Shown here: piece by piece, positions 1 through 64,000 of the stretch
Layout of the letters: every line of letters starts with the position of its first letter
Numbering within the stretch: the first letter of the stretch is position 1
Assembly: GCA_006503475.1 (NCBI GenBank)
Contig: RSEH01000087.1
Coordinates: 98,677-162,676 of the forward strand
DNA length: 64,000 bases
DNA from: Stentor roeselii
Lineage: Eukaryota > Ciliophora > Heterotrichea > Heterotrichida > Stentoridae
Direction: 5' to 3'
Made by a program: the position numbers and the translations under genes
Notes under the pieces: generated by a model
Database searches by the model: none
The model's input: the letters and a program-made list of their open reading frames with translations, nothing else
What the model was told of the DNA's origin: nothing

Positions 1-2795
1 TTGTTGACTATTTTCGTTGTTTCTGAAGCAGCTTGTAGACCCACTTGAAGCTTTTGACATTCTAAAGCGAATTTTTCGTATTCTTCGTAGTTGTCTTGCT
101 GTTTTAACTCTTGAAGAGAGCTGGACATCAGTTGAATGTCTGCAAAAAGAGAAGATTTTTGTTGTTGGAGACTGGATGTGAAGGCAAGGATTAGATTTTC
201 TAATGTTTTTAAAGAGTTTTCTTTGTAGGTCTTCAGGTTAGCTGAGAAAGATAAACAGTTCCAACATCTTTCATAGACGTCGTAAGGGATAAGTCGCCAA
301 TAATTCTCTAGAATTTCAATAATTATCATTATCTTTTGAACACCCTCATCGATGAACTCAAGTTTCAAGCTAAACTCATTGAATAGAAAAGTTCTAACCT
401 CTTCAAGTTCTTCCAAATCTTTCGGAATATGTTTCACGATTTTCACAACTTCTGAGTAAACCTCTTCAACTTCCCGCACATTTTTTAATGACTCGCCAAG
501 TAAAATTTGAACCATTTCATCAATACCTCGATCTATAATATCACTAACAGCATTTAAAGTCCCTGCTGAAAAAATTTTCCAAATTCCTAAACTTTTTCCA
601 TTTTTTCCTAAAAGTTCATGAATGTCGACTTTTATTCTTTTTAGTCGAAAAATTTCGTCTTCTACTTTGTCGATGTTTAAATCGCCTTCGAACTTTTTGC
701 TCATTTCTCCTGGTTTTATTTTTAGGATAAAGTTGAACTTTTCTATGGAATTCATGAAGTTCTGAAGAAGGCTTTGGTGAAGGGAAAGGTTTTGATAGAT
801 TGAGTTTAGGATTTTTCGCGTTTTTGATGGGAAGTCGCTTGAAATATTAAGAAATGATGGAGTTCGAGCAGGACCTGTTTGGGTTGTGTAAAGACAACTC
901 AGGTTTGAAACCTTTTTGAAAGTGTTTTGAATGAATCTGGTAATAGTTGAACAGTAGTGAATACCTGGAGGCGAAAGTTTAAATGTTTTGGAATTTGAAT
1001 CGATTCCTAAGTCGAGTTTGAATAGACCTAGGTTTAAAAGGCCTGAAAGCTCAAAGTCGTCTTTTTTTAATGGAACTCCTGAGGATAGTTTCCATGACAG
1101 AACATTAATCGGCTCAAGTAAAGTATTATTCAGCTCAACAAGACTCTTAAAGATTATTTTACGTATCGAGTCTTCAAGTCTCAAGTTACACATAAATACA
1201 AACTTCTGATACAAGTCCAACATACTTTGTGGCAGGTTTTCTTCAAGTTCTACAAATTGCTTGCTATAAGCCTTTGATTTAAGTTTCTGCTGATTTTTGT
1301 CAATTCTCTTCTGATCCTCTTGTGATAAGTAGCTTTGAATTTCATATTGAATATCAAAAATCGCGTTTTGAGCTTCTTTCATGAAGTAATCAAAAGCTTT
1401 TTCATTCAAAATTCTAAGTTCTTCTAAGTAAATCGCTTTCTGGTACTTCGGAGTTATTCGCAGGTCTTCCCAAAGAAGAAGGATTTCGTTTAGCTTTTGA
1501 GAAACTAGGATGCGGGTCTTGTCGTTGTGCATGTGACTTTCGTTCACGTTTTTAAGACTCTCTATGAACTTTTCTCTGTTGTTTTTGGTTTCGTAAGACT
1601 TCGAAGGCCAGCAGGGTCTTAGGGGAATGTGGCGGGTTTTCTTCATTTTGTAGTCAATGTGTTTGCAGACTAGATTCCAATTATCTTTGTATTCGTTTAC
1701 TAGAGTTTTTACTCTTTCAAATGACACTTTTCGCATTCCCTGAAACACAAAAAGACTAAAAGGTTCACAATCCCTAATAATTTTATCCAGTACCTCACCA
1801 AACGATTCAAACCCTTTCCCCTGAAATTTTTCCACAACAAAATGAGAATTTTCATATTTCCACAAAAATCTTCTAGGATTATAAACCTCATGAGATTCCT
1901 TCAAATAAAACTCAAGAACCTTTCTATATTTTTCAAGTTCGACCCTATTTTTCCCCTGCATAAACTCAAGTATTTTTTCCAGAACCTTAACCGAAATCGG
2001 AGGTTCAACCTTGATAAAATTAGAGATGAACAAATTATACTGACAAGTATTTTCGACAGAATTTTTATATTTCTTCGCTTCCGAAATCCTCCTTTCAAAC
2101 ATTTCAGGGTCCTCATCTTCAAACCTCAAATTAATCCTTGAAGCAAGTTTTTTTCCACCTTCCGGCCAAACAATGGTAAACTTCTGAATTTTTTCATCCC
2201 ACTTATCAACGACGCATTTTTTCCAGATACAAGAGCCATCAGGAAGAAACCATTTCGAAAAAGCGTAAGTTTTCGAGTCAGGGGCTTTTTTTGCTTCAAT
2301 CATCGACCTGGGGCTCTGCTCGTCAAGTACCGGGTCAAACATGCTGAGAGGCAAGGACTGGACCTGGGCTAAGGACCTGGCCTTTTCGAATTGATCTTGT
2401 TCTTCTTTTGCTTCAATTTTCAGGGTTTTTTTAGATTCTTTTAACTTTTCAAGTCTTTTCGTGGTTTTTAACACTTTTTTCTTTTGGGTTGGAAATATTT
2501 TTGATGTCATGTCTTGAGCGTGCTTTACTGAAAGGAAATTTGAAGGAAGTTTCTTTTTTTTTAAGGAAGGGAGGAACTTGTAAACTGTTTGGTCTTGGAT
2601 CATGTCTTCTGTTTGATGAGGATTTGAAAAGGATTCTAGAAGATTTAGGTTTTCTGGCTTTTGGAGATGGAAGTAAGACTGTGAAAAGGAACCTGAGGAC
2701 TTTCGCTGCTTGGAAGTTGAATGAGTTTTTGAATTCAGTCGTAATGCTTGTGTTTGGATTTCTTCTGATCTTTTTCGAGATAGGGTTCTTATCAT
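1..2795 (-). CDS. Axonemal dynein heavy chain, N-terminal stem (3' part beyond window)
   Basis: One uninterrupted frame runs on the minus strand from an ATG at 2795 to the window edge, about 931 residues, with no stop. Seen: a basic, Ser-rich N-terminus, a segment containing YLPPSLKK-like residues, then long helical, charged sequence. Stretches such as ENYWRLIPYDVYERCW and a late KLQVGLQAASETTKIVNK resemble the conserved stem (DHC N2-type region) of dynein heavy chains just before the linker. Known: these proteins exceed 4000 residues and drive ciliary beating through six AAA modules, which would lie to the left of the window. The fairly short stem suggests a single-headed inner-arm type, which is inference. 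Internal ATGs at 2603 and 2510 are alternative starts; 2795 is chosen because the frame is open from there and closes at 2796. Confidence 0.8.
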   Translation of the reverse strand, partial: MIRTLSRKRSEEIQTQALRLNSKTHSTSKQRKSSGSFSQSYFHLQKPENLNLLESFSNPHQTEDMIQDQTVYKFLPSLKKKKLPSNFLSVKHAQDMTSKIFPTQKKKVLKTTKRLEKLKESKKTLKIEAKEEQDQFEKARSLAQVQSLPLSMFDPVLDEQSPRSMIEAKKAPDSKTYAFSKWFLPDGSCIWKKCVVDKWDEKIQKFTIVWPEGGKKLASRINLRFEDEDPEMFERRISEAKKYKNSVENTCQYNLFISNFIKVEPPISVKVLEKILEFMQGKNRVELEKYRKVLEFYLKESHEVYNPRRFLWKYENSHFVVEKFQGKGFESFGEVLDKIIRDCEPFSLFVFQGMRKVSFERVKTLVNEYKDNWNLVCKHIDYKMKKTRHIPLRPCWPSKSYETKNNREKFIESLKNVNESHMHNDKTRILVSQKLNEILLLWEDLRITPKYQKAIYLEELRILNEKAFDYFMKEAQNAIFDIQYEIQSYLSQEDQKRIDKNQQKLKSKAYSKQFVELEENLPQSMLDLYQKFVFMCNLRLEDSIRKIIFKSLVELNNTLLEPINVLSWKLSSGVPLKKDDFELSGLLNLGLFKLDLGIDSNSKTFKLSPPGIHYCSTITRFIQNTFKKVSNLSCLYTTQTGPARTPSFLNISSDFPSKTRKILNSIYQNLSLHQSLLQNFMNSIEKFNFILKIKPGEMSKKFEGDLNIDKVEDEIFRLKRIKVDIHELLGKNGKSLGIWKIFSAGTLNAVSDIIDRGIDEMVQILLGESLKNVREVEEVYSEVVKIVKHIPKDLEELEEVRTFLFNEFSLKLEFIDEGVQKIMIIIEILENYWRLIPYDVYERCWNCLSFSANLKTYKENSLKTLENLILAFTSSLQQQKSSLFADIQLMSSSLQELKQQDNYEEYEKFALECQKLQVGLQAASETTKIVN

Positions 2796-2913
2796 TTATT
2801 GGATTTTTTGTTGGGCGTTTCGATGTATGATGGATTTTTAAGGTGAAGAAGGAGGAGCTTTTATTTTGGATTGGTTTGGAAATTCAGGTTACTAACTAGA
2901 AGTTATCTAAGGA

Positions 2914-4791
2914 TTAGGAAATGTATGAATCCAGCCAGTAAAAATCTTCACCTAGTAAACCGATGAATGGGCCTCCATACTTCATATCTCCACATTTCGC
3001 TTCTAAGAAACTTACTTCAAAATAGTCATTAGGAGTAAATTCGTATTTATTTTTCTCAATTCTTTGTGAATTTTTTTTCCTTTGATAGTATTTTCCTGAA
3101 GCAAGTTTTATATTGAAAAAGAGTGGATTTGTATTACATTCGATTGGAGTGTAAAAGTTTAAGATTAGGTAGTTTTCATGGTAATAAACATTAAAAGGAA
3201 GTTGCTTTTCTCTATTAAAAATAGAAATTTCATTAATATCACCTTTTACACACTTTCCAAGAATGATTCCACAAATTAAAAAGTGTACATTAGACTCAAT
3301 TAATACTTGAAAAGTAGATCCTTTATCATACCAAAAGTTTAAACCTGTATCACTGCTGGGAATGATTTGATCTGGTAAGTTAAAAATCTTAGTTGAGTTT
3401 TCTTTCATATTAAGCAAAGAGAATCGATAACTTAAAGGTAGTGATTCAAATTTATTCAACAATTTCAAGAGTTTTTGGCAACCTTCACTTCTTTTTGTTA
3501 GAATTTCTTTGATTTTTACTGATACATCTAAATAAGTGCTTCTATAGAATTGAGAAACTGGACAACTCCTGCACAGTGTCTTTATTTCATCTCCTTCTAT
3601 CTTCCATTTATGAACTGGTTTATTATGAGTGGGACACATGATTTCTAAGAATTCCAAAATTCTTTTCAATTCTAAATTTTCAATGCAACTTTTACTCTCA
3701 ATATTTGAATTACATTTTCTACATCTATCAATTTTTCCTGATTTATAACATTCTGAGCAGATATTGTGAGAGCATTTCGCTTGATAAGGTATTATATTAT
3801 TACAAACAGCAAACCATTGATTTGAGTCGTGTAAATGGCAGAGTAAATCTAACTCATAAATAAATTTTGGATATATAAACTTGTTTGTTCTTATGATAGG
3901 CTCTCCATCAATAGGACAACAAGTATTTTGATCAGTTTTTTTAAGACATTCTGAACAGATTTCATGTTTTTCTGTATCATGAACAGGGTAAGGTAATCTT
4001 AAAACGTTAAAAGGAAGTTCACAAAACAGACAAATTGAGCTCTCAGTCAAGTTAGAGTTTTTTGAATCAATTAAATCTTTCATTTCATACAAGAAGTTGT
4101 AAACAGTTCTATGATCAATGTTACGATTTTTTAAGTATTTTAATATAACTGAATTAAAAGCAGCTGTTTTTGCTTCTTTACAATGATTTTTAGCTTCTTC
4201 CAAAATAAAGGCAAATTGATTCATATCTTTTAAGTCACAAAGGTTTTCTTCAGGTGTACAAAGCTTGCACTTAAATTCAAATTTATTTTTACTAAACAAG
4301 TATTCATCTGATAGCCTTAAATGTTTCATGCAATAAGCATATGAGTCAACGTAGCACAAATACTTTCTAAGCTGGAAGAGTATATCATCGACACTCATAT
4401 CATGGGATTTTAGCAGTTTTTTCTTGATTTCGACAGGCAAGTCAGGCCTTTGAAGGATCATATCAGCAATAGATATCAAATTGGGTCTTGGGAGGTTATA
4501 GTCTAACCAAAGTAAGTTTTGATTGTTTAATTTACAGTTCACACAATAAACAACAAGGGAAGTTTGATCGAAAAACTTACCAGGTGATTTTTTACCATCA
4601 TTTGGACAATCACATGTCGAGGTCAATAGTTCATTTTGATAAATTTTCATTTGTTCACTGCTTATGTCAGCTGATTGATAGTTCTCGATACATGATTTAC
4701 AATAAAGATAGCCTTGATAATCTCGAGGATAAAGTTTTTGAACTAGTATTGAGGTTAATTGTTTGCAGCCTGTACACTTAAATTGATCCAT
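2914..4791 (-). CDS. Multi-zinc-finger RING-like protein (paralog A)
   Basis: A 625-residue Cys-rich protein. It opens with CxxC pairs (residues about 6-36), then CDCPND and CVNC pairs. A RING-like unit sits near residues 255-300: CLFC, then HEICSEC, then CCPID. A second unit follows near 345-375 (CSHNICSEC...CRKC) and a B-box-like CPTHNKP near 390. The last 150 residues lack cysteines and form a beta-rich module with FWYDKGSTF, GIILGKC and YGGPFIGLL. It could act as an E3 ubiquitin ligase, but no function can be assigned. The closest relatives are in this window: the decayed copy at 5850-7160 and the plus-strand paralog at 7489-9513. Stop is TAA. The start MDQFKCTGC is the first ATG. Confidence 0.8.
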   Translation of the reverse strand: MDQFKCTGCKQLTSILVQKLYPRDYQGYLYCKSCIENYQSADISSEQMKIYQNELLTSTCDCPNDGKKSPGKFFDQTSLVVYCVNCKLNNQNLLWLDYNLPRPNLISIADMILQRPDLPVEIKKKLLKSHDMSVDDILFQLRKYLCYVDSYAYCMKHLRLSDEYLFSKNKFEFKCKLCTPEENLCDLKDMNQFAFILEEAKNHCKEAKTAAFNSVILKYLKNRNIDHRTVYNFLYEMKDLIDSKNSNLTESSICLFCELPFNVLRLPYPVHDTEKHEICSECLKKTDQNTCCPIDGEPIIRTNKFIYPKFIYELDLLCHLHDSNQWFAVCNNIIPYQAKCSHNICSECYKSGKIDRCRKCNSNIESKSCIENLELKRILEFLEIMCPTHNKPVHKWKIEGDEIKTLCRSCPVSQFYRSTYLDVSVKIKEILTKRSEGCQKLLKLLNKFESLPLSYRFSLLNMKENSTKIFNLPDQIIPSSDTGLNFWYDKGSTFQVLIESNVHFLICGIILGKCVKGDINEISIFNREKQLPFNVYYHENYLILNFYTPIECNTNPLFFNIKLASGKYYQRKKNSQRIEKNKYEFTPNDYFEVSFLEAKCGDMKYGGPFIGLLGEDFYWLDSYIS

Positions 4792-5849
4792 TTATAAGCA
4801 TCTAGAATATGAGATTGTGTTTAGGACTCTAGAATAAAAGATGAAATCGTTTGGAATGGATGTGAAATTATTTAAGATTTTTGTTTTGGAGTATTTATTG
4901 TCAGGCTTGGCTTGAAAAAATGATTTATGTAGATTTGCATTCTTAGGATTTGAGAGTTTTATTATTTGATGTACTAAAGAAATCTTTATAGGCTTGTTTG
5001 ATTTTAGGATTTCTTTGTTTGAACCATTTTATTATTGTAGACATTATGATAATTAGATTTAGATATTAAACTTTTAGGGATTTTATGAGTTTTATGGATT
5101 ATTCGTGCTTGGAAGAAAGATCTTTTGACCCAAGATTATGATTTAGCAGCTAAATAGTTATGCATATAATTAATGAATTTAAAAATATAATAGTTATGAA
5201 CTAATTTTTATTGAATCCATATAAAATAGTGAAAATATAATAGTTTTGAACTAATTTTTCTTGAATCCATATAAAATAGTAAAAATATGTTATAAAATTA
5301 GATAGTTATTTTGGAATAATTATACTATACAGTGTTTGATTATATCATAAACAAATATAGTTTTAAATTTAATTATATATCCTATTATTTATGTAAGATT
5401 GTAGAGATTGAGATTATTAAGCTATCAATATAAAGTAATACTTGAAGTATTTATAAAGAGATAAGTATTGGATTTAAACATAGTAGTCCAATCCTCCTTA
5501 AATTTATAATCTTTGAATAATTCCACGGATATAATTAAGGTACATGAATAATTTCCAACTCAAAAATTACTTTAGCATAGAAATCGAATGAAAGAACTTC
5601 GAATTCATAGAACTTCTTACTGAGATAAAGAATGATCAATTTTTAAGTTATTCATTTATCGAAACTAATATTGAATCTTTTTCATAATCTTTGAAGTTTC
5701 CTCTACACGATAATCCTAAATGCAATATAAAATATATTTACACTACTAACCAAACAGATGTAGTCAAATATTTGAAATAAAAAATTATAATACTCAAAAG
5801 TTTACTCTAAAAGCTCTTTATTATCATATTTCTTGACAAAATAATTATT
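4792..5849. other. Non-coding AT-rich stretch with a 50-bp direct repeat
   Basis: No credible reading frame. It lies between the start of the first zinc-finger paralog and the 3' end of the decayed copy. Much is A/T runs. The only structure I see is the 50-bp repeat at 5182-5281, listed separately. Confidence 0.6.
5182..5281. repeat. 50-bp tandem duplication (2 copies)
   Basis: The sequence beginning AAAATATAATAGTT at 5182 recurs at 5232 with few substitutions. Both copies end in TTGAATCCATATAAAATAGT, giving a 50-bp period. It is non-coding. Confidence 0.85.
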
Positions 5850-7160
5850 TGGTCAAGTATTACAATAAACTTCATCTTTGGAAAGCATCTGCTGAAACTC
5901 TGGATCATGAGGTGATGGAAATTTCTTACAATTAGCACAGATTAAACAATCCAATTATAGAATATGTATAATTAGTATGATTAAAGAAATGTGATTATAA
6001 GAAGAAGTTATTTTGAATAGTAATTAACTTGAAGAATTTCACGATTATGAATTTTAAATAGTTTTCTTGGTTTATTATGAGATGGGCAGATAAATTCTAA
6101 AACCTCCTATTTTTTATAAACTTTTGTTTCTACACAAATTTTATCGTCAAAATCGATTCTCACATCTAATTTTTATTCTAATTATCACAAAAGGTAGATA
6201 TTATCAGAAAATTTGTTTGTAATTAAGAATCAGGTTAGCTATTGAGAACCATTCACTATTTTCATATGAATAATAGTTGCTCTTCACTTCATATAAAAAT
6301 TCTGGGATAATAAAACTGTTTATCTTGATAGTTATCTCTCCATCAATTAGGACAGCAAGTCTGTGAGTCAGATCTTTGAATGCATTTCAGCTGATTTTTA
6401 AGTGATGTGGGAGGGTAAGGCAGTAGTTTATAGCTAAAGGTTACTCATATAAAAGACAGATATAATTCGCAGAAATTCTAATATTTAAAACAATATAAAA
6501 TCTTCATCTCATACAAAAAAATTGAAAATAGTTCAGTGATCGAGGTTATCATTCTTAATAAACTTAAAAATCTCGGTTTAAAGCATTAGTCTTCGCTTTT
6601 TGTAGTGATTTCTGCTGATTCAAACACTGTGCTACAGTCTTTGGTATTTCCAATTCCATCAGAGTAGCTTTTTATCACAACGGTAGCATTTGAACTGTGG
6701 ATAGTCAATATTTATTAGATACTTGTGACTCCTATGCAAGTGGGTGATACAAAAAGCGTCTTTTTGAGTGTAAAACAAAGTCTTACTTAAATTAAAAAAG
6801 AAATCATCAACTCCCATAACTTTATTGTTCATAAAAGTTTTTCAAAGTAAGAGGAATGGTTTTTTAAAGTATTCGTCGATCAAGTGTTTCAAATAGTTCT
6901 TGAAAGATTGAAGTCTAAACAGAAAACATTTTGGTACTTGTACACAGCTTTTGAAGTATAAGTAGAAATATTCTCTATCTAAATATTTCCTATATTTTTG
7001 GAGAGGTAGTCTTAGGTAGAAGAAAGTTATTCAAATTTTAATGAAATCACGAGTTTTAATGAAGTTTCAAATGTTTATGATAAATAGGAGTTCGATGCGC
7101 TGAAGAACAATCTAAACAGTAGAGTTCACCCAGGGAAGTTTTATGTGGTAGCTTGATTTA
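5850..7160 (-). pseudogene. Decayed copy of the zinc-finger/RING family
   Basis: Minus-strand relic parallel to 2914-4791. At about 6340-6360 the RING core CCPIDGE is still legible but broken by one inserted base between CCP and IDGE. The codons after it continue as a diverged copy (FIIPEFLYEV against FIYPKFIYEL). Further matches in the same order: GTTTATTATGAGATGGGCA at 6071 (the CPTHNKP region), 6500-6600 (the helical middle), 6720-6800 (the CxxH region and LRKYL-like part), and 7110-7150. Multiple stops and frame changes rule out function. It is best read as a tandem duplicate of the neighbouring gene, now decaying. Confidence 0.8.
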
Positions 7161-7488
7161 TATTTTCAAAGTTTTTTAAGGAATATCATGTAAGTAAGTC
7201 TATCTAATTTAATGTAGACCTTATTTAAGAATGGGTTTTAATAGTCTCGATCAGTTGGACTTGAAGTATAAAGTTTAAGCTAGATGTTCGATGGGTTTAG
7301 ATCTGGGTAATCATCTTTAGAGTTTATAATCCTCACTATAAAAGAATAACAAAGCTAAAACAATCTAAAACTCCCCTGATTCAATCAAAAATCCTAAAAT
7401 AATCCAAAATAAATCTAAACAATCCAAAATCTACTTTCAATAGCAGCCCTCCTCTGAAACCCAAAAAAAAATCCCAAATTCTAGATAA
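7161..7488. other. Upstream region of the plus-strand zinc-finger gene
   Basis: No gene seen. The last 120 bases are strongly A/C-rich on the plus strand, with repeated AATCCAAAA-type words. This composition is common just 5' of genes in this window. Confidence 0.5.
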
Positions 7489-9513
7489 ATGTCATTGAGC
7501 CTCAAGTGCAATATCTGCAAAAGGATCATGAGCGTCTTTGATTCAAATCTTTATCCCTTAATCGACCGAGATAATAAAATTTCCGTCTGCCAAGGCTGCG
7601 TTACTGAAAAAAGCCTTCAAAATTGCGAGAAATCTAAAGACGCTTTACCTTTTTATCATAATCAGAACTTGAAACCAAACTGCGACTGTCCAAATTCAAT
7701 TGAATCAGGAGGATATGTCTTAAATCAACTCACTCTCGAGATTCAATGCATCAACTGCAGAGTTAAATGCAATGAATGTGAAATAAGCACTGGAATAAAT
7801 TTTGACTGTCAAATATGCAAGGAAATCATTCAAAGTAGAAACCTTTTCGATTTGACTAAAGAATCTCCCAGAGATTTACTTTTGCAGAAAAGAGGACAAC
7901 TCTTAGAAGAACTTTCAATTCCTTTTGTACAGAGAAAGTCTCTGGCTTCAGCTCCGATTGATGCTTTACAAGATTTGTATAAAAAGATAATAGAAGCAGA
8001 TGCATATACGATAAGACCAGATCAAGAAGCAACTTATAAATGTCTTCGACACTTTAAAGCAACTGATAAACTGAATGATGAAAATTTTGAATTTGTTTGC
8101 AGTTCATGTAATTCAAATGAATCCTCAACTTTCAGTATTAATGACACTGAACGTTTAAGAATCTTTAATACAAAGATTTGTGAAATCATATATTATATGC
8201 ACAGTTGTTACTTTACAGAATCAATTTTAGTCTTTTATGTTTCGGACACCTGGTGTTATAAAAAATTTCGTAATATGTTGTATGATTTCAAAGAAATTTA
8301 CAGTCAAATGAAAATCGATCACTCAAGAAACTCGGTCAATTTTAAACCGGATTCAATATGTTTACTCTGCTTCGAACAATTCAATTTTAATAATCCTCCA
8401 GTGAATCTTCATGAAGGAGCTGTTCATGCTATTTGCAAAAAATGCATAAATTCCAAAAAAATTAACCATTGCCCTATTGATAGATTTCCTTTAAACTCAA
8501 TAAAAATCATCAGCCCTGATTTCCTTTTACAAAAAATCGATCCGTGTTGTATTGAAAATTGCTCTAAACGTTTCAATACTCATGAACAGGTTTTTCCTTT
8601 TCTCACACAATGCATGCATAATATCTGCTCAGAATGTCAGAAGAACATCACCGGAAAATGTAGTAAATGCAATAAAATTATTGGAACAAATTACTGTAAA
8701 AAAAATATCGAACTAGTAAAAATAATCAAATTTCAAGAGATTTATTGCGGGACACATGGATTAATTGTAGATAAATTTTTTAAAAGGAATGAAAAAATAT
8801 TAATGAATTGCAAAAATTGTAAATTTCCTGGAGCAGATATCAGTATTCAAGAATTGAACAAATATTTTAATTCAGAAATAACAAAAATTCCAAAAAATGA
8901 CCCAATTTCTGTATTGATTAAGGAAAATGCTGATTTCATTCCTTTGAATATTAAAAAGAAATTCATTGAAAATCATGAAAATAATTCTAATCCGAATCAA
9001 ATAAAAGTAATAAGATTCAATAAATATCTTCCTGATGTGCAAGGAAGTGATTTTTACTGGTATGAAAGTGAAATGAACCATACTTTTCAAATTGAATCAA
9101 ATGTATCTTGCAATATAATCGGTATTATTATTGGAAAATGTCTAGAGGCTAGTAACAAGGATGTTTTTTGTGAATTTGAGTTTGATCAAAATAATAAATT
9201 TATTTGGAATATTCATCAAAATTATCCAATTAATGAAAATTATATGATATTGCATCTAGGTAGAAAAATATTTTTTGATGGAAAAAATACATTTTACCAT
9301 ATAAGATTTGGAAAAGGAAGATATTTTCAAGGGATAAAAGATCAGAACGATTATTCTGCTTACTTTGGATATGAGGAATATTTTTACTTTCATTTCACAA
9401 GTAACACTAAAGACCGTGAAACTCTATCACCGATGAACTTAGGTGGCCCTTTTTTTGGTTTGATTATAGAAGATGTGTATGTCCCTCATGAATACTTACC
9501 AATCATAAATTAG
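7489..9513 (+). CDS. Multi-zinc-finger RING-like protein (paralog B)
   Basis: 674 residues with the same layout as the gene at 2914-4791: N-terminal CxxC pairs (CNICKR, CQGC), CDCPN then CINC, and a central RING-like unit (CLLCF, HAICKKC, HCPID) near residues 285-335. A second CMHNICSEC...CSKC unit lies near 370-395 and a CGTHG B-box-like site near 420. The C-terminal beta-rich module ends in GGPFFGLIIEDVY. Extra CxxC pairs (CNECE, CQIC) near residue 100 are not obvious in paralog A. It probably acts through protein or nucleic-acid binding; ligase activity is possible but unproven. Stop is TAG. Confidence 0.8.
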   Translation: MSLSLKCNICKRIMSVFDSNLYPLIDRDNKISVCQGCVTEKSLQNCEKSKDALPFYHNQNLKPNCDCPNSIESGGYVLNQLTLEIQCINCRVKCNECEISTGINFDCQICKEIIQSRNLFDLTKESPRDLLLQKRGQLLEELSIPFVQRKSLASAPIDALQDLYKKIIEADAYTIRPDQEATYKCLRHFKATDKLNDENFEFVCSSCNSNESSTFSINDTERLRIFNTKICEIIYYMHSCYFTESILVFYVSDTWCYKKFRNMLYDFKEIYSQMKIDHSRNSVNFKPDSICLLCFEQFNFNNPPVNLHEGAVHAICKKCINSKKINHCPIDRFPLNSIKIISPDFLLQKIDPCCIENCSKRFNTHEQVFPFLTQCMHNICSECQKNITGKCSKCNKIIGTNYCKKNIELVKIIKFQEIYCGTHGLIVDKFFKRNEKILMNCKNCKFPGADISIQELNKYFNSEITKIPKNDPISVLIKENADFIPLNIKKKFIENHENNSNPNQIKVIRFNKYLPDVQGSDFYWYESEMNHTFQIESNVSCNIIGIIIGKCLEASNKDVFCEFEFDQNNKFIWNIHQNYPINENYMILHLGRKIFFDGKNTFYHIRFGKGRYFQGIKDQNDYSAYFGYEEYFYFHFTSNTKDRETLSPMNLGGPFFGLIIEDVYVPHEYLPIIN

Positions 9514-9860
9514 TTAGTTAAATCCAGATTCACGCTACTCACCATCTCTAAAATTTTCATTCTTAAATCCTTTAAATCCTCCTTCTTTCAAAAAAATGAA
9601 ATCCTTTCTCCTTCATACCCAAGAGAAATACTATTCCCAATCCTAAATAATAATAAAATCCTAAATTCTACAAATTTTCTAAAAAAAGAGATAATCAAAA
9701 AATCCAAAATTTTTAAAAAAATCCCCCAAACCCTTGAATCTCAATCATAAAACCTCAAACCTTAATCCTTCAAAAATTTCACCATTCCAAGCCCGATTTA
9801 ATAAAAAAAGTCCGTCTCTATCAAAACAAATAATAAGCCCTACATATTTTCCTAAATTTA
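9514..9860. other. Intergenic, pyrimidine/A-rich
   Basis: No gene seen. The plus strand is C/T/A-rich with runs such as AAATCCTCC and AAATCCAAAA, as in other 5' flanks here. Confidence 0.5.
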
Positions 9861-10799
9861 ATGGATATAAATATGAAACCTAATCGCCTCACAAGATTCC
9901 TCTCAACTCCAAAACTCGTCTCTTTGAGATACTCAGACCTGAACTCAAAGCATCCGATTTCCGACAAGATTTATCAGGCCTTTAGCAAGGAAGGTTTAGG
10001 AGTTTTGACAATTTCTGACATTCCCAGACTGGCCTCGACGAAGTCTCGGCTTTTGGCGCAGTCAAGTAAGTTGCTTGGTCTTTCGAAGCAAGAGAAGAGT
10101 AAGCTGGTCAGTCATCTGTCGGGGTTTAAAATTGGCTGGAATGAGCAAAAGTCACCTTTTGGTGATATTCAAGCTTCTTTTCTAGCTAATCCGCAGGAAG
10201 ATAGTCTTGGAGATCAAAGGCTTTGCAATCTCTGGCCGAATAGCTTGCCTTATTTTAGGTCACAGTTCAGGGATGTTGGACAGATTTTAATTGAAACGTG
10301 CCTTTTGCTGTCTAGTCATGTTGACTTTTTTTTAGAGATGGACTTTCCGTATTCTTTGATACCTCGATTCGAACATACAATTCAATCAAGTCTAAACCAC
10401 ATGGGTTGCTTAAGCCATTCACGAGTTCAAAGCCAGACCATCAAGACCCTAAAGCCCTGGCAAAGTTCTTCTTCAATATTTTCAGTACTGATACCTCCCA
10501 CATACCTATGCGAGTCAAGTTCAGACATGAAATCAAGTGACCAATTACTATGCATAAAATACGGTCAACAAGAAATTCCGATATTAACAACTCCAGACTC
10601 AGTATGTTTCTTAATCGGCAAAGAAGGTGAAAAGATATCTGAAGGTCTTCTCGAAAGCAAGTCATTCATCGACACTCACGACGAAAAAAATTCAACCCTT
10701 ATCCGAACAAGCTTCTCTCTTTCAGTGAACAGTTCAGATCATCCATTTGAATCAAATCAAAAGGTACCTTTAACTCGGGTATATGCAAAAATTAATTAA
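9861..10799 (+). CDS. 2OG-Fe(II) oxygenase/isopenicillin-N-synthase-like fold, apparently inactive
   Basis: 312 residues. The N-terminal half matches plant and protist members of the superfamily: GLGVLTISDIP (about 46-55), then GWNEQKSPFG...ASFLANP (92-111), then LWPNSLPYFRSQFRDVG (124-140). The catalytic core does not match. Where the family has W-H-x-D, this protein has WQSS at 200-203. Where the distal His (GLL.ATPH) is expected, it has GLLESKS near 258-264. All three expected iron ligands therefore appear lost. The frame is clean and the fold looks maintained, so it may be a regulatory or binding pseudoenzyme. It ends only 10 bp before the convergent WDR48 gene. Confidence 0.7.
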   Translation: MDINMKPNRLTRFLSTPKLVSLRYSDLNSKHPISDKIYQAFSKEGLGVLTISDIPRLASTKSRLLAQSSKLLGLSKQEKSKLVSHLSGFKIGWNEQKSPFGDIQASFLANPQEDSLGDQRLCNLWPNSLPYFRSQFRDVGQILIETCLLLSSHVDFFLEMDFPYSLIPRFEHTIQSSLNHMGCLSHSRVQSQTIKTLKPWQSSSSIFSVLIPPTYLCESSSDMKSSDQLLCIKYGQQEIPILTTPDSVCFLIGKEGEKISEGLLESKSFIDTHDEKNSTLIRTSFSLSVNSSDHPFESNQKVPLTRVYAKIN

Positions 10800-10809
10800 T
10801 TCAACTTAA

Positions 10810-12231
10810 CTAGTCATCTTTTCTCACTTTTTTTAATTCAGGGACAATTTCTTTGACCCAGGCGGGAACTTCATCGATTTGATTCCTGCTGAACTGAGAA
10901 ACTCGACTCATCCAATAAATTTCGATTTTTTCCATCAAGTGCTGCTTGATTATCAGGAAGTTTCGCTCGAATTGCCCTGATCTGTCTGAATCTTGAGAGA
11001 TTAAACTAGAAAAAAGCTCTTTTAATAGAATTTCAATGAAAAATACCTGCTCTTGGCCACGTTGTTCATTTGCTGATATTGAATCGTTTCCATTGAAGTC
11101 TAATGCAAGGCAACCCAGACGGAGACTTGTTGAAAACCATGAAGGGTTTGTTTTAGAGGATGAGAACTTTGATAGGGTTTCTTGGAAGTCGAATTGGGAG
11201 GATTCTAGCTTGTTGCTTAGGATGTCGTAGATGTGGATTGAACTGTCGCTGGATTTTGTTACTATGAATTTTTTGTTGTCTGTTACGCTGAATTGGGTCA
11301 TTCGGGACTTGCCATGGATTTTTCTTTGAACTTCCATCATGTTGTATGAAACTAGAGATGAGTCGCAGGTGGAAACCCAGACCTCATCCCCAATCTTTTC
11401 AATATCCAAAACCGGTGAAGTTTCCTTACAAATCTGCTCAGTCATATGGCTTCTAATATTAACCTGATACACAAACCCTTCCTTATCTCCAGATATGCTG
11501 CCTAATCTTTACAACTTTCCACTCTCCCATAAGCACTTCAGTGCAAAAACAGAAGTTCCATGAACATGAAAGCTATCTTTGACCTTCCTCATGCCCAAGT
11601 CCCATAACTTGACGAATCCATCTGAACTGCAGGTTAAAATTTCTGTCTTATCTGGACTTAGTAGGACTTTTCTGACGATTCCTGAATGTCCTTTGAAGTC
11701 ACTTTCTGGTTTGTTTCCTCTCATATCAAGTAGCTTGAATGTCTGAGTAGTTATCACCTTTGAAGCAAGGGCAATTACTTGAATATTATCTTGGCAGTCT
11801 AGGTCCCATATACTTGAAGCAAAGCTCCAAGATTTTGATGGCTTGTAGTCGAGCTGTGTTTTAATTAAAAGCCCATCTTCTCCCCCCGAGTAAAGGAAGT
11901 TTTCGTTTAATTTTAGCGCATGAACTGAATCCTTATGATAAACCAATGACTGAACAGGTTCAGTAATTTCCCATCTCCAAGCAAGTATCCTCGAATCAGA
12001 AGAAGCCGAGAAAAAGATCGAATCCGAGCACGCAACTGAGTTAACCCAATGAATGTGTCCATTATAAGCACAAGTCAATCCCCTGTCTAAAGTATTATAC
12101 TCCCTAACAACCCCATCACGAGATCCAGCAACCAAACTCGTAGAAGTCGACGCAAGACAATTAATTCCATTTGAACTCATTTCCAAATCATCTCTAACAA
12201 CAATACCAATTTGTTTAAAACTTTCCTTCAT
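10810..12231 (-). CDS. WD40 protein, WDR48/UAF1 homolog (one 15-nt intron)
   Basis: Two in-frame parts are joined by removing the 15-nt intron at 11498-11512. The junction then reads GKFISGDKEGFVY, a standard WD-repeat strand. The product is about 467 residues. The N-terminus GIVVRDDLEMSSNGINCL parallels the WDR48 start (VIRDE...NGVNAL). Seven WD repeats follow (AGSRDGVVR, SASSDSRILAW, CSSDGFVKLWD and others), then NPSWFSTSLRLGCLALDF, matching the ancillary region after the propeller. Known: WDR48 activates the USP1, USP12 and USP46 deubiquitinases. The start ATG shares one base with the stop of the upstream Unkempt-like gene. Confidence 0.85.
11498..11512 (-). other. 15-nt intron in WDR48 homolog
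   Basis: Sense sequence GTAAAGATTAGGCAG. It carries the only in-frame stop (TAA) between two halves of a continuous WD40 protein, and removal restores the repeat. The 3' end is CAG rather than TAG. Position 10 is A. Confidence 0.85.
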
Positions 12232-12980
12232 TAATTATAATTTATTTTAAAGCACTCTCCTTCAGTTTGACAGATTTTACAGTTATCCATCGATTTACAC
12301 CTAAAACAAGCAGGATGTCCACAAGGAACCCAGATATAACTGACGATTTCATTACAAGAACAAGTTGATTTTTCACTTAAATCTTTGATTTCTTCCATTT
12401 TTCTCATGATTTCGCTGTGAACATTGTTAGAAACTCGTTTTACCTGATCATTCTGATCCAGGGCTTCTTGAAACTTAGAGATAAGCTGTTCTTCATATGA
12501 AAAATTATGTAAAAAAGGACACAAGGACTCATTAGGGCATCCTTCAGAAGTAGTTGAATAAGGACAAGTTGATTTTTGGTAGATGTCAGGATGATAAAGG
12601 ACCTCATTTTCATTATGTGCACTTTTACAAGTCTCTAAAAAGCAGGACCCTGCTGAACTGCAGAGGTTGGCAGAGTACTCATAGTACTTATGAATCCTTC
12701 TTCTTTCACCTTTAAAGTGATAGTAAAGGCAAAAAGTATCATTACAGTCTACTCCTAAACTGCATGGAAAAGCTTTGAAGTAGTCCATGATCCAAGTTGG
12801 TGACTCGATGTTGTTGATTTGGAGGATTTCGTTTTGGAGGACTTGCTTTATGTTGTCTAGTTCAGGGATTTCTTTCATTAACCGGCTTATGTAAAGTCTC
12901 GGGATGTCTGGAAACTCTTCTTCTAACTGTGGTTGAATATTCGGGATCATATAAGGAGGCCTACGTGGTTGTACATACAT
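12231..12980 (-). CDS. Unkempt-like CCCH zinc-finger/RING protein
   Basis: 249 residues. Three CCCH-type fingers: CSLGVDCNDTFCLYYH near residue 73, then C-x5-C-x4-C-x3-H ending CKSAH near 118, then CPYSTTSEGCPNESLCPFLH near 140. YHPDIYQKSTCPY between them is typical of the Unkempt family. The C-terminus has a compact RING-like motif: CSCNEIVSYIWVPCGHPACFRCKSM ending CKIC. Known relatives bind RNA and control translation or decay; that role is inferred here. Two more features of the locus: its TAA stop overlaps the downstream gene's ATG by one base (TAATG), and the start MYVQPRRPPYM is the first ATG after an upstream A/G-rich leader. Confidence 0.75.
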   Translation of the reverse strand: MYVQPRRPPYMIPNIQPQLEEEFPDIPRLYISRLMKEIPELDNIKQVLQNEILQINNIESPTWIMDYFKAFPCSLGVDCNDTFCLYYHFKGERRRIHKYYEYSANLCSSAGSCFLETCKSAHNENEVLYHPDIYQKSTCPYSTTSEGCPNESLCPFLHNFSYEEQLISKFQEALDQNDQVKRVSNNVHSEIMRKMEEIKDLSEKSTCSCNEIVSYIWVPCGHPACFRCKSMDNCKICQTEGECFKINYN

Positions 12981-13271
12981 TTCCTATTATTCTCTTATGA
13001 GTCGTCAAGTACCCACAATCCAACTAAATCAATCTTATTAACCTCCACCCTTCAAATCTCCAGACAATCTTCAATCACCTTCAAATATCAAAACTCAAAA
13101 CATAAAAACCTTTAAAACTTTTTTTATCATTCTTTAAAGTCGTTCAACCCTGACCTCCACTTTTCCATTCCTTCTAAAAGTTGAAACAAGCACCCAAATC
13201 CAAGCCTTATGCAAGGTTAAGCTTAAAACATTCTCAAATCATTAACCTATTCCCAAAGAGCGAATATTTAC

Positions 13272-13613
13272 TTAACTAGTTGTTGCCTTCGGCTCTTCTT
13301 CCTTTCTAAAGACTCTGGGAGGAGGGGCCCTGGTCCTTCTAACCTCGACATTTCTGACTCTGACGACTCGTAAGTGAATGCCACATGAAATACAATATTG
13401 CAGTTTCGTGTAAAGTTTGGGAATGCTGAAATTCTCGAAAGCTCTGTGGTCCTTGATGTCTCTCAGACTTGAAGCGTCAACCATGTTCCTCACTGTGTAC
13501 CTTTTCACGGCCTTGTCTTTTGGAACTTGTCTTCCGCAGTGAGTGCAAGAAACTGGCTTGGTATGCCCTCTGTTCTTTTTGCTTCGTCCACCATTCCTTC
13601 GCTTTTTCGGCAT
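13272..13613 (-). CDS. RPS26: 40S ribosomal protein eS26
   Basis: 113 residues beginning MPKKRRNGGRSKKNRGHTKP, the conserved eS26 N-terminus. CTHCGRQVPKDKA and CISCGIHLRVVRVR provide the CxxC pairs of the zinc site, and RTRAPPPRVFR is the conserved C-terminal Arg/Pro motif. The frame also has an ATG 18 nt further upstream (13631), but eS26 proteins begin M-x-KKRRN, so 13613 is chosen. Single exon. The 5' flank is unusually long and T/G-rich on the plus strand, compatible with a strong promoter. Confidence 0.95.
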   Translation of the reverse strand: MPKKRRNGGRSKKNRGHTKPVSCTHCGRQVPKDKAVKRYTVRNMVDASSLRDIKDHRAFENFSIPKLYTKLQYCISCGIHLRVVRVRNVEVRRTRAPPPRVFRKEEEPKATTS

Positions 13614-13631
13614 TTCTTTTATTAGAATCAT

Positions 13632-14284
13632 GGATTTTTTTTGGAATTTGATGAGAGTCTTTTAGAAATTTTTAGGGATTAGAGAGGGAGGATTGGCAAA
13701 ATTAGGAGGGATGGAAATGAAAAGGATTTGAAAAGTTTTTTGAATTTTTTTGTGTTTTAGATGATTGGGCTAGGCTTTTAAGTTCTTGAAAATCTTGATG
13801 ACTGAGGATTAAATGAAGCATTTGGAAGGATGGAAGGGCCAAAAAAGGGTCTAAGATAAAAAATGGGACCAAAAATTAGGATTTTCATGTTTTTGGATTC
13901 AGAAAAAAAAATGAGGAAACAAAGAAAGATTTTTTAATATCTTACTTAAAACAACTACTTCTCACCATTCAAATATCACAAGATTCGATTATTTTATTAA
14001 ACAACCTTCCAAAATGTGTGAGAAACTAGGAAAAAGTATCTTTTCAAGCAGAAAAAAGTAGTTTGAGGACAAAATCACTTGAAAATTAAAGCCAAATCTT
14101 CCAAACCATTCATAATTTTCTACTTCAAAAGCTCTTGAACTGAATTTTCATAATCGAAGTTCTCAAAAAGCGACTTTCTTAACTTCAATAAAATCTTATC
14201 AAATCATATTCAAACTTTTCCAATCAAACCTAATATAAACCCTATCATTCCAAGTTCTCCCCAAAACTCTTAAAACTAATAAAA
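13632..14284. other. Divergent intergenic region between eS26 and a membrane protein
   Basis: About 650 bp with no ORF or RNA gene that I can support. The half next to eS26 is T/G-rich on the plus strand (A/C-rich in its own sense). The half next to the plus-strand gene shifts towards A/C-rich. It ends ACTAATAAAAATG at the start of the next gene. Confidence 0.55.
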
Positions 14285-14833
14285 ATGTTCTTCGTCTTGT
14301 TTTTCTTTCCTTTTTTCTCTTCAGGCCAAGTATTCCCAGAAGATTCAAAACTTGAGAGGTTCAACGCATGTTACCGAATCGTGAAGTTAAAGCTTTCTCA
14401 AGAAAAAGAAGAAATAGACGAATTCAGCGAAAACTTCGAGAATCCCGATCAAGTAGTGAATAGAATTTCGACTGACATGCTGATAACTTGTTACTCGTCG
14501 ATTTCAAAGAAAACAGCTGAGGATGTTTTAAGTTTGGGAAAAGAGTTGTACTTAAAAGACGAGTTTCATGATTTAACTGGCCTTGACTTGGAGTCTTACG
14601 TGGATGAAGACTTGACCCTCAATCACCAACATCTCAGGTTTTACGAAGAAATCAAGAAAATCAAAGAACGAGCAGAGGATAACGAATTTCAAGACATTCC
14701 CCCATTACCTGAAGTAGGAAACTGGTACGTTTTTTTAGTTATTTCTGCATTTTCATTACTTTTGTACTACTTGATCTCAAAAGTCCTGCCAAGTCTTCAG
14801 CGCAATTCGAAAAAAAACTTAAAAAAACACTAA
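14285..14833 (+). CDS. Type I single-pass membrane protein, unknown
   Basis: 182 residues. A clear signal peptide (MFFVLFFFPFFSSGQV) is followed by an acidic, helical lumenal region with two cysteines (residues about 29 and 70). A transmembrane segment lies near residues 151-170 (YVFLVISAFSLLLYYLI), then a short basic tail ending KKNLKKH. The KKxLKKH tail resembles an ER-retention dilysine-type signal, but that is only suggestive. I recognise no family. It ends 21 bp from the convergent Rab gene. Confidence 0.75.
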   Translation: MFFVLFFFPFFSSGQVFPEDSKLERFNACYRIVKLKLSQEKEEIDEFSENFENPDQVVNRISTDMLITCYSSISKKTAEDVLSLGKELYLKDEFHDLTGLDLESYVDEDLTLNHQHLRFYEEIKKIKERAEDNEFQDIPPLPEVGNWYVFLVISAFSLLLYYLISKVLPSLQRNSKKNLKKH

Positions 14834-14854
14834 AATCATATAAACATTACTTTC

Positions 14855-15505
14855 TTAGCATTCACATCGAGGTACTTCTCGAATTCCCTTAACTTCTTTA
14901 TTTAAAACCACCTCTTCCTTTGTCGTGTGATTTTTGTATATCTGGCTGATAACAACGTCTAAAACAGTTTCAACCCCTCCAGAGACTCCATCTTTCGCGA
15001 TGTCAGCTTCTCGGTTCCAAAGAGCTGATGTCTCAAAATAATAAAACCCTTGCAACTTTGCATAGTTTAAAGCTTTTTCTCTTTCAACAGAGCGAATTGC
15101 TAAATCTGCCTTATTACCAAGAAGGACCACAACACAGCCTTCAGGAGTATAGTTCTTGATTTCAGTCACCCAGTGCTCGACTGAGTCAAAAGAAAGAGAG
15201 TCGCTCAGGTCGAAGGTGAGAAGGCAGATGTCGGTTCCTCTGTAGTAATGTTTTGTTACACTTTTGAACTTTTCTTGACCTGCCGTGTCCCAGATGTGAA
15301 GCTGGATACGACTGCCTGATGACTTTTGAGTCACTACTCGCTTTGTGAACTCTACACCCACTGTTGAGGTTAGGTTCGAAGGAAGCTCGTTTATTACGTA
15401 TCGGTAGACGAGAGCTGTTTTTCCGACGTTACTTGCACCTATTATTACCACTGAATTTAACTTACCTTTGTAGATATCTGAAAAGGTTTCTGGGTCACTT
15501 GACAT
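14855..15505 (-). CDS. Rab-family small GTPase
   Basis: 216 residues. G1 GASNVGKTA, switch I region ending TSTVGVEFTKR, G3 WDTAGQEKFKSV, G4 GNKAD and G5 ETSAL are all present. The Rab-like YYRGTD and the C-terminal CEC (double-Cys prenylation) place it in the Rab family: a membrane-trafficking switch that would be geranylgeranylated. Oddities: Ala-Ser-Asn in the P-loop (GASNVGKT), and an expanded loop after G5 containing DIAKDGVSGG. The subfamily is not obvious; it is nearest in style to the Rab5/Rab2/Rab11 group. Confidence 0.9.
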   Translation of the reverse strand: MSSDPETFSDIYKGKLNSVVIIGASNVGKTALVYRYVINELPSNLTSTVGVEFTKRVVTQKSSGSRIQLHIWDTAGQEKFKSVTKHYYRGTDICLLTFDLSDSLSFDSVEHWVTEIKNYTPEGCVVVLLGNKADLAIRSVEREKALNYAKLQGFYYFETSALWNREADIAKDGVSGGVETVLDVVISQIYKNHTTKEEVVLNKEVKGIREVPRCEC

Positions 15506-15947
15506 AGGTTTGGATTATTAATTTTTTTTTGGGTTGGATTTTTAGGATTTAGTGGAGAAAGAATGGGTTTTGGGATTTTATTTGAGTTGAGATGGATTTT
15601 TAATGTGGAGGAGGAATTTTGTTTTTGTTGAATTTTGTTAAGGAGTTTAGTGAATTGATTTATAATGAGGAAAAGAGGGAGATAATAATCAAATTTCTGC
15701 TTTTGATATTGAAGGAAATCACAAAGTTATTATATTGAAGAAATAATAACACTGAATTAACATAAAAACTTATGTTATTATTGATTCCATCCTTACGCAT
15801 CATAATCATCAATTGTGATTGAATCCACTTGATATTAATAAAGTCTCTTTCATATAAACTTTACCACCTTTGAGTAAACCACTAAAAGTGCTTAAACTAA
15901 CTAAATAACAATCCTAAAACAAACTAAAAACTTTTGTGTCTTTTAAG
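15506..15947. other. Intergenic, no gene seen
   Basis: T/G-rich next to the Rab start, then AT-rich towards the MFS gene's 3' end. Nothing else recognised. Confidence 0.5.
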
Positions 15948-17360
15948 TTAACCACTAGTATAACTTAAATTAACTGGAGTGTTATCTTGTGATAAACTAT
16001 TATCCAGTATAACATCTTTCGTATCAGTTTTCAAAATCAAAGTATCAACAATAATCCCCACTGATAATCCTGCAACTGCCACAAAGATATACAAATGCGA
16101 GACTTTCATTATCGAGAAAAATATCGTAGGACTGAAAACACTGAAAATTCTGGCAACACTATTACAAAGTGCAAGACTAGCAGTTCTGATATTTGTCTTA
16201 TACAATTCTGTAGTATAAGGAAAAATAACGGAAAACATTCCTCCAAAAGATCCATAAGCTAAGCTAGTTCCCCAGAAGAAGCTGAATCCGCTTTCTGACA
16301 CATAAGCAACTCCACTAGAGACAGCACCAATAGCAGAACACAATATCATAGTATTCTTTCTCCCCATACAACTCATCTCAATCAATCCAATAAGCCCAAG
16401 TTCAATAACAACCTGAATCCCAGTACACATAATCGAGACTAAAATCACATCATGACGATCAGTTCCAACAGCAACTAAGAACGGAAACGCGAAATAAAGC
16501 CCATAATACCCAAAAACAATAAAAATCCACAAAATCGAGACCATTAAATGTTTTTTCCACAACTTCCCCGAGCACAAATATCTTAAACTAACACCCTGAT
16601 CCTCACAAACATCCATAAAAACAATTTTTTTCTTTTCCAATTCAGAGCAAGTATCTTTCCCATTAGTCCTCGCAATAAAATCAAGTATTTCAACAGCTTC
16701 ATTTTTTCTGTCTTTCCTCACCTGAAACAAGGGACTTTCCGTTAAAAAGAAATAATTTCCAATCAACGAAAGAAATCCAGGAACCGCTGCAATGATTGAC
16801 ACTTCTCGCCAGTTGTCTTGGTCCAGGTTGGGGTTGAAGAAAAAGATGACGAGAATGATCCACATTTCGCCGAGACATTGAATGAACCAGTACCCGACTG
16901 AAATCGCTCCTCGGATGCTGGTAGGGGTGATCTCGATGATGTAGACTGAAGACGAGTATATTGACAGGCTTATGGAAATTCCGTTTATTAGCCTGAAAAA
17001 AGCTTGGGAATAAACTTCTTGGCTTAAAGAACTTAAAATTGCGGAAAGGCTCAGCAGGAATAAAGAAATGTTCATCGTTGTTAGACGACCAAATCGGTCA
17101 CCGAAGAACATCATGTAAAGGCATACTAAGAGACCTCCTGATATGAAAACTGAACTTAATAAAGATACTTCTAAGTCTTCTAGCTTCCATATGTGGGATA
17201 ATATAAAGGGAAGAGTCGTCATCACTGAAAAATTCGCGCCTAATGAAAAACTTGAAAGGCTTACGATTATGAAGGCGCGAAGTTGGAATGATCCGAAACC
17301 GACCCGGTCTATCACTTCATTGACGTGATTTTTATGATCCAAAAGAAATTCTTTAGACAT
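15948..17360 (-). CDS. MFS transporter, SV2/organic-cation-like
   Basis: 470 residues with about 12 hydrophobic segments. The MFS signature between TM2 and TM3 is GDRFGRLTT. IIEITPTSIRGAI near TM4-5 and TTELYKTNIRTASLALCNSVARI near TM10-11 match the sugar/organic-cation/SV2-related (SVOP) branch. The N-terminus DRVGFGSFQLRAF is also typical of SV2-related carriers, where the domain begins D.G.G.FQ. It probably moves a small organic solute across the plasma or vesicle membrane; the substrate cannot be told. Single exon. The central loop holds the short charged stretch expected between the two six-helix halves. Confidence 0.85.
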   Translation of the reverse strand: MSKEFLLDHKNHVNEVIDRVGFGSFQLRAFIIVSLSSFSLGANFSVMTTLPFILSHIWKLEDLEVSLLSSVFISGGLLVCLYMMFFGDRFGRLTTMNISLFLLSLSAILSSLSQEVYSQAFFRLINGISISLSIYSSSVYIIEITPTSIRGAISVGYWFIQCLGEMWIILVIFFFNPNLDQDNWREVSIIAAVPGFLSLIGNYFFLTESPLFQVRKDRKNEAVEILDFIARTNGKDTCSELEKKKIVFMDVCEDQGVSLRYLCSGKLWKKHLMVSILWIFIVFGYYGLYFAFPFLVAVGTDRHDVILVSIMCTGIQVVIELGLIGLIEMSCMGRKNTMILCSAIGAVSSGVAYVSESGFSFFWGTSLAYGSFGGMFSVIFPYTTELYKTNIRTASLALCNSVARIFSVFSPTIFFSIMKVSHLYIFVAVAGLSVGIIVDTLILKTDTKDVILDNSLSQDNTPVNLSYTSG

Positions 17361-18586
17361 TTATTGCTGATCACAATTTTATCATTCAGGATTACCGCGG
17401 TTCTGAAAATGGATTCATATAGTTTGAATATGAAAAAGTAACCTTTTTGATATTACTTTTAATAATCATATAGATAGACTAATACCCAATCCCCATTTCC
17501 AACACCTAATAAAAACCAATAATTTATATGTGAATACGAAATAAAAATTTAAATTAATCGTCTCCAAATTTGGCAGTGGCTGATCATGAAGTAATTTCAA
17601 TGACTTATTCAAATCAGACCTATAAGTCCCTCAAGTAAATTCAAATAACTTCCATATTTCCTGGTGACCTAAACACTTAAATCAAAAAACTTTTTTACTA
17701 AACTTATCTATTACACCTATAAGAAATTCATCTCTCTTTACTTCGATCCATATAGATTTCTTTATAATATAAGATTACTTATCGTGTCAATCATGATGAT
17801 AAAAACATTATTGAGAATGGATTAATATTCCACCTAGCATAATAAACACATAAGAAGTGGAGAATTTCATCAAGTATTTAATAGCGCAGGTTTGAATAGG
17901 CTTTAGACTCTGGAAAGTATATTTAGCACTCCCTGTTTCGGAGAAGTTACAGCATATAAGACCTGACTTTGTACCATAAAATATATTTGTATAAATAAAG
18001 GCCAGCGAAAAGTCCCAAAAGATCTAATAAGTGAGACTAATTGTCAAATTGTACAATCTACGATGATTGCACGGTGAGACATACTCAAACCTAGCGAAAC
18101 ACTTTAAATTATTGTGATTTTCTGCTAAAGTACTTAATTTCAACCACGATGATCAGAAACCTCAAAGAGAGCCTAACTGGTACTGTGAATGATGCCTATA
18201 ACAACAACATTCAACCTAGCAATGCAGTGGGCAACTAAAAGGTGAAAAAAAAAATCCCTTCATACCCTAAGAGAATGACAATGCAAACGAAAAAAAATTG
18301 ATGCATTTCTAATCAAGTCGTTGCCAATTGTATTTTCCATGCAAAATCATCAGTTCTTTCCTTTTCCGAGCACATCTGCATCTAAGTAATGCAGAGAATC
18401 ACTTTCACCGCCTCATCTTTCACTCATTCCTTTCCAAAACAATTGACTTTCAAAACACCCGGTAGTTCCGAGCAATGCGAAAATTATATCAAGAAATAAA
18501 AAGATCATTTTTTTTCTGTTTTTTATCAAAATTTAGGTTAAAAAAAAATAATCAAAACCATTACTAAAATTTTTTCTTAGCTTTGA
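17361..18586. other. Long non-coding stretch
   Basis: I find no supported gene, tRNA or other standard RNA here. The segment 17880-18260 is less AT-rich than its surroundings and has no open frame, so an unrecognised RNA gene cannot be excluded. A small hairpin at 18375-18395 is listed separately. Confidence 0.4.
18375..18395. other. Perfect 7-bp inverted repeat, 7-nt loop
   Basis: TCTGCAT followed by CTAAGTA and then ATGCAGA. It is non-coding and of unknown role. Short stems of this size are expected by chance in long AT-rich DNA. Confidence 0.4.
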
Positions 18587-18900
18587 ATCAACAAAGGAAG
18601 AAGTAGGCTGCTGGCCTTTGTCGAAAAAGTTCAACAAGTAAAACTGAAGCTGATTGAAAGAAATGACCAAGGCAAGCCTTTAAGAAACGAGTTAGAATTT
18701 TGGGTGGTTTTAGACTGTAGACAGAAAATTATTAAAGCGCGGACTAGAAAAACTCATGTTATGAAGGATGAGATTAGAAGAGACACTTTTTAGTCTTTGA
18801 GTCTCCAGAGGTACTTTTGAATGATGGGCAGTGTTGTCAGAAGTCCCAAGTCGTGAATGGATATTCTTTCAGGGCAAGAATTGCCAAGTACTTAAAGTAG
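18587..18900 (+). pseudogene. Coding relic without start, split by a frame change
   Basis: After a TGA at 18584, a frame is open for 68 codons with protein-like composition (LLAFVEKVQQVKLKLIERND, then ELEFWVVLDCRQKIIKART), ending at a TAG at 18791. A second frame resumes at once with LVFESPEVLLNDGQCCQKSQ and runs to a TAG at 18898. No ATG begins either part. A 20-nt GT...TAG segment ending just before AAGAGACAC could join them, but its length is atypical here. It is most likely a decaying gene of unknown family. Confidence 0.35.
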
Positions 18901-19361
18901 AAAATCTCTAGGTTTAGAGGGTCACGACTTCGTTTACATGGATACAGAGATTGGTTAGGTTTTCTTCTGAGATATTGACTTTACAGTCCATTTAGAACAT
19001 CTCCACTTTTAGTTGTAAGAAAAACTATTTATTTTAGACCTAATGATTGGGAGGAATAGATATTGAATATACTCTCTATGTTTGAAGTATCTATAATTTA
19101 TTATTACTTTCCGCATCAATAAAAGACATTAAAATTAATGCTTAATTGAAGATATCTTTAAAAATTCAATCTATCCAAATCCATCAATTTAAAATAGTTA
19201 AATTAATACTTAAATGAATAGTTCAATAATATATTAATTATTATAAAATCACTGAAAAACTGAGAACCATAAAACTGATCATTCAATAAATTTACGATAA
19301 AAAATTAATAATAATCTCACCCAACAATAAATGATGCAAAACACATCAAATAACTTTTCTT
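18901..19361. other. Intergenic, no gene seen
   Basis: Very AT-rich. Nothing recognised. Confidence 0.45.
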
Positions 19362-19904
19362 TCAATAAACCCTACCCAAAACCAGTGCACAATAAGGACA
19401 TCTATGTAAAATCCCAAGATTTTCATTACTTCCACAGCACATCGCAAAAGCCTGAGTAATTTTCTTAAAATAGTTAAAACTGGTCTCATCAGGTGCCTCA
19501 ACAAGACTCTGCACATACTTCTTGCAACATCCACAAAATACTGCACAAGGAGAGCATCCTAAAAACCCTTCAGAGTACTTAAACTTTTCAGGAGAATGCA
19601 TCGACGCGAGTCTGAACTCAGTGATCGAAGTCCCAACACTAGACTTTGCATCATCAGTGACTCTTCGACTTGCAACATTACTTAAATTCGCAGAGTTCTC
19701 ATCAAGTTTCCACAAACCTTTCATCCTTGTCCCTCTTAAATGAGGAGAAAGAAGCTCTTCAGAGCTAGCTGAGTTATCGGGATGAATTTCTTTTAATGAA
19801 AACATTTGAAGTTCATAAGATTCTGTCAAATTTTCGCTATTTGTGAAGTCAGTAGGCAGGTTCACCCTGAAATTATCAAAGCGGCCAGCTCGTCCGTTAA
19901 GCAT
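19362..19904 (-). CDS. Small Cys-rich protein with LITAF-like C-terminus
   Basis: About 180 residues if translation starts at the ATG at 19904 (MLNGRAGRFDNFRV). The frame continues upstream to 20054, but that part is AT-rich filler. The C-terminal third has CGCCKKYVQS, about 30 residues later HRCPYCALVLGR, and a moderately hydrophobic helix between them. This CxxC...HxCxxC spacing is the layout of LITAF/SIMPLE zinc modules, which are inserted in endosomal membranes. A further CCG lies within the helix. The middle is Ser-rich and probably disordered. LITAF assignment is tentative because the membrane segment is weak. Confidence 0.55.
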   Translation of the reverse strand: MLNGRAGRFDNFRVNLPTDFTNSENLTESYELQMFSLKEIHPDNSASSEELLSPHLRGTRMKGLWKLDENSANLSNVASRRVTDDAKSSVGTSITEFRLASMHSPEKFKYSEGFLGCSPCAVFCGCCKKYVQSLVEAPDETSFNYFKKITQAFAMCCGSNENLGILHRCPYCALVLGRVY

Positions 19905-20226
19905 TTTTATCTTAAGTAATCTTAAAAGATTTAAATGTATTAAAACAATTTGAAGGAAAAGATCATGATTATAAAAATTTCTAAGAAAATCTTCGAATTC
20001 AAAGTGGCATAAGTTTAACACCCTGCTATTAAATATAAGAAGGTAAAAAATCATAAATTATAAAAACTTCAAAGAAAACCTGTTAAAATTCAAATCATAA
20101 TTTTAACCCTGTTATTAAAAAATAAAGCAAAAAATAACCAAATCATAAAACCTCTAACAAAACCTTTAAAATCCAAAGTACCTAATTTTAACACCCAATA
20201 TTAAATAATTTTAGAATTCTAGTTAA

Positions 20227-20757
20227 CTAAGGAAATGCCCTCTTGGTCAGAATGGTATAAAAGTCTTCCCTGGTAATCTCATGACCATTCGAGGCAGCTC
20301 TTTCCAACATTTCATTAAGTTCATCAACAGTCATAGTTTCCCCAAGTTCCTTTGCGACTCTTCTAAGATTATTCAAATTGATAGATCCAGTCTTATCATC
20401 GTCAAACAATTCAAAAATCTTTTCAATGCCAGACCTGCTCTCCTTATCCCCAAGCTTATCAGTGATGGCATCAAGAAAAGTATCAAAGTCAATCGCAGAT
20501 CCAAGTCGATCCAAGTCAGCAATCATCGCATAAATCGTCGGGTTCTTCGACTCAAAGCCCAAAGACTGCATCGCCGCTCGAAGCTCTTTCGGGTCAATTG
20601 TGCCTGACCCGTCAGTGTCGAAAAGATTAAAAGCTTCTTTAATCTCTTCTATTTCGTCTTCTGTCAGTCCTCGCTTTTCTGCTCCTCTTCTGCCGGAAGG
20701 TGATTTGCTTTTAGAAGCCACGTTTCTTGAGGCTGGTTCGTATCCTCCACGCTTCAT
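20227..20757 (-). CDS. Centrin
   Basis: 176 residues: basic N-terminal extension, then [38 protein letters not shown] in the usual centrin register. EF-hand 1 ([12 protein letters not shown]) is intact. EF-hand 2 is degenerate ([12 protein letters not shown]). EF-hand 3 ([12 protein letters not shown]) is good, with the centrin-type [10 protein letters not shown] following. EF-hand 4 has lost its acidic ligands ([11 protein letters not shown]). Centrins act at basal bodies and, in heterotrichs, in contractile fibres. Loss of sites 2 and 4 suggests a variant with two Ca2+ sites. The 5' flank is strikingly T/G-rich on the plus strand. Confidence 0.95.
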
Positions 20758-21351
20758 TTAAATATAGCCATCATTTTTTTAAATTTCTTGGGATTTTGGT
20801 TTTGAAATTTGGAGATTTTTGGGTTTGGTTTGGGTTTGGGTCGAAGGAAGTGGATTTGAGGATTATTGGGGTTTGGATTTTGGAGATTTTTTTAGTTTAT
20901 TGAGGATTTGGGGATTTGGGGAATGGGAATGAATGGCAGGGTAAATGGTTGTGGATTAAATAGGTTATGTTTGGAGGTTTATTTGGTTGGTTTTAAGGGA
21001 TTTAAATTTTTTATGATTTAGGTTAGGTTTTGTGGATGGTTGTTGGTTTGATCTTGATAGGAAAATTGTAGGAGAAGGATTGATTGATGCCTTGTTTTAA
21101 TTGAAATCATTATGAACTAGTTGAAACTCTATAAAAATAATCTGTGGAAAATATGATTTAATAAATTCTTATACAGTAATTTCATTACTTGTGAAAAACT
21201 ATTAAAATCACCTTTGAATAAAACACTTTGATCATTAAATAACTAAATCAGATTCTTGATTTTTTCACAAACTTCATTAACAAAATCACCAGGCTATTCA
21301 ACCATCCTTGCAAACCAAAAATGAATCCAAACAATAGCCAGTCCTATAAAA
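20758..21351. other. Divergent promoter region between centrin and PX genes
   Basis: No gene seen. The centrin side is T/G-rich on the plus strand, including GGGTTTGG-type words. The PX side turns A/C-rich and ends CCTATAAAAATG, placing a TATA-like element directly on the start codon. Confidence 0.5.
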
Positions 21352-22038
21352 ATGTCTTATGTGATAAAAATCAAAGAATACGAACTAGTTGGAGAGCATA
21401 TCGAGTACATCATCGAAGTAACACATAAAGAATCAGGAGATTCTTGGAGATTCCGCAGGCGATACAGTCACCTTCGCGACTTGCACAAGCAGCTGAAGTC
21501 CTTCGACAATCGAGTGCCTGAATTCCCTCCCAAGAAAATCTTCGGCAGTAAAAACCCGAGGTTCTTAGCTCAGCGCAAGTCAGAACTCGAAGACTACTTC
21601 AACGAAGTCGCAAAGCTTGGAAAACTACTGGAAAGTCAACCTGGCAAAGAGTTTTTCAAGCCAAAAGACGCGAATATCACTAAATCTTCCCCTGTTCAGA
21701 ATGTCCCGACTTATAAAAAACCAAAGCAAGGACCTGAAATGCAAAATTTCGTCAATCAGTTGAATGAAGTAGTTTCCAGCAAGTTTTTTGACCTTTCAGC
21801 ACAACCGAGTCCTCCAGATGAAGATGATGTGAAACGACAGGCAAGAGCTTTTGAGTCACTTATAAAGAATTTGAGGGTAAGTTTAAAGGAAAACTTGCCT
21901 GAAGGAAGTCATATCAACCAGCCTTACTTTTCAACGACTCTTGTTAGGCAAAAGTGGGTCAGACATGCTTTTAAGGAAACTAAGAAAGGTCTGAATGATG
22001 TGGAAGTACAACAGCACCTGCTTATTTCGTTTAAGTAA
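21352..22038 (+). CDS. PX-domain protein (C-terminus may extend to 22119)
   Basis: 228 residues to the first stop. A PX domain spans residues about 1-110: SWRFRRRYSHLRDLHKQL provides the phosphoinositide-binding Arg, then FPPKKIFGSKNPRFLAQRKSELEDYF gives the Pro loop and second Arg/Lys cluster. The rest is helical. Known: PX domains bind PI3P on endosomes, as in sorting nexins. After the TAA at 22036 the same frame stays open for 26 more codons with protein-like sequence (ELLKVFGRCFRKFDLYPEW) to a TAA at 22117. A short GT...TAG segment covering the first stop could be spliced out, but it would be 12 or 18 nt, not 15. Confidence 0.8.
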   Translation: MSYVIKIKEYELVGEHIEYIIEVTHKESGDSWRFRRRYSHLRDLHKQLKSFDNRVPEFPPKKIFGSKNPRFLAQRKSELEDYFNEVAKLGKLLESQPGKEFFKPKDANITKSSPVQNVPTYKKPKQGPEMQNFVNQLNEVVSSKFFDLSAQPSPPDEDDVKRQARAFESLIKNLRVSLKENLPEGSHINQPYFSTTLVRQKWVRHAFKETKKGLNDVEVQQHLLISFK

Positions 22039-22124
22039 GTTAATAGAGAATTACTCAAGGTTTTTGGAAGGTGTTTTAGAAAATTTGATCTTTATCCCGA
22101 ATGGCAAAATTTATTATAATTCTA

Positions 22125-22805
22125 ATGGGATGCTGTGAAGTCCACAGTTCTGACAACTACCTCTCTGTTACTCGACTTCATCCTTCGATTCTCATGAAAG
22201 AGAAAAGAAACTCAAGCCAGTCTAAACGGGTGAGATTCGAGATATCCTTCAACAACTACAAGAATTTAACTATTCAGGAAGAAGAGCCTCCTGACTGGTA
22301 CTCTTCAATCTTAAGTACTGACTTTTCAACTTGGGAAAAATATTCAAATAGCACTTTCGCTGATTTGTACTACATAGTGAATGATGGAAAACTCTTCACT
22401 GCTGTTAAGGTCGAGCTTACTTTTGAAATTAATCATGAAACGATTATTTGTCTTATAAATAATCCAAAATACAGAATCGCTTGGGACTTGAATCTTCGAA
22501 AAATGGAAATTTTATTTGGAGACTGCAGCCTTGACGCCATGATCGAGATGATAGAGATGGGCAATGAATCTATCAAGCTTCTTGAAAGAAAAGTTCGGAA
22601 ATTCGGAGACTCTGTCTGTTGTTTTTATGTTCCTCTTAAAGATGAAACCCTTGACAGTTACTTTTTAGTTTCGTTGATTGAGAAAAAAACAATTGTTTGT
22701 TATTTCAAAGAAAACTTAGAAGAGGACTTTTTGCCTCTTGTTAACCAGAAACTCTTGTGGGCCACTCGGCTCATTGAAGAGGTTTTAATCTATAAAAAGA
22801 ATTAA
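22125..22805 (+). CDS. START-like lipid-binding protein (tentative), possible N-myristoylation
   Basis: About 226 residues from the ATG that gives MGCCEVHSS. An earlier in-frame ATG at 22101 would add MAKFIIIL. MGCC is preferred because Gly2 plus Cys3/Cys4 looks like a lipidation site, and because the preceding PX frame may run to 22119. The body resembles a START/Bet-v1-type helix-grip fold: TFADLYYIVNDGKLFTAVKVE, then INNPKYRIAWDLNLRKMEIL (typical WD..... motif), a central sheet and a long C-terminal helix. The lipid is unknown. The stop TAA is directly followed by the next gene's ATG. Confidence 0.55.
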   Translation: MGCCEVHSSDNYLSVTRLHPSILMKEKRNSSQSKRVRFEISFNNYKNLTIQEEEPPDWYSSILSTDFSTWEKYSNSTFADLYYIVNDGKLFTAVKVELTFEINHETIICLINNPKYRIAWDLNLRKMEILFGDCSLDAMIEMIEMGNESIKLLERKVRKFGDSVCCFYVPLKDETLDSYFLVSLIEKKTIVCYFKENLEEDFLPLVNQKLLWATRLIEEVLIYKKN

Positions 22806-23891
22806 ATGAATAGAATTTTAAGTTCTCAAGAATTAGCTCAAGTTTTAAAGGCTGGGGCAAGACCTTCATTTAAAGATTTGAAGGAAATGAAAGGAATTGT
22901 TGAGGTTGTCGTCACTTTGATGATGGAAACTGAAAATCTTTCAGAGATTCGACAAGGGGTTGATGAAATTGGAGCTATTTGGAGGATTTTTTCGATTAGA
23001 GCTGTGAACTGGGAACTTCTTCGTGATTCGGAGATTTTTGAAGGTGTTTTGAATGGACTTGAATTTGTGTTGAAGGTGTTAAGGGAAGGGAAAAAGGTTT
23101 TTGTTCATTGTGCTGCTGGATTTCATAGGACTGGATTTTTTTTGTATGTTTTAATACGACTTATGGGATTGTCAGTCAATGAAACTTTAAAGACTATTCA
23201 TGAAATACGACCTTTAGTCCTTTTGAAAGCTGGGAAACATCGACTTGAACTAGGTGAAAAATTTTACCAGTTTTGTAATTACCAGTCTGTACTCTTTCCT
23301 TTTTATCGAGTGCCGGATATTAGACTAGGAGATTTTTTGAACCCTGAATTGCCAGTTTTCGCTTTTTTTAAAGTTTTCTTTGAAGATGACTTTGAGATGA
23401 ACGAGTTTACAAATATTGAAAAACCTGGAAAATTAGTAAAAATTCAATACTCTTGCACAACTTTTAACTTTTACAAGTTCGTTCTTGGAGGTGAACTTTA
23501 TGTCAGAACAGGTGAAAACTTTTGTTGGAAAGGAAAAAGAAAAGTAAGTCAAAGTGGAAATTCAGAATTTATAGTAAGAGGAACTCAGTCTGTCCAAAAC
23601 AAAGAAGTCCAAAGATTTGACGGTGAAGTGAAAGAGATGGAAGAAGCTGATTTGATTTTAGATGAATTTTTGACGAGTTCCACTGAAAATACTGAAATTG
23701 TGCTTGTTGGGTATCAGTCTTTCTTTGATCTTGAGTTTTTTTCGAAGTGCTGTCCTCGGGTGCATCGAAGGTTAAACTCCAGGATCATTGATTTGAAGAC
23801 TTTCAGGATTTTTGGAATGACTGGCAAGTGTTACAATATTTACGATGACTTGAGAATGTGCGTAGATTTAAGGAAATTGATTTTAAAATAA
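22806..23891 (+). CDS. Dual-specificity phosphatase fused to an oligoribonuclease-like exonuclease domain
   Basis: 361 residues in one frame. Residues 1-160 form a DSP/PTP domain: the P-loop HCAAGFHRTG at 101-110 has Cys102 and Arg108. Residues 185-360 match Orn/REXO2 of the DEDD exonucleases in order: DFEMNEF (Asp195, Glu197; compare DLEMTGL), VGYQSFFDLEFF (Asp308), PRVHRRLNSRIIDLKTF (compare YRIIDVST), and YNIYDDLR (Asp347/348; compare HRALDDI). The DEDDh catalytic His is replaced by Tyr343. The two domains together would handle phospho-substrates and very short RNAs. I know of no such pairing, though I cannot search. ATG begins on the base after the upstream stop, behind CTATAAAAAG. Confidence 0.75.
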   Translation: MNRILSSQELAQVLKAGARPSFKDLKEMKGIVEVVVTLMMETENLSEIRQGVDEIGAIWRIFSIRAVNWELLRDSEIFEGVLNGLEFVLKVLREGKKVFVHCAAGFHRTGFFLYVLIRLMGLSVNETLKTIHEIRPLVLLKAGKHRLELGEKFYQFCNYQSVLFPFYRVPDIRLGDFLNPELPVFAFFKVFFEDDFEMNEFTNIEKPGKLVKIQYSCTTFNFYKFVLGGELYVRTGENFCWKGKRKVSQSGNSEFIVRGTQSVQNKEVQRFDGEVKEMEEADLILDEFLTSSTENTEIVLVGYQSFFDLEFFSKCCPRVHRRLNSRIIDLKTFRIFGMTGKCYNIYDDLRMCVDLRKLILK

Positions 23892-24140
23892 AGACAGTTG
23901 AATATATTTAAATTTGTTGAATTTTAACGAATTTTTGAAGGAATTCAGAAATTTAATTGAATTTTAGGAATTTACTAAATTTTGGATTAAAGCAGCAGGA
24001 CTTTTCTTAAAAGTAACAAATTTGATTTGTTTTAACTTAGTTTTAATTAAGAATTCACTGACAAGCCATAAAATTGAATATTTTCCCTCACAAGATAAGC
24101 TTAAGTAATCTCATTTTTTCAGTGGCTCAGTTTGAAATAA

Positions 24141-25454
24141 ATGAAAATATTATCAGTCCTATTCCGCACTCTGTTGATCTCAAGCATCCAGTCCTTCATA
24201 ATCGGTCTTCAAGTGATCCTGTCATCTGTAAAACTCGGGCAAGTCGGCGAAGAAGAAGAAAAAATGCTACTAAAAACAGAATTTCTGCACTTTTTAGGTT
24301 CAATTTCCGCCCTTCTGTTTATATCCATGCAAACCTCATCAAGCTGTAAAAACCCCATCACAACTTTTTCAATACTAATGGTAATCTCTATTCAGCTCGT
24401 GACTTTCATTCTCTTCTTCGTATTGTTACCTTTAAACCACTCTTTCTTCGAATTTTCCTTCATTTTCTGCATACTTTTTGAAAGGTTCTTCGAAGGTGTT
24501 TGGCTTATATCAAGTTTTTCACTACTAGTTCTTGAAAACTGGGAAAATTCAGGATTTTTTTTAATCTTTTTGTCATTTTTGGTGAAAGTTTGTTATCTTG
24601 TAGGAGTGAATTCTTTTATCATCATCTTAGAAGGTTTTGAATTTTCAATCATTTATCCTTTAGCTGTTGTTATTTTCATCTTTGGGATAGTCACTTGTTC
24701 GACGTGCATTCAAGACCTGATCAATTCAAGAAACCTTGAAGAAAAAGACCCAGCTACTTGGAATCAAATAACAAGATGCACAGTAATTCATATTCAGGGC
24801 TTCAATTTTAACTTAGCAAATCTTTTTTACTCGTTTTTCTGTTACTTCTTGATAATCATCTGTATCGAAAAAGAAGAAGAATCCTTTTCTGACTTAAAAT
24901 TTTACAAGTTTTTTGGAACTTTCATTGGAGTCTTCTTCGGCTTGATGATTGTTTTCTTTTTACTCAGGACTTGTCTCAGGTTTAGAATTTTAGCGAATTT
25001 TGGAATGATTTTAATGGGAACTTCTGTAATTGTTTGGAGTTTCGTTGATTCTAATCAATTTCAAAAGGTTTCTTTTTATGTCGCTCTTTTGGCGACTACT
25101 GGGTTTTTAATGAACGCGATTTTGATTATTCGAGATATTTTTACAAATTGCAGAAATCAGATGATTTTTACGAATTATTTACAGCTGAGCTTGAAACTTT
25201 CAGCGATTTTTTATGTTTCTTTTGTGTTTGCAGAGAGTTTGGCTTATTCTTTACATTATTTGAATCCACAGGTGGTTAAAGTTTATTTTTTTAAGGTTTT
25301 GGCGGCATTTTGCTTTGCTTTAGCTGTTGTTGCTGAGATTAAAAATCGTGGCTTTTTGGAAAAGAGGGAGTTAAGGATGTTTGCGAGGAACTCTAGTAGT
25401 ATTGGAGAGCTTGTGATTAAGGGAAGCGAGGTTCAACTTGAAGATGGTAAGTAG
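24141..25454 (+). CDS. Polytopic membrane protein, unknown
   Basis: 437 residues with roughly ten to twelve hydrophobic segments. The first helix holds LISSIQSFIIGLQVIL and the last FFKVLAAFCFALAVVAEI. A short acidic loop (GEEEEKM) follows TM1, and a Ser-rich hydrophilic tail ends the protein. Segment number and spacing recall MFS-type carriers, but no MFS signature is visible. The 5' half uses C-ending codons and the 3' half T/G-ending ones. Confidence 0.7.
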   Translation: MKILSVLFRTLLISSIQSFIIGLQVILSSVKLGQVGEEEEKMLLKTEFLHFLGSISALLFISMQTSSSCKNPITTFSILMVISIQLVTFILFFVLLPLNHSFFEFSFIFCILFERFFEGVWLISSFSLLVLENWENSGFFLIFLSFLVKVCYLVGVNSFIIILEGFEFSIIYPLAVVIFIFGIVTCSTCIQDLINSRNLEEKDPATWNQITRCTVIHIQGFNFNLANLFYSFFCYFLIIICIEKEEESFSDLKFYKFFGTFIGVFFGLMIVFFLLRTCLRFRILANFGMILMGTSVIVWSFVDSNQFQKVSFYVALLATTGFLMNAILIIRDIFTNCRNQMIFTNYLQLSLKLSAIFYVSFVFAESLAYSLHYLNPQVVKVYFFKVLAAFCFALAVVAEIKNRGFLEKRELRMFARNSSSIGELVIKGSEVQLEDGK

Positions 25455-27002
25455 TTTGATTATTAAATTAGTTAAATTTAGAGAAATATTGGATTTATTG
25501 AGAAATTTTTGATTTTTTGGAAGTTTAGATTTTTGCAGTTTGAGATTGATGAAGTTTTTTTGGATCTGAAATCTTTTTGGAAGCTTTCATTCAATATGTA
25601 ATGAGGATTTAAATATAATATGTGTTTTTATTAAAGCTCAAGCAACTTGTTATGCTAAAGCTTCACTTCTTTGTCGAATAAGAAAGCCTCCAAGCTGATA
25701 TTCCTTGTTACCTTATCTAGTGAATGAATTTCATTGGTGCATTTGAATTAGTGAAAATTAGGACTTTTTAATCTATTTGATACAGTTTTATAATTTTTCA
25801 TATTCCATAATTGTGATATGATTCAAAACTTCTGTGATAAAAAGGCTGCTAGGGTTTATTCAACAATAAGTAAAAATTCAAGAATTCAACAAGAAAACTT
25901 AAAGAATAGCAAAATCATGATACACCCTTTTAATACTTTTTTACCCTAATGCTCTTCATGTACTTAACAATAATATATAAGGTTCAGATGATTTCTTACT
26001 GAATACAATAAAAAATTATAAATATAAAATATTGAGCACAAATTTCTTTAATCTATTTCAAGTCAAAGCCTTTATTCAAGCTAAAAATTGAAAATTTTTA
26101 TAATTTCAACTTTTCTAACTTGAGGATGTTCAAAAGTCGCTGTTAAAAATCCTATAATTGATTCCTGATAAAAAATTACATGATTAGTATAGATGACTAT
26201 TATCAAGTAAATAGCAAGTGTCAATATATAATTCAACATTGTTTATTTCACTTTGAGGAAAATCGAGTTATTATCACTCATCAGCATTAAGGTTGAAGAC
26301 TTAAAACTATTTCAGAGTAAAATTCATTACTAAATATCTTTTCAAATCTGTTGTTTGAATAGACATTAATGTTAATTTTATTCACAAGATTTTCATGAAA
26401 ATTTGAGTCAATTGCCAGATGGTGGCACGCTTGATGTTTAAAGGAGGCAATCTTTAGTTTAAGCCCATAGCTGAAATACTATTAAATCAGCCTGTACATT
26501 ATTTTTTCTCTAGTGTCAAGTAATTACTTCTGCTTCTATTTAGGTGTAGGTTTAAGATTTTCTTGAAGGTTCTTTTCAAGTTAATCTCTAGATATGATTG
26601 AGTTGTTAAATTCATTAGACAACAATCAGTTCATTCATTCTTGATAAATACAAATCAATCATATACCATAAAGATTCTGTGTAACGATATCAATATTCTT
26701 GAATCACTTAGAACATCCATCATAACAACTCTTTAAAATAACTATCTTATGCATTCAAGTTAACTAAAACCCTTGCAAATAAATAGAAAATGACAACTAC
26801 ACCTTTAATAAAACTCTAACCTAAACATAAAAACATTCAACCTAAGAATTTCCAAATTTCTTTAATTTCAGTAATCTTCTCATAAAAAAGACAACAAAAT
26901 AACCTTCTAGACATTCTTTCACTTTCCTAGCAATCATGAACCATTAAATTTTCCAGATAATCAACATAAAATCTCCTTTCGATCAACACAAAGTCTAATA
27001 AA
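25455..27002. other. Long AT-rich intergenic stretch
   Basis: 1.5 kb without a supported gene, RNA or repeat. The final 150 bases become A/C-rich, as in other 5' flanks, and end TCTAATAAAATGG at the next start. Confidence 0.5.
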
Positions 27003-28712
27003 ATGGTCAGTGCCGACACCTACATAGTAATAGTGATGGTGATGTCAGTATCCTACACCCTAACCTTCGGTTTTTGCATGTACCAAACAAACAAATTCAA
27101 CTACTTCAACGACGACTGGCGCCACACGAAAGTCTTTTACATCTCAGTAATAATCCAAACATTTATCCGAATGACGACCTTCGCCCTTCTTACATTTGCA
27201 GTTCCACGTTCAGACAGAGGAAATCTTCTGATAGTTCTAATGCGTTCAATTCCAGACACCCTTTTCTTCATAAACTACACACTTTTAATCTACCAAACAC
27301 TCAACATTTTCTATCATTCTCATATGGAAAATCGTCTTCATATCTCATTGTTATCTCATTTCACAACACCCAAGTTCCGAACAGCTCGAAAGCTTTTAAT
27401 AATCCTTGTCTTCTTCTGGCTTTCCTTCATGGCGCTGATATACGCTTTGTTGATTCTAGAAAAAATTGATATCAGTGATATCGACACAGAGTTCACAGTA
27501 GTGAACTTATTAAGTGCGACTTTAGTTCTGGTGTACTTGGCTTACTTGTACTCGAAGTACTCAGAAACTCCTTTTAAGTCTGAACTTGACAAGCAGAAGT
27601 TAAAGATTATTTCAAGGATTTTATTTGTTTGGACTATTGGAAGGTACTTTAAAGGGATTTCTGGACTTCTTGATATGAGGTCGGCTAGTCTCTTGAGTTA
27701 CTTGTCAGACCCTCAAAGCTCGACAGTGGGAGGGGCTTTTATGTATGTTTCACAGATCTATGTCTGTGAAATCATTTGCTTTGTACTTGTCCTCAGTACT
27801 AAAGTCATCGGGATCTTCATATCACAGGACCAGGCAAACATTCATAATAAAGACCAGTCCGGAATGAGTGATTCTCATAGCATTGAAATCAACTCACTTC
27901 AGACAATAGGAACTTTTCTTAGTGAAAACGACCTGAAAGTAGACCTGCCTTTTAATAAAAGAAAAAATGGACTCGGTGAATTGTTTTCTGCTGAACTTGC
28001 AGGACAGTTGGTGGCTTTTAGAAAAATTACTTTTAAAAGAATTAGTGAAAATGCATTGGATGAGGTGAAAAAAGAAGCTGAAGAGTTAAAAAGTAAAAAT
28101 TTTCCTGGAGTTCTTTCGTTTTTTGGAGTTGTTGTATCCTCTTCGTATATTGGACTTGTGTTTGAGATGGTTCCACGTGACTTGTTTAAATTGATTCATG
28201 AGGATAAAATTATTCTGCATTTGAAGCAAAAGTTTAAAATGCTGAAAAAACTTTCTATGATAATTAGTGCTTGTCATGCAAAAGGCGAGTTTCATGGTCA
28301 TCTTAGTTCAAGGAATGTGTTGGTTTTAGAAAATTTTTCATTGAAAGTCTCTGATTTTGGATTTCGAAAACTTAAAATTTATGCTTCGAAGGACTTCAGT
28401 TATTCTAACAAATCTAATTGGTCTAGTCCTGAAGTACTTTCACTTGAGATGCCAGTGGTTGTTTCGCCGACGGGCCCTGATGATGTGTTTTCGTTTGGTA
28501 TTATTGCATGGGAACTGATAACGGGTGAAATTCCATTCGAAGAGTCATTCCAAACAAAAAAAGGTCCAAACGACTATCGACTACCTTACATTCCAAGCTA
28601 TTTCCCAAAGTATTTCACTAAAATTCTCGAGTCTTGCTGGGCCTCAGCTGAGAAACGAGCGACTATGGCTCAGATCAGCGAAAAAGTAAATCAATTAAAA
28701 ATGCGAGAATAA
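27003..28712 (+). CDS. Seven-transmembrane protein fused to a protein pseudokinase
   Basis: 569 residues. Residues 1-275 hold about seven hydrophobic helices (first IVIVMVMSVSYTLTFGF, last VCEIICFVLVLSTKVIGIFI), with a layout like THH1/TOM1/TOM3-type plant 7TM proteins. After an acidic linker comes a TKL-like kinase fold (about 315-565): VAFRKITFKR at the VAIK strand, GVLSFFGVVVSSSYIGLVFEM, SDFGFRK (DFG present), WSSPEVL (APE) and DVFSFGIIAWELITGEIPF. The catalytic loop reads HGHLSSRN at 431-438, so the HRD Asp is His. The glycine loop is also weak. This predicts a membrane receptor with a signalling pseudokinase; the ligand is unknown. Confidence 0.75.
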   Translation: MVSADTYIVIVMVMSVSYTLTFGFCMYQTNKFNYFNDDWRHTKVFYISVIIQTFIRMTTFALLTFAVPRSDRGNLLIVLMRSIPDTLFFINYTLLIYQTLNIFYHSHMENRLHISLLSHFTTPKFRTARKLLIILVFFWLSFMALIYALLILEKIDISDIDTEFTVVNLLSATLVLVYLAYLYSKYSETPFKSELDKQKLKIISRILFVWTIGRYFKGISGLLDMRSASLLSYLSDPQSSTVGGAFMYVSQIYVCEIICFVLVLSTKVIGIFISQDQANIHNKDQSGMSDSHSIEINSLQTIGTFLSENDLKVDLPFNKRKNGLGELFSAELAGQLVAFRKITFKRISENALDEVKKEAEELKSKNFPGVLSFFGVVVSSSYIGLVFEMVPRDLFKLIHEDKIILHLKQKFKMLKKLSMIISACHAKGEFHGHLSSRNVLVLENFSLKVSDFGFRKLKIYASKDFSYSNKSNWSSPEVLSLEMPVVVSPTGPDDVFSFGIIAWELITGEIPFEESFQTKKGPNDYRLPYIPSYFPKYFTKILESCWASAEKRATMAQISEKVNQLKMRE

Positions 28713-28734
28713 TAATAGATTGTTTTTCTTATAA

Positions 28735-29256
28735 ATGTCCAGACGAATCTCGCTTAACTTAGAACTAAACAAAAAACTCTCCCGAGCTTCCAATCATACA
28801 CCTGTCAGTGATAAAAGTATTGAGTCTGTCAACTCTGCCTGCTCGAAATTTTCCGCTGCAACTTTGAATGGCTCGAGACTTAAGGAATCGATTGTTAAAA
28901 CTAGAGAGCTTGTTCGTTCTAGAATAAGTGGAAGGAGTAATACGAATAAATCTCTTGAATCTGCTGATGGATTTGCAGGTAGACCAATTCCATCCCCTAA
29001 AATAAACGACTATAGAACCCCGGACAGACAATCACTAACAAACAAGCTGAACCTAAAGAAGTACTCAACTTTCTTGATGAAGAAAATGCAATCAAATGAC
29101 TTCCTAAACAGCTTGTTAATCGACCGGACTCCAACTGAAACAAACTTGATGGAAATGATAGAAAGGGACCAGATAGAGCCGGCTCTTTTGTTGACTTTGC
29201 AGTTACTTTGTGATTTAGTGGTCCACTGTGAAGGAACTCTTCAATTAAACGATTGA
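28735..29256 (+). CDS. Ser/Arg-rich small protein, unknown
   Basis: 173 residues. The N-terminal 115 residues are Ser/Thr/Arg/Lys-rich and probably disordered, with SP/TP sites (HTPVSDKS, IPSPKIND, RTPDRQ) that could be kinase targets. The last 60 residues are helical and hydrophobic-patterned (NLMEMIERDQIEPALLLTLQLLCDLV). No family recognised. It starts 22 bp after the pseudokinase gene, with TTATAAATG at the start, and ends in TGA. Confidence 0.6.
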   Translation: MSRRISLNLELNKKLSRASNHTPVSDKSIESVNSACSKFSAATLNGSRLKESIVKTRELVRSRISGRSNTNKSLESADGFAGRPIPSPKINDYRTPDRQSLTNKLNLKKYSTFLMKKMQSNDFLNSLLIDRTPTETNLMEMIERDQIEPALLLTLQLLCDLVVHCEGTLQLND

Positions 29257-29435
29257 AATTTTAAAAAATCTTTAGAATAAGAATATTTTTTGAATCTAAT
29301 CACGTGCTTTAAAATCATTTTAGGACTTAATGAATGGATTTTTTCAATGAAATTCGTCAAAAAATTAAGGAAATCTTAATGATTAAGTATTATTTCAATA
29401 CTCAAACTCATATCTGAAATTACAGCAAGGTAAAA

Positions 29436-30896
29436 ATGGGAAGTTTATGTCCAGGAAGTGTTGATGTTGGCAGAAAACAACCCTTGCAACAGATCAGGCC
29501 TATTGAAATGAAAGGAATCTCAGGAATTAAAAATCTTTTACCGAAAAATCGAAGGTACTTCGAGGATGTCTATGAAATCGAAAACAGGAAGCTGGGCTTC
29601 GGCCATTATGGTGATGTGAAAAAATGTGTGCATAGGGAAACAGGAACTGTTCGTGCAGTCAAGATATTTAATCGAGAACGTCTCGGCGGTCAACAGCTAA
29701 ACGAAAACTGGTTTTTCCAGCAAATCGAGATTCTAAGCCAAATAGAGCATCCATGTTTCATCAGGTGCCACGAGTTTTTTGAAGAGCGAGACCTTTTTTA
29801 CCTAGTGATGGACTATCAACGAGAAGGTGACTTATTACTAAAACTTCGTTCAAACAAGCGTCTTCCCGAGTCTTACGTTCGAAAAGTGATACGAAAAATT
29901 CTAATCGGAGTTTCATATTTGCACAGTTTAAAAATCGTTCACCGTGACCTAAAGCCTGAAAACGTGTTAATCACCGACAAAGACGACGACGTCGTCATAA
30001 AAATCATCGACTTCGACACCTCAACAAGACTCAACGAAGAAGGCAAAGTCTCAGGGGTATTCGGAACTCCTTATTACATGGCACCTGAACTTGCACGTCC
30101 AGAATACGACGAACTTTGCGATGAATGGTCCATCGGGGTAATCATGTACAACCTCCTCACAGGCTCCATGCCTTTTCCCAAGTCAAGCGACAATAAATTC
30201 CTCGAAAGTCTTCAAAAGTTCAGTCTTAACTTAACAGTCCCTGAACTTTCTCTCATTTCTGACAATTGTAAAAGTCTTCTCAATAAACTCTTAAAAAAAG
30301 ACCCTGTTAAAAGAATTTCAGCTGAAGATGCTTTGGGTGAAAATTGGTTCAGTGATTTTGTGAATCATGAAAAAATCATTAGGGTGTTAGATTCACTTGA
30401 AAGTAATAAAGTGAGAAGTCCTGTTGTGAAGGACTTTTTAATCTCGAATTTTTCGGTGATTAAAGACTTTGAAGATCTTGATCGGGCTTTTATTGAACTT
30501 GACTCTGACCATGATGGAGTCGTTTCTGTTTTAGACTTTCAGGAGATTTTTTTGAGAGGGGACTTTGGAAAGGCTGAAGCTGAAGAAAAGACTTTTCGGG
30601 TGTTAACGTTTTTTAGAGGATTTTCAGAAGATTATATCACTTATGATGAGTTTTTAAATGCCACGATTAATTTGAAAGGAATTTTAGATGAGAAGAGAAT
30701 TGCGAAGTTCTTGGATAAGAGGATTATCAGGAAAAATATGAGAAGGAGGAGTATTGAGTCTGCTGAAGGGGAAAGTCAGACTACGGATGAAGAAGGTGAG
30801 GATTGGTTTTTGGACTTGAAGGATAAGATTGATAATGATATGACTCCTCAGGACTTTAGAGGCGTTATGATTGATAAGTTGTTCGAGAGTTTTTAA
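29436..30896 (+). CDS. Calcium-dependent protein kinase (CDPK-like)
   Basis: 486 residues. MGSLCPGS is a probable myristoylation/palmitoylation start. The kinase domain spans about 46-305: LGFGHYGDVKKC, AVKIF, HRDLKPENVL, then DFD in place of DFG, GTPYYMAPE and DEWSIGVIMYNLLTG. After a junction helix, a calmodulin-like region contains one good EF-hand (DSDHDGVVSVLDFQE, near 365); the others are degenerate. The tail is basic then acidic and ends MIDKLFESF. It would link Ca2+ to phosphorylation at membranes. Its last codons are the founder copy of a tandem repeat that fills the 3' flank. Confidence 0.9.
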   Translation: MGSLCPGSVDVGRKQPLQQIRPIEMKGISGIKNLLPKNRRYFEDVYEIENRKLGFGHYGDVKKCVHRETGTVRAVKIFNRERLGGQQLNENWFFQQIEILSQIEHPCFIRCHEFFEERDLFYLVMDYQREGDLLLKLRSNKRLPESYVRKVIRKILIGVSYLHSLKIVHRDLKPENVLITDKDDDVVIKIIDFDTSTRLNEEGKVSGVFGTPYYMAPELARPEYDELCDEWSIGVIMYNLLTGSMPFPKSSDNKFLESLQKFSLNLTVPELSLISDNCKSLLNKLLKKDPVKRISAEDALGENWFSDFVNHEKIIRVLDSLESNKVRSPVVKDFLISNFSVIKDFEDLDRAFIELDSDHDGVVSVLDFQEIFLRGDFGKAEAEEKTFRVLTFFRGFSEDYITYDEFLNATINLKGILDEKRIAKFLDKRIIRKNMRRRSIESAEGESQTTDEEGEDWFLDLKDKIDNDMTPQDFRGVMIDKLFESF

Positions 30897-31180
30897 ATAA
30901 GTATTTTAACTGAAGGAATATTAAAATCTTTATACTTTAGAGGCTTATGATTGATAAGTTGATCGAGAGTTTTTAAATAAGTAGTTTAACTAAGGAATAT
31001 TAAAATCTTCATACTTTAGAGGCTTATGATTGATAAGTCTTCGAAAGTTTTTAAATAAGTATTTTAACTGAAGGAATATTAAAATCTTTATACTTTAGAG
31101 GCTTATGATTGATAAGTCTTCGAAAGTTTATAAATAAGTATTTAACTGAAGGAATATTAAAATCTTCATATTTTCAGAAA
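30853..31180. repeat. About 80-bp tandem repeat derived from the CDPK 3' end
   Basis: Units beginning ACTTTAGAGGC occur at 30853, 30934, 31013 and 31092, with periods of 81, 79 and 79 bp; a partial unit follows to about 31180. The first unit includes the last codons and stop of the CDPK gene. Later units keep TTATGATTGATAAGT and TTTTTAAATAAGTA with small changes. Confidence 0.9.
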
Positions 31181-31229
31181 ATCTTCAATTATTCCAGAGC
31201 TTCACTTAAAACACTATAAAACTATCCAA

Positions 31230-33404
31230 TTAATAAATTTGTTCAAGGTTTAGAACCTGTACCTTAATTAACCCGATATCCATTTCAATATTCGCGATCA
31301 TTTCTTTATTTTCATCGATTTTACCAGCGAGGTCCTCTCTCTGCATTCTGATATCTTTCATCTTCTCACAAATCATTTCAAAATCGAGTTGTAAGTTCTA
31401 ATTACTTCTTACTTTTATCCTTTCCCTTGCGCTATGAATCTCTGAATTTTCGACATAAAATCTATTTTCTTCCTTTCTCGCAAGATTTAGTCGATTTTTG
31501 AATGTTTTAACCTCATCATCAACTTTTCCATTAATAAAAATTTTAAAGTTTTCCGCTTTTTTCTTTCGATTCCTGACAATTTCATCTTTTCTGACCCTTC
31601 CCTTTTGCATGATATTTGACCTGATCTCTTCAAAAGAAATTTTTGCCTCAGCAAGTTCCTGTTCTTTTTCATTTACTCTTTCTTCTAACTCGTTGCATTG
31701 TTTTTCTAGTTTCGGACGAAGTAAAGTCCCGAGTTTCTGATTTTCTTCTTTTATTAGCTTCATGATGTCATTTGCTGCAGAAGTTTCAAATCTTCCAAGT
31801 TTTTTAAAAGAATCTCCACATCCAAGACGTGATTTTAAAATTTCTGCACTTGTTTCTAACTCACTTAATTCAGACTTTTTTCCAGAATTCGATAAAATCA
31901 GGTTTTCTTTGATTTTTTTTAGGTCTGTTGAAAGACTTGAGAGGTTTTTTTCTTTTTCTTGAAGTTCTTGTACGATTTTAAGTGAGTTTCCTCTGAGGTT
32001 CTCATGTTTTGATTTTAATTGTTTAAGTTGCGTGATTTTTGAGAGTAGTTCAGAGTTTTTAGATGTGATTTTTTCTGTGATTGCTGAAAGGTTTATATGG
32101 TTCATTCTTTCCAACTCGATATTTGCATCTGAGAGGTTAAGAAGCAGTTCTCTCTCTAAAGTCGTCAACAAGTTCAAGTCTTTTCTCTTGTGAGAAATCG
32201 ACTCTTCCATAAACTTCATTTTTAAAGTTTGCTCCTGAATAGACCAGGCCATATCAAGAATATCTTGACGAATTTTTTGATTATCATCAGACTTGACACT
32301 GACCTGTTGTTTAAGTTTAACGACGCTCATGCGAAAGTCATTTTTCGTGTAGTCCAAATTCGGTTTTCCATTATCATTATTTTTTACGTTGTCATCATCG
32401 AACTCAAATTTGCTTGCTTCAACATTTTTCGTTGTTTTCGGTAAAGGTTTACTTTCAGGTGGTTTATTCATCATGGCTTTATTGAGGTCCTCTAGACTTG
32501 GCAGTAATTTCGGTGCACAGTCCTGAGTGATAGTCTCTCTAATCGGCGGGTGTTCAAGTAGCCAAGGATGATTTTTTATTTCTTTAGCAGAAAGTCTTCT
32601 AACAGGGTCCTTTTCAATCATTTTCGCGATTAAGTCCTTCGCAAGAGGTGGCATGGAATGAGGAAACTTTGGCTTCAAGCTAAGAATATTGCTCATCATC
32701 TGGTCTTTCCCTTTAGAATTAAAAGGAGTTGACCCAGTGAGCATCTCAAACAAAAGAATTCCAAGACACCAGACATCAGCGCCAGTATTATGCCCTTTTT
32801 CACTTACAATCTCAGGAGGCAAATACTCTAAAGTCCCACACATGGTGAACCTTAAAGTAGGATTATCTTCAGAATAATAATTCGACCATCCAAAATCAGT
32901 CAACTTAATCCTTCCGTCCTTATCCAGCAATATATTCTCCGGCTTGATATCACGATGAATAATCGCCGGCACATGTGAATGAAGATACTCAACGGCAAGG
33001 ACCACTTCTCGAAAGTACTGCGCCGCATTTCTCTCTAAAAAGCACTTCTCACGATAAAGCTTATGAAAAAGGTTTCCTCCGTCAGCGAGTTCCATGATCA
33101 AGTAAAAAAACTTTTCATCTTCGAAGTGAGTGAAAAGTTTGATAATGTGAGGATGGCTTAACTCGTACATTATAAAAACTTCTCGACGGAATTGACCAAG
33201 CATTTTAGTCACTTTCTCTTTTGGAACTTGCTTCATTGCGAAAGTCTTCTGGGTTTGCTTGTTTTTTACTCGCCAGACCTGCCCGAAGGCCCCGTCGCCG
33301 AGACGACGCTCGAATTCGAAGTCTTTTCGAGAAACTTCGGACTCGGCGCCGCTAAGTACTGAAGGAGGGTCGAATAAAAGTTTGTTTATTGGTTTGCGGG
33401 ACAT
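31230..33404 (-). CDS. Aurora-like kinase with long coiled-coil tail (one 15-nt intron)
   Basis: About 719 residues after removing the intron at 31398-31412. The kinase domain (about 28-290) is Aurora-type: LGDGAFGQVWRV, AMKQV, HRDIKPENILLD, LTDFGWSNY, the activation loop RFTMCGTLEYLPPE, and HPWLLEHPP at the end. The remaining 400 residues are charged coiled coil (KLKQQVSVKSDD, LEKQCNELEERVNEKEQ). Exon 2 adds 55 residues of coiled coil (DFEMICEKMKDIRMQRED). Most Auroras end soon after the kinase domain. The start MSRKPINKLL at 33404 is chosen; the frame upstream is Phe/Pro filler overlapping the divergent SERF gene. Confidence 0.9.
31398..31412 (-). other. 15-nt intron in Aurora-like kinase
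   Basis: Sense GTAAGAAGTAATTAG. It contains the in-frame TAG that would otherwise end the protein. The downstream frame stays open as coiled coil for 55 codons. Position 10 is A. Confidence 0.85.
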
Positions 33405-33455
33405 TAACAGATAATAAGAAGAGATTTCATGGAAATATGAAGGATTATAATTTAT

Positions 33456-33668
33456 ATGACCAGGGGCAATCAGAGAGATATTGATAGAGAAAGGGCGAGG
33501 AAAAGGGCTGAAGCGAATGGACCTGGAGAAAAGAAAGGAGATTTTAATAAAAGAAGGGAAACTGATGCGGAAATTATGAGGAGGAAACAGGAAGAGGCGA
33601 TTAAGAGGAAAGCGGAATCTGAGAATTATAATGGGGTTGAAGAAAGTAAGGGAATGAGGAAAAAGTAG
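33456..33668 (+). CDS. SERF/4F5-family small basic protein
   Basis: 70 residues beginning MTRGNQRDIDRERARKRAEA, the highly conserved start of SERF proteins. The later RRETDAEIMRRKQEEAIKRK matches the RDSEIMQ.KQ segment of the family. Proteins of this kind are short, disordered, very charged, and modify protein aggregation and nucleic-acid binding. Length is about 10 residues above the human SERF2 size. Its start is 51 bp from the divergent Aurora start. Confidence 0.9.
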   Translation: MTRGNQRDIDRERARKRAEANGPGEKKGDFNKRRETDAEIMRRKQEEAIKRKAESENYNGVEESKGMRKK

Positions 33669-33735
33669 AACGGTGGAATAGTCTAGGATAATTGGTTGGA
33701 TTATCATGTTTGTTTTGGGTTTATGGGGTATTGTA

Positions 33736-34695
33736 ATGGATGTCAAACTTTTAACTTTGAATTTATTCTTACGTCCTCCTGGAATAAAAACGAACTACTC
33801 AGACTACAAAGACCTTCGAACCAACGTATTCCTTGAAGACTACCTCGACTCATTCGATCTAATCTGCCTTCAAGAGGTCTTCGATCCACTATCAGACCGC
33901 AAACAAAAAATCCTAAAAACAGCAGAATCCCGAGGTTTTTTCTCAAAAACATCTTCATCTCCAAGATGGTCGAAAGGTCACTTCATAGACAGTGGTTTAT
34001 TAATTCTGAGTAAATTTCCTATTCTAGAAAGCGACGAAATAGTTTACACTGATGGCAAAGGAGTAGACGGTCTATGTGCCAAAGGAGGACTTTACATTAA
34101 AGTCTGCATTTCCAACAAGTTCGTCCATATTTTCACAACTCATCTTCAGGCAGCTTACTTCACTGAAGACTTTAACACTTTTCTGCAGTATAGAATTATC
34201 AAGAAAAAGCAACTTATTGAGTTGAAAGCCTTTGTCGATGGAAAAACTCGGAATTGCAAGGATGTTGTTTTTGTTGCTGGAGATTTTAATGTTGATGGAA
34301 GAGAAAATATGAAAAAACAAATGTTTGAGGTGAGGGATATATAGAAGGATGTTTCTTGGGAGTATGAAGAGTTTCGAAGTATTTTTGGAGGAGAGTTTAA
34401 TGATTTGATAAGGGATATTTATGGACACTCTCTCGCTACTTTCGCTGTCCTTGGTGACAACGGAGAACCTTTAGAGAGAGTATTGACAGCACCTGATGAG
34501 TTAGGCCAAGACGAGTGCTTAGATTACATTCTAGTGAAAAATCAAAGAGTATTCATCAAATAGCAAGTTGAAATCGATAAAGAAAATACTAAAGTTGATC
34601 ATTTATTTGTTAAACGATTACCAGTTACCCAGATAAGTGATCATTCAGGAGTTATCTGTTCATTTAGAATAACTAATTCTGTTAATTCAGAATAA
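33736..34695 (+). CDS. Neutral sphingomyelinase-like endonuclease/exonuclease/phosphatase protein (two 15-nt introns)
   Basis: About 309 residues after removing introns at 34330-34344 and 34549-34563. The EEP superfamily core is complete: LTLNLFLRPPGIKTNYSDY (Asn), LICLQEVFD (metal Glu), FTTHLQA, FVAGDFNVDG (Asp/Asn), DYILV, and QISDHSGVICSF with the catalytic SDH. FLRPP and SDYKDLR are characteristic of neutral sphingomyelinase relatives, which cut sphingomyelin to ceramide. MDVKLLTLN at 33736 is the preferred start; an ATG at 33706 would add 10 residues. No transmembrane segment is visible, unlike animal nSMase2. Confidence 0.85.
34330..34344 (+). other. 15-nt intron 1, sphingomyelinase-like gene
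   Basis: GTGAGGGATATATAG. It carries the in-frame TAG. Removal joins MFE to KDVSWEYEEF in the same frame. Position 10 is A. Confidence 0.9.
34549..34563 (+). other. 15-nt intron 2, sphingomyelinase-like gene
   Basis: GTATTCATCAAATAG. It carries the in-frame TAG. Removal joins ILVKNQR to QVEIDKENTK and leads on to the catalytic SDH. Position 10 is A. Confidence 0.9.
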
Positions 34696-34752
34696 CTAAT
34701 TATATCATTAGTTTCCTTGTAAAAATCAATCCCAACTCACTTCATAATAATA

Positions 34753-35439
34753 ATGGACTTCACTCAAGATTTCAAAAGATCGAAGGACTTTTTAACAGAT
34801 GAAAACCGAGACTTCCAACAAAAATCAAGAATTTTCATAGATTTGTTGAAAAGCTTTGAAGAAAGTTTCAATCAAATCGACTTGAATTTAAATTTTTTAC
34901 ATGAGTACAAAAAAACCCTTGAATTACAGAAAAATCAACAAGATAATAAAAAAAGAGTCAAAGAAATGATGCTTGTGAATCAAATAAAGTATCATGAGAG
35001 CTTAAAAGCAAATGATGAAAAATTGATTAAAATGCAAAATGAGGTGGAGGGCTTAAAGGAAAAAATTATTGAAAGTAAGAATAAAAGAAGTCAGATAAAT
35101 TGCGAAAAAGCACTTAAAGAATTAGAACTTGATGAAAAAAGATCGTTTTTCAATGAGTATTTTCAGCAGGAGACTGAATTGAATGAGGCGGTTGAGAGTA
35201 TTAGAGCTAAACGACAGGAAATTTTGATTTCAAAAAACACTGCTATTTCTCAAAAACAAGAAGATGAATTACGCCAGTTGGATCTTAGTACTTCGCATTT
35301 TGAAATTGATAAAGATAGAAATAAGGAGGTCTTGAGTAAAAGCATTAACCCAACTCCAGCAACCCCTTCAAAACTTCCAATAGAATCTCTTCTAACATTG
35401 CTATTAATCTTAGTATCTCTACTTTTCTTCCTCTCCTAA
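34753..35439 (+). CDS. Coiled-coil protein with C-terminal membrane anchor
   Basis: 228 residues. Residues about 10-190 are charged and heptad-like (LELQKNQQDNKKRVKEM, KMQNEVEGLKEKIIESKNK). A short Pro-rich hinge (INPTPATPSKLP) is followed by a terminal hydrophobic helix LLTLLLILVSLLFFLS. That layout is a tail-anchored membrane protein, as in SNARE-like or tethering factors, but no SNARE zero-layer context is evident. It ends 4 bp before the stop of the convergent Polo kinase gene. Confidence 0.7.
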   Translation: MDFTQDFKRSKDFLTDENRDFQQKSRIFIDLLKSFEESFNQIDLNLNFLHEYKKTLELQKNQQDNKKRVKEMMLVNQIKYHESLKANDEKLIKMQNEVEGLKEKIIESKNKRSQINCEKALKELELDEKRSFFNEYFQQETELNEAVESIRAKRQEILISKNTAISQKQEDELRQLDLSTSHFEIDKDRNKEVLSKSINPTPATPSKLPIESLLTLLLILVSLLFFLS

Positions 35440-35443
35440 CCAT

Positions 35444-37153
35444 TTACCCTTCCACTTTCTCATTCTTTAACATAGTCGTAAGCACTTCCTTCGAGTACTT
35501 AAGCCTCTTAATAAGTTGTTTATTGCCCGAGTCCATAGCATTTGTAAGCATCAAGCTAATAACCTCCTTATTTTTCCCCACAAAAGTCAAATTTTTCTTT
35601 TCACTACACAAAAAAAGTTCAGTATTATCCCTAAAAACCACCTGAATGACTTTATTAGTCAATCTAAAAATAACAGCATGACTAGTACTTGCCCATTTTT
35701 TCACATGATCAAAAGGTTTCTTGACATTTCTTTCAAAGTCAGGGTGACACTTGAGTTGTTTTTGAAACAACTGAAGAAGTAGGACTTTTTTATTGATTTC
35801 AGTTGGGTAGTCCGACAATGAATAAGAATTCAGCACGTCTCCGAGTTTTGCATTTGAAATGTATTCGAATTCTTTATGGTCTGGGCTGAGGATGATTCGA
35901 GTTCCGTCATTGAAAATCACGCCTGTTGAGTTGTTTGATAAAGCGTAGCCTACTCCGTATCTTGATGAGTAGTCCAGCCATTTACTCACCCAGATCACTG
36001 GCCCGTCGTTGTTCATTCCTGTGTATGTGCTCGTGTAAGGTACTATCTTTGGCCTTAAAGATTCTTTTGGATTTTTGGACTCTTTTGGATTTTTGGACTC
36101 TTTTGACTGGAAACGACGAGTTGGCTTTAAAAGTTTTTTTTCTTTTTCTTTAAGGCTTTCTTGGGAAAAGGCTCGGATTACTTGCTTTTCGATTTCTTCT
36201 GATTCTTTATTGAATTGACTTATGTAGGCTGGTGATGGAGGTATTGCTAAGGTGCTGATTGGAAGGTATTTCGGAAATGGGGATTTTGTGAAAAAATTGT
36301 GGCTTTGTATCTGGTCTAAATTAGGTCTTCTTGTATAGTCAATAATTAAAATCGATGTAATCAGCGCCTTTGCTTCTTCACTAATCTCATGATTTTCAGG
36401 AAAAGTATAAAGGTTCATTTTAATCCTTCTATAAGTTGTCTTCACATCCTTAGTCTCAAAAGGAGGTTTCCCAACCAAAACAGTATAAAGAAGTACTCCA
36501 AAGCTCCAAACATCACATTCATAAGAATGGCCAGTCCTTCCATCAAGTATTTCCGGAGCAATATAATTCGGTGTTCCACAAATAGTTTTCTTTCTTTCTC
36601 CATCATATTCAAGTTTGGCAGCCAATCCCAAGTCGCCTATTTTTACTTCCATCTTCTCACTCAAAAAGATATTTCCAAGTTTAATATCTCGATGCAAGAT
36701 TTTATGCGAATGCAAATACTTGATGCCATTTAAAACTTGAAACAAATAAGACTTGGCCTCGATTTCAGTGAGTCTTTTACGTCTTTTCATCAAATCACTG
36801 AGAGATTGATTTGGACATAGTTCTAGGACTATGTGAACATATTCTTCGTTTTCAAAAAAATGAGAGAAATTCACAATGTTTTGATGTTTTAGAGATTTGT
36901 GGATTTTTATCTCGCTCATTAACTTGTGTCGAGCTCTTAACCTGGAGACTGCATCTTTTTCTATAAATTTACAGGCAAAGGTTTCACCTGTTGTGTCGTT
37001 AATCAACTCGTAAACTCGTGCAAATCCACCTTTTCCTAGAAATCTTCCTTTTGAATAGGTTATCTTTTGAACTTCTCCTGATGTTGATACTCGGTTTTCA
37101 GTGACCTTTGGATAAATGTCGATATGGACTTTATTCTCGTTTTTAGATTGCAT
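35444..37153 (-). CDS. Polo-like kinase
   Basis: 569 residues. The kinase domain (about 32-290) has LGKGGFARVYEL, ACKFI, HRDIKLGNIFL, GDLGLAAKL (DLG replaces DFG, usual in Polo kinases), GTPNYIAPEIL and the SYECDVWSFGVLLYTVLVGKPPF motif. After a Lys/Ser linker with a short repeat (KESKNP twice), polo box 1 is clear: WVSKWLDYSSRYGVGYALSN then GVIFNDGTRIILSP (about 390-440). A second box follows (VIFRLTNKVIQVVFRDNTEL). Known role: mitosis and centrosome/basal-body duplication. Single exon. Confidence 0.95.
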   Translation of the reverse strand: MQSKNENKVHIDIYPKVTENRVSTSGEVQKITYSKGRFLGKGGFARVYELINDTTGETFACKFIEKDAVSRLRARHKLMSEIKIHKSLKHQNIVNFSHFFENEEYVHIVLELCPNQSLSDLMKRRKRLTEIEAKSYLFQVLNGIKYLHSHKILHRDIKLGNIFLSEKMEVKIGDLGLAAKLEYDGERKKTICGTPNYIAPEILDGRTGHSYECDVWSFGVLLYTVLVGKPPFETKDVKTTYRRIKMNLYTFPENHEISEEAKALITSILIIDYTRRPNLDQIQSHNFFTKSPFPKYLPISTLAIPPSPAYISQFNKESEEIEKQVIRAFSQESLKEKEKKLLKPTRRFQSKESKNPKESKNPKESLRPKIVPYTSTYTGMNNDGPVIWVSKWLDYSSRYGVGYALSNNSTGVIFNDGTRIILSPDHKEFEYISNAKLGDVLNSYSLSDYPTEINKKVLLLQLFQKQLKCHPDFERNVKKPFDHVKKWASTSHAVIFRLTNKVIQVVFRDNTELFLCSEKKNLTFVGKNKEVISLMLTNAMDSGNKQLIKRLKYSKEVLTTMLKNEKVEG

Positions 37154-37762
37154 TATATTTTTGATGATTATTTAATTAATTGTTAGATTTAGATATTGAG
37201 GAATTTTTTAGAGAATTTTAAGATTTTTGTAAATGGAATGATTGGCTCTTTGGTTTTAGAAAATTCAGGTTTTTTAGTTTTTAACATTGAATGGAAATCA
37301 GTAAATTTTAAGGAGTTTTTAGAATATTTTAAGTTGGTTTATAAGGATTTTTTTAGATTCGTGATAAGATTTTTAAAGAATTTAAAGTTCTTATATAAGA
37401 TTTTATATTTTTACCTTATAAAGAATGAGTTTTTGATGTGAATTATAAACTTAATATTTTAAACAATATACTAAAATTAATCAGTTCAATGCAAAATCAA
37501 ATCGATAAACTAAAAAAATAACCTATTCACTTTTACACCTAAATTTTAACCTCTTCTATTAAAGACTAAAAATCCTCTAAATAGTTACCCAATCAACCTT
37601 CACAATTACTTATTGAATCCTAATCCTCAATCACTCAAAAAACATCCATAACCCACCAGAAAATAATTAATAAAATAATCATTCTAAATCCTCAGAAAGC
37701 GTTTTGATCCTTCAACAGCCAGGTAAATTCTGCCATATGAATCACAAAACCACTATAATTAA
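37154..37762. other. Divergent region between Polo kinase and PKG genes
   Basis: No credible gene. An 80-codon Phe/Leu-rich frame at 37196-37441 is AT-driven. The side facing PKG is A/C-rich and ends CACTATAATTAAATGGG. Confidence 0.55.
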
Positions 37763-40339
37763 ATGGGCTGCGCTGTAAACACATCTCAAACCTATTCCAA
37801 GCAAATCGCAGTGCGAGAGAAAAACCTTCCAACAACCATGCAGAGTGGTTCAGAGATAATGACAAGCAAGCTTAATCATCATTCTCAAAGCATCAAGTCT
37901 TTTAAGTCTTTTGATATTCAAGAGGCGAAGACGGCTCAAGTCATTCAAAAAGCTTTGATTCCGAGTGACTTTGAATTAATTGCCGAAATACTTAACATGC
38001 ACTTTTTGTTTAAAGACCTGGAACGTGAATCGTATTTTTCAATATTGAGGACTATGAAGTACTTTATTATTGGAGTTGGTGAGATTATCTTTGAACAAGG
38101 GGATAAAGGAAGGCATTTGTTTATCATTGTCAAGGGGCAGGTTGATATACTTGTTAATGGAGTCAAGGTTAAAACCTTGATGCCCAAGACTATGTTTGGG
38201 GAAGTTGCTTTGATTCATAATATTTGTAGAACTGCTACAGCTGTTGCTGCAAGTCGAGTGGAGCTCTGGGGCCTAGAACGTGAAAATTTTAAAAAAGCCT
38301 TAAAAACATTAGCAGCAAAGCAATTTCACGACAACCGTCTCTGTCTAGAAAAATGTGAACTTTTTTCAAGTCTCGAATCAAAGCAGTTAACAAAGCTTTT
38401 AGAGTTAGTATCATCCCAAGTATTCAACGACGAGACAATCGTAAAAGAAGGTGAGCCAGGATCTCACCTTTACATCATAAAATACGGCCGAGTGAAGCTT
38501 TTCCTCGACTCCAAAGAAATCGGTGAGCTAAGCGAAGGCGATTATTTCGGTGAACAGAGCCTAATCCACGACAACACCCGATCAGCATCAGCGAAAGCCA
38601 TTCAAAAAGTGATCCTTTTATCATTCGACCCAATTGACCTACAGCGTTTGATGGGATCCAACTACAGTTCAACAGTTTTCCGTAATTCTCTTCTTATCTC
38701 CTTCAAAAACGACGAGTTTTTCAGCAAATTAATGCAAAGTCAGATGCTGCTGATAACTCAAGTCATGGACCAAAAAAAGCACAAGCCAGGTGAATTCCTG
38801 TTGAAAAAAGAAAAACCTATTAAAAAGATCTTCGTCATTCTTCGAGGCTCGGTTAAAAGAGAGTCACAAGAACTCAACAAATTTTCTTGCATTGGAAGTG
38901 AAGTCTTGGTAGATCATTTTTTCACTGAGTTTTCTTACAAATGTCAAACAACAGTCGAAACTGCTGAGATCACCAAATCGAAATTTGAAGAAGTCCTTGG
39001 AGGGAACTTGTCGATGTTAATGTCAGAAAATGAACTTATCCGACAACTGATGTCATTAAGGCTTCTAGCGAGTATTCCTGAAAATGTATTTCGCATGATT
39101 ATTAAACATGTGCAAGTACTTTCATTTGAAGATGGTCAAGTGATTTGTCATCAATACACCAACGGCTCAAGCATGTTCGTCATTCAGTCAGGCGAGGTCA
39201 GGTTCACCGTTGACGGCGAGTATATCAGGACCTTGGTCAGAGGGTCTTACTTCGGAGAACGTGCGCTTGTCACCAACAGTGTCAGAAGTGCGACAGCGAC
39301 TTCGAAGGGGGACTCGACAGTAATCTGCATTTCACGGGAAGTCTTTGAAACTTTCATCGACCCTGACGTGCGCAGCCAGTTGACGCAACGAGTTCATCTT
39401 CAAGATGAATCTATTGAGTTAAACGACCTGCACCTGTTGAAAATACTTGGAAGAGGCACTTTTGGAGCTGTTTTTCTGGCTGTTCATCGGGAAACACGAG
39501 CTTTTTATGCTTTGAAGACTATCAGTTGGAATGATATTCGCAGGCTTCGCATTAAAAAAAATGTCAAGTCAGCTGAAGATGTCTTGTTAAAAGTTGACTC
39601 GCCACTTATCATGAAATTGGTTAAAACTATTCAAGATGAGGAAAGGATTTACTTTATTCAAGAGTTTATTAATGGAAAAGATTTCTCTGAATTCATGGAA
39701 GATGCGAGACAGATGAATGAGGGCCAGGTTAGGTTTTACATTTCGAATATTTTACTTATGATTCAGCATCTTCATTCACATTTTATTGCACATCGTGATT
39801 TGAAACCAGAGAATATCATTTTGGAACATGATGGGTACCTTAAGTTGATTGACTTTGATACTGCCAAGAAGATTAAGGAAAGAAGTTATACTGTTGCTGG
39901 GACTCCTCATTATATGGCTCCTGAAATGATTAAAGGCAGCGGGTATGACTTGTCTGTCGACTACTGGAGTCTGGGTGTTATTTTTTATGAAATCGTTTAC
40001 GGATACCTTCCATTTGCTAATTACTCTGATGATCCTCTAGAAATTTATCAGCTTGTCTTAGACGGAAAGGTTGAATTCAAATCCAGACTCAAGCAATTCA
40101 GATCTTGCATCGAAAAACTCATACAAGTCAACCCTGGGGTCAGGGCTGATTTTGACGTTATCAGAGATGATCCACTTTTCGCTACTGTCAAGTGGGATTC
40201 GCTTTTACTTAAAAAAATCAACCCACCTTTTAAACCTAAGTGTCAGGACATTGAGTTAAAAGAATCTTTTCCTGAGTTTTCAACCCAGCTGATTATAGAA
40301 GAAGAACTCAGGAAGTTAAATTATTTGTGTAATAAATGA
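37763..40339 (+). CDS. cGMP-dependent protein kinase (PKG), four cNMP-binding modules
   Basis: 858 residues. MGCAVNTS is a probable myristoylation site. Cyclic-nucleotide modules with phosphate-binding cassettes: 1 (FGEVALIHNICRTATA), 2 (FGEQSLIHDNTRSASA), 3 degenerate (about 320-420, no FGE.A...R.A), and 4 (FGERALVTNSVRSATA). The AGC-type kinase domain (about 555-815) has LGRGTFGAVFLA, ALKTI, HRDLKPENIILE, IDFDTAKK (DFD for DFG), and GTPHYMAPE. This four-module order with a degenerate third module matches ciliate and apicomplexan PKG. It would read out the cGMP made by cyclases such as the one at 59.2 kb. Confidence 0.95.
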   Translation: MGCAVNTSQTYSKQIAVREKNLPTTMQSGSEIMTSKLNHHSQSIKSFKSFDIQEAKTAQVIQKALIPSDFELIAEILNMHFLFKDLERESYFSILRTMKYFIIGVGEIIFEQGDKGRHLFIIVKGQVDILVNGVKVKTLMPKTMFGEVALIHNICRTATAVAASRVELWGLERENFKKALKTLAAKQFHDNRLCLEKCELFSSLESKQLTKLLELVSSQVFNDETIVKEGEPGSHLYIIKYGRVKLFLDSKEIGELSEGDYFGEQSLIHDNTRSASAKAIQKVILLSFDPIDLQRLMGSNYSSTVFRNSLLISFKNDEFFSKLMQSQMLLITQVMDQKKHKPGEFLLKKEKPIKKIFVILRGSVKRESQELNKFSCIGSEVLVDHFFTEFSYKCQTTVETAEITKSKFEEVLGGNLSMLMSENELIRQLMSLRLLASIPENVFRMIIKHVQVLSFEDGQVICHQYTNGSSMFVIQSGEVRFTVDGEYIRTLVRGSYFGERALVTNSVRSATATSKGDSTVICISREVFETFIDPDVRSQLTQRVHLQDESIELNDLHLLKILGRGTFGAVFLAVHRETRAFYALKTISWNDIRRLRIKKNVKSAEDVLLKVDSPLIMKLVKTIQDEERIYFIQEFINGKDFSEFMEDARQMNEGQVRFYISNILLMIQHLHSHFIAHRDLKPENIILEHDGYLKLIDFDTAKKIKERSYTVAGTPHYMAPEMIKGSGYDLSVDYWSLGVIFYEIVYGYLPFANYSDDPLEIYQLVLDGKVEFKSRLKQFRSCIEKLIQVNPGVRADFDVIRDDPLFATVKWDSLLLKKINPPFKPKCQDIELKESFPEFSTQLIIEEELRKLNYLCNK

Positions 40340-40469
40340 TTTTAACTAATTGGCGAATAAATTTGGAAAGAATTCAGAATTTTGGACAAAGGATATGATT
40401 TGAATTCAAGTAAAGATTTATTTCTATAATTTTATGTTGTAAATGATTATCTATAAACTAGGGTTTTCA

Positions 40470-41822
40470 TTATTTTCTGCCACGTTTTTTTGGCAAATTC
40501 AAATCAGGTTTACTCTCAGGAGGCACAGAAGTGCGATTAGCAAAGAAGTTAAAACTAGGCATCATAGGAAACCTTTGCATGACTTCCGGATTCCAAAGCC
40601 TCATAAAGGAGTCATAAAACTGGTGATACCCCTGAGCCATTTGAAATCCAGAACTAGCAGTAGCGTAAAAAGGGTTAACAATAGGAGCAACAATTTCATG
40701 AACCTGCTCCTTAAACTGACCCTCATTGACTTCCTTTCTAACCCTCTTCACAATTTTTTCACTTTCACTGTTAAACAAGCCAAATTCAGAAAAGTTCATT
40801 TTGATAAGAATCATTTCACTGGCAACATCAAGATCTCTTAGAAAAGTCACTCCTTGATCGATTTTTCTAGCTTTTTCCATCGCTTTTTCACTTTCACCTT
40901 GATTGACTTTATTATAAATCACTGCCAAATTAAACCAGTTTTCTGCAACCTTCTGGTTAATTTTAAGAGCCTTTATGAAACAAACAAAAGAATGCACGAT
41001 TTTTTTCTTCTTATAAAAGACAACTCCAAGAGCACTGAAATAAACATCTTTCTTCACAATTTCTGTAATTTTCTTCAAAAGATTCAAAGCTTTTTCCAGG
41101 TCGTCCTTCGAGAGATAGTACAAACTAATCAGAAAGTCCCAATCACAGGCAAGGACTTGATTTTCATCTGTGACTTGTCCTCGATATTTAAGAAGCTGGT
41201 CTAAAACGTCTTTTCCTGCCAAATGCTCTGCCCAGACTTGACACGCTTTACTTGCAGCATCGTCTGAAGAGGTCTTCGAGTACCAAATCAAAGCTTTTTC
41301 TGGCATTGACAACATTTCACTACAAAATCCAAGTCGTGAACACAGAGGTGTCTGCCATTCAGCTGGGAAATTTGAATCTTCTGGAAAATATTCAACTGCT
41401 TCTAAATACTTACGAGTGAAAATGAAACAGTCAAGCATTCGCTTAAGAAGAATGCAAGGATCTTTTAAGTTATCACTTTTTTCTAGTCTTGCCTTGTGGT
41501 AAGCTTCCAGAGCTGATGTTGGCTGGTTTTGTTTTTCATGTAAAAGACCTGACAGAAAATAGAATAAATAGTTTAAGGCTGGGGAACTACCTGGACTGAA
41601 GGTTTTTAATAAATCTTGGCAGTATTGGTACTTTTTTCCTAACATTGCACATGCGGCTAGTGCCAGGATCGCCTCGCTTTTCTTGTGGATTTTTCCGATG
41701 CCTTCATAGTAGGTCATGTGAAAATGTAGCTGTTCTTCACGAAATTCAGAGTTTTGGGCTATCAGGTTTACTAGGTCTTCGGGTTCTAAGTATAATGAAC
41801 TCATTAAAGTTTTATTATTCAT
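40470..41822 (-). CDS. TPR protein with C-terminal basic nuclear-type signal
   Basis: 450 residues. Helical repeats through most of the length, with recognisable TPR units (KALIWYSKTSSDDAASKAC, YFSALGVVFYKKKKIVHSFV, AENWFNLAVIYNK). The last 70 residues are Pro/Met/Phe-rich and end LPKKRGRK, which looks like a nuclear localisation signal or AT-hook core. A Ssn6/Cyc8-type corepressor scaffold or another nuclear TPR protein is possible. The exact family is not clear. ATG at 41822 (MNNKTLM) or at 41804 (MSSLYLEP). Confidence 0.7.
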   Translation of the reverse strand: MNNKTLMSSLYLEPEDLVNLIAQNSEFREEQLHFHMTYYEGIGKIHKKSEAILALAACAMLGKKYQYCQDLLKTFSPGSSPALNYLFYFLSGLLHEKQNQPTSALEAYHKARLEKSDNLKDPCILLKRMLDCFIFTRKYLEAVEYFPEDSNFPAEWQTPLCSRLGFCSEMLSMPEKALIWYSKTSSDDAASKACQVWAEHLAGKDVLDQLLKYRGQVTDENQVLACDWDFLISLYYLSKDDLEKALNLLKKITEIVKKDVYFSALGVVFYKKKKIVHSFVCFIKALKINQKVAENWFNLAVIYNKVNQGESEKAMEKARKIDQGVTFLRDLDVASEMILIKMNFSEFGLFNSESEKIVKRVRKEVNEGQFKEQVHEIVAPIVNPFYATASSGFQMAQGYHQFYDSFMRLWNPEVMQRFPMMPSFNFFANRTSVPPESKPDLNLPKKRGRK

Positions 41823-42176
41823 TATAAAATTTTGACCATATTTTTCATTATTTTCTTTTGAGTGAATAGGAAAATGAAAAAAGCTGGATTTTGGAAGGAG
41901 TTTATTTCAGCTTTTATTTGGGTTAGGGTTTGCTGGATATTAGAGGAAAAAGTTGAGGAAATGAATTTTTTGGCGTTTTTGTAAAACGGCTGAAGATGAA
42001 GGAATCTTTCGGTGATGGTTTAAGATTGATCTTAAGGTGAAATGGAAAATGTTAATTATTTAGTAAAACATATACCTTTCTTAAAATCGAACTATAAATT
42101 TATACTTTCATTGAACGAAAAGCATGAGATATCAATTAATTATTTAGAACTTAACTTCAATAATTAACATAAATCT
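41823..42176. other. Intergenic, no gene seen
   Basis: A/G/T-rich leader of the TPR gene and AT-rich tail of the next one. Nothing recognised. Confidence 0.45.
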
Positions 42177-43325
42177 TTACTCATTTGACCAAGTATTAAA
42201 TATACTTCCTTGCCATTGTCCAGCAAACACTGGTTTGGTCCCTCTCACAATCTTTTTAGGAGGATGAGGCTTATTCGTAACGAAACTTTCATTACCCGAT
42301 GAATCTCTCCTTCTCATATCCTTAGCTGCACTTTGAGCCCTTTTATGAACAGAACTAGACTGAGAGAGCTGAGCCCTGCTGTACTTACTTAATTCATCTT
42401 GATACCCTTTAATACTATCATAGTACTTGTTCCTCAAATACTTATTCTGAAGAATCGCTTTCGCATTTTTAAGCTCTTCCTGAAGCTGCCCAATATAAAC
42501 CGATTGTCGATTCTGAACTTCTTCCATAATACTAACTTCTAGTTTGAATTTTTGCTTAATATCTTCAATTCTACTTAAAACTTACTCAGAATTTTTCCCC
42601 TTTTGAAAGTTTTGAAGAGTAATTTCTTTTAAATTCAAATCATCCTGTAAGATTTTCACAGTTTTTTCAGTGTTTTCTTTATAATCCAGATAAACTTTTA
42701 CCACATCTTGATGAGCTTTTTTGGCGGTATCAGTATCTTTCTGATAAATATCACATAAGTCCTTTAAACTAAAAACTTGATTTCTAAGATTCTGAACTTC
42801 TTCAACAAGTGCAACAATTTCCAAATTTTCATTCAACCGATGAGAAACTTTCTTATTTTTCATAGATTTTATCATAGTTTCAGTAGCGACAAGATTTGAA
42901 TCCGCCAAGATTTCCACAAGTTGATTGATAAATTCATCTTTCATTTGCATTTCCTGCTTCAACGAGTTAAATTCATTCATAAGAAGGTTGAAGTCAGTGA
43001 TATACTTGACCCTCATGAATTCAAGTTTTTCAGCATAGAATTTTTTCACCTTATTTTTCGCTTTAATCGTTTTTCTCTCAATTTCAGGTCCTTTGGCTTC
43101 TCGAATTCGCGTGATCTTGTCTTCAAAGTACTCTCGGGCCCAGGTTATACTTGACAAAAGACTCGCCTTTGCAGGTGAGGTCGAATTTCTGTTATTCGAA
43201 AAGCCTGCCTGGGCCTTTCCCTCATTTTCACGCGACGCCCCTGGGGGCGGAGCTTGGATGACAGGAACTTTTTCATAGTCATTCCAAAATTCTTCATCTG
43301 AACCGCTGAGATCGTTTATTATCAT
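42177..43325 (-). CDS. Coiled-coil protein, unknown (one 15-nt intron)
   Basis: About 377 residues after removal of the intron at 42571-42585, which joins GKNSE to IEDIKQKF. The N-terminus is acidic and Pro-rich (SGSDEEFWNDYEKVP). Long coiled coil spans about 70-290, and a basic Ser/Arg C-terminus ends FAGQWQGSIFNTW. It is probably structural (cytoskeleton or basal body); no family recognised. The start MIINDLSG at 43325 lies 7 nt after the stop of the upstream ankyrin/SAM gene. Confidence 0.7.
42571..42585 (-). other. 15-nt intron in coiled-coil gene
   Basis: Sense GTAAGTTTTAAGTAG. It holds the in-frame TAA. Removal continues the coiled coil. Position 10 is A. Confidence 0.85.
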
Positions 43326-43332
43326 TATTAAA

Positions 43333-44682
43333 CTAGACAATCATGCAAGACTCGCAAACGACTCGCTTTGGCTCGTCGAATAAGAAAGAAGGACTGTCAA
43401 AGTAATGCTTTTGGTCTGAAGCTAGACGTGAAAGGATCTGGCTTCGAGCTTTCTGGTCTTTTATTTTTACTTCAAGTTCCAGTTGACGGTTGGTTAATGG
43501 TCGGGAGGATGACTGGATTTCTAAAAGAGTTTCGTAACTATCATACCCTGACTCGAGGAATAAAGCATAAAGATGGCTTAAGTCGAGTTCTTCCAGCCAT
43601 TCCATCAACTTAGGAATAGAAAAATTCCGTGTTGAACTGGATAATTCACAACATTGGAATAAAGCAGAATTTCTTGATTTACTTGGAAGAACTTTTTTAA
43701 CACCTGTTAGTTCTTCTTCAAGTTTTATCAGGATCAGTCGTCGGTGGCCAGGGCGACAGACTCCGATGTCTCTTAAAGTTTTATCACTGATAGGTAAAGG
43801 ACTTTTCATTTGATTTACCATGATATGGACATCTTCATATCCAGCTTCAACAAGTACTTCATAGTAATCCTCCAAATGATATTTTTCCAGCCAATAGAAA
43901 ATCGGGTAAAGTTGATAAGCCAAGCTGCTTTTTTCTGTAATTGGACTCACAACGCTACACCTTAAAGGAATATTCGGAGAAGTTTCATTTTTCCTGATAT
44001 ATTCACTGGTCTCACTGACGAAATAAGTAGTAACCTCTCCAATCGGACTAGCACTGACCTCATCATCTAATTCCCTTGAAAACTCATCTAAAATCCTAGT
44101 AATCTCAACATTGGTACTTAAATCCCTAGCATTTTTCCCTTGTTTATCCTTTAAAGTGAAATCAGCTCCAGCTTTTAACATCATTTTAACACAATCAACA
44201 TGAGCACAATCAACAGCATAATGCAGAGGAGTTCTTCCAAACTACATATCTCTGACCATATAATTCCTTAAATTAGGATCCGCGCGGCTATTCAAAAGAA
44301 TTTCAACCATTTTTTGATCACCTCTGAATGCAGCGTGATGCAAAGGACTATCCCCGTCGTTTTGTTGGAAGTTCGGGTTGGCCTGATGTAAAAGTAACAG
44401 TTCAGCGATTGAGTATTGAGAATTATCAGCGGCTTGGTGAAGAGGAGTCTCTCCTAAATTGTTAGGGTTGTTCGGGTCTGCCCCTTCTGACAGTAAAAAT
44501 TCCGTCGCCTGGTAGTTCCCGCTGATCACTGTTCGGTACAAAGGACACCAACCGAGCTGCTCAGATATTACACTTGGGTCTTTTTCGTTTAACTTTGAAT
44601 TGTTTTCATTGAAAGCTTGCTTTATTGCCTCGATTTGTCCCATTCGGCAGGCAGTTTGAAGGTCAAGTTGAGGAGAAGTCAT
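43333..44682 (-). CDS. Ankyrin-repeat protein with two SAM domains (one 15-nt intron)
   Basis: About 444 residues once the intron at 44242-44256 is removed; the junction then reads NYMFGRTPLHYAVDCAH, restoring an ankyrin repeat. Ankyrin repeats fill residues 1-185 (LGETPLHQAADNSQYSIAEL, GDSPLHHAAFRGDQKMVEIL, GADFTLKDKQGKNARDL). Two SAM-like domains follow: PIFYWLEKYHLEDYYEVLVE to GHRRLILIKLEE, and KLMEWLEELDLSHLYALFLE to ARSQILSRL. It is likely a scaffold that polymerises or pairs through SAM. Ends CMIV, then TAG. Seven bases separate it from the next gene. Confidence 0.85.
44242..44256 (-). other. 15-nt intron in ankyrin/SAM gene
   Basis: Sense GTCAGAGATATGTAG. It holds the in-frame TAG; removal restores an ankyrin repeat. 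GTCAG is a variant 5' end. Position 10 is A. Confidence 0.9.
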
Positions 44683-44738
44683 TTTCAGTAGATTATGTTT
44701 ATTGGAAGGTTAAGTCATTATGATCTGGAATATAAAAA

Positions 44739-45206
44739 ATGATTGGTTTTTCTTTGATTAGATACTTTTCTAGACCTTTTAAGGTCATGGGAGTTCAACA
44801 AATCGCACTTGGACATCTTGATAAAAATGTGCTTACTGAGTTCTGGAGTGGAAAACTTGGAATACCTAAAGTTGGAAATTTTCAGAGTGAGAAGTAAGGA
44901 GTAGGTAGGGAAAACGTCAATGAGGATATTCTTAGAATTGGTGAAGGTGATAATGCTGTGGAAATCGACCTGATGCAACCTTTGGACCCTGAAAAAAAAC
45001 CTCAGGTTCAGAAACTTGCTTTGAATCATTTTGGATTGTGGATTGATAATCTGCCTGAATGTGTGAAGTATCTGGAAAATAATGGAGTTACTATGGCACC
45101 GGGAGGGATTAGGAAAGGAGCTTCTGGCTTTGATGTTGCTTTTGTACATCCGAAGTCGACTGGAGGTATTTTATTGGAATTGGTTCAGTTTCCTAAGAAG
45201 GATTAG
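44739..45206 (+). CDS. VOC-fold enzyme, methylmalonyl-CoA epimerase-like (one 15-nt intron)
   Basis: About 150 residues after removal of the intron at 44894-44908. The N-terminus MIGFSLIRYFSRPFKV is basic and amphipathic, consistent with a mitochondrial presequence. One glyoxalase/VOC domain follows: GVQQIALGHLDKNVL..FW (first His), ENVNEDILRIG, AVEIDLM (Glu), LNHFGLWI (His), and VAFVHPKSTGGILLELVQF. HPK..GG.L.EL is typical of methylmalonyl-CoA epimerase, which interconverts the stereoisomers in propionate breakdown. Lactoylglutathione lyase is the main alternative. The start is 56 bp from the divergent ankyrin gene start. Confidence 0.75.
44894..44908 (+). other. 15-nt intron in VOC-fold gene
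   Basis: GTAAGGAGTAGGTAG. It holds the in-frame TAA. Removal joins FQSEK to ENVNEDIL, as in the family. Position 10 is A. Confidence 0.9.
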
Positions 45207-45517
45207 AGTAGATAATTGATGGATTTATTGAGTAAGGGTAGACTTCATTTAAGGTATTTGTTTAAAATTGTATTAGAAATTTAAGAGATTGTTATGATGA
45301 TTCATATAAATCTAAGTAAAATCTTTTATTTAAAATCAGTGAAATTTTAGCGAATTTTATAATCTTCACTGTTTAAGACAGTACTCCTCACACTCTCATA
45401 CTTTTCCCTAATTTGAATGCTTCTCCAAGAATTTCTTAATCTTCTAACCCACTTACCTCTAAAACAATCTAAAAGCATGACATTTTCCATAAAAAAATCA
45501 GCCACAAGCCCTAATAA
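45207..45517. other. Intergenic, no gene seen
   Basis: AT-rich, then A/C-rich near the rhodanese start (CCTAATAAATGG). Nothing else recognised. Confidence 0.45.
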
Positions 45518-46321
45518 ATGGTATCAAAATTAATCACAGCTCATAATCTGTTCGAGAAAATCCAATCAAGATGCCCGCTTCACATCCTAGACACAACCTT
45601 CACACTTCCAGACCTTTCCCCGATCGAAAACCATTTCAAGAACCGAATTCCGAATTCCAAGTTCCTTGACATGAAGTCAATATCCGACCCCTCCTCAGGT
45701 CTAACAATGACGATGCCTTCAGAGTCCTTATTCATCAGCCACATGCGAAAGCTGGGTGTTAAAAACGACGACACTCCATTAGTTTTATACGACAAGCAAA
45801 ACATGACTTCACCTCGGGCATGGTTCATGTTTAAAGTCTTCGGAAGGAAAAATGTCGTTGTTCTTGACGGAGGGTTGTCCAAATGGCTCAGCGAGTCCTT
45901 TCCAGTCGAATCAGGACAATACTCGTTGAACAGTCAACCTGACGAGTCCTCCGGGTACGAATATTCAAAAGACTCTAGTCTTATCAAGTCCTTCGAAGAA
46001 GTCGTTCAAAACATTCAGTCGAAATCTTTTCAAGTCCTTGATGCTCGTCCTTCGAAAGCCTTTAATGAAGGAAAAATTCCGAATTCATTCAACTCGCCTT
46101 TTGACTCTTTGTATAATAAAGACTTGACGTTTAAGTCACCTGATGAGATCAGAGCGCATTATGGAAAAGTTGGAATTAATTTGAATGGAGATATTGTAAA
46201 TGCTTGTAGAATTGGACATTCTGCAAGTGTCAATCTTTTTGCTTTGGAACTCATTGGAAAGCAAAGCAAGTTGTATGATGGGTCTTGGGAAGAGTGGAGC
46301 AAAAGGTACAAGTCTAACTAG
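45518..46321 (+). CDS. Tandem rhodanese-domain sulfurtransferase
   Basis: 267 residues with two rhodanese domains (about 8-130 and 155-265). The first has LDTTF, a region equivalent to VLYD, SPRAWFMFKVFGRKNVVVLDGG and KW, without a catalytic Cys. The second has QVLDARPSKAFNEGKIPNSFN and the active loop ACRIGHSAS with Cys230. The loop differs from CGTGVTA of 3-mercaptopyruvate sulfurtransferase and CRKGVTA of thiosulfate sulfurtransferase, but the Arg after Cys favours a thiosulfate-type donor. The converging ABCD gene stops 6 bp away. Confidence 0.85.
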   Translation: MVSKLITAHNLFEKIQSRCPLHILDTTFTLPDLSPIENHFKNRIPNSKFLDMKSISDPSSGLTMTMPSESLFISHMRKLGVKNDDTPLVLYDKQNMTSPRAWFMFKVFGRKNVVVLDGGLSKWLSESFPVESGQYSLNSQPDESSGYEYSKDSSLIKSFEEVVQNIQSKSFQVLDARPSKAFNEGKIPNSFNSPFDSLYNKDLTFKSPDEIRAHYGKVGINLNGDIVNACRIGHSASVNLFALELIGKQSKLYDGSWEEWSKRYKSN

Positions 46322-46327
46322 ATAGTC

Positions 46328-48283
46328 TTAATTATTAAAGGGCTCGTAAGACCAACCACCCTGGCCATCCATTTTTAAGATGTGTTGATGATATTGCATC
46401 AGACTCTCCCGATGTGTCACTGTTATTAGAGTTATTCCGAACTCGATAAACTTTTGGTAGGCGGATTTTTCGACTTCTAAGCTGATGTTGCTCGTACATT
46501 CATCCAAAATAGCAAACAAAGGCCGATGATACAAAATCCTACAAAGCGCTAATTTCTGTTTCTGGCCTCCACTCAAAGTATCCTTCCAATCCTCCACCTT
46601 ATCAAACCCTCCTCGTTCCTCCACAAATCCCTCAAGACAAACAATATCCAAAAGTCTAGAAAGTTCCGAATCATTCATTTTTGACTGAACATCCGGATAA
46701 ATAACCTGATCCCTAAAAGTTCCATAAGGCAAATAAGGCCTTTGAGGAATATACGCGATTTTCGAAGGTTCAGGTTTTGTGACGATTCCACTGAAAAGAG
46801 GCCAAAGTTCTCCTAAAATCCTGAACATTGAAGACTTTCCACATCCATTCGGCCCTCTGATGACAGTATGCATTCCAGGTTGAATGAAAAGATTAAGCTC
46901 TTCAATCAACACATCGCCAGTGGGGGAAACTATTGGAACCTTCTCAAATTTGATGAAATCTCCTCTTAGATATTTACCAGTTGGAACTGGAAGAGGCTTG
47001 ATACTTGCCCTGGAGTACTTCTGCGCTGCCAAATCATCTAAAACAGTATAAGTCTCAGAGATTAACAAGGTGTACCCAGAAAGTGTCTGAAGTTCTTTAT
47101 AAGAAACCAAAATCTTCCCTATTGCTCTTGCAAAGCTAATAAGATTAGAGTGGTTTTTTATGTAATCTTTCATGATATTCCCTGCATTATCGCTTATTTT
47201 CGTTTGGTATACTTCACTGGTCTTGTCAAAAACTGGAATGGCAAGAAGTAAATTCCCGATAATAGTCGACCCGTACTTTACAACGAAATTATCAAGACAA
47301 CCGAAGTAAAACTTTTTTAAGTTGATGAAGCCGACATGTTGCATTAGATGATCGAATTTTATTTTAAGCTTCTGCTTTTGCCAGAGGCTTCCATTGTAAA
47401 AAGCTATTTCTTCAGATGAGCCGAGAATGTCTGAATGTTCTGTTCGAAATTCTCCTTCTCGCTTTTGTTGCTCTGCGATTAAAGTGCCGAAAGGTGGGGA
47501 AAAGGTCCTGATGACCCACCCGCAGAAGATGCTCCAGATTATCATGCTTAGGGGACCACGGCCGCCGAGGTTTTCGCTTAGTTTACGGCTGAAGAGGTAA
47601 ATGTCTAGAAGGGGTTTTAGGATGTTGGAGTAAAAACCGCTGAAACTCTCAGCCCATTTATCGATGTCTTGAGTTAGACGCTGGTCTGGATTTGTTATTC
47701 TTGAGTCGATTCCTGTCATTTGGTAGAATACCAGACCTGATAGGTACTTGTTGTTCATGTCTTTGCATAGGTTTTCACGGAATATCACGGATAGTAACTT
47801 GGTCACATAGTCAATAGCGCTATTAAGCATAGAAGATGGTAACGCATACAATCCCAAAGTCATAACCTAAATATTTCTCACTTCAAGTGCAAATCTCGAG
47901 CCTTTTTTCGTGACAATCGCCTTCACAATCGCTCCTTTAATATCAGAAATCGAAATAGTCAAATAAGTCCTCAACACTAAAAAGACTGACAAGGAAATAA
48001 GCCAGAAGCATTCACGACTCGCATAAGAAGGAATCACAATTTTCGTTAGTTTCCATAAACGTGAAAAAAAAAGGCGATCAACAAGTCCTCTTTTACTTGA
48101 TGACGAAGAAGAAGTGCGAACTGAAGGTGAACTTTTCGAAGCAGTTCTCGACTTTTTGAACCAGATCAGAACTCCAATGGCCAGAGCAAGCAGAGAAGCT
48201 GACTTCGGGTTCAACGAAATGATTTTCTTTAAACTCTCGATAAGATGTGATGATTGTGGCATTTTTTCCCTATTTATATTCAT
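46328..48283 (-). CDS. ABC half-transporter, ABCD (peroxisomal fatty-acyl-CoA) family (one 15-nt intron)
   Basis: About 646 residues after removing the intron at 47867-47881; the junction is RFALEVMTLGLYALPSS. The N-terminal ABC_membrane_2-type region contains the ABCD hallmark EEIAFYNG and RFRTEHS-like residues. The nucleotide-binding domain has Walker A GPNGCGKSS, a Q-loop region IPQRPYLPYGTFRDQ, signature LSGGQKQKLALCR, Walker B LFAILDE, and the H-loop VTHRE. Known: ABCD half-transporters dimerise and import fatty acyl-CoA into peroxisomes. First ATG at 48283 (MNINREKMP) or the one at 48262. Confidence 0.9.
47867..47881 (-). other. 15-nt intron in ABCD gene
   Basis: Sense GTGAGAAATATTTAG. 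It ends in the in-frame TAG; removal joins the two parts of the transporter. Position 10 is A. Confidence 0.9.
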
Positions 48284-48323
48284 TACGTCACTACTGGATT
48301 ATCAGAAACGTTTAAAGATTATT

Positions 48324-49361
48324 ATGGCTCTTTTCTTTCTTCTTTTTTTCAATTCTGCCTCAGAAGAAGTCTGCCCTGCATTCACCTGTGAACTATCTTC
48401 TGATTATATAGAAGAAGCCACCTGCATATTCTACAAGCAAAGTCTTGCGGTTCCAACTTATTACGCTTCAAAATGTTTTGATATAAACCGAAACTACTGC
48501 CCAGCGACATATGGAAAAAATAGTACTTGCACTGTACCACCCACAGTGATAACTTTAAAGTACCCAGGCGAAAAGTGCCAGACTGACTTGGACTGCGGGG
48601 AATTTACAAAAGGCTGCAAAGGTCAGGTGTGTCAAGGTCTTTCCCCAGGGCAGTCATGCAAGTCGCACTCTTACTGCAGCCCGGGTCTTCGTTGTTTTAA
48701 GACCTGCATCGCCCTGATCGAGTCAGGGGCTTCAGGGTGTTTGACTGACGAGGACTGCGCCACTCGTTCAGGCTGCGACATTTCTTCATCTGCTTCTTCA
48801 GGCACCTGCGTTGAGTACTTCTCGTTGTCAGAGTACTCCTCGGTCCAGTCTTGTGTGAACAACTCGAATCTCCTGTGCTCGAGTGCGACTTGTTCAGGAA
48901 AACAATGCATCCCTCCTTCTGAATCATTGAATATTCCTCAGGCATGCAGTGAGGACAACGACTGCCCGTCAAGTGACTCTTCTGTCTCAGGCACCTGTGT
49001 GTGTGGGAAGAACCGCAATGGCAATAAGTACTGCAACTTGTTAACTGGAGATAAGTGGTTTCAAAGTTACTTTAAACTTGTGAAAGAATGGCAGAAAAGT
49101 GGGTTTGTTGAAAAGTGTAATACTGTCAGAAGGTTTAGTGATGTTTGTGCTGGCGACTGGTGGGATCGCCAGGCGGCTTATTTGATGAATTATTACTTTT
49201 TTTATAGTACACAGTTTCCGTCGGTTGTGGAATTTGATGAGTGTATTGGCGAGGTTTATTTGAAAGAGTTTCTGCAAGTTAAGAGCTTGTTGAAGAATAT
49301 TTTAGTTGTTGAGGATTTGGCTTTGGTGAATTTAATTTGGATTTTTGGATTTTTAATTTAA
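48324..49361 (+). CDS. Secreted or anchored cysteine-rich protein
   Basis: 345 residues from MALFFLLFFNSASEEVCPAF, a clear signal peptide. The frame extends further upstream into the divergent ABCD gene, but the signal peptide fixes the start. The ectodomain has about 30 cysteines with Dickkopf-like spacing (CQTDLDC, CKSHSYCSPGLRCFKTC, CLTDEDC, CSEDNDCPSS), a type of protein common in ciliates. The C-terminus is hydrophobic (DLALVNLIWIFGFLI) and may direct GPI anchoring or be a membrane end. Likely a surface protein. Its stop overlaps the next gene's start by one base (TAATG). Confidence 0.75.
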   Translation: MALFFLLFFNSASEEVCPAFTCELSSDYIEEATCIFYKQSLAVPTYYASKCFDINRNYCPATYGKNSTCTVPPTVITLKYPGEKCQTDLDCGEFTKGCKGQVCQGLSPGQSCKSHSYCSPGLRCFKTCIALIESGASGCLTDEDCATRSGCDISSSASSGTCVEYFSLSEYSSVQSCVNNSNLLCSSATCSGKQCIPPSESLNIPQACSEDNDCPSSDSSVSGTCVCGKNRNGNKYCNLLTGDKWFQSYFKLVKEWQKSGFVEKCNTVRRFSDVCAGDWWDRQAAYLMNYYFFYSTQFPSVVEFDECIGEVYLKEFLQVKSLLKNILVVEDLALVNLIWIFGFLI

Positions 49362-49711
49362 TGAATGAGGAACGTTTAAAGAATATCAAGTTCTTGAAAA
49401 AGGTTGAATCTCGCTTGGACCTTGAAGATAAAAAGAAGTATCGAGCGATTAAGTATAAGTTTTTTTTTGGGTTTATAGTCACTGTCGGAACTCTTCCTAT
49501 GATGTTGAGGTTTGGTCAGAACATTACAATGAACATGACTGGTCATCGTAAGACTTTCACAAATGTATTCGTTTGTATAGTTCCTGGCTTGATTATCAAC
49601 GAGACTATCAGAGACATCTACCTTGTCCCTTTCGCTGATGAAATTTCTAAAAAATACTCTTTCATACTTAAACCTGACTCTCTTGAAGACTTTGATAATC
49701 CTTCTAGTTAA
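49361..49711 (+). CDS. Small two-helix membrane protein, unknown
   Basis: 116 residues from ATG at 49361, which shares its A with the preceding gene's TAA. An ATG at 49337 in the same frame is possible but lies inside that gene. A charged N-terminal helix is followed by FFFGFIVTVGTLPMMLRFG and TNVFVCIVPGLIINETIRDIY, two hydrophobic segments, and a polar tail. No family recognised; a mitochondrial or ER small membrane protein is plausible. The last codons (DNPSS, TAA) are inside the first unit of a 34-bp tandem repeat. Confidence 0.65.
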   Translation: MNEERLKNIKFLKKVESRLDLEDKKKYRAIKYKFFFGFIVTVGTLPMMLRFGQNITMNMTGHRKTFTNVFVCIVPGLIINETIRDIYLVPFADEISKKYSFILKPDSLEDFDNPSS

Positions 49712-49990
49712 AATTTAAGAAGACTTTAATAATCCTTCTAGTTAAAACTTAAGAAGACTTTAATAATCCTTCTAGTTAAAACTTAAGAAGACTTTAATAA
49801 TCCTTCTAGTTAAAATTTAAGAAGACCTTAATAATCCTTCTAGTTAAAACTTAAGAAGACTTTAATAATCCTTCTAGTTAAAACTTAAGAAGACTTTAAT
49901 AATCCTTCTAGTTAAAACTTAAGAAGACCTTAATAATCCTCCTAGTTAAATTTCGAAAAGACCTTAATAATCCTTCTAGTTAAAACTTAA
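49690..49990. repeat. 34-bp tandem repeat, about nine units, spanning two convergent gene ends
   Basis: Unit of about 34 bp with the core AATCCTTCTAGTTAAAACTT. Nine copies of CTAGTTAAA occur at nearly constant spacing, the eighth reading CCTAGTTAAA. The first unit contains the end and TAA stop of the plus-strand gene; the last contains the end and TAG stop of the minus-strand gene at 49976. Confidence 0.95.
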
Positions 49991-50731
49991 CTCCAACTTC
50001 AATCTAAGATTCTCCGACTCAGCTCGTTCTAAGTCAATTTGCAGAGCTCGAGCCTTAGGAAGCAGATTTTTAAACTCATTCAACAAATTTTCACTTTCCT
50101 GAATTAAAATTTTCGGAATCATTGCATAATGTGTCTGGATCAACGATGAAGAGTCACTTTCCAGGGTGTTGTAAAATTTTTCACTATTATATTTCGTGTT
50201 GGTTTCTTTCAAATTTTCAATTTCTACTCGAATTGATGAGAAGTTGTTGCTAGGGTGGAAAAACTTGTACTCAAATGAAAGACAGTTCGGGTTTTGCCCG
50301 TTTTCGATTTCAAGTCTGATTGGAATTTGTGGTGGATTCGAAGTAAAACTCGCGAAAATCAACGAATTCGGGTCCAGTTGAAGACTTTCCTTGTACATTG
50401 AAAGAATTTGAAGCGTTGAAATATCTCCAAAAGACGGAATCACAGGTGCTTCTTTTCTCGCAGTTATCCATCCAACAATAGCAGTTCCTTTAGGCAAGGT
50501 TTCAGCTGCTTCTTGAACTTCTTGTAAGTTGTTTAAAATCTTGGAAGTCTTTAAAATAATCACGTTTTGGATTCGCATGAAACTTTGGATCTCGAATGAA
50601 CCGTCGTCAAGAAGTTTGCTTGACTCTGATGAAGACAGTGTCCCGAATAAAAGTCCTTCGAAATCGCCCAGGTTTTGCGAAAGTCGATGAAAAATTGATG
50701 AAATGCATTCACCTGATACTGAATAATTCAT
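49976..50731 (-). CDS. Abraxas/FAM175-like MPN-domain protein
   Basis: 251 residues. An MPN-like domain spans about 1-150: GDFEGLLFGTLSSSE near the start and AIVGWITARKEAPVIPSFGDISTLQIL, parallel to the VVGWY.F.R......RE...H..L segment of Abraxas and ABRO1. The JAMM metal His-x-His is absent (TAR in its place), so it should be catalytically inactive, as Abraxas proteins are. A C-terminal coiled coil (LIQESENLLNEFKNLLPKARA) again matches that family. Known partners are BRCC36-type deubiquitinases. Identification is by motif only. Its last codons and stop come from the 34-bp repeat. Confidence 0.6.
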   Translation of the reverse strand: MNYSVSGECISSIFHRLSQNLGDFEGLLFGTLSSSESSKLLDDGSFEIQSFMRIQNVIILKTSKILNNLQEVQEAAETLPKGTAIVGWITARKEAPVIPSFGDISTLQILSMYKESLQLDPNSLIFASFTSNPPQIPIRLEIENGQNPNCLSFEYKFFHPSNNFSSIRVEIENLKETNTKYNSEKFYNTLESDSSSLIQTHYAMIPKILIQESENLLNEFKNLLPKARALQIDLERAESENLRLKLELSFN

Positions 50732-50746
50732 AGTTTATAAATTTCT
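50732..50746. promoter_or_regulatory. 15-bp divergent promoter region
   Basis: Only 15 bp (AGTTTATAAATTTCT) separate the two divergent start codons. It contains TATAAAT, which reads as ATTTATA on the other strand, so one AT-rich element could serve both directions. Confidence 0.5.
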
Positions 50747-52162
50747 ATGGAAAATGTTAAGAATTATTTTGGGGAGGAATTGGAACAACAGAACTCACTG
50801 GATTATTTAGTGAAAATACTTAAATTAACACCTGCTCAAAGAAACTCAAGGCATTTAGTGATTTTAGAGAAGGTGTTTAAGGATATCAGGTTTTTTAGGG
50901 AAAGGGTGGAGGTCTTTGGAAGGGCTTTGATGGAAAATGTCTGTGAAAAAGTTAGTTATGAGTTTTTTAAGGCAGGGTCTGTAAGGGGTATGTAGACTGT
51001 TTTTGAACATGGATCGTTGGGTAGCAAGTTTTTTATAATTATTGATGGTGCTGTTGCTGTATTCGTTCCAAGAAACAAGAACGCTAATGATGAATTCGTT
51101 AAAGTCGCTGAACTATCTTCTGGCATGGCTTTTGGAGAACTTGCATTGATCAAAGATCAACCAAGAGCAGCCTTGATAAAATCAATAACTGACTGTCATT
51201 TCGGTGTTTTGAATAAGGAGGATTATTTGAGAGTTATTGGAAAAGCCGAGCATCAAAAGCTCGAAGAAATGATTTCATTTCTTCGAAGCATTCCTCTTTT
51301 CGCTACTCTCCCGAGACGAAAGCTCGAGAGACTAACATACTTCATCGAAAAAAAGTCGTTCCATCGAAAGCAGCAGTTATTTAAATCAAAAGAGCAAGCG
51401 AAGCACGTTTTCATAATAAAATCTGGAGAATTTGAGTTAACCAAGGCAATTAAATCGTCAAAATCAGGTCTTTCTCTAAGTGCCAAGATTGCCATATTAT
51501 CCTCTGGCGAAGTGATCGGGGAAAAAGAAGTTTGCTTGAACCAAACCTTTCCAGTGAGTTGTTTTTGTTTAACTTTCGGAGAAGTTTTCATTATCAAAGC
51601 CGAGCACTTTTTGCTCACAATGGATAAAGGCCCGTCTGACGTTGTTTTCCAAAGAAGAGAAAAATACTCAATCAGAGAACAGAGAATCAATCACTTCGAA
51701 GAAATGTTTAATAATTTCTTTGATGATGTACCTAAAGAACTCTCTCTGAAAACTGATATTGTAAAAAACGTACTTTACAAGAAAACATTTAAAAAAGAAG
51801 AAAAATCATCTCGAAACGAGGAAAAAGTCCTAAAAAACAAAGAAAAAAATCATAATTTAGATGAAAAATCCATTAACACCCAAGAAAAATATGTAAAAAA
51901 AGAAAAATTCATAAAAATCCGACCTTTCTCTCGTATCCACATGCGAGCAATAAAAAAGCGTGCTCTAGTCGATAAATCCTCACAAAACACAGAATCTCCA
52001 CCAAACATCTTCACAAGTGACGCGCAATTCTCATCCTATTCCCCAGTCTCCAAAGTTGAAAAAGCCTTAACAGAAATGATTTGCCACACTCCAGGAGGTT
52101 ACTACCGAGGAAAGTTAAAACGACCTCGAACCCGTTCAAGCACGATCGACTCTCCCCTTTAA
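50747..52162 (+). CDS. Cyclic-nucleotide-binding domain protein (one 15-nt intron)
   Basis: About 466 residues after removing the intron at 50981-50995, which joins KAGS to TVFEHGSLGSKFFIIIDG. Two cNMP-binding folds: the first with the cassette FGELALIKDQPRAAL, where the Arg that contacts phosphate is present, and the second degenerate (GEVIGEKEVCLNQTFPVSC). The C-terminal 170 residues are Lys/Glu-rich and basic with no catalytic domain. It resembles PKA-R-like or CNBD-only proteins common in ciliates. A regulatory or flagellar/ciliary role is possible. Its start is 15 bp from the divergent Abraxas-like gene. Confidence 0.85.
50981..50995 (+). other. 15-nt intron in cNMP-binding gene
   Basis: GTAAGGGGTATGTAG. 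It ends in the in-frame TAG, and removal completes the first cNMP-binding fold. Position 10 is A. Confidence 0.9.
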
Positions 52163-52235
52163 TCAAAAAAATCCAAAAAAGAATCCTTCCAAAACTCAAA
52201 AAAAGCTAAATTTGAAATCACTTAACATATAAAAA

Positions 52236-53270
52236 ATGGGTAACTGCGCAAGTGCTGACAACAAATTCGATCCAACAATCGCAATTTCTCTTTCCGACTT
52301 CGAAATCAAATACCCCATCGGCCGAGGAGGTTTCGGGCGAGTATGGAAGGTTTACCACAAAAAAACAGGGCAGCAGTTCGCAATGAAAGAGATGCGAAAG
52401 GACCTGATAGTCTCAAAGCGTTCAGTGGGATCAATAATGAACGAGCGGCGATTACTGGGGATTCTGAAGCATCCTTTTATAGTGAACCTTCACTACGCCT
52501 TTCAGAACCTGGAAAACCTTTACCTGATTGTGGACCTGATGGCAGGGGGGGACTTCCGGTACTACCTGGTCAAGAGAAAGGACTTTCAGGAAGACGGTCT
52601 CAAGTTTTTGACAGGGTGCATCTTGGCTGGTCTTGAATATCTTCATATGAACAACATCGTTCATCGAGATATAAAACCTGAGAACCTCGTGTTTGATAAT
52701 AAAGGATATCTGCATATCACTGACTTCGGAATCGCCCGAATGTCAACTGCGGATAACTCGACTACTACCTCAGGGACTCCAGGGTATATGGCACCTGAGG
52801 TCCTTTGTAATCAGGATCATGGAATCGCTGCTGATTATTTCGCGTTAGGAGTCATTTTGTATGAGTGCATCACGCATGGAAGACCGTATCTGGGAAAGTC
52901 TAGAAAAGAAATAAGAGACGCTGTTTTGAATAAACAGGTTCAACTCAGGGTGGATGATAATTCTGAGTGGTCTAATGATATCATTGATTTTGTCAACCGG
53001 CTTATACAGAGAAAACCTGAAAATCGCCTCGGGTTTCATGGGCCTGATGAATTAAAAAATCATAAGTTTTTAAGTGAGTTTGACTGGGAAAGGCTTTACT
53101 TGAAAGAGATTAAGAGTCCTTTTTTGATTGATGAGGAAAATAACTTTGATTATGATCATGTTATGAAAAAGTGGGACCCGGTGCAGGAGAGAATTACTCC
53201 GCTTAATAGTCAGAAGTTGTTTGCTGGGTATTTATATGATGCCACGCTTTTTTCTATGCCTAAGGCTTAA
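52236..53270 (+). CDS. AGC-family protein kinase (YANK/STK32-like)
   Basis: 344 residues. MGNCASAD is a strong myristoylation start. The kinase domain begins at FEIKYPIGRGGFGRVWKV (about 22) and has AMKEM, HRDIKPENLVFD, ITDFGIAR, GTPGYMAPEVL, ADYFALGVILYE and NRLGFHGPDELKNHKF. The order and the short C-terminal lobe resemble STK32/YANK kinases and ciliate AGC kinases with N-myristoyl starts. No hydrophobic motif (FxxF) ends the protein. It should be membrane-associated. TATAAAAAATGGG lies directly on the start codon. Confidence 0.9.
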   Translation: MGNCASADNKFDPTIAISLSDFEIKYPIGRGGFGRVWKVYHKKTGQQFAMKEMRKDLIVSKRSVGSIMNERRLLGILKHPFIVNLHYAFQNLENLYLIVDLMAGGDFRYYLVKRKDFQEDGLKFLTGCILAGLEYLHMNNIVHRDIKPENLVFDNKGYLHITDFGIARMSTADNSTTTSGTPGYMAPEVLCNQDHGIAADYFALGVILYECITHGRPYLGKSRKEIRDAVLNKQVQLRVDDNSEWSNDIIDFVNRLIQRKPENRLGFHGPDELKNHKFLSEFDWERLYLKEIKSPFLIDEENNFDYDHVMKKWDPVQERITPLNSQKLFAGYLYDATLFSMPKA

Positions 53271-53595
53271 TGATAACTTTTAATAAGATTTTTTGTAGGA
53301 TTTAAGGGATTTCGGGTTATAGGAAGGTTCATTTGGGTTTTTATGGATTTTTGGAAAATTTTGGAGGCTTAGAAAATTTTCACTTGAAGGTTGAGCTTGG
53401 AACTCTTAACAGAAAATTAATTAAAGAAGAAATATTATTAATTTGAGTTACTTGAATACTTAGACAATTAGTTCTAATTGATAAAAACTAAGCTTATAAT
53501 ATAATTAAAGCTATTAAAACATCCATAAACATATCAATATAATTCATTATCTAAAACCGTAGCAGATTAATCAAATACATAATATTTGAATTTAA
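53271..53595. other. Intergenic, no gene seen
   Basis: T/G-rich after the kinase stop, then AT-rich. Nothing recognised. Confidence 0.45.
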
Positions 53596-54246
53596 ATGGA
53601 GTTAACAGCTAAAAGAAAATCAAAAGTATGCATCCCCAGAGCACCCTGCCAAGAGTTAAATTTCCAGTTTCCTCCAAAGCAGCAAGCGAACCGTTTAATC
53701 AAACCAGTAAATTCCACAAACCTTTCAGTCCAAGTATCCCAAAAGACATCAGCAGACAATTCTTTTTCTCTTTCCCCTCTTCACATGGGAGTTCCTCTTT
53801 CATTTGTAACTCCATCCCATGTGAGCATCTCAATGGTGCTTCAAAAGACGATAAAAAGTCGAAGTAAGAGTAAAAACACAAAAAGAAAGCAAAAAACTTC
53901 GTTTTTTGCAAGAAATGAGGAGTGGAAAAAGGAAACTGACACAAAAGTTCTGAAGTTAAAACAAGAAAAAGACAGACTTGAGATGAGCCTCTGCACTTTT
54001 GCCCCAAAATTAAAAAAAGTCACTGACAGGTCACGACTCACTTCGAGAAGAAGCTCGGGGTTGAAGGAAATAATGAAAAAAGACCTGGAAAATCAGAAAA
54101 GTTTTGGAATGATGGAAAAGTTTGTAGCTAAGACTTTTGATGATTATCGTCAAGATGATATTGATCAAAGCTTTCAGAGGGTCACGTTAGCACTTGATGC
54201 TATTTCGAAGCAGATCAGTGAAACTATTAATGCTGGAGAGTGTTGA
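53596..54246 (+). CDS. Basic protein with ciliate-type WxxxKexKlxxL...CTFxPxL motif
   Basis: 216 residues. The N-terminal half is Ser/Pro-rich and probably disordered. Residues about 103-140 read FFARNEEWKKETDTKVLKL through SLCTFAPKLKK. This short motif, F-R-x-x-x-W ... C-T-F-x-P-x-[IL], is widespread in cytoskeletal and ciliary proteins of protists. A helical, acidic C-terminus follows (KSFGMMEKFVAKTFDDYRQD). Function unknown; a cytoskeletal or basal-body association is inferred from the motif only. Ends in TGA. Confidence 0.6.
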   Translation: MELTAKRKSKVCIPRAPCQELNFQFPPKQQANRLIKPVNSTNLSVQVSQKTSADNSFSLSPLHMGVPLSFVTPSHVSISMVLQKTIKSRSKSKNTKRKQKTSFFARNEEWKKETDTKVLKLKQEKDRLEMSLCTFAPKLKKVTDRSRLTSRRSSGLKEIMKKDLENQKSFGMMEKFVAKTFDDYRQDDIDQSFQRVTLALDAISKQISETINAGEC

Positions 54247-54585
54247 ATTAAGAGTATTTATATAGGATGTATGGTAATTAGGGTATCTTTGGATTGGTCT
54301 GATGAAGGTAGTTTGAGGTAAATAATCAAAGAAACATCTTGAATTTTAAAGGATTTAATTGTTTAGTCACATAATGAGAATTTTTCTTGAGTCATTAATT
54401 CCTTAAACATTGAATATTTGATATCGACTATAAGGTAATCCTTTAGTTAACTAAAAAAAATCCTTAGTTTATTATCAAAGAAGAAAAGCTTTTATTGCAT
54501 CTACTTAAAGATTCCAGTCTCTTATCAATTCAGTTAAATTATATTACTAGAGCTCTAATCAAACCTTCTAAAATATTTGACTTGA
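54247..54585. other. Intergenic, no gene seen
   Basis: AT-rich, with no feature I can support. Confidence 0.45.
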
Positions 54586-55014
54586 ATGGGTTTAATTGAA
54601 TTCCTTTTCCCAGTTTTTGTGATAGGAATAGGCTTCGTCATCGGTGCAATATTCAAAAGAAAAACTCAAATGTTGCGTCATAAACTTGACGTGATTTTCC
54701 TTGTCCGTAAAGATATCTCAGCTTCTCAAATGATTGAAATGAGTTCAACTGCAATGATTATCCTTTACAAGAAAAACTTGATCAAAAGAAACAAAGCGAC
54801 TTTGAAATTCTGGGAAAGGAGGAGAGAACCGAAATTTTTTTTCAGTGTTGAAGATTCTGAAAAGATGAATCTCTTGATTAAACTAGCAAATGATATAAAA
54901 ATTACCTCGAGTTTAGTGAAACTGAAGGATAATTCACCAGCACTTTTAGCTGTAGGGCCGATGGGGGAGAAAAGAAAGAAAAAAATGACTGAAGGTTTGA
55001 AATTGATAGAGTAG
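54586..55014 (+). CDS. Peptidyl-tRNA hydrolase 2 (PTRH2)-like protein lacking catalytic residues
   Basis: 142 residues. An N-terminal hydrophobic helix (FLFPVFVIGIGFVIGAIF) matches the membrane anchor of PTRH2. The fold then follows in order: LDVIFLVRKDIS (VLVVRTDL), LYKKNLIKRNKATLKFWERR (LYK...RNP..LK.WE), EPKFFFSVEDSEKMNLLIKLA (QPKVVLKAPDEETL..L...A), ITSSLVKLKDN, LLAVGPMGEKR and KKMTEGLKLI. The signature KVAAQCSHA has become MIEMSSTAM, and the DAGRTQIAPGS loop is deleted. It should not hydrolyse peptidyl-tRNA, so it may be a signalling or scaffold pseudoenzyme. Stop TAG. Confidence 0.65.
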   Translation: MGLIEFLFPVFVIGIGFVIGAIFKRKTQMLRHKLDVIFLVRKDISASQMIEMSSTAMIILYKKNLIKRNKATLKFWERRREPKFFFSVEDSEKMNLLIKLANDIKITSSLVKLKDNSPALLAVGPMGEKRKKKMTEGLKLIE

Positions 55015-55338
55015 TATCCCTCATCTTTTCAGAATGATTTAAGAACGTAGACTGTGATTTGTTGTTTTAATTAAGGTTTATTATTAGAGCTCGTCTAAAT
55101 AACTTGGCTAGATCAACAATGTTGATGAACAACTTTCGATTATTACCCGCCCAATCTAATCAACCGATTATAAAACTACAAAGAAAGCTTTACTGTAAAA
55201 ATCTTATACTTAATAACGAGAAATTAAACTATTTTTCCCTTAACTTTCAACATCATCCGAAAAATCTAAGCCTAATATATCCTGATACCCTAATATTTCA
55301 CCTTTCTAATCAAATATTACAAATCACTATGGCCATAA
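55015..55338. other. Intergenic, A/C-rich 5' flank
   Basis: No gene seen. An 81-codon frame at 55104-55349 overlaps the start of the next gene and has no protein character. Confidence 0.5.
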
Positions 55339-56100
55339 ATGGAATCTGAACCACTTCTACCAAGTGACAATTACTCAAAACACCACCATAAAGAAGTTCG
55401 AGCTAACTTCGTAAGAAAAGTGCTTGGAATAGTTTCAATGCAAGTCATTTTCACTGTTGCAGCAGTTTATCTCATCCAAATATCACATCTGGCTGACATT
55501 CCAGAGGGAGCTGAAATCGGTCGCAGACATCACAGATTTGAAGACCTTTACGGAACTAGAACCTTCACTTTGCTCATGGCCTCTATGGTTGCTTATTTAG
55601 CGATCGCGATTACTTTATTCTGCTGCAAAAGCGTAGCACGAAAAGTACCAACGAATTACATCCTTTTGTTCTTATTGACCCTTTGCATCAGCTACATGCT
55701 TGCGTTTATTTGCCAGTTCTATACTGAAGCTTCTATTTTCAAGGCACTTGTCATCACGATTCTTGTTACTGTTGGCTTGACTGGCTTTACTATTGTCTAT
55801 AAACCGAAAATGAGTTTAGTTATTGGATGTATTGTTGTCGTTGCCTTGGGGATTATCGGAGTCTTGATGCTATTCCTTTTTACCTGGGCCACTGGTGGAA
55901 ATGTTGCAGGGATTTTGTACTTGTATTACTTTTTGGGTGTTATCTTCTATGGATTGTTCTTGGTATTTGATGTCTTAAGATTGACTAAGAAAAAATATGG
56001 ACTCTCAGTTGATGATTATGTCTTCGCAGCTCTGATGATTTATCTAGATATCATCAATCTCTTCCTGGAAATCTTGAGACTCGTCGGAAACAGAAAGTAA
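55339..56100 (+). CDS. TMBIM/Lifeguard (Bax inhibitor-1 superfamily) protein
   Basis: 253 residues. A short polar head (MESEPLLPSDNYSKHHHKEV) is followed by VRANFVRKVLGIVSMQVIFTVA, the family entry motif, and then seven transmembrane segments. Late segments carry FLGVIFYGLFLVFDVLRL and DDYVFAALMIYLDIINLFLEIL; the Asp residues near the end correspond to the di-aspartyl pH sensor and Ca2+-leak site. Known relatives sit in ER or Golgi membranes, leak Ca2+ and protect from cell death. The match to LFG4/GAAP-type members is good. Single exon. Confidence 0.9.
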   Translation: MESEPLLPSDNYSKHHHKEVRANFVRKVLGIVSMQVIFTVAAVYLIQISHLADIPEGAEIGRRHHRFEDLYGTRTFTLLMASMVAYLAIAITLFCCKSVARKVPTNYILLFLLTLCISYMLAFICQFYTEASIFKALVITILVTVGLTGFTIVYKPKMSLVIGCIVVVALGIIGVLMLFLFTWATGGNVAGILYLYYFLGVIFYGLFLVFDVLRLTKKKYGLSVDDYVFAALMIYLDIINLFLEILRLVGNRK

Positions 56101-57436
56101 TATTTAGGTTAATTTAGAGATTTTTATGAATAGAATTATTATTAATTTCTATGATTTCGATGAGCTCTAATGATTATTTATAGATAAACTTTAAAGATAT
56201 TTACCTAAACTATTCCTTTCTTTGCATCAAATTTATATTTTTTGTGTTGAAAAAAATCAATAATTGAACTAGACTTAATTTTTGAAAAGTGTAAGAGGAT
56301 AGAGCCGTTTAATCCACCTAAAGATTTAGATGAAAATTTTTATTGACCATTTATATCAGATAACTGATACCCATGATTGATCTATATTTTCATTGCACAC
56401 ATCAGTAATATGCTACATGAGATCAACTAGATTTCTTATATAAATTTTTGCGTAATGAACAATTATTAACTGAAGTTTAAGACTCAATCCTTTGAATAAT
56501 GAAAGATTTTTGCTCTACCAGTCACTATAATTTTGAATCCATCTATAAAATTAGTAAATCTTTGTATAACTAAGAATATCTAATTATAAAGTAAATCATT
56601 AAAACTGTCTTGAATTACTCAATATTCTCTGTGGTCTTTTTAATTCTTCCATTTTTTGCATTATTACTGCATATTTATTGCTTTCAGAAGTACAAATTAT
56701 TTAGAATATATTCCTTTAAGTTTTGTCCAGTAAAATATCTTTTTTTTACTTTAATTTATTAATCCTTTGATTTTTCGTATCCTTTTAATAATTCACTGTC
56801 AGTTTTCAATACTCTGACCATATCTCATAAGCATAGCTTCCTGTAAGAAAAAAAAAATGATCTATGAAATCAGCTAAACGGTAATTTCCTTTGAATCTAC
56901 CAGTTTTCCATGTATATCAACAAAAATTAATAGTTAAGCTTATAATTTTTATACTAATAATATCCAAGATATTTAAATAGCAATTTTTCTTCCATCATAA
57001 CATTAATCTGTAGTAATCTTTATTATTACAAAATATTGATCTTCAATAAATTCTGAAGCTTTAAGACACCTTGGTCTTTAAATTATCGAAGTTATAATGA
57101 ATTAAGCCTTATTATTAAAAACTCTAATTAAATTTGTTTGAATTCTTATCAAATTAATCCATCAATAATATAAACCTTAAAATATTCATATTAATCTACT
57201 ATTAATGACCTGAGAAGCCCCATTCAAGGAAGCAACACTCAGGATACAGAAGAAGCCACTTTTTAGTTTCAAAGTTTTTAGGGTCTTGACTCCAAAGCTC
57301 TTGTTTTTGAACCTCAAGATTCCAAACAGCCACTAATTACTCCAAACAATCTTATTTAATTTTACAATCTGTTTTTTAGTCACTGGTGATACCTTCGGCT
57401 AGTTTTACTCACTGAATCTTATATACTAACGTCAGC
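56101..57436. other. Sparse AT-rich region, no gene seen
   Basis: About 1.3 kb with no supported feature. 57190-57430 is slightly less AT-rich and follows the 3' end of the minus-strand B-box gene, so it could hold remnants of a longer form of that gene. Confidence 0.45.
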
Positions 57437-58148
57437 TCACTTTTTCTTACAGTCAACTTTGTTGCTTTTACGCCCTTTGTGCAAGATACAATCTGAATTT
57501 GACGTACCTGAATTTAATTTACAATAAAATAAGTATTTTCCATCATTTGTTACATAAAGACCTTGAGGCTCTGACCAATTTGATATAAATTCAGAGTTTT
57601 TTATTATATATCCGAACGTTCTTGAGAGGTCCATTTGATTGAAATCTAATTTTCATTCACTTAAAGAAAAACTCCTTAAATCTTTGTTTTCATTATGAGA
57701 CTTGCTTGATAATTGGTCTTTTGATTCTAAAAAGGGATTCATTTCTTCTTGCTGCATAGAAATCACTAATTCTTGAATAATTTGTTTTGCCTTTTCTTTT
57801 AGTGAAGATAATCTTTCTTTGAAACTAAGATGAGGAGTGAATGCAGAAATTTCTTGAATGTTTTTGTTTAGGATTTTTAAAAGTTTGATTGAGTTACTTG
57901 ATATTTTTTTAATCGTTAAAATAAGAGCTGCTGCTTCTTCTGTTATAGTTAAAATACAGTTTTCTAATTTTGATTTTATGAGAGTCTTTTTGAATGATTT
58001 TGATAAATCTTCATTAATGTCTTGGGTCAAATGATTTTCATAAATTTTTGAATGCTCTTTTTCATGATCTAAACAAAGATTTCGAATCTTTACAAGATTC
58101 ACATATTTTTCTGGCTGACTGCTGGCATTTCTTGAATTGGCAAGACAT
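57437..58148 (-). pseudogene. B-box/coiled-coil protein gene with a frame break (one 15-nt intron)
   Basis: An ATG at 58148 begins MSCQFKKCQQSARKICESCK, a zinc-binding B-box start, but the frame hits TGA after about 28 codons. The adjacent frame continues at the expected point with CLDHEKEHSKIYE, the second half of the B-box (CxxH...H), so one base appears missing in the T/A run near 58069-58080. A coiled coil of about 150 residues follows. The 15-nt intron at 57646-57660 joins RSFSLN to FNQMDLSRTF, and the tail ends VDCKKK. Either this is a decaying gene or the assembly has a one-base error. The rest of the frame is intact. Confidence 0.55.
57646..57660 (-). other. 15-nt intron in B-box gene
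   Basis: Sense GTGAATGAAAATTAG. It holds the in-frame TGA; removal keeps the frame. Position 10 is A. Confidence 0.75.
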
Positions 58149-59216
58149 TTATATGAAGTAAAAAATTTGGTTATAAGGTATTATCAAGAAAGAAGACCCC
58201 TTCATTTTGAACCTACAAATTAGTTTATATAATTATTAGCAAAGTGTTTTAGAATTGGTATGATTTTTATTGCCTTAATAAAAGATAATCAATAGTTATT
58301 AGAATATTAAATAGTTAAAATTAATACTTTATTGTCTCAATCAAAGTTCAAAGACTCTTTATATGTGCAGATCGATTACTATACTTAAAAGATAGAATCA
58401 CAAAATTTAATTTTATTTCAGAAAAGTAATTGAAAATATAATGATCTCAATTATATACGAACAAAATACCAAAAACATCGAGATTAATAAGAACCTATTA
58501 AAGAGCAATAATTATATTAAGCATGGTTTTAATTGATTCAAAAGTGTTGTATCTTCGAAAAGCACATGAAATTTATTAGCCAAGGAAAATAATTATTCCT
58601 AAAAAAGCTCAATTTAAAGATTTACTAACTAGTATATATTTTGAGTATTTCTTGACTTATAAAAGTCCAAGTAAGATTCTTCCAGATGTTATTTATATTG
58701 AAAAAAATAAATCAGTCAAAAAATTATAAAATCTTATCTGTTTGATAAAATTTTGGAAGGAATAAATAAAAATCAAACTATCAGCAAAGGATAAGCTAAA
58801 TTTTGACATTCGATAGTAAAATAATTATAACTTCTAAACTTCATTCAAGAATGTGAGCATCAATGCTAAAATTCTTAAATTTTCAAATATTTAAGTATAT
58901 TGTAGCTCATGGAAATATTAAAGTGGTTTTATAGTATTTATTCTTAGGGACTATTCTAAGAAAGATCAAGAAGGTCTGGAACCTTGAAATATTCTAAGCA
59001 GTAGAATAATTAATTTCCAAGATAATCTGGTTAGAAGGAAAATTCTTGAATCAAAAGGTTCAAAAAACTAAAAAGAACTGAAAAACATATCTAATATGAA
59101 AAATGAGTAAAATTTGAAATTTACTCATTCGAAACCATCCTCAAATAACTCATAAAATTTAAATGATATTAAATACAAGTATCGTATTTAATAAGTCTTC
59201 CTTACTATTCATAAAT
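58149..59216. other. Intergenic region with a possible coding relic
   Basis: Mostly AT-rich. At about 58600-58880 on the plus strand one frame reads like protein (FKDLLTSIYFEYFLTYKSPS, then KLNFDIR) but is broken by several stops. It is perhaps a relic of an unknown gene. A 10-bp hairpin lies at 59102-59129. Confidence 0.35.
59102..59129. promoter_or_regulatory. Perfect 10-bp inverted repeat upstream of the cyclase gene
   Basis: AATGAGTAAA, an 8-nt spacer (ATTTGAAA), then TTTACTCATT. It lies 88 bp before the proposed start codon. It could be a binding site for a dimeric protein or a chance palindrome. Confidence 0.35.
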
Positions 59217-62200
59217 ATGTCAGAAAATTTTTCAAGAATTGTCCTCTTAGATCCTTCAAAAGATTTGACAATTGATGCACCATCGAGTAAACAAAAATAC
59301 TGTCTCTTCACTTTCCTAAGATTACTGTTGGTGAACCTATTCGAGGAGTTCCATCGACTTCCCAACATCTGGTTTCTGATAGTGTCAATTTTTGAGGTGA
59401 TCCCATATAATCTATCAACCAATTCAAATTTATCAACAATAGTTCCCTTTTTGATACTTCTCAGCATTTCTTTATCTAAAGAACTGCACATCAGATACAA
59501 ATTATCCTCAAACTTAAAAAATCATTTAAACTTCCCAGTATGGAATGGCAAAACTTTCACTGAAATCCAGTCAAAACATTTAAAAGAAGGAATGATTGTC
59601 AAGCTAGTCTCAAGCCAAATCATTCCAGCTGACATGTTTTTGCTTTGTAGACAGAACTTGAATGATTCAATTTACCTGGACTATGATGATTATATGGGAA
59701 TTTCATATCATAAACAAAAATTCACAATTGAAGCTATTGAAGACGAGATAAAATTTTCAGAGACTTGGGACCTTTCAAAGGTTTTTGGAGAGATTAATGC
59801 AACGCAGGTATCTTCTGATTTGTTTGGAATTATCAAACTTTCTCACCATCCTAATACTTTTTATCTAAGTTCTAAGAATCTTTTAAGGGCTGGAGGCATG
59901 ATTGAATGTAGTGAAAGTGTACTTGGAGTGGTTTTGCGCTGTAGAAGTGACTCTATATTCCATATGACAAAATCAAAAAGAAGGGTTAGTAAATTTGAGA
60001 AAATTGCCAATAAATGGATATTTTTCAACTTGGGAATTATTTTTCTTATGGTTGTTATATCGAATATCGGGTATTTCTCAACGAATAACTCTGATTCAGT
60101 CATTTCAATGATAATCCGATTTTCTATCCTCTACTCAAACTTGGTTCCTATCTCGTTATTCGCTATTGTTGACATAGTTCGCATACTTCAGAATCTTCGA
60201 TACGAGGGACTATGCCGAGGGGTTAATTTCAATAATCATAATTTAAATGAAAACTTAGCCAAATCGAGTACCTCCTGATCGACAAGAGTTGTGGGAATAG
60301 AGAAGTTCAACGTCACTTCTTTTAATATCAACGGGCAAAGGTTTTCAGAGTCTCATGAAAAGATTGGAGGATTATTCAAGGAAGCTCTAAACCCTGATAA
60401 AAATCAAGACAGTCTCGGATTTGAAGACTTTTCTAAAACTCTTCTTGAAGAAATTTCCCTTGAATCCTTTCAAAATCTCGGAAAATGTCTCAGCCTTTGC
60501 TTCACATCATTCAAAAATATGAAAGAATCGCCTGTTGATATGGCATTAAAATCTACAGCAAGGAGTCTGGGATATGCAAGTCTTTTAATTCAGAAAAGAA
60601 AAATTAACTTGATTTATTTAGATACTTCTAGCATTTACAAGGTAATTGCTGTTACTAAGCCTTACTTTGGTAGGGGAAGAATGAGCGTGATTGTTAAAGA
60701 TCTTTCAGACGGTTGTGGATTTATTTATGTGAGAGGCTCTGCTCAGTCTATGATTGAAAGAATTTTTTTTACTGACACGGAAAAGGTAATGGTTTTAAAG
60801 GAAATAGCAAAGATTGAAAGTTTGGGAAACTCTGCATTGATTCTAGCATATCAACAAATTTCATTAGAAAAATTAGCTGAAATTAAGGAAAAAATAAAAA
60901 ATTGCAAACATGGTATTGAAAGTAAAGAAATGGTTATGCATTTTATCTGGGAAAATAATGAAAAGAATTTGAAAATTCTTGCTGTTATTGGAATTAATGG
61001 AATAGTTAAAGATGATTTTGCTCAAAACTTCGAGTTTTTGCAAAATGCTGGTGTTAAGATCTGGGTGGATTCAAGTAACGATGGACTTGTTGAAAATTGT
61101 TTCTTGGCTCCAGGATGCTCGACATTGATTTTAAAAAACTTGAAAAATCTTTTGATTATGCAAAAAAGACTTGAGTTTGCTGCTAAGCACTTTTTGTTTG
61201 AGGATTTTCAATTTTTACTTGAAAGAGATAGTCCTGAAATAGAAGATTATCTGATAGATTTAGAAAGTTTTAAACAATCTCCAGAAGAGCTTGGTTTGAT
61301 AAAATCATTTCGAACTGATTATGAATTAAATAGTGATTCTGATAGTTCAAATAACAAACAGTTAATATCATTCTGTGTAAAAATTGATAGAATTTCGTTT
61401 TTAACTGCTTTAAGTAGCCCACTGCTCAAGAAATTGTTAATCAGTATATTAGCCTGTGCCAAAAGTGTTTATTTTACTGAAATACAAGCTCATGAAAAAA
61501 AATTATTAATAAGTTTACTAAGGAAAAAACTATCTTTTTCACCTTGCATAGCTACTTTAAGCTCAGAAAAAAGTAATTTATCAATAATAACAAACAGTGA
61601 CCTAAACATTTGCATCTTAAATAATTCTAATTCCCAGTTCGAAATTTACTTTGATATAAGCATCTCAAACTTCAACCAGATCAGCGGTTTAATCATAGAA
61701 GGTCTTCAAAATTACAATCGTTTATCCAAATTAGTTCTTCTCTCTTTATACAAAAACTTCATACTGGTGATGATTCAGTTCGCTTTCAACATCTTTGCTG
61801 AGTTTTCAGGGACTTCTGTATTTGATGGATCTTTACTAATTGGTTTCAACATATTCTTCACAACTCCAGCTTTGTTTTACTTAGGAGTTTTTCACCAGGA
61901 CAAAAATAGCGAAGATGTTAAGGAAAGACCAGAAATATACAGAAGAGGGATTTTAAGTCAGTTTTTTACATGGAAGCAAGTTATTAGTTACTTTTTATTG
62001 TCAGTTGTGCAGAGTCTAATCATTGTGTTACTCACGATGGAGATATTACCTTGGGTGTTATTTTCGAATGGACAAACTGAAAATTTCTTGATATTTAAAC
62101 ATCTTTGCTTCATCACAGTTGTGGTCACAGTCAATTTGCAGATGTTTTTAGAAACTTTTATACCTTTCTTTTGGTTCTTCTTGAATTTTGGATTAACTTT

Positions 62201-64000
62201 TATGTGTTTATTGATTTTTTTGCCTATTAATTCTGATTTTAACGATGATTCGAATGGAATTGAGGAAATGCTGGCTATTTCAGCATTTTCTGTTATATCA
62301 ATACTTTTAACATCAGTTGTTTGTATGATTCCTAGCATTTTTATTTTATTTTACAATCAAATATTCATTAATAAGGCTTTCTTCCAATATGTCCGAGATG
62401 AAATTCTAACTCTTACACTAGAGAACCTGAACTACTTCAAACATTTACTGGGACATCTTAATGAAATGACTAATTCAAACATTTTAGACCTGATAAGCAA
62501 AAATATATTATATAAAAAATTCATCATAAAGTTCCTTTCTGAATATTTAGAAAAAATATACTCTCAAAGATTTACAAAGAATCACCTAAAAGAGTTTAAA
62601 ATCAAGACATTGATTATTTTGATATCTTTGCACATATTGATTTCCTATCTTGTCATATATTTAAAGAGTGAAATTTCTTTGTTGGTCTTTGATATAATAT
62701 TAATAAGTCTTGGGGTAGTTATTCTCCTTATGCTGCATACTTGTTATTATCTTTCCTTTTACAAGAAACTATTGATGCTATTTGTTTTCTTGATAATAGT
62801 TTTATTGTTTTTAATTGATATTAAATTGAGTAATTCAAATACCTTTATTTATGCCGGCTTATCTATTGTCTGCTTTTTGGAGTTTAATTTCAATTGGATA
62901 TGGATTTTAAGTATCAATACTATTATCCTTCTCTTTGCAGTTGCTTCAACAGCATTTTCAGGTTACACTTCAACTGTCTGCATCCTTCTTTCTCTAGAAA
63001 AACTGCTCTTTTTAATTTCAATCATGATATTTTCAGGAATTCAAAGTTATATCTCAGAAGAAAACTCAAGGCTGAATTACTTTTTGACCAAAAAACTAAA
63101 AACTGAATTTTACTCGTCATTAGAAATATCCAGGACACTTTTGCCTGATTTTGTAAAAACAAGTGTAAGCGAAAGACGCGAATACAACAATGAGAGTAAA
63201 GAAGTTTCTGTTATTGTCTGTGAAATTTGTGATTTTGAAAAAATTGTCAAGGTTTACACTCAGGAAGAACTAGTTGTTTTCCTTAAACAAGTTTATGCTA
63301 GATTCGATAAGCTCTGTGAAATGCATGGATTGGTTAAAATAGACATTTTAGGAAATAGTTATATTGCTTGTGCAGGGTTCATTGACCATGACCTTCCTTT
63401 TTATCTGAAGCAAGTCCCTCATGAGAAAAGAGTTGCAGATTTCGCATTGCTCTTGTTAGAAGAAAGGATTTTAATGAAAAATGGGGAGTTTTTGCAGATT
63501 CATGTTGGAATTAATACTGGGCCAGTCATTGCTGGTGTTATTGGGTACCTGAAACCACAGTTTATGATTTTTGGAGATGTAATTAGAACTGCTATTAGAA
63601 TAGCTAAACTTTCACAATCAAAAAATTGTATTCAGGTCTGTAGTTCTACTTTCGAATTATTGAAAAAATTTGAAGAGTATGATTTTGAACTAAAAAGAGA
63701 GGAACTGAAAGGTAAAGGGATTATTGATACATTTTTAATCAGAAATTCTTCAAAATTTTACAAAAATATTGAAGAAATCGGTATTAAATCAGCATATCAT
63801 TTTAAAACTCCTCTTCTCTCAGATTCTAAAAAAATATCACAGAAAATCAAGGAAAATTGGATTGGTGTTGTTAGGAAAGTAAAACAAATGACTCCTTTGG
63901 GTTTTAATCGTGAATTTTTTTTACAATCAAATAGAATTTCAAGAATTGAAGAAGGTTTAAGAGAAAAAGTAAGGCAAAAGAAAATTGATTATGTTCTTAC
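59217..64000 (+). CDS. P4-ATPase-like/guanylyl (or adenylyl) cyclase fusion, C-terminus beyond window, with a frame break
   Basis: Start MSENFSRIVLLD at 59217 is preferred; an ATG at 59163 is in frame. The N-terminus is a P4-ATPase: KYCLFTFLRLLLVNLFEEFHRLPNIWFL, then GMIVKL, IIPADMFLL, and helices near 60030-60180. The phosphorylation site region (60250-60300) is broken by a TGA at 60276. Beyond it the same frame stays open for about 1240 codons to the window edge. This includes an NBD-like region, a C-terminal membrane bundle, a second membrane bundle (62600-63060) and a class III cyclase domain (about 63200-63740: VIVCEICDFEKIV, KIDILGNSYI, HVGINTGPVIAGVIG). This two-part layout is known in ciliates and apicomplexans. 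The second cyclase domain would lie to the right. Confidence 0.85.

Follow-up and report, generated by a model that had tools for sequence, protein, structure and literature searches.

Maelstrom carries a non-catalytic, RNase H-like domain of the DEDD fold whose catalytic residues are lost. Orn/REXO2 (oligoribonuclease) is the enzyme that finishes RNA breakdown. It is a DEDDh diribonuclease (NCBIfam PRK05359; PDB 6sty, 6j80, 6n6i). According to a report on Orn, the bases of the substrate are sandwiched by Trp61 and Tyr129 and prised apart by Leu18 acting as a wedge, and the 5′ phosphate cap is made of Ser108, Arg130, Ser135 and the hydroxyl of Tyr129 (PMC6613908). Phosphatases of the DSP/PTP fold (Pfam DSPc, Y_phosphatase3; Tk-PTP 5z5a) form the other relevant group. 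Among them are DSP-only proteins, such as P0042 (Aliikangiella marina) and P0035 (labelled Rmarinus in eukprot), which exhibit a phosphatase half closely related to the one described here, with the loop HCAAGIHRTG. They lack a long C-terminal half, having at most 168 residues past the P-loop.

A gene of Stentor roeselii, located in a window of 64,000 nucleotides (contig RSEH01000087.1, nt 98,677–162,676), very probably encodes a fusion of such a phosphatase with an Orn-derived, catalytically dead domain. The family shares homology and predicted fold with Orn/REXO2. It differs in that the motif I Asp and Glu are replaced by Lys and Phe, the general-base His is lost, the phosphate cap is mostly lost, and the Orn-derived domain sits behind a phosphatase. 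As in Maelstrom-type domains the catalytic residues are lost; this domain differs from them in its descent from Orn and in its phosphatase partner. In open-licence papers, searched by title and start of abstract, no description of a phosphatase–oligoribonuclease fusion was found, and those combining "oligoribonuclease" with "tyrosine phosphatase" dealt with other subjects. "Oligoribonuclease" with "pseudoenzyme" yielded, by listing, viral ExoN domains only, and "Stentor coeruleus" with "dual-specificity phosphatase" yielded nothing in the same literature. Each component on its own is familiar; their combination and the altered site appear to be new.

The gene and its neighbours

The coding frame is single, as the initial annotation had it. 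It occupies nt 22806–23891 of the + strand, with 361 codons and a TAA stop; 356 residues would remain if a candidate 15-nt intron (see below) is spliced. The start Met aligns with the start Met of the relative P0013. The phosphatase domain covers nt 22830–23285 (+; about residues 9–160) and the Orn-derived domain nt 23340–23888 (+; about residues 179–361).

An upstream ORF of 234 residues (nt 22101–22805, +) ends with a TAA at 22805, and the ATG of the fusion gene follows immediately. Inspection of the sequence by eye revealed no 15- or 16-nt intron that would delete this TAA. The upstream ORF gave zero Pfam matches. Its one paralog in the genome, with 41% identity, lies on contig C137; the ORF that comes next there has the opposite orientation and is not a DSP. 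The protein of the neighbour at nt 21352–22038 (+) contains a PX domain, matched by Pfam at E 1.6e-15. On the other side, nt 24141–25454 (+) encode a hydrophobic protein of 437 residues without a Pfam match, which, judged by eye, is probably multi-spanning.

The family and its phosphatase half

The search retrieved 42 proteins at E ≤ 0.01, 27 with a long C-terminal half (at least 219 residues past the P-loop) and 15 without (at most 168). In the long-half tally P0006, P0007 and P0009 are represented by P0001, P0004 and P0003, of which they are near copies, and P0047 was judged separately. The alignment of 25 members used throughout excludes these three copies, as well as P0033 and P0045, which are short ahead of the P-loop. 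All 25 are continuous through both halves in one frame, even where identity with the window protein falls to 21%. The relative P0027 is from Blepharisma stoltei.

The P-loop recognized in the initial annotation, HCAAGFHRTG, is confirmed at residues 101–110 (nt 23106–23135, +). Its H, C, A, A, G, H, R, T and G are invariant in 25/25 members; the CX5R loop, with its C and R, is intact, and the phosphatase half of the window protein has the PTP fold. Compared with DSP/PTP-fold phosphatases, the family has the extra Orn-derived domain at the C-terminus and no conserved Asp in columns 59–74, the region upstream of the P-loop expected to hold the general acid, where the most frequent is D in 7 of 25 at column 74 (read from alignment columns, not from residue-level superposition). 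Asn68 is invariant. Pfam DSPc has 90 matches listed in this genome, and the fused family is a small part of its DSPs.

Oligoribonuclease ancestry of the C-terminal half

That a DSP/PTP domain is joined to an Orn-like domain had been proposed from motif strings, which were located at residues 302–312 (GYQSFFDLEFF), 326–332 (RIIDLKT) and 346–350 (YDDLR). Searched as a single sequence, the C-terminal half would fail the profile-match test set for this claim in the initial annotation: it has no Pfam match, the window protein reaches only E 0.14, not significant, against NCBIfam oligoribonuclease, and 185 of 500 shuffles aligned locally to the host Orn as well as or better than the real sequence did. 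None of the 25 members reaches E ≤ 0.01 against Pfam RNase_T, which the host Orn matches at 1.4e-21.

The family profile upholds the descent. The profile of the 25 fused relatives, into which no Orn sequence entered, ranked human REXO2 first among PDB entries (E 2.4e-12); the first phosphatase PDB match (4.4e-7) came behind REXO2/Orn. Seven of the 25 members match Orn individually at E ≤ 0.01, the best at 4.7e-8. An Orn profile run against the Stentor genome gave two hits, one at the intact Orn (E 9.8e-49), the other at the locus of the paralog P0001 (E 0.0013). The predicted structures agree with the profile: the full chain was modelled with pLDDT 88.8 and pTM 0.87, the C-terminal half alone with pLDDT 85.4 and pTM 0.82, and the first 29 structural match rows of the latter are all Orn/REXO2. 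By family profile and predicted fold, the derivation of residues 179–361 or so from Orn/REXO2 is confirmed, and the proposed fusion stands as one frame through the 25 aligned relatives.

The former nuclease active site

In the profile alignment the family sequence "vwvkvlft" lies opposite "VWVDLEMT" of REXO2. Lys189 (nt 23370–23372, +) is thereby placed at the catalytic Asp12 of Orn (wvk vs WVD). The 25 members display K18 R5 N1 E1 in this column, that is, Lys/Arg in 23 and Asp in none. The Glu14 column, Phe191 in the window protein, contains F9 T7 L3 I2 V2 S1 K1, with Glu in 0/25. Two other acidic positions of the former site remain. The Orn Asp112 column, in which the window protein has Asp308 (nt 23727–23729, +), contains an acid in 25/25 (D18 E7). 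Asp348 (nt 23847–23849, +) probably corresponds to Asp163, and its column contains Asp or Glu in 22/25 (D13 E9 N1 L1 Q1). The latter pairing was assigned from the sequence pattern and a helix start at 345, not from residue-level superposition, and the end points of the structure aligner would also fit a pairing displaced by roughly one turn of the helix. At the general-base His158 stands Tyr343, as the initial annotation had noticed; His occurs in 0/25 in that column, and P0024 has one a column later.

These residues were read from alignment columns; the structure aligner gives end points only. An ungapped reading from the first aligned pair in five rows (6j80, 6n6i, 6n6a, 6rk6, 2igi) puts Asp12 at residues 12–15 of the C-terminal half, in which numbering Lys189 is 14 and Asp195 is 20.

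With the motif I acids and the general-base His lost, the C-terminal half appears, from its sequence, to be a pseudonuclease whose metal site has been rewired. The conserved Lys may pair with or neutralise the two remaining acids, standing in for the lost metal ions.

Ligand-binding residues and possible functions

The residues by which Orn holds its ligand are unevenly retained. The Trp61 equivalent is present in 10/11 members of clade I, the clade of the window protein, and in 14/14 of clade II (see below). The Arg130 equivalent follows with 8/11 and 3/14, Tyr129 with 5/11 and 0/14, Ser135 with 5/11 and 6/14, and Ser108 with 1/11 and 1/14. At the cap positions Ser108, Arg130, Ser135 and Tyr129 the window protein has Gln304, Arg326, Lys331 and Ser325, so that the Arg alone is kept. 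Among the Orn ligand residues tabulated it retains just the Trp61 and Arg130 equivalents, and therefore a strict dinucleotide-sensor reading is weakened. The retained Trp and Arg would be compatible with ligand binding. The paralog P0001 has preserved more of the cap, with equivalents of Tyr129, Arg130 and Ser135.

In our reading the protein joins a PTP/DSP-fold cysteine phosphatase, its CX5R loop intact, to a descendant of Orn/REXO2 minus the two-metal nuclease site. The Orn-derived domain would keep the shape of Orn, perhaps also its dimer, and would serve as a non-catalytic module for dimerisation and for binding a ligand or RNA end, thereby placing or regulating the phosphatase. Its ancestry suggests a 5′-phosphorylated nucleotide or an RNA end as the ligand. 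For the domain itself, a mainly structural or dimerising role is a reasonable guess that falls short of probable; binding of a short 5′-phosphorylated nucleotide or RNA end is a more tentative proposal, and a function of some other kind is equally tentative. The fullest version is a nucleotide-gated phosphatase, in which a captured dinucleotide-degrading enzyme exchanged its metals for a conserved Lys, senses 5′-phosphorylated nano-RNA or RNA ends, and switches or aims the cysteine phosphatase; we consider it unlikely. A phosphatase acting on RNA itself, in which the dead Orn half would grip the end of an RNA and the DSP half would strip its 5′ phosphates, is likewise improbable.

Paralogs, clades and conservation of the C-terminal half

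The Stentor genome (44.4 Mb in 522 contigs) harbors five members: the window gene on contig C513, one on C417, one split between C195 (L003) and C66 (L006), and a neighbouring pair on C69. The ends of C195 and C66 share 77 identical bases, and these contigs therefore probably join at the split member. The second member on C69 (L013, nt 1435–2421, −), beside P0003, matches P0020 at 3.2e-34 and the window protein directly at a weak E of 0.015; it has no Pfam match. In the alignment INYKSRIAKS replaces HCAAGIHRTG. The P-loop is destroyed and the Orn-like half is kept, making it a candidate for a protein in which neither half is catalytically active.

A tree of 39 DSP halves places 11 fused proteins, including the window protein, in clade I (support 99/99) and 14 in clade II (support 89/86), with the DSP-only P0030 and P0031 nested inside the latter. 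The label fused or DSP-only requires three changes on this tree, at least two of them forced by the starred branches. One fusion followed by later loss is possible, and the gene models for P0030 and P0031 may not be complete.

These data bear on the alternative that the Orn half has lost any role and persists as a decaying appendage of the phosphatase. In both clade II pairs examined, conservation drops from the phosphatase half to the C-terminal half (74.4 vs 44.6% and 59.9 vs 33.3%), and the function of the C-terminal half may therefore be weaker in this clade; the two nested DSP-only proteins, if complete, point the same way. In clade I, however, the C-terminal half is slightly more conserved in two of four pairs (44.5 vs 47.8% and 83.3 vs 86.8% for phosphatase and C-terminal half) and less so in the other two (40.9 vs 31.6% and 54.9 vs 45.8%). 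The Lys189, Asp308 and Asp348 equivalents are each present in 11/11 clade I members, and the C69 paralog has kept its C-terminal half after losing the P-loop. A mere relic is thus quite unlikely.

Searching with the C-terminal half of P0020 (residues 178–341) for stand-alone forms or other fusions returned, among 55 candidates, only itself and P0024, a search whose reach is close relatives. A scan of bacterial and archaeal contigs with one P-loop peptide pattern found 18 loci, with matches confined to the DSP half save at L021, where the match extends to query residue 217. Of the ORFs neighbouring 8 of the 18 loci, 10 were compared with Pfam and displayed no common theme.

The DFEM string, a candidate intron and the genetic code

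The initial annotation took DFEM (residues 195–198) for Orn motif I. On that reading the exonuclease half could still be active, using Asp195 and Glu197 together with Asp308 and Asp348, and Tyr343 as general base. In its favor, the window sequence alone, set against the host Orn, scores 5 in the DFEM register and −7 in the Lys189 register, which counts against the placement of Lys189, and the spacing from DFEM to the next strand, counted manually, is close to that of the host Orn. Yet DFEM borders an insert of 13–14 residues (196–209; nt 23391–23432, +) that starts inside the string and is missing from 24 of the 25 aligned members, in which columns 196–199 are gapped. The nearest relative, P0013, is among those without the FEM-bearing segment, and the flanks of these members align without it; the near copy P0007 (99% identical; outside the 25) also carries the insert. 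Both models end the first strand at 192–193 and leave DFEM in the following loop, with pLDDT of about 61–67. Together with the general-base column, which is devoid of His, this makes an active exonuclease very unlikely. The equation of DFEM with motif I is not confirmed, the aligned positions being Lys189 and Phe191, and therefore neither is the statement that all four acidic residues are kept. The motif reading would have led to annotation of an active exonuclease, and is hereby corrected.

A report on Blepharisma stoltei gives its introns as mostly 15–16 bp and its UGA as a Trp codon (PMC9942806). In the present gene, GTAAGAGGAACTCAG at nt 23574–23588 (+) may be an intron of this heterotrich type. 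It is in frame, and its splicing would remove five residues in a part of the model with low confidence (blocks 251–270). Strings of 15 nt with the form GTAA..AG occur 49 times, where resampling of the sequence gives about 31, and no other length among the 20 tried had a higher count. The string at 23574 is the sole 15- or 16-nt GTA..AG string in the gene, and an origin of the insert beside DFEM as an unspliced intron is therefore disfavored. TGA is the stop of two of six genes checked here, so the code of B. stoltei is unlikely to apply.

Finally, that the fusion is an artefact of two adjacent genes in one frame is hardly credible: the tight gene limits, with the upstream TAA abutting the ATG, speak for it, while the single frame across both halves in the 25 divergent relatives and the whole-chain pTM given above speak against it.

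Implications

The fusion of a cysteine phosphatase with a descendant of Orn shows clearly how an enzyme of RNA decay can be taken over as an apparently non-catalytic module beside a phosphatase. The conserved change from Asp to Lys/Arg allows a direct test of the passage from two-metal nuclease to pseudoenzyme. Should the module have kept an affinity for very short RNA, phosphatase signalling in a eukaryote would be coupled to the final step of RNA decay; and should the nucleotide-gated reading prove true, what RNA decay leaves behind would serve the cell as a signal.
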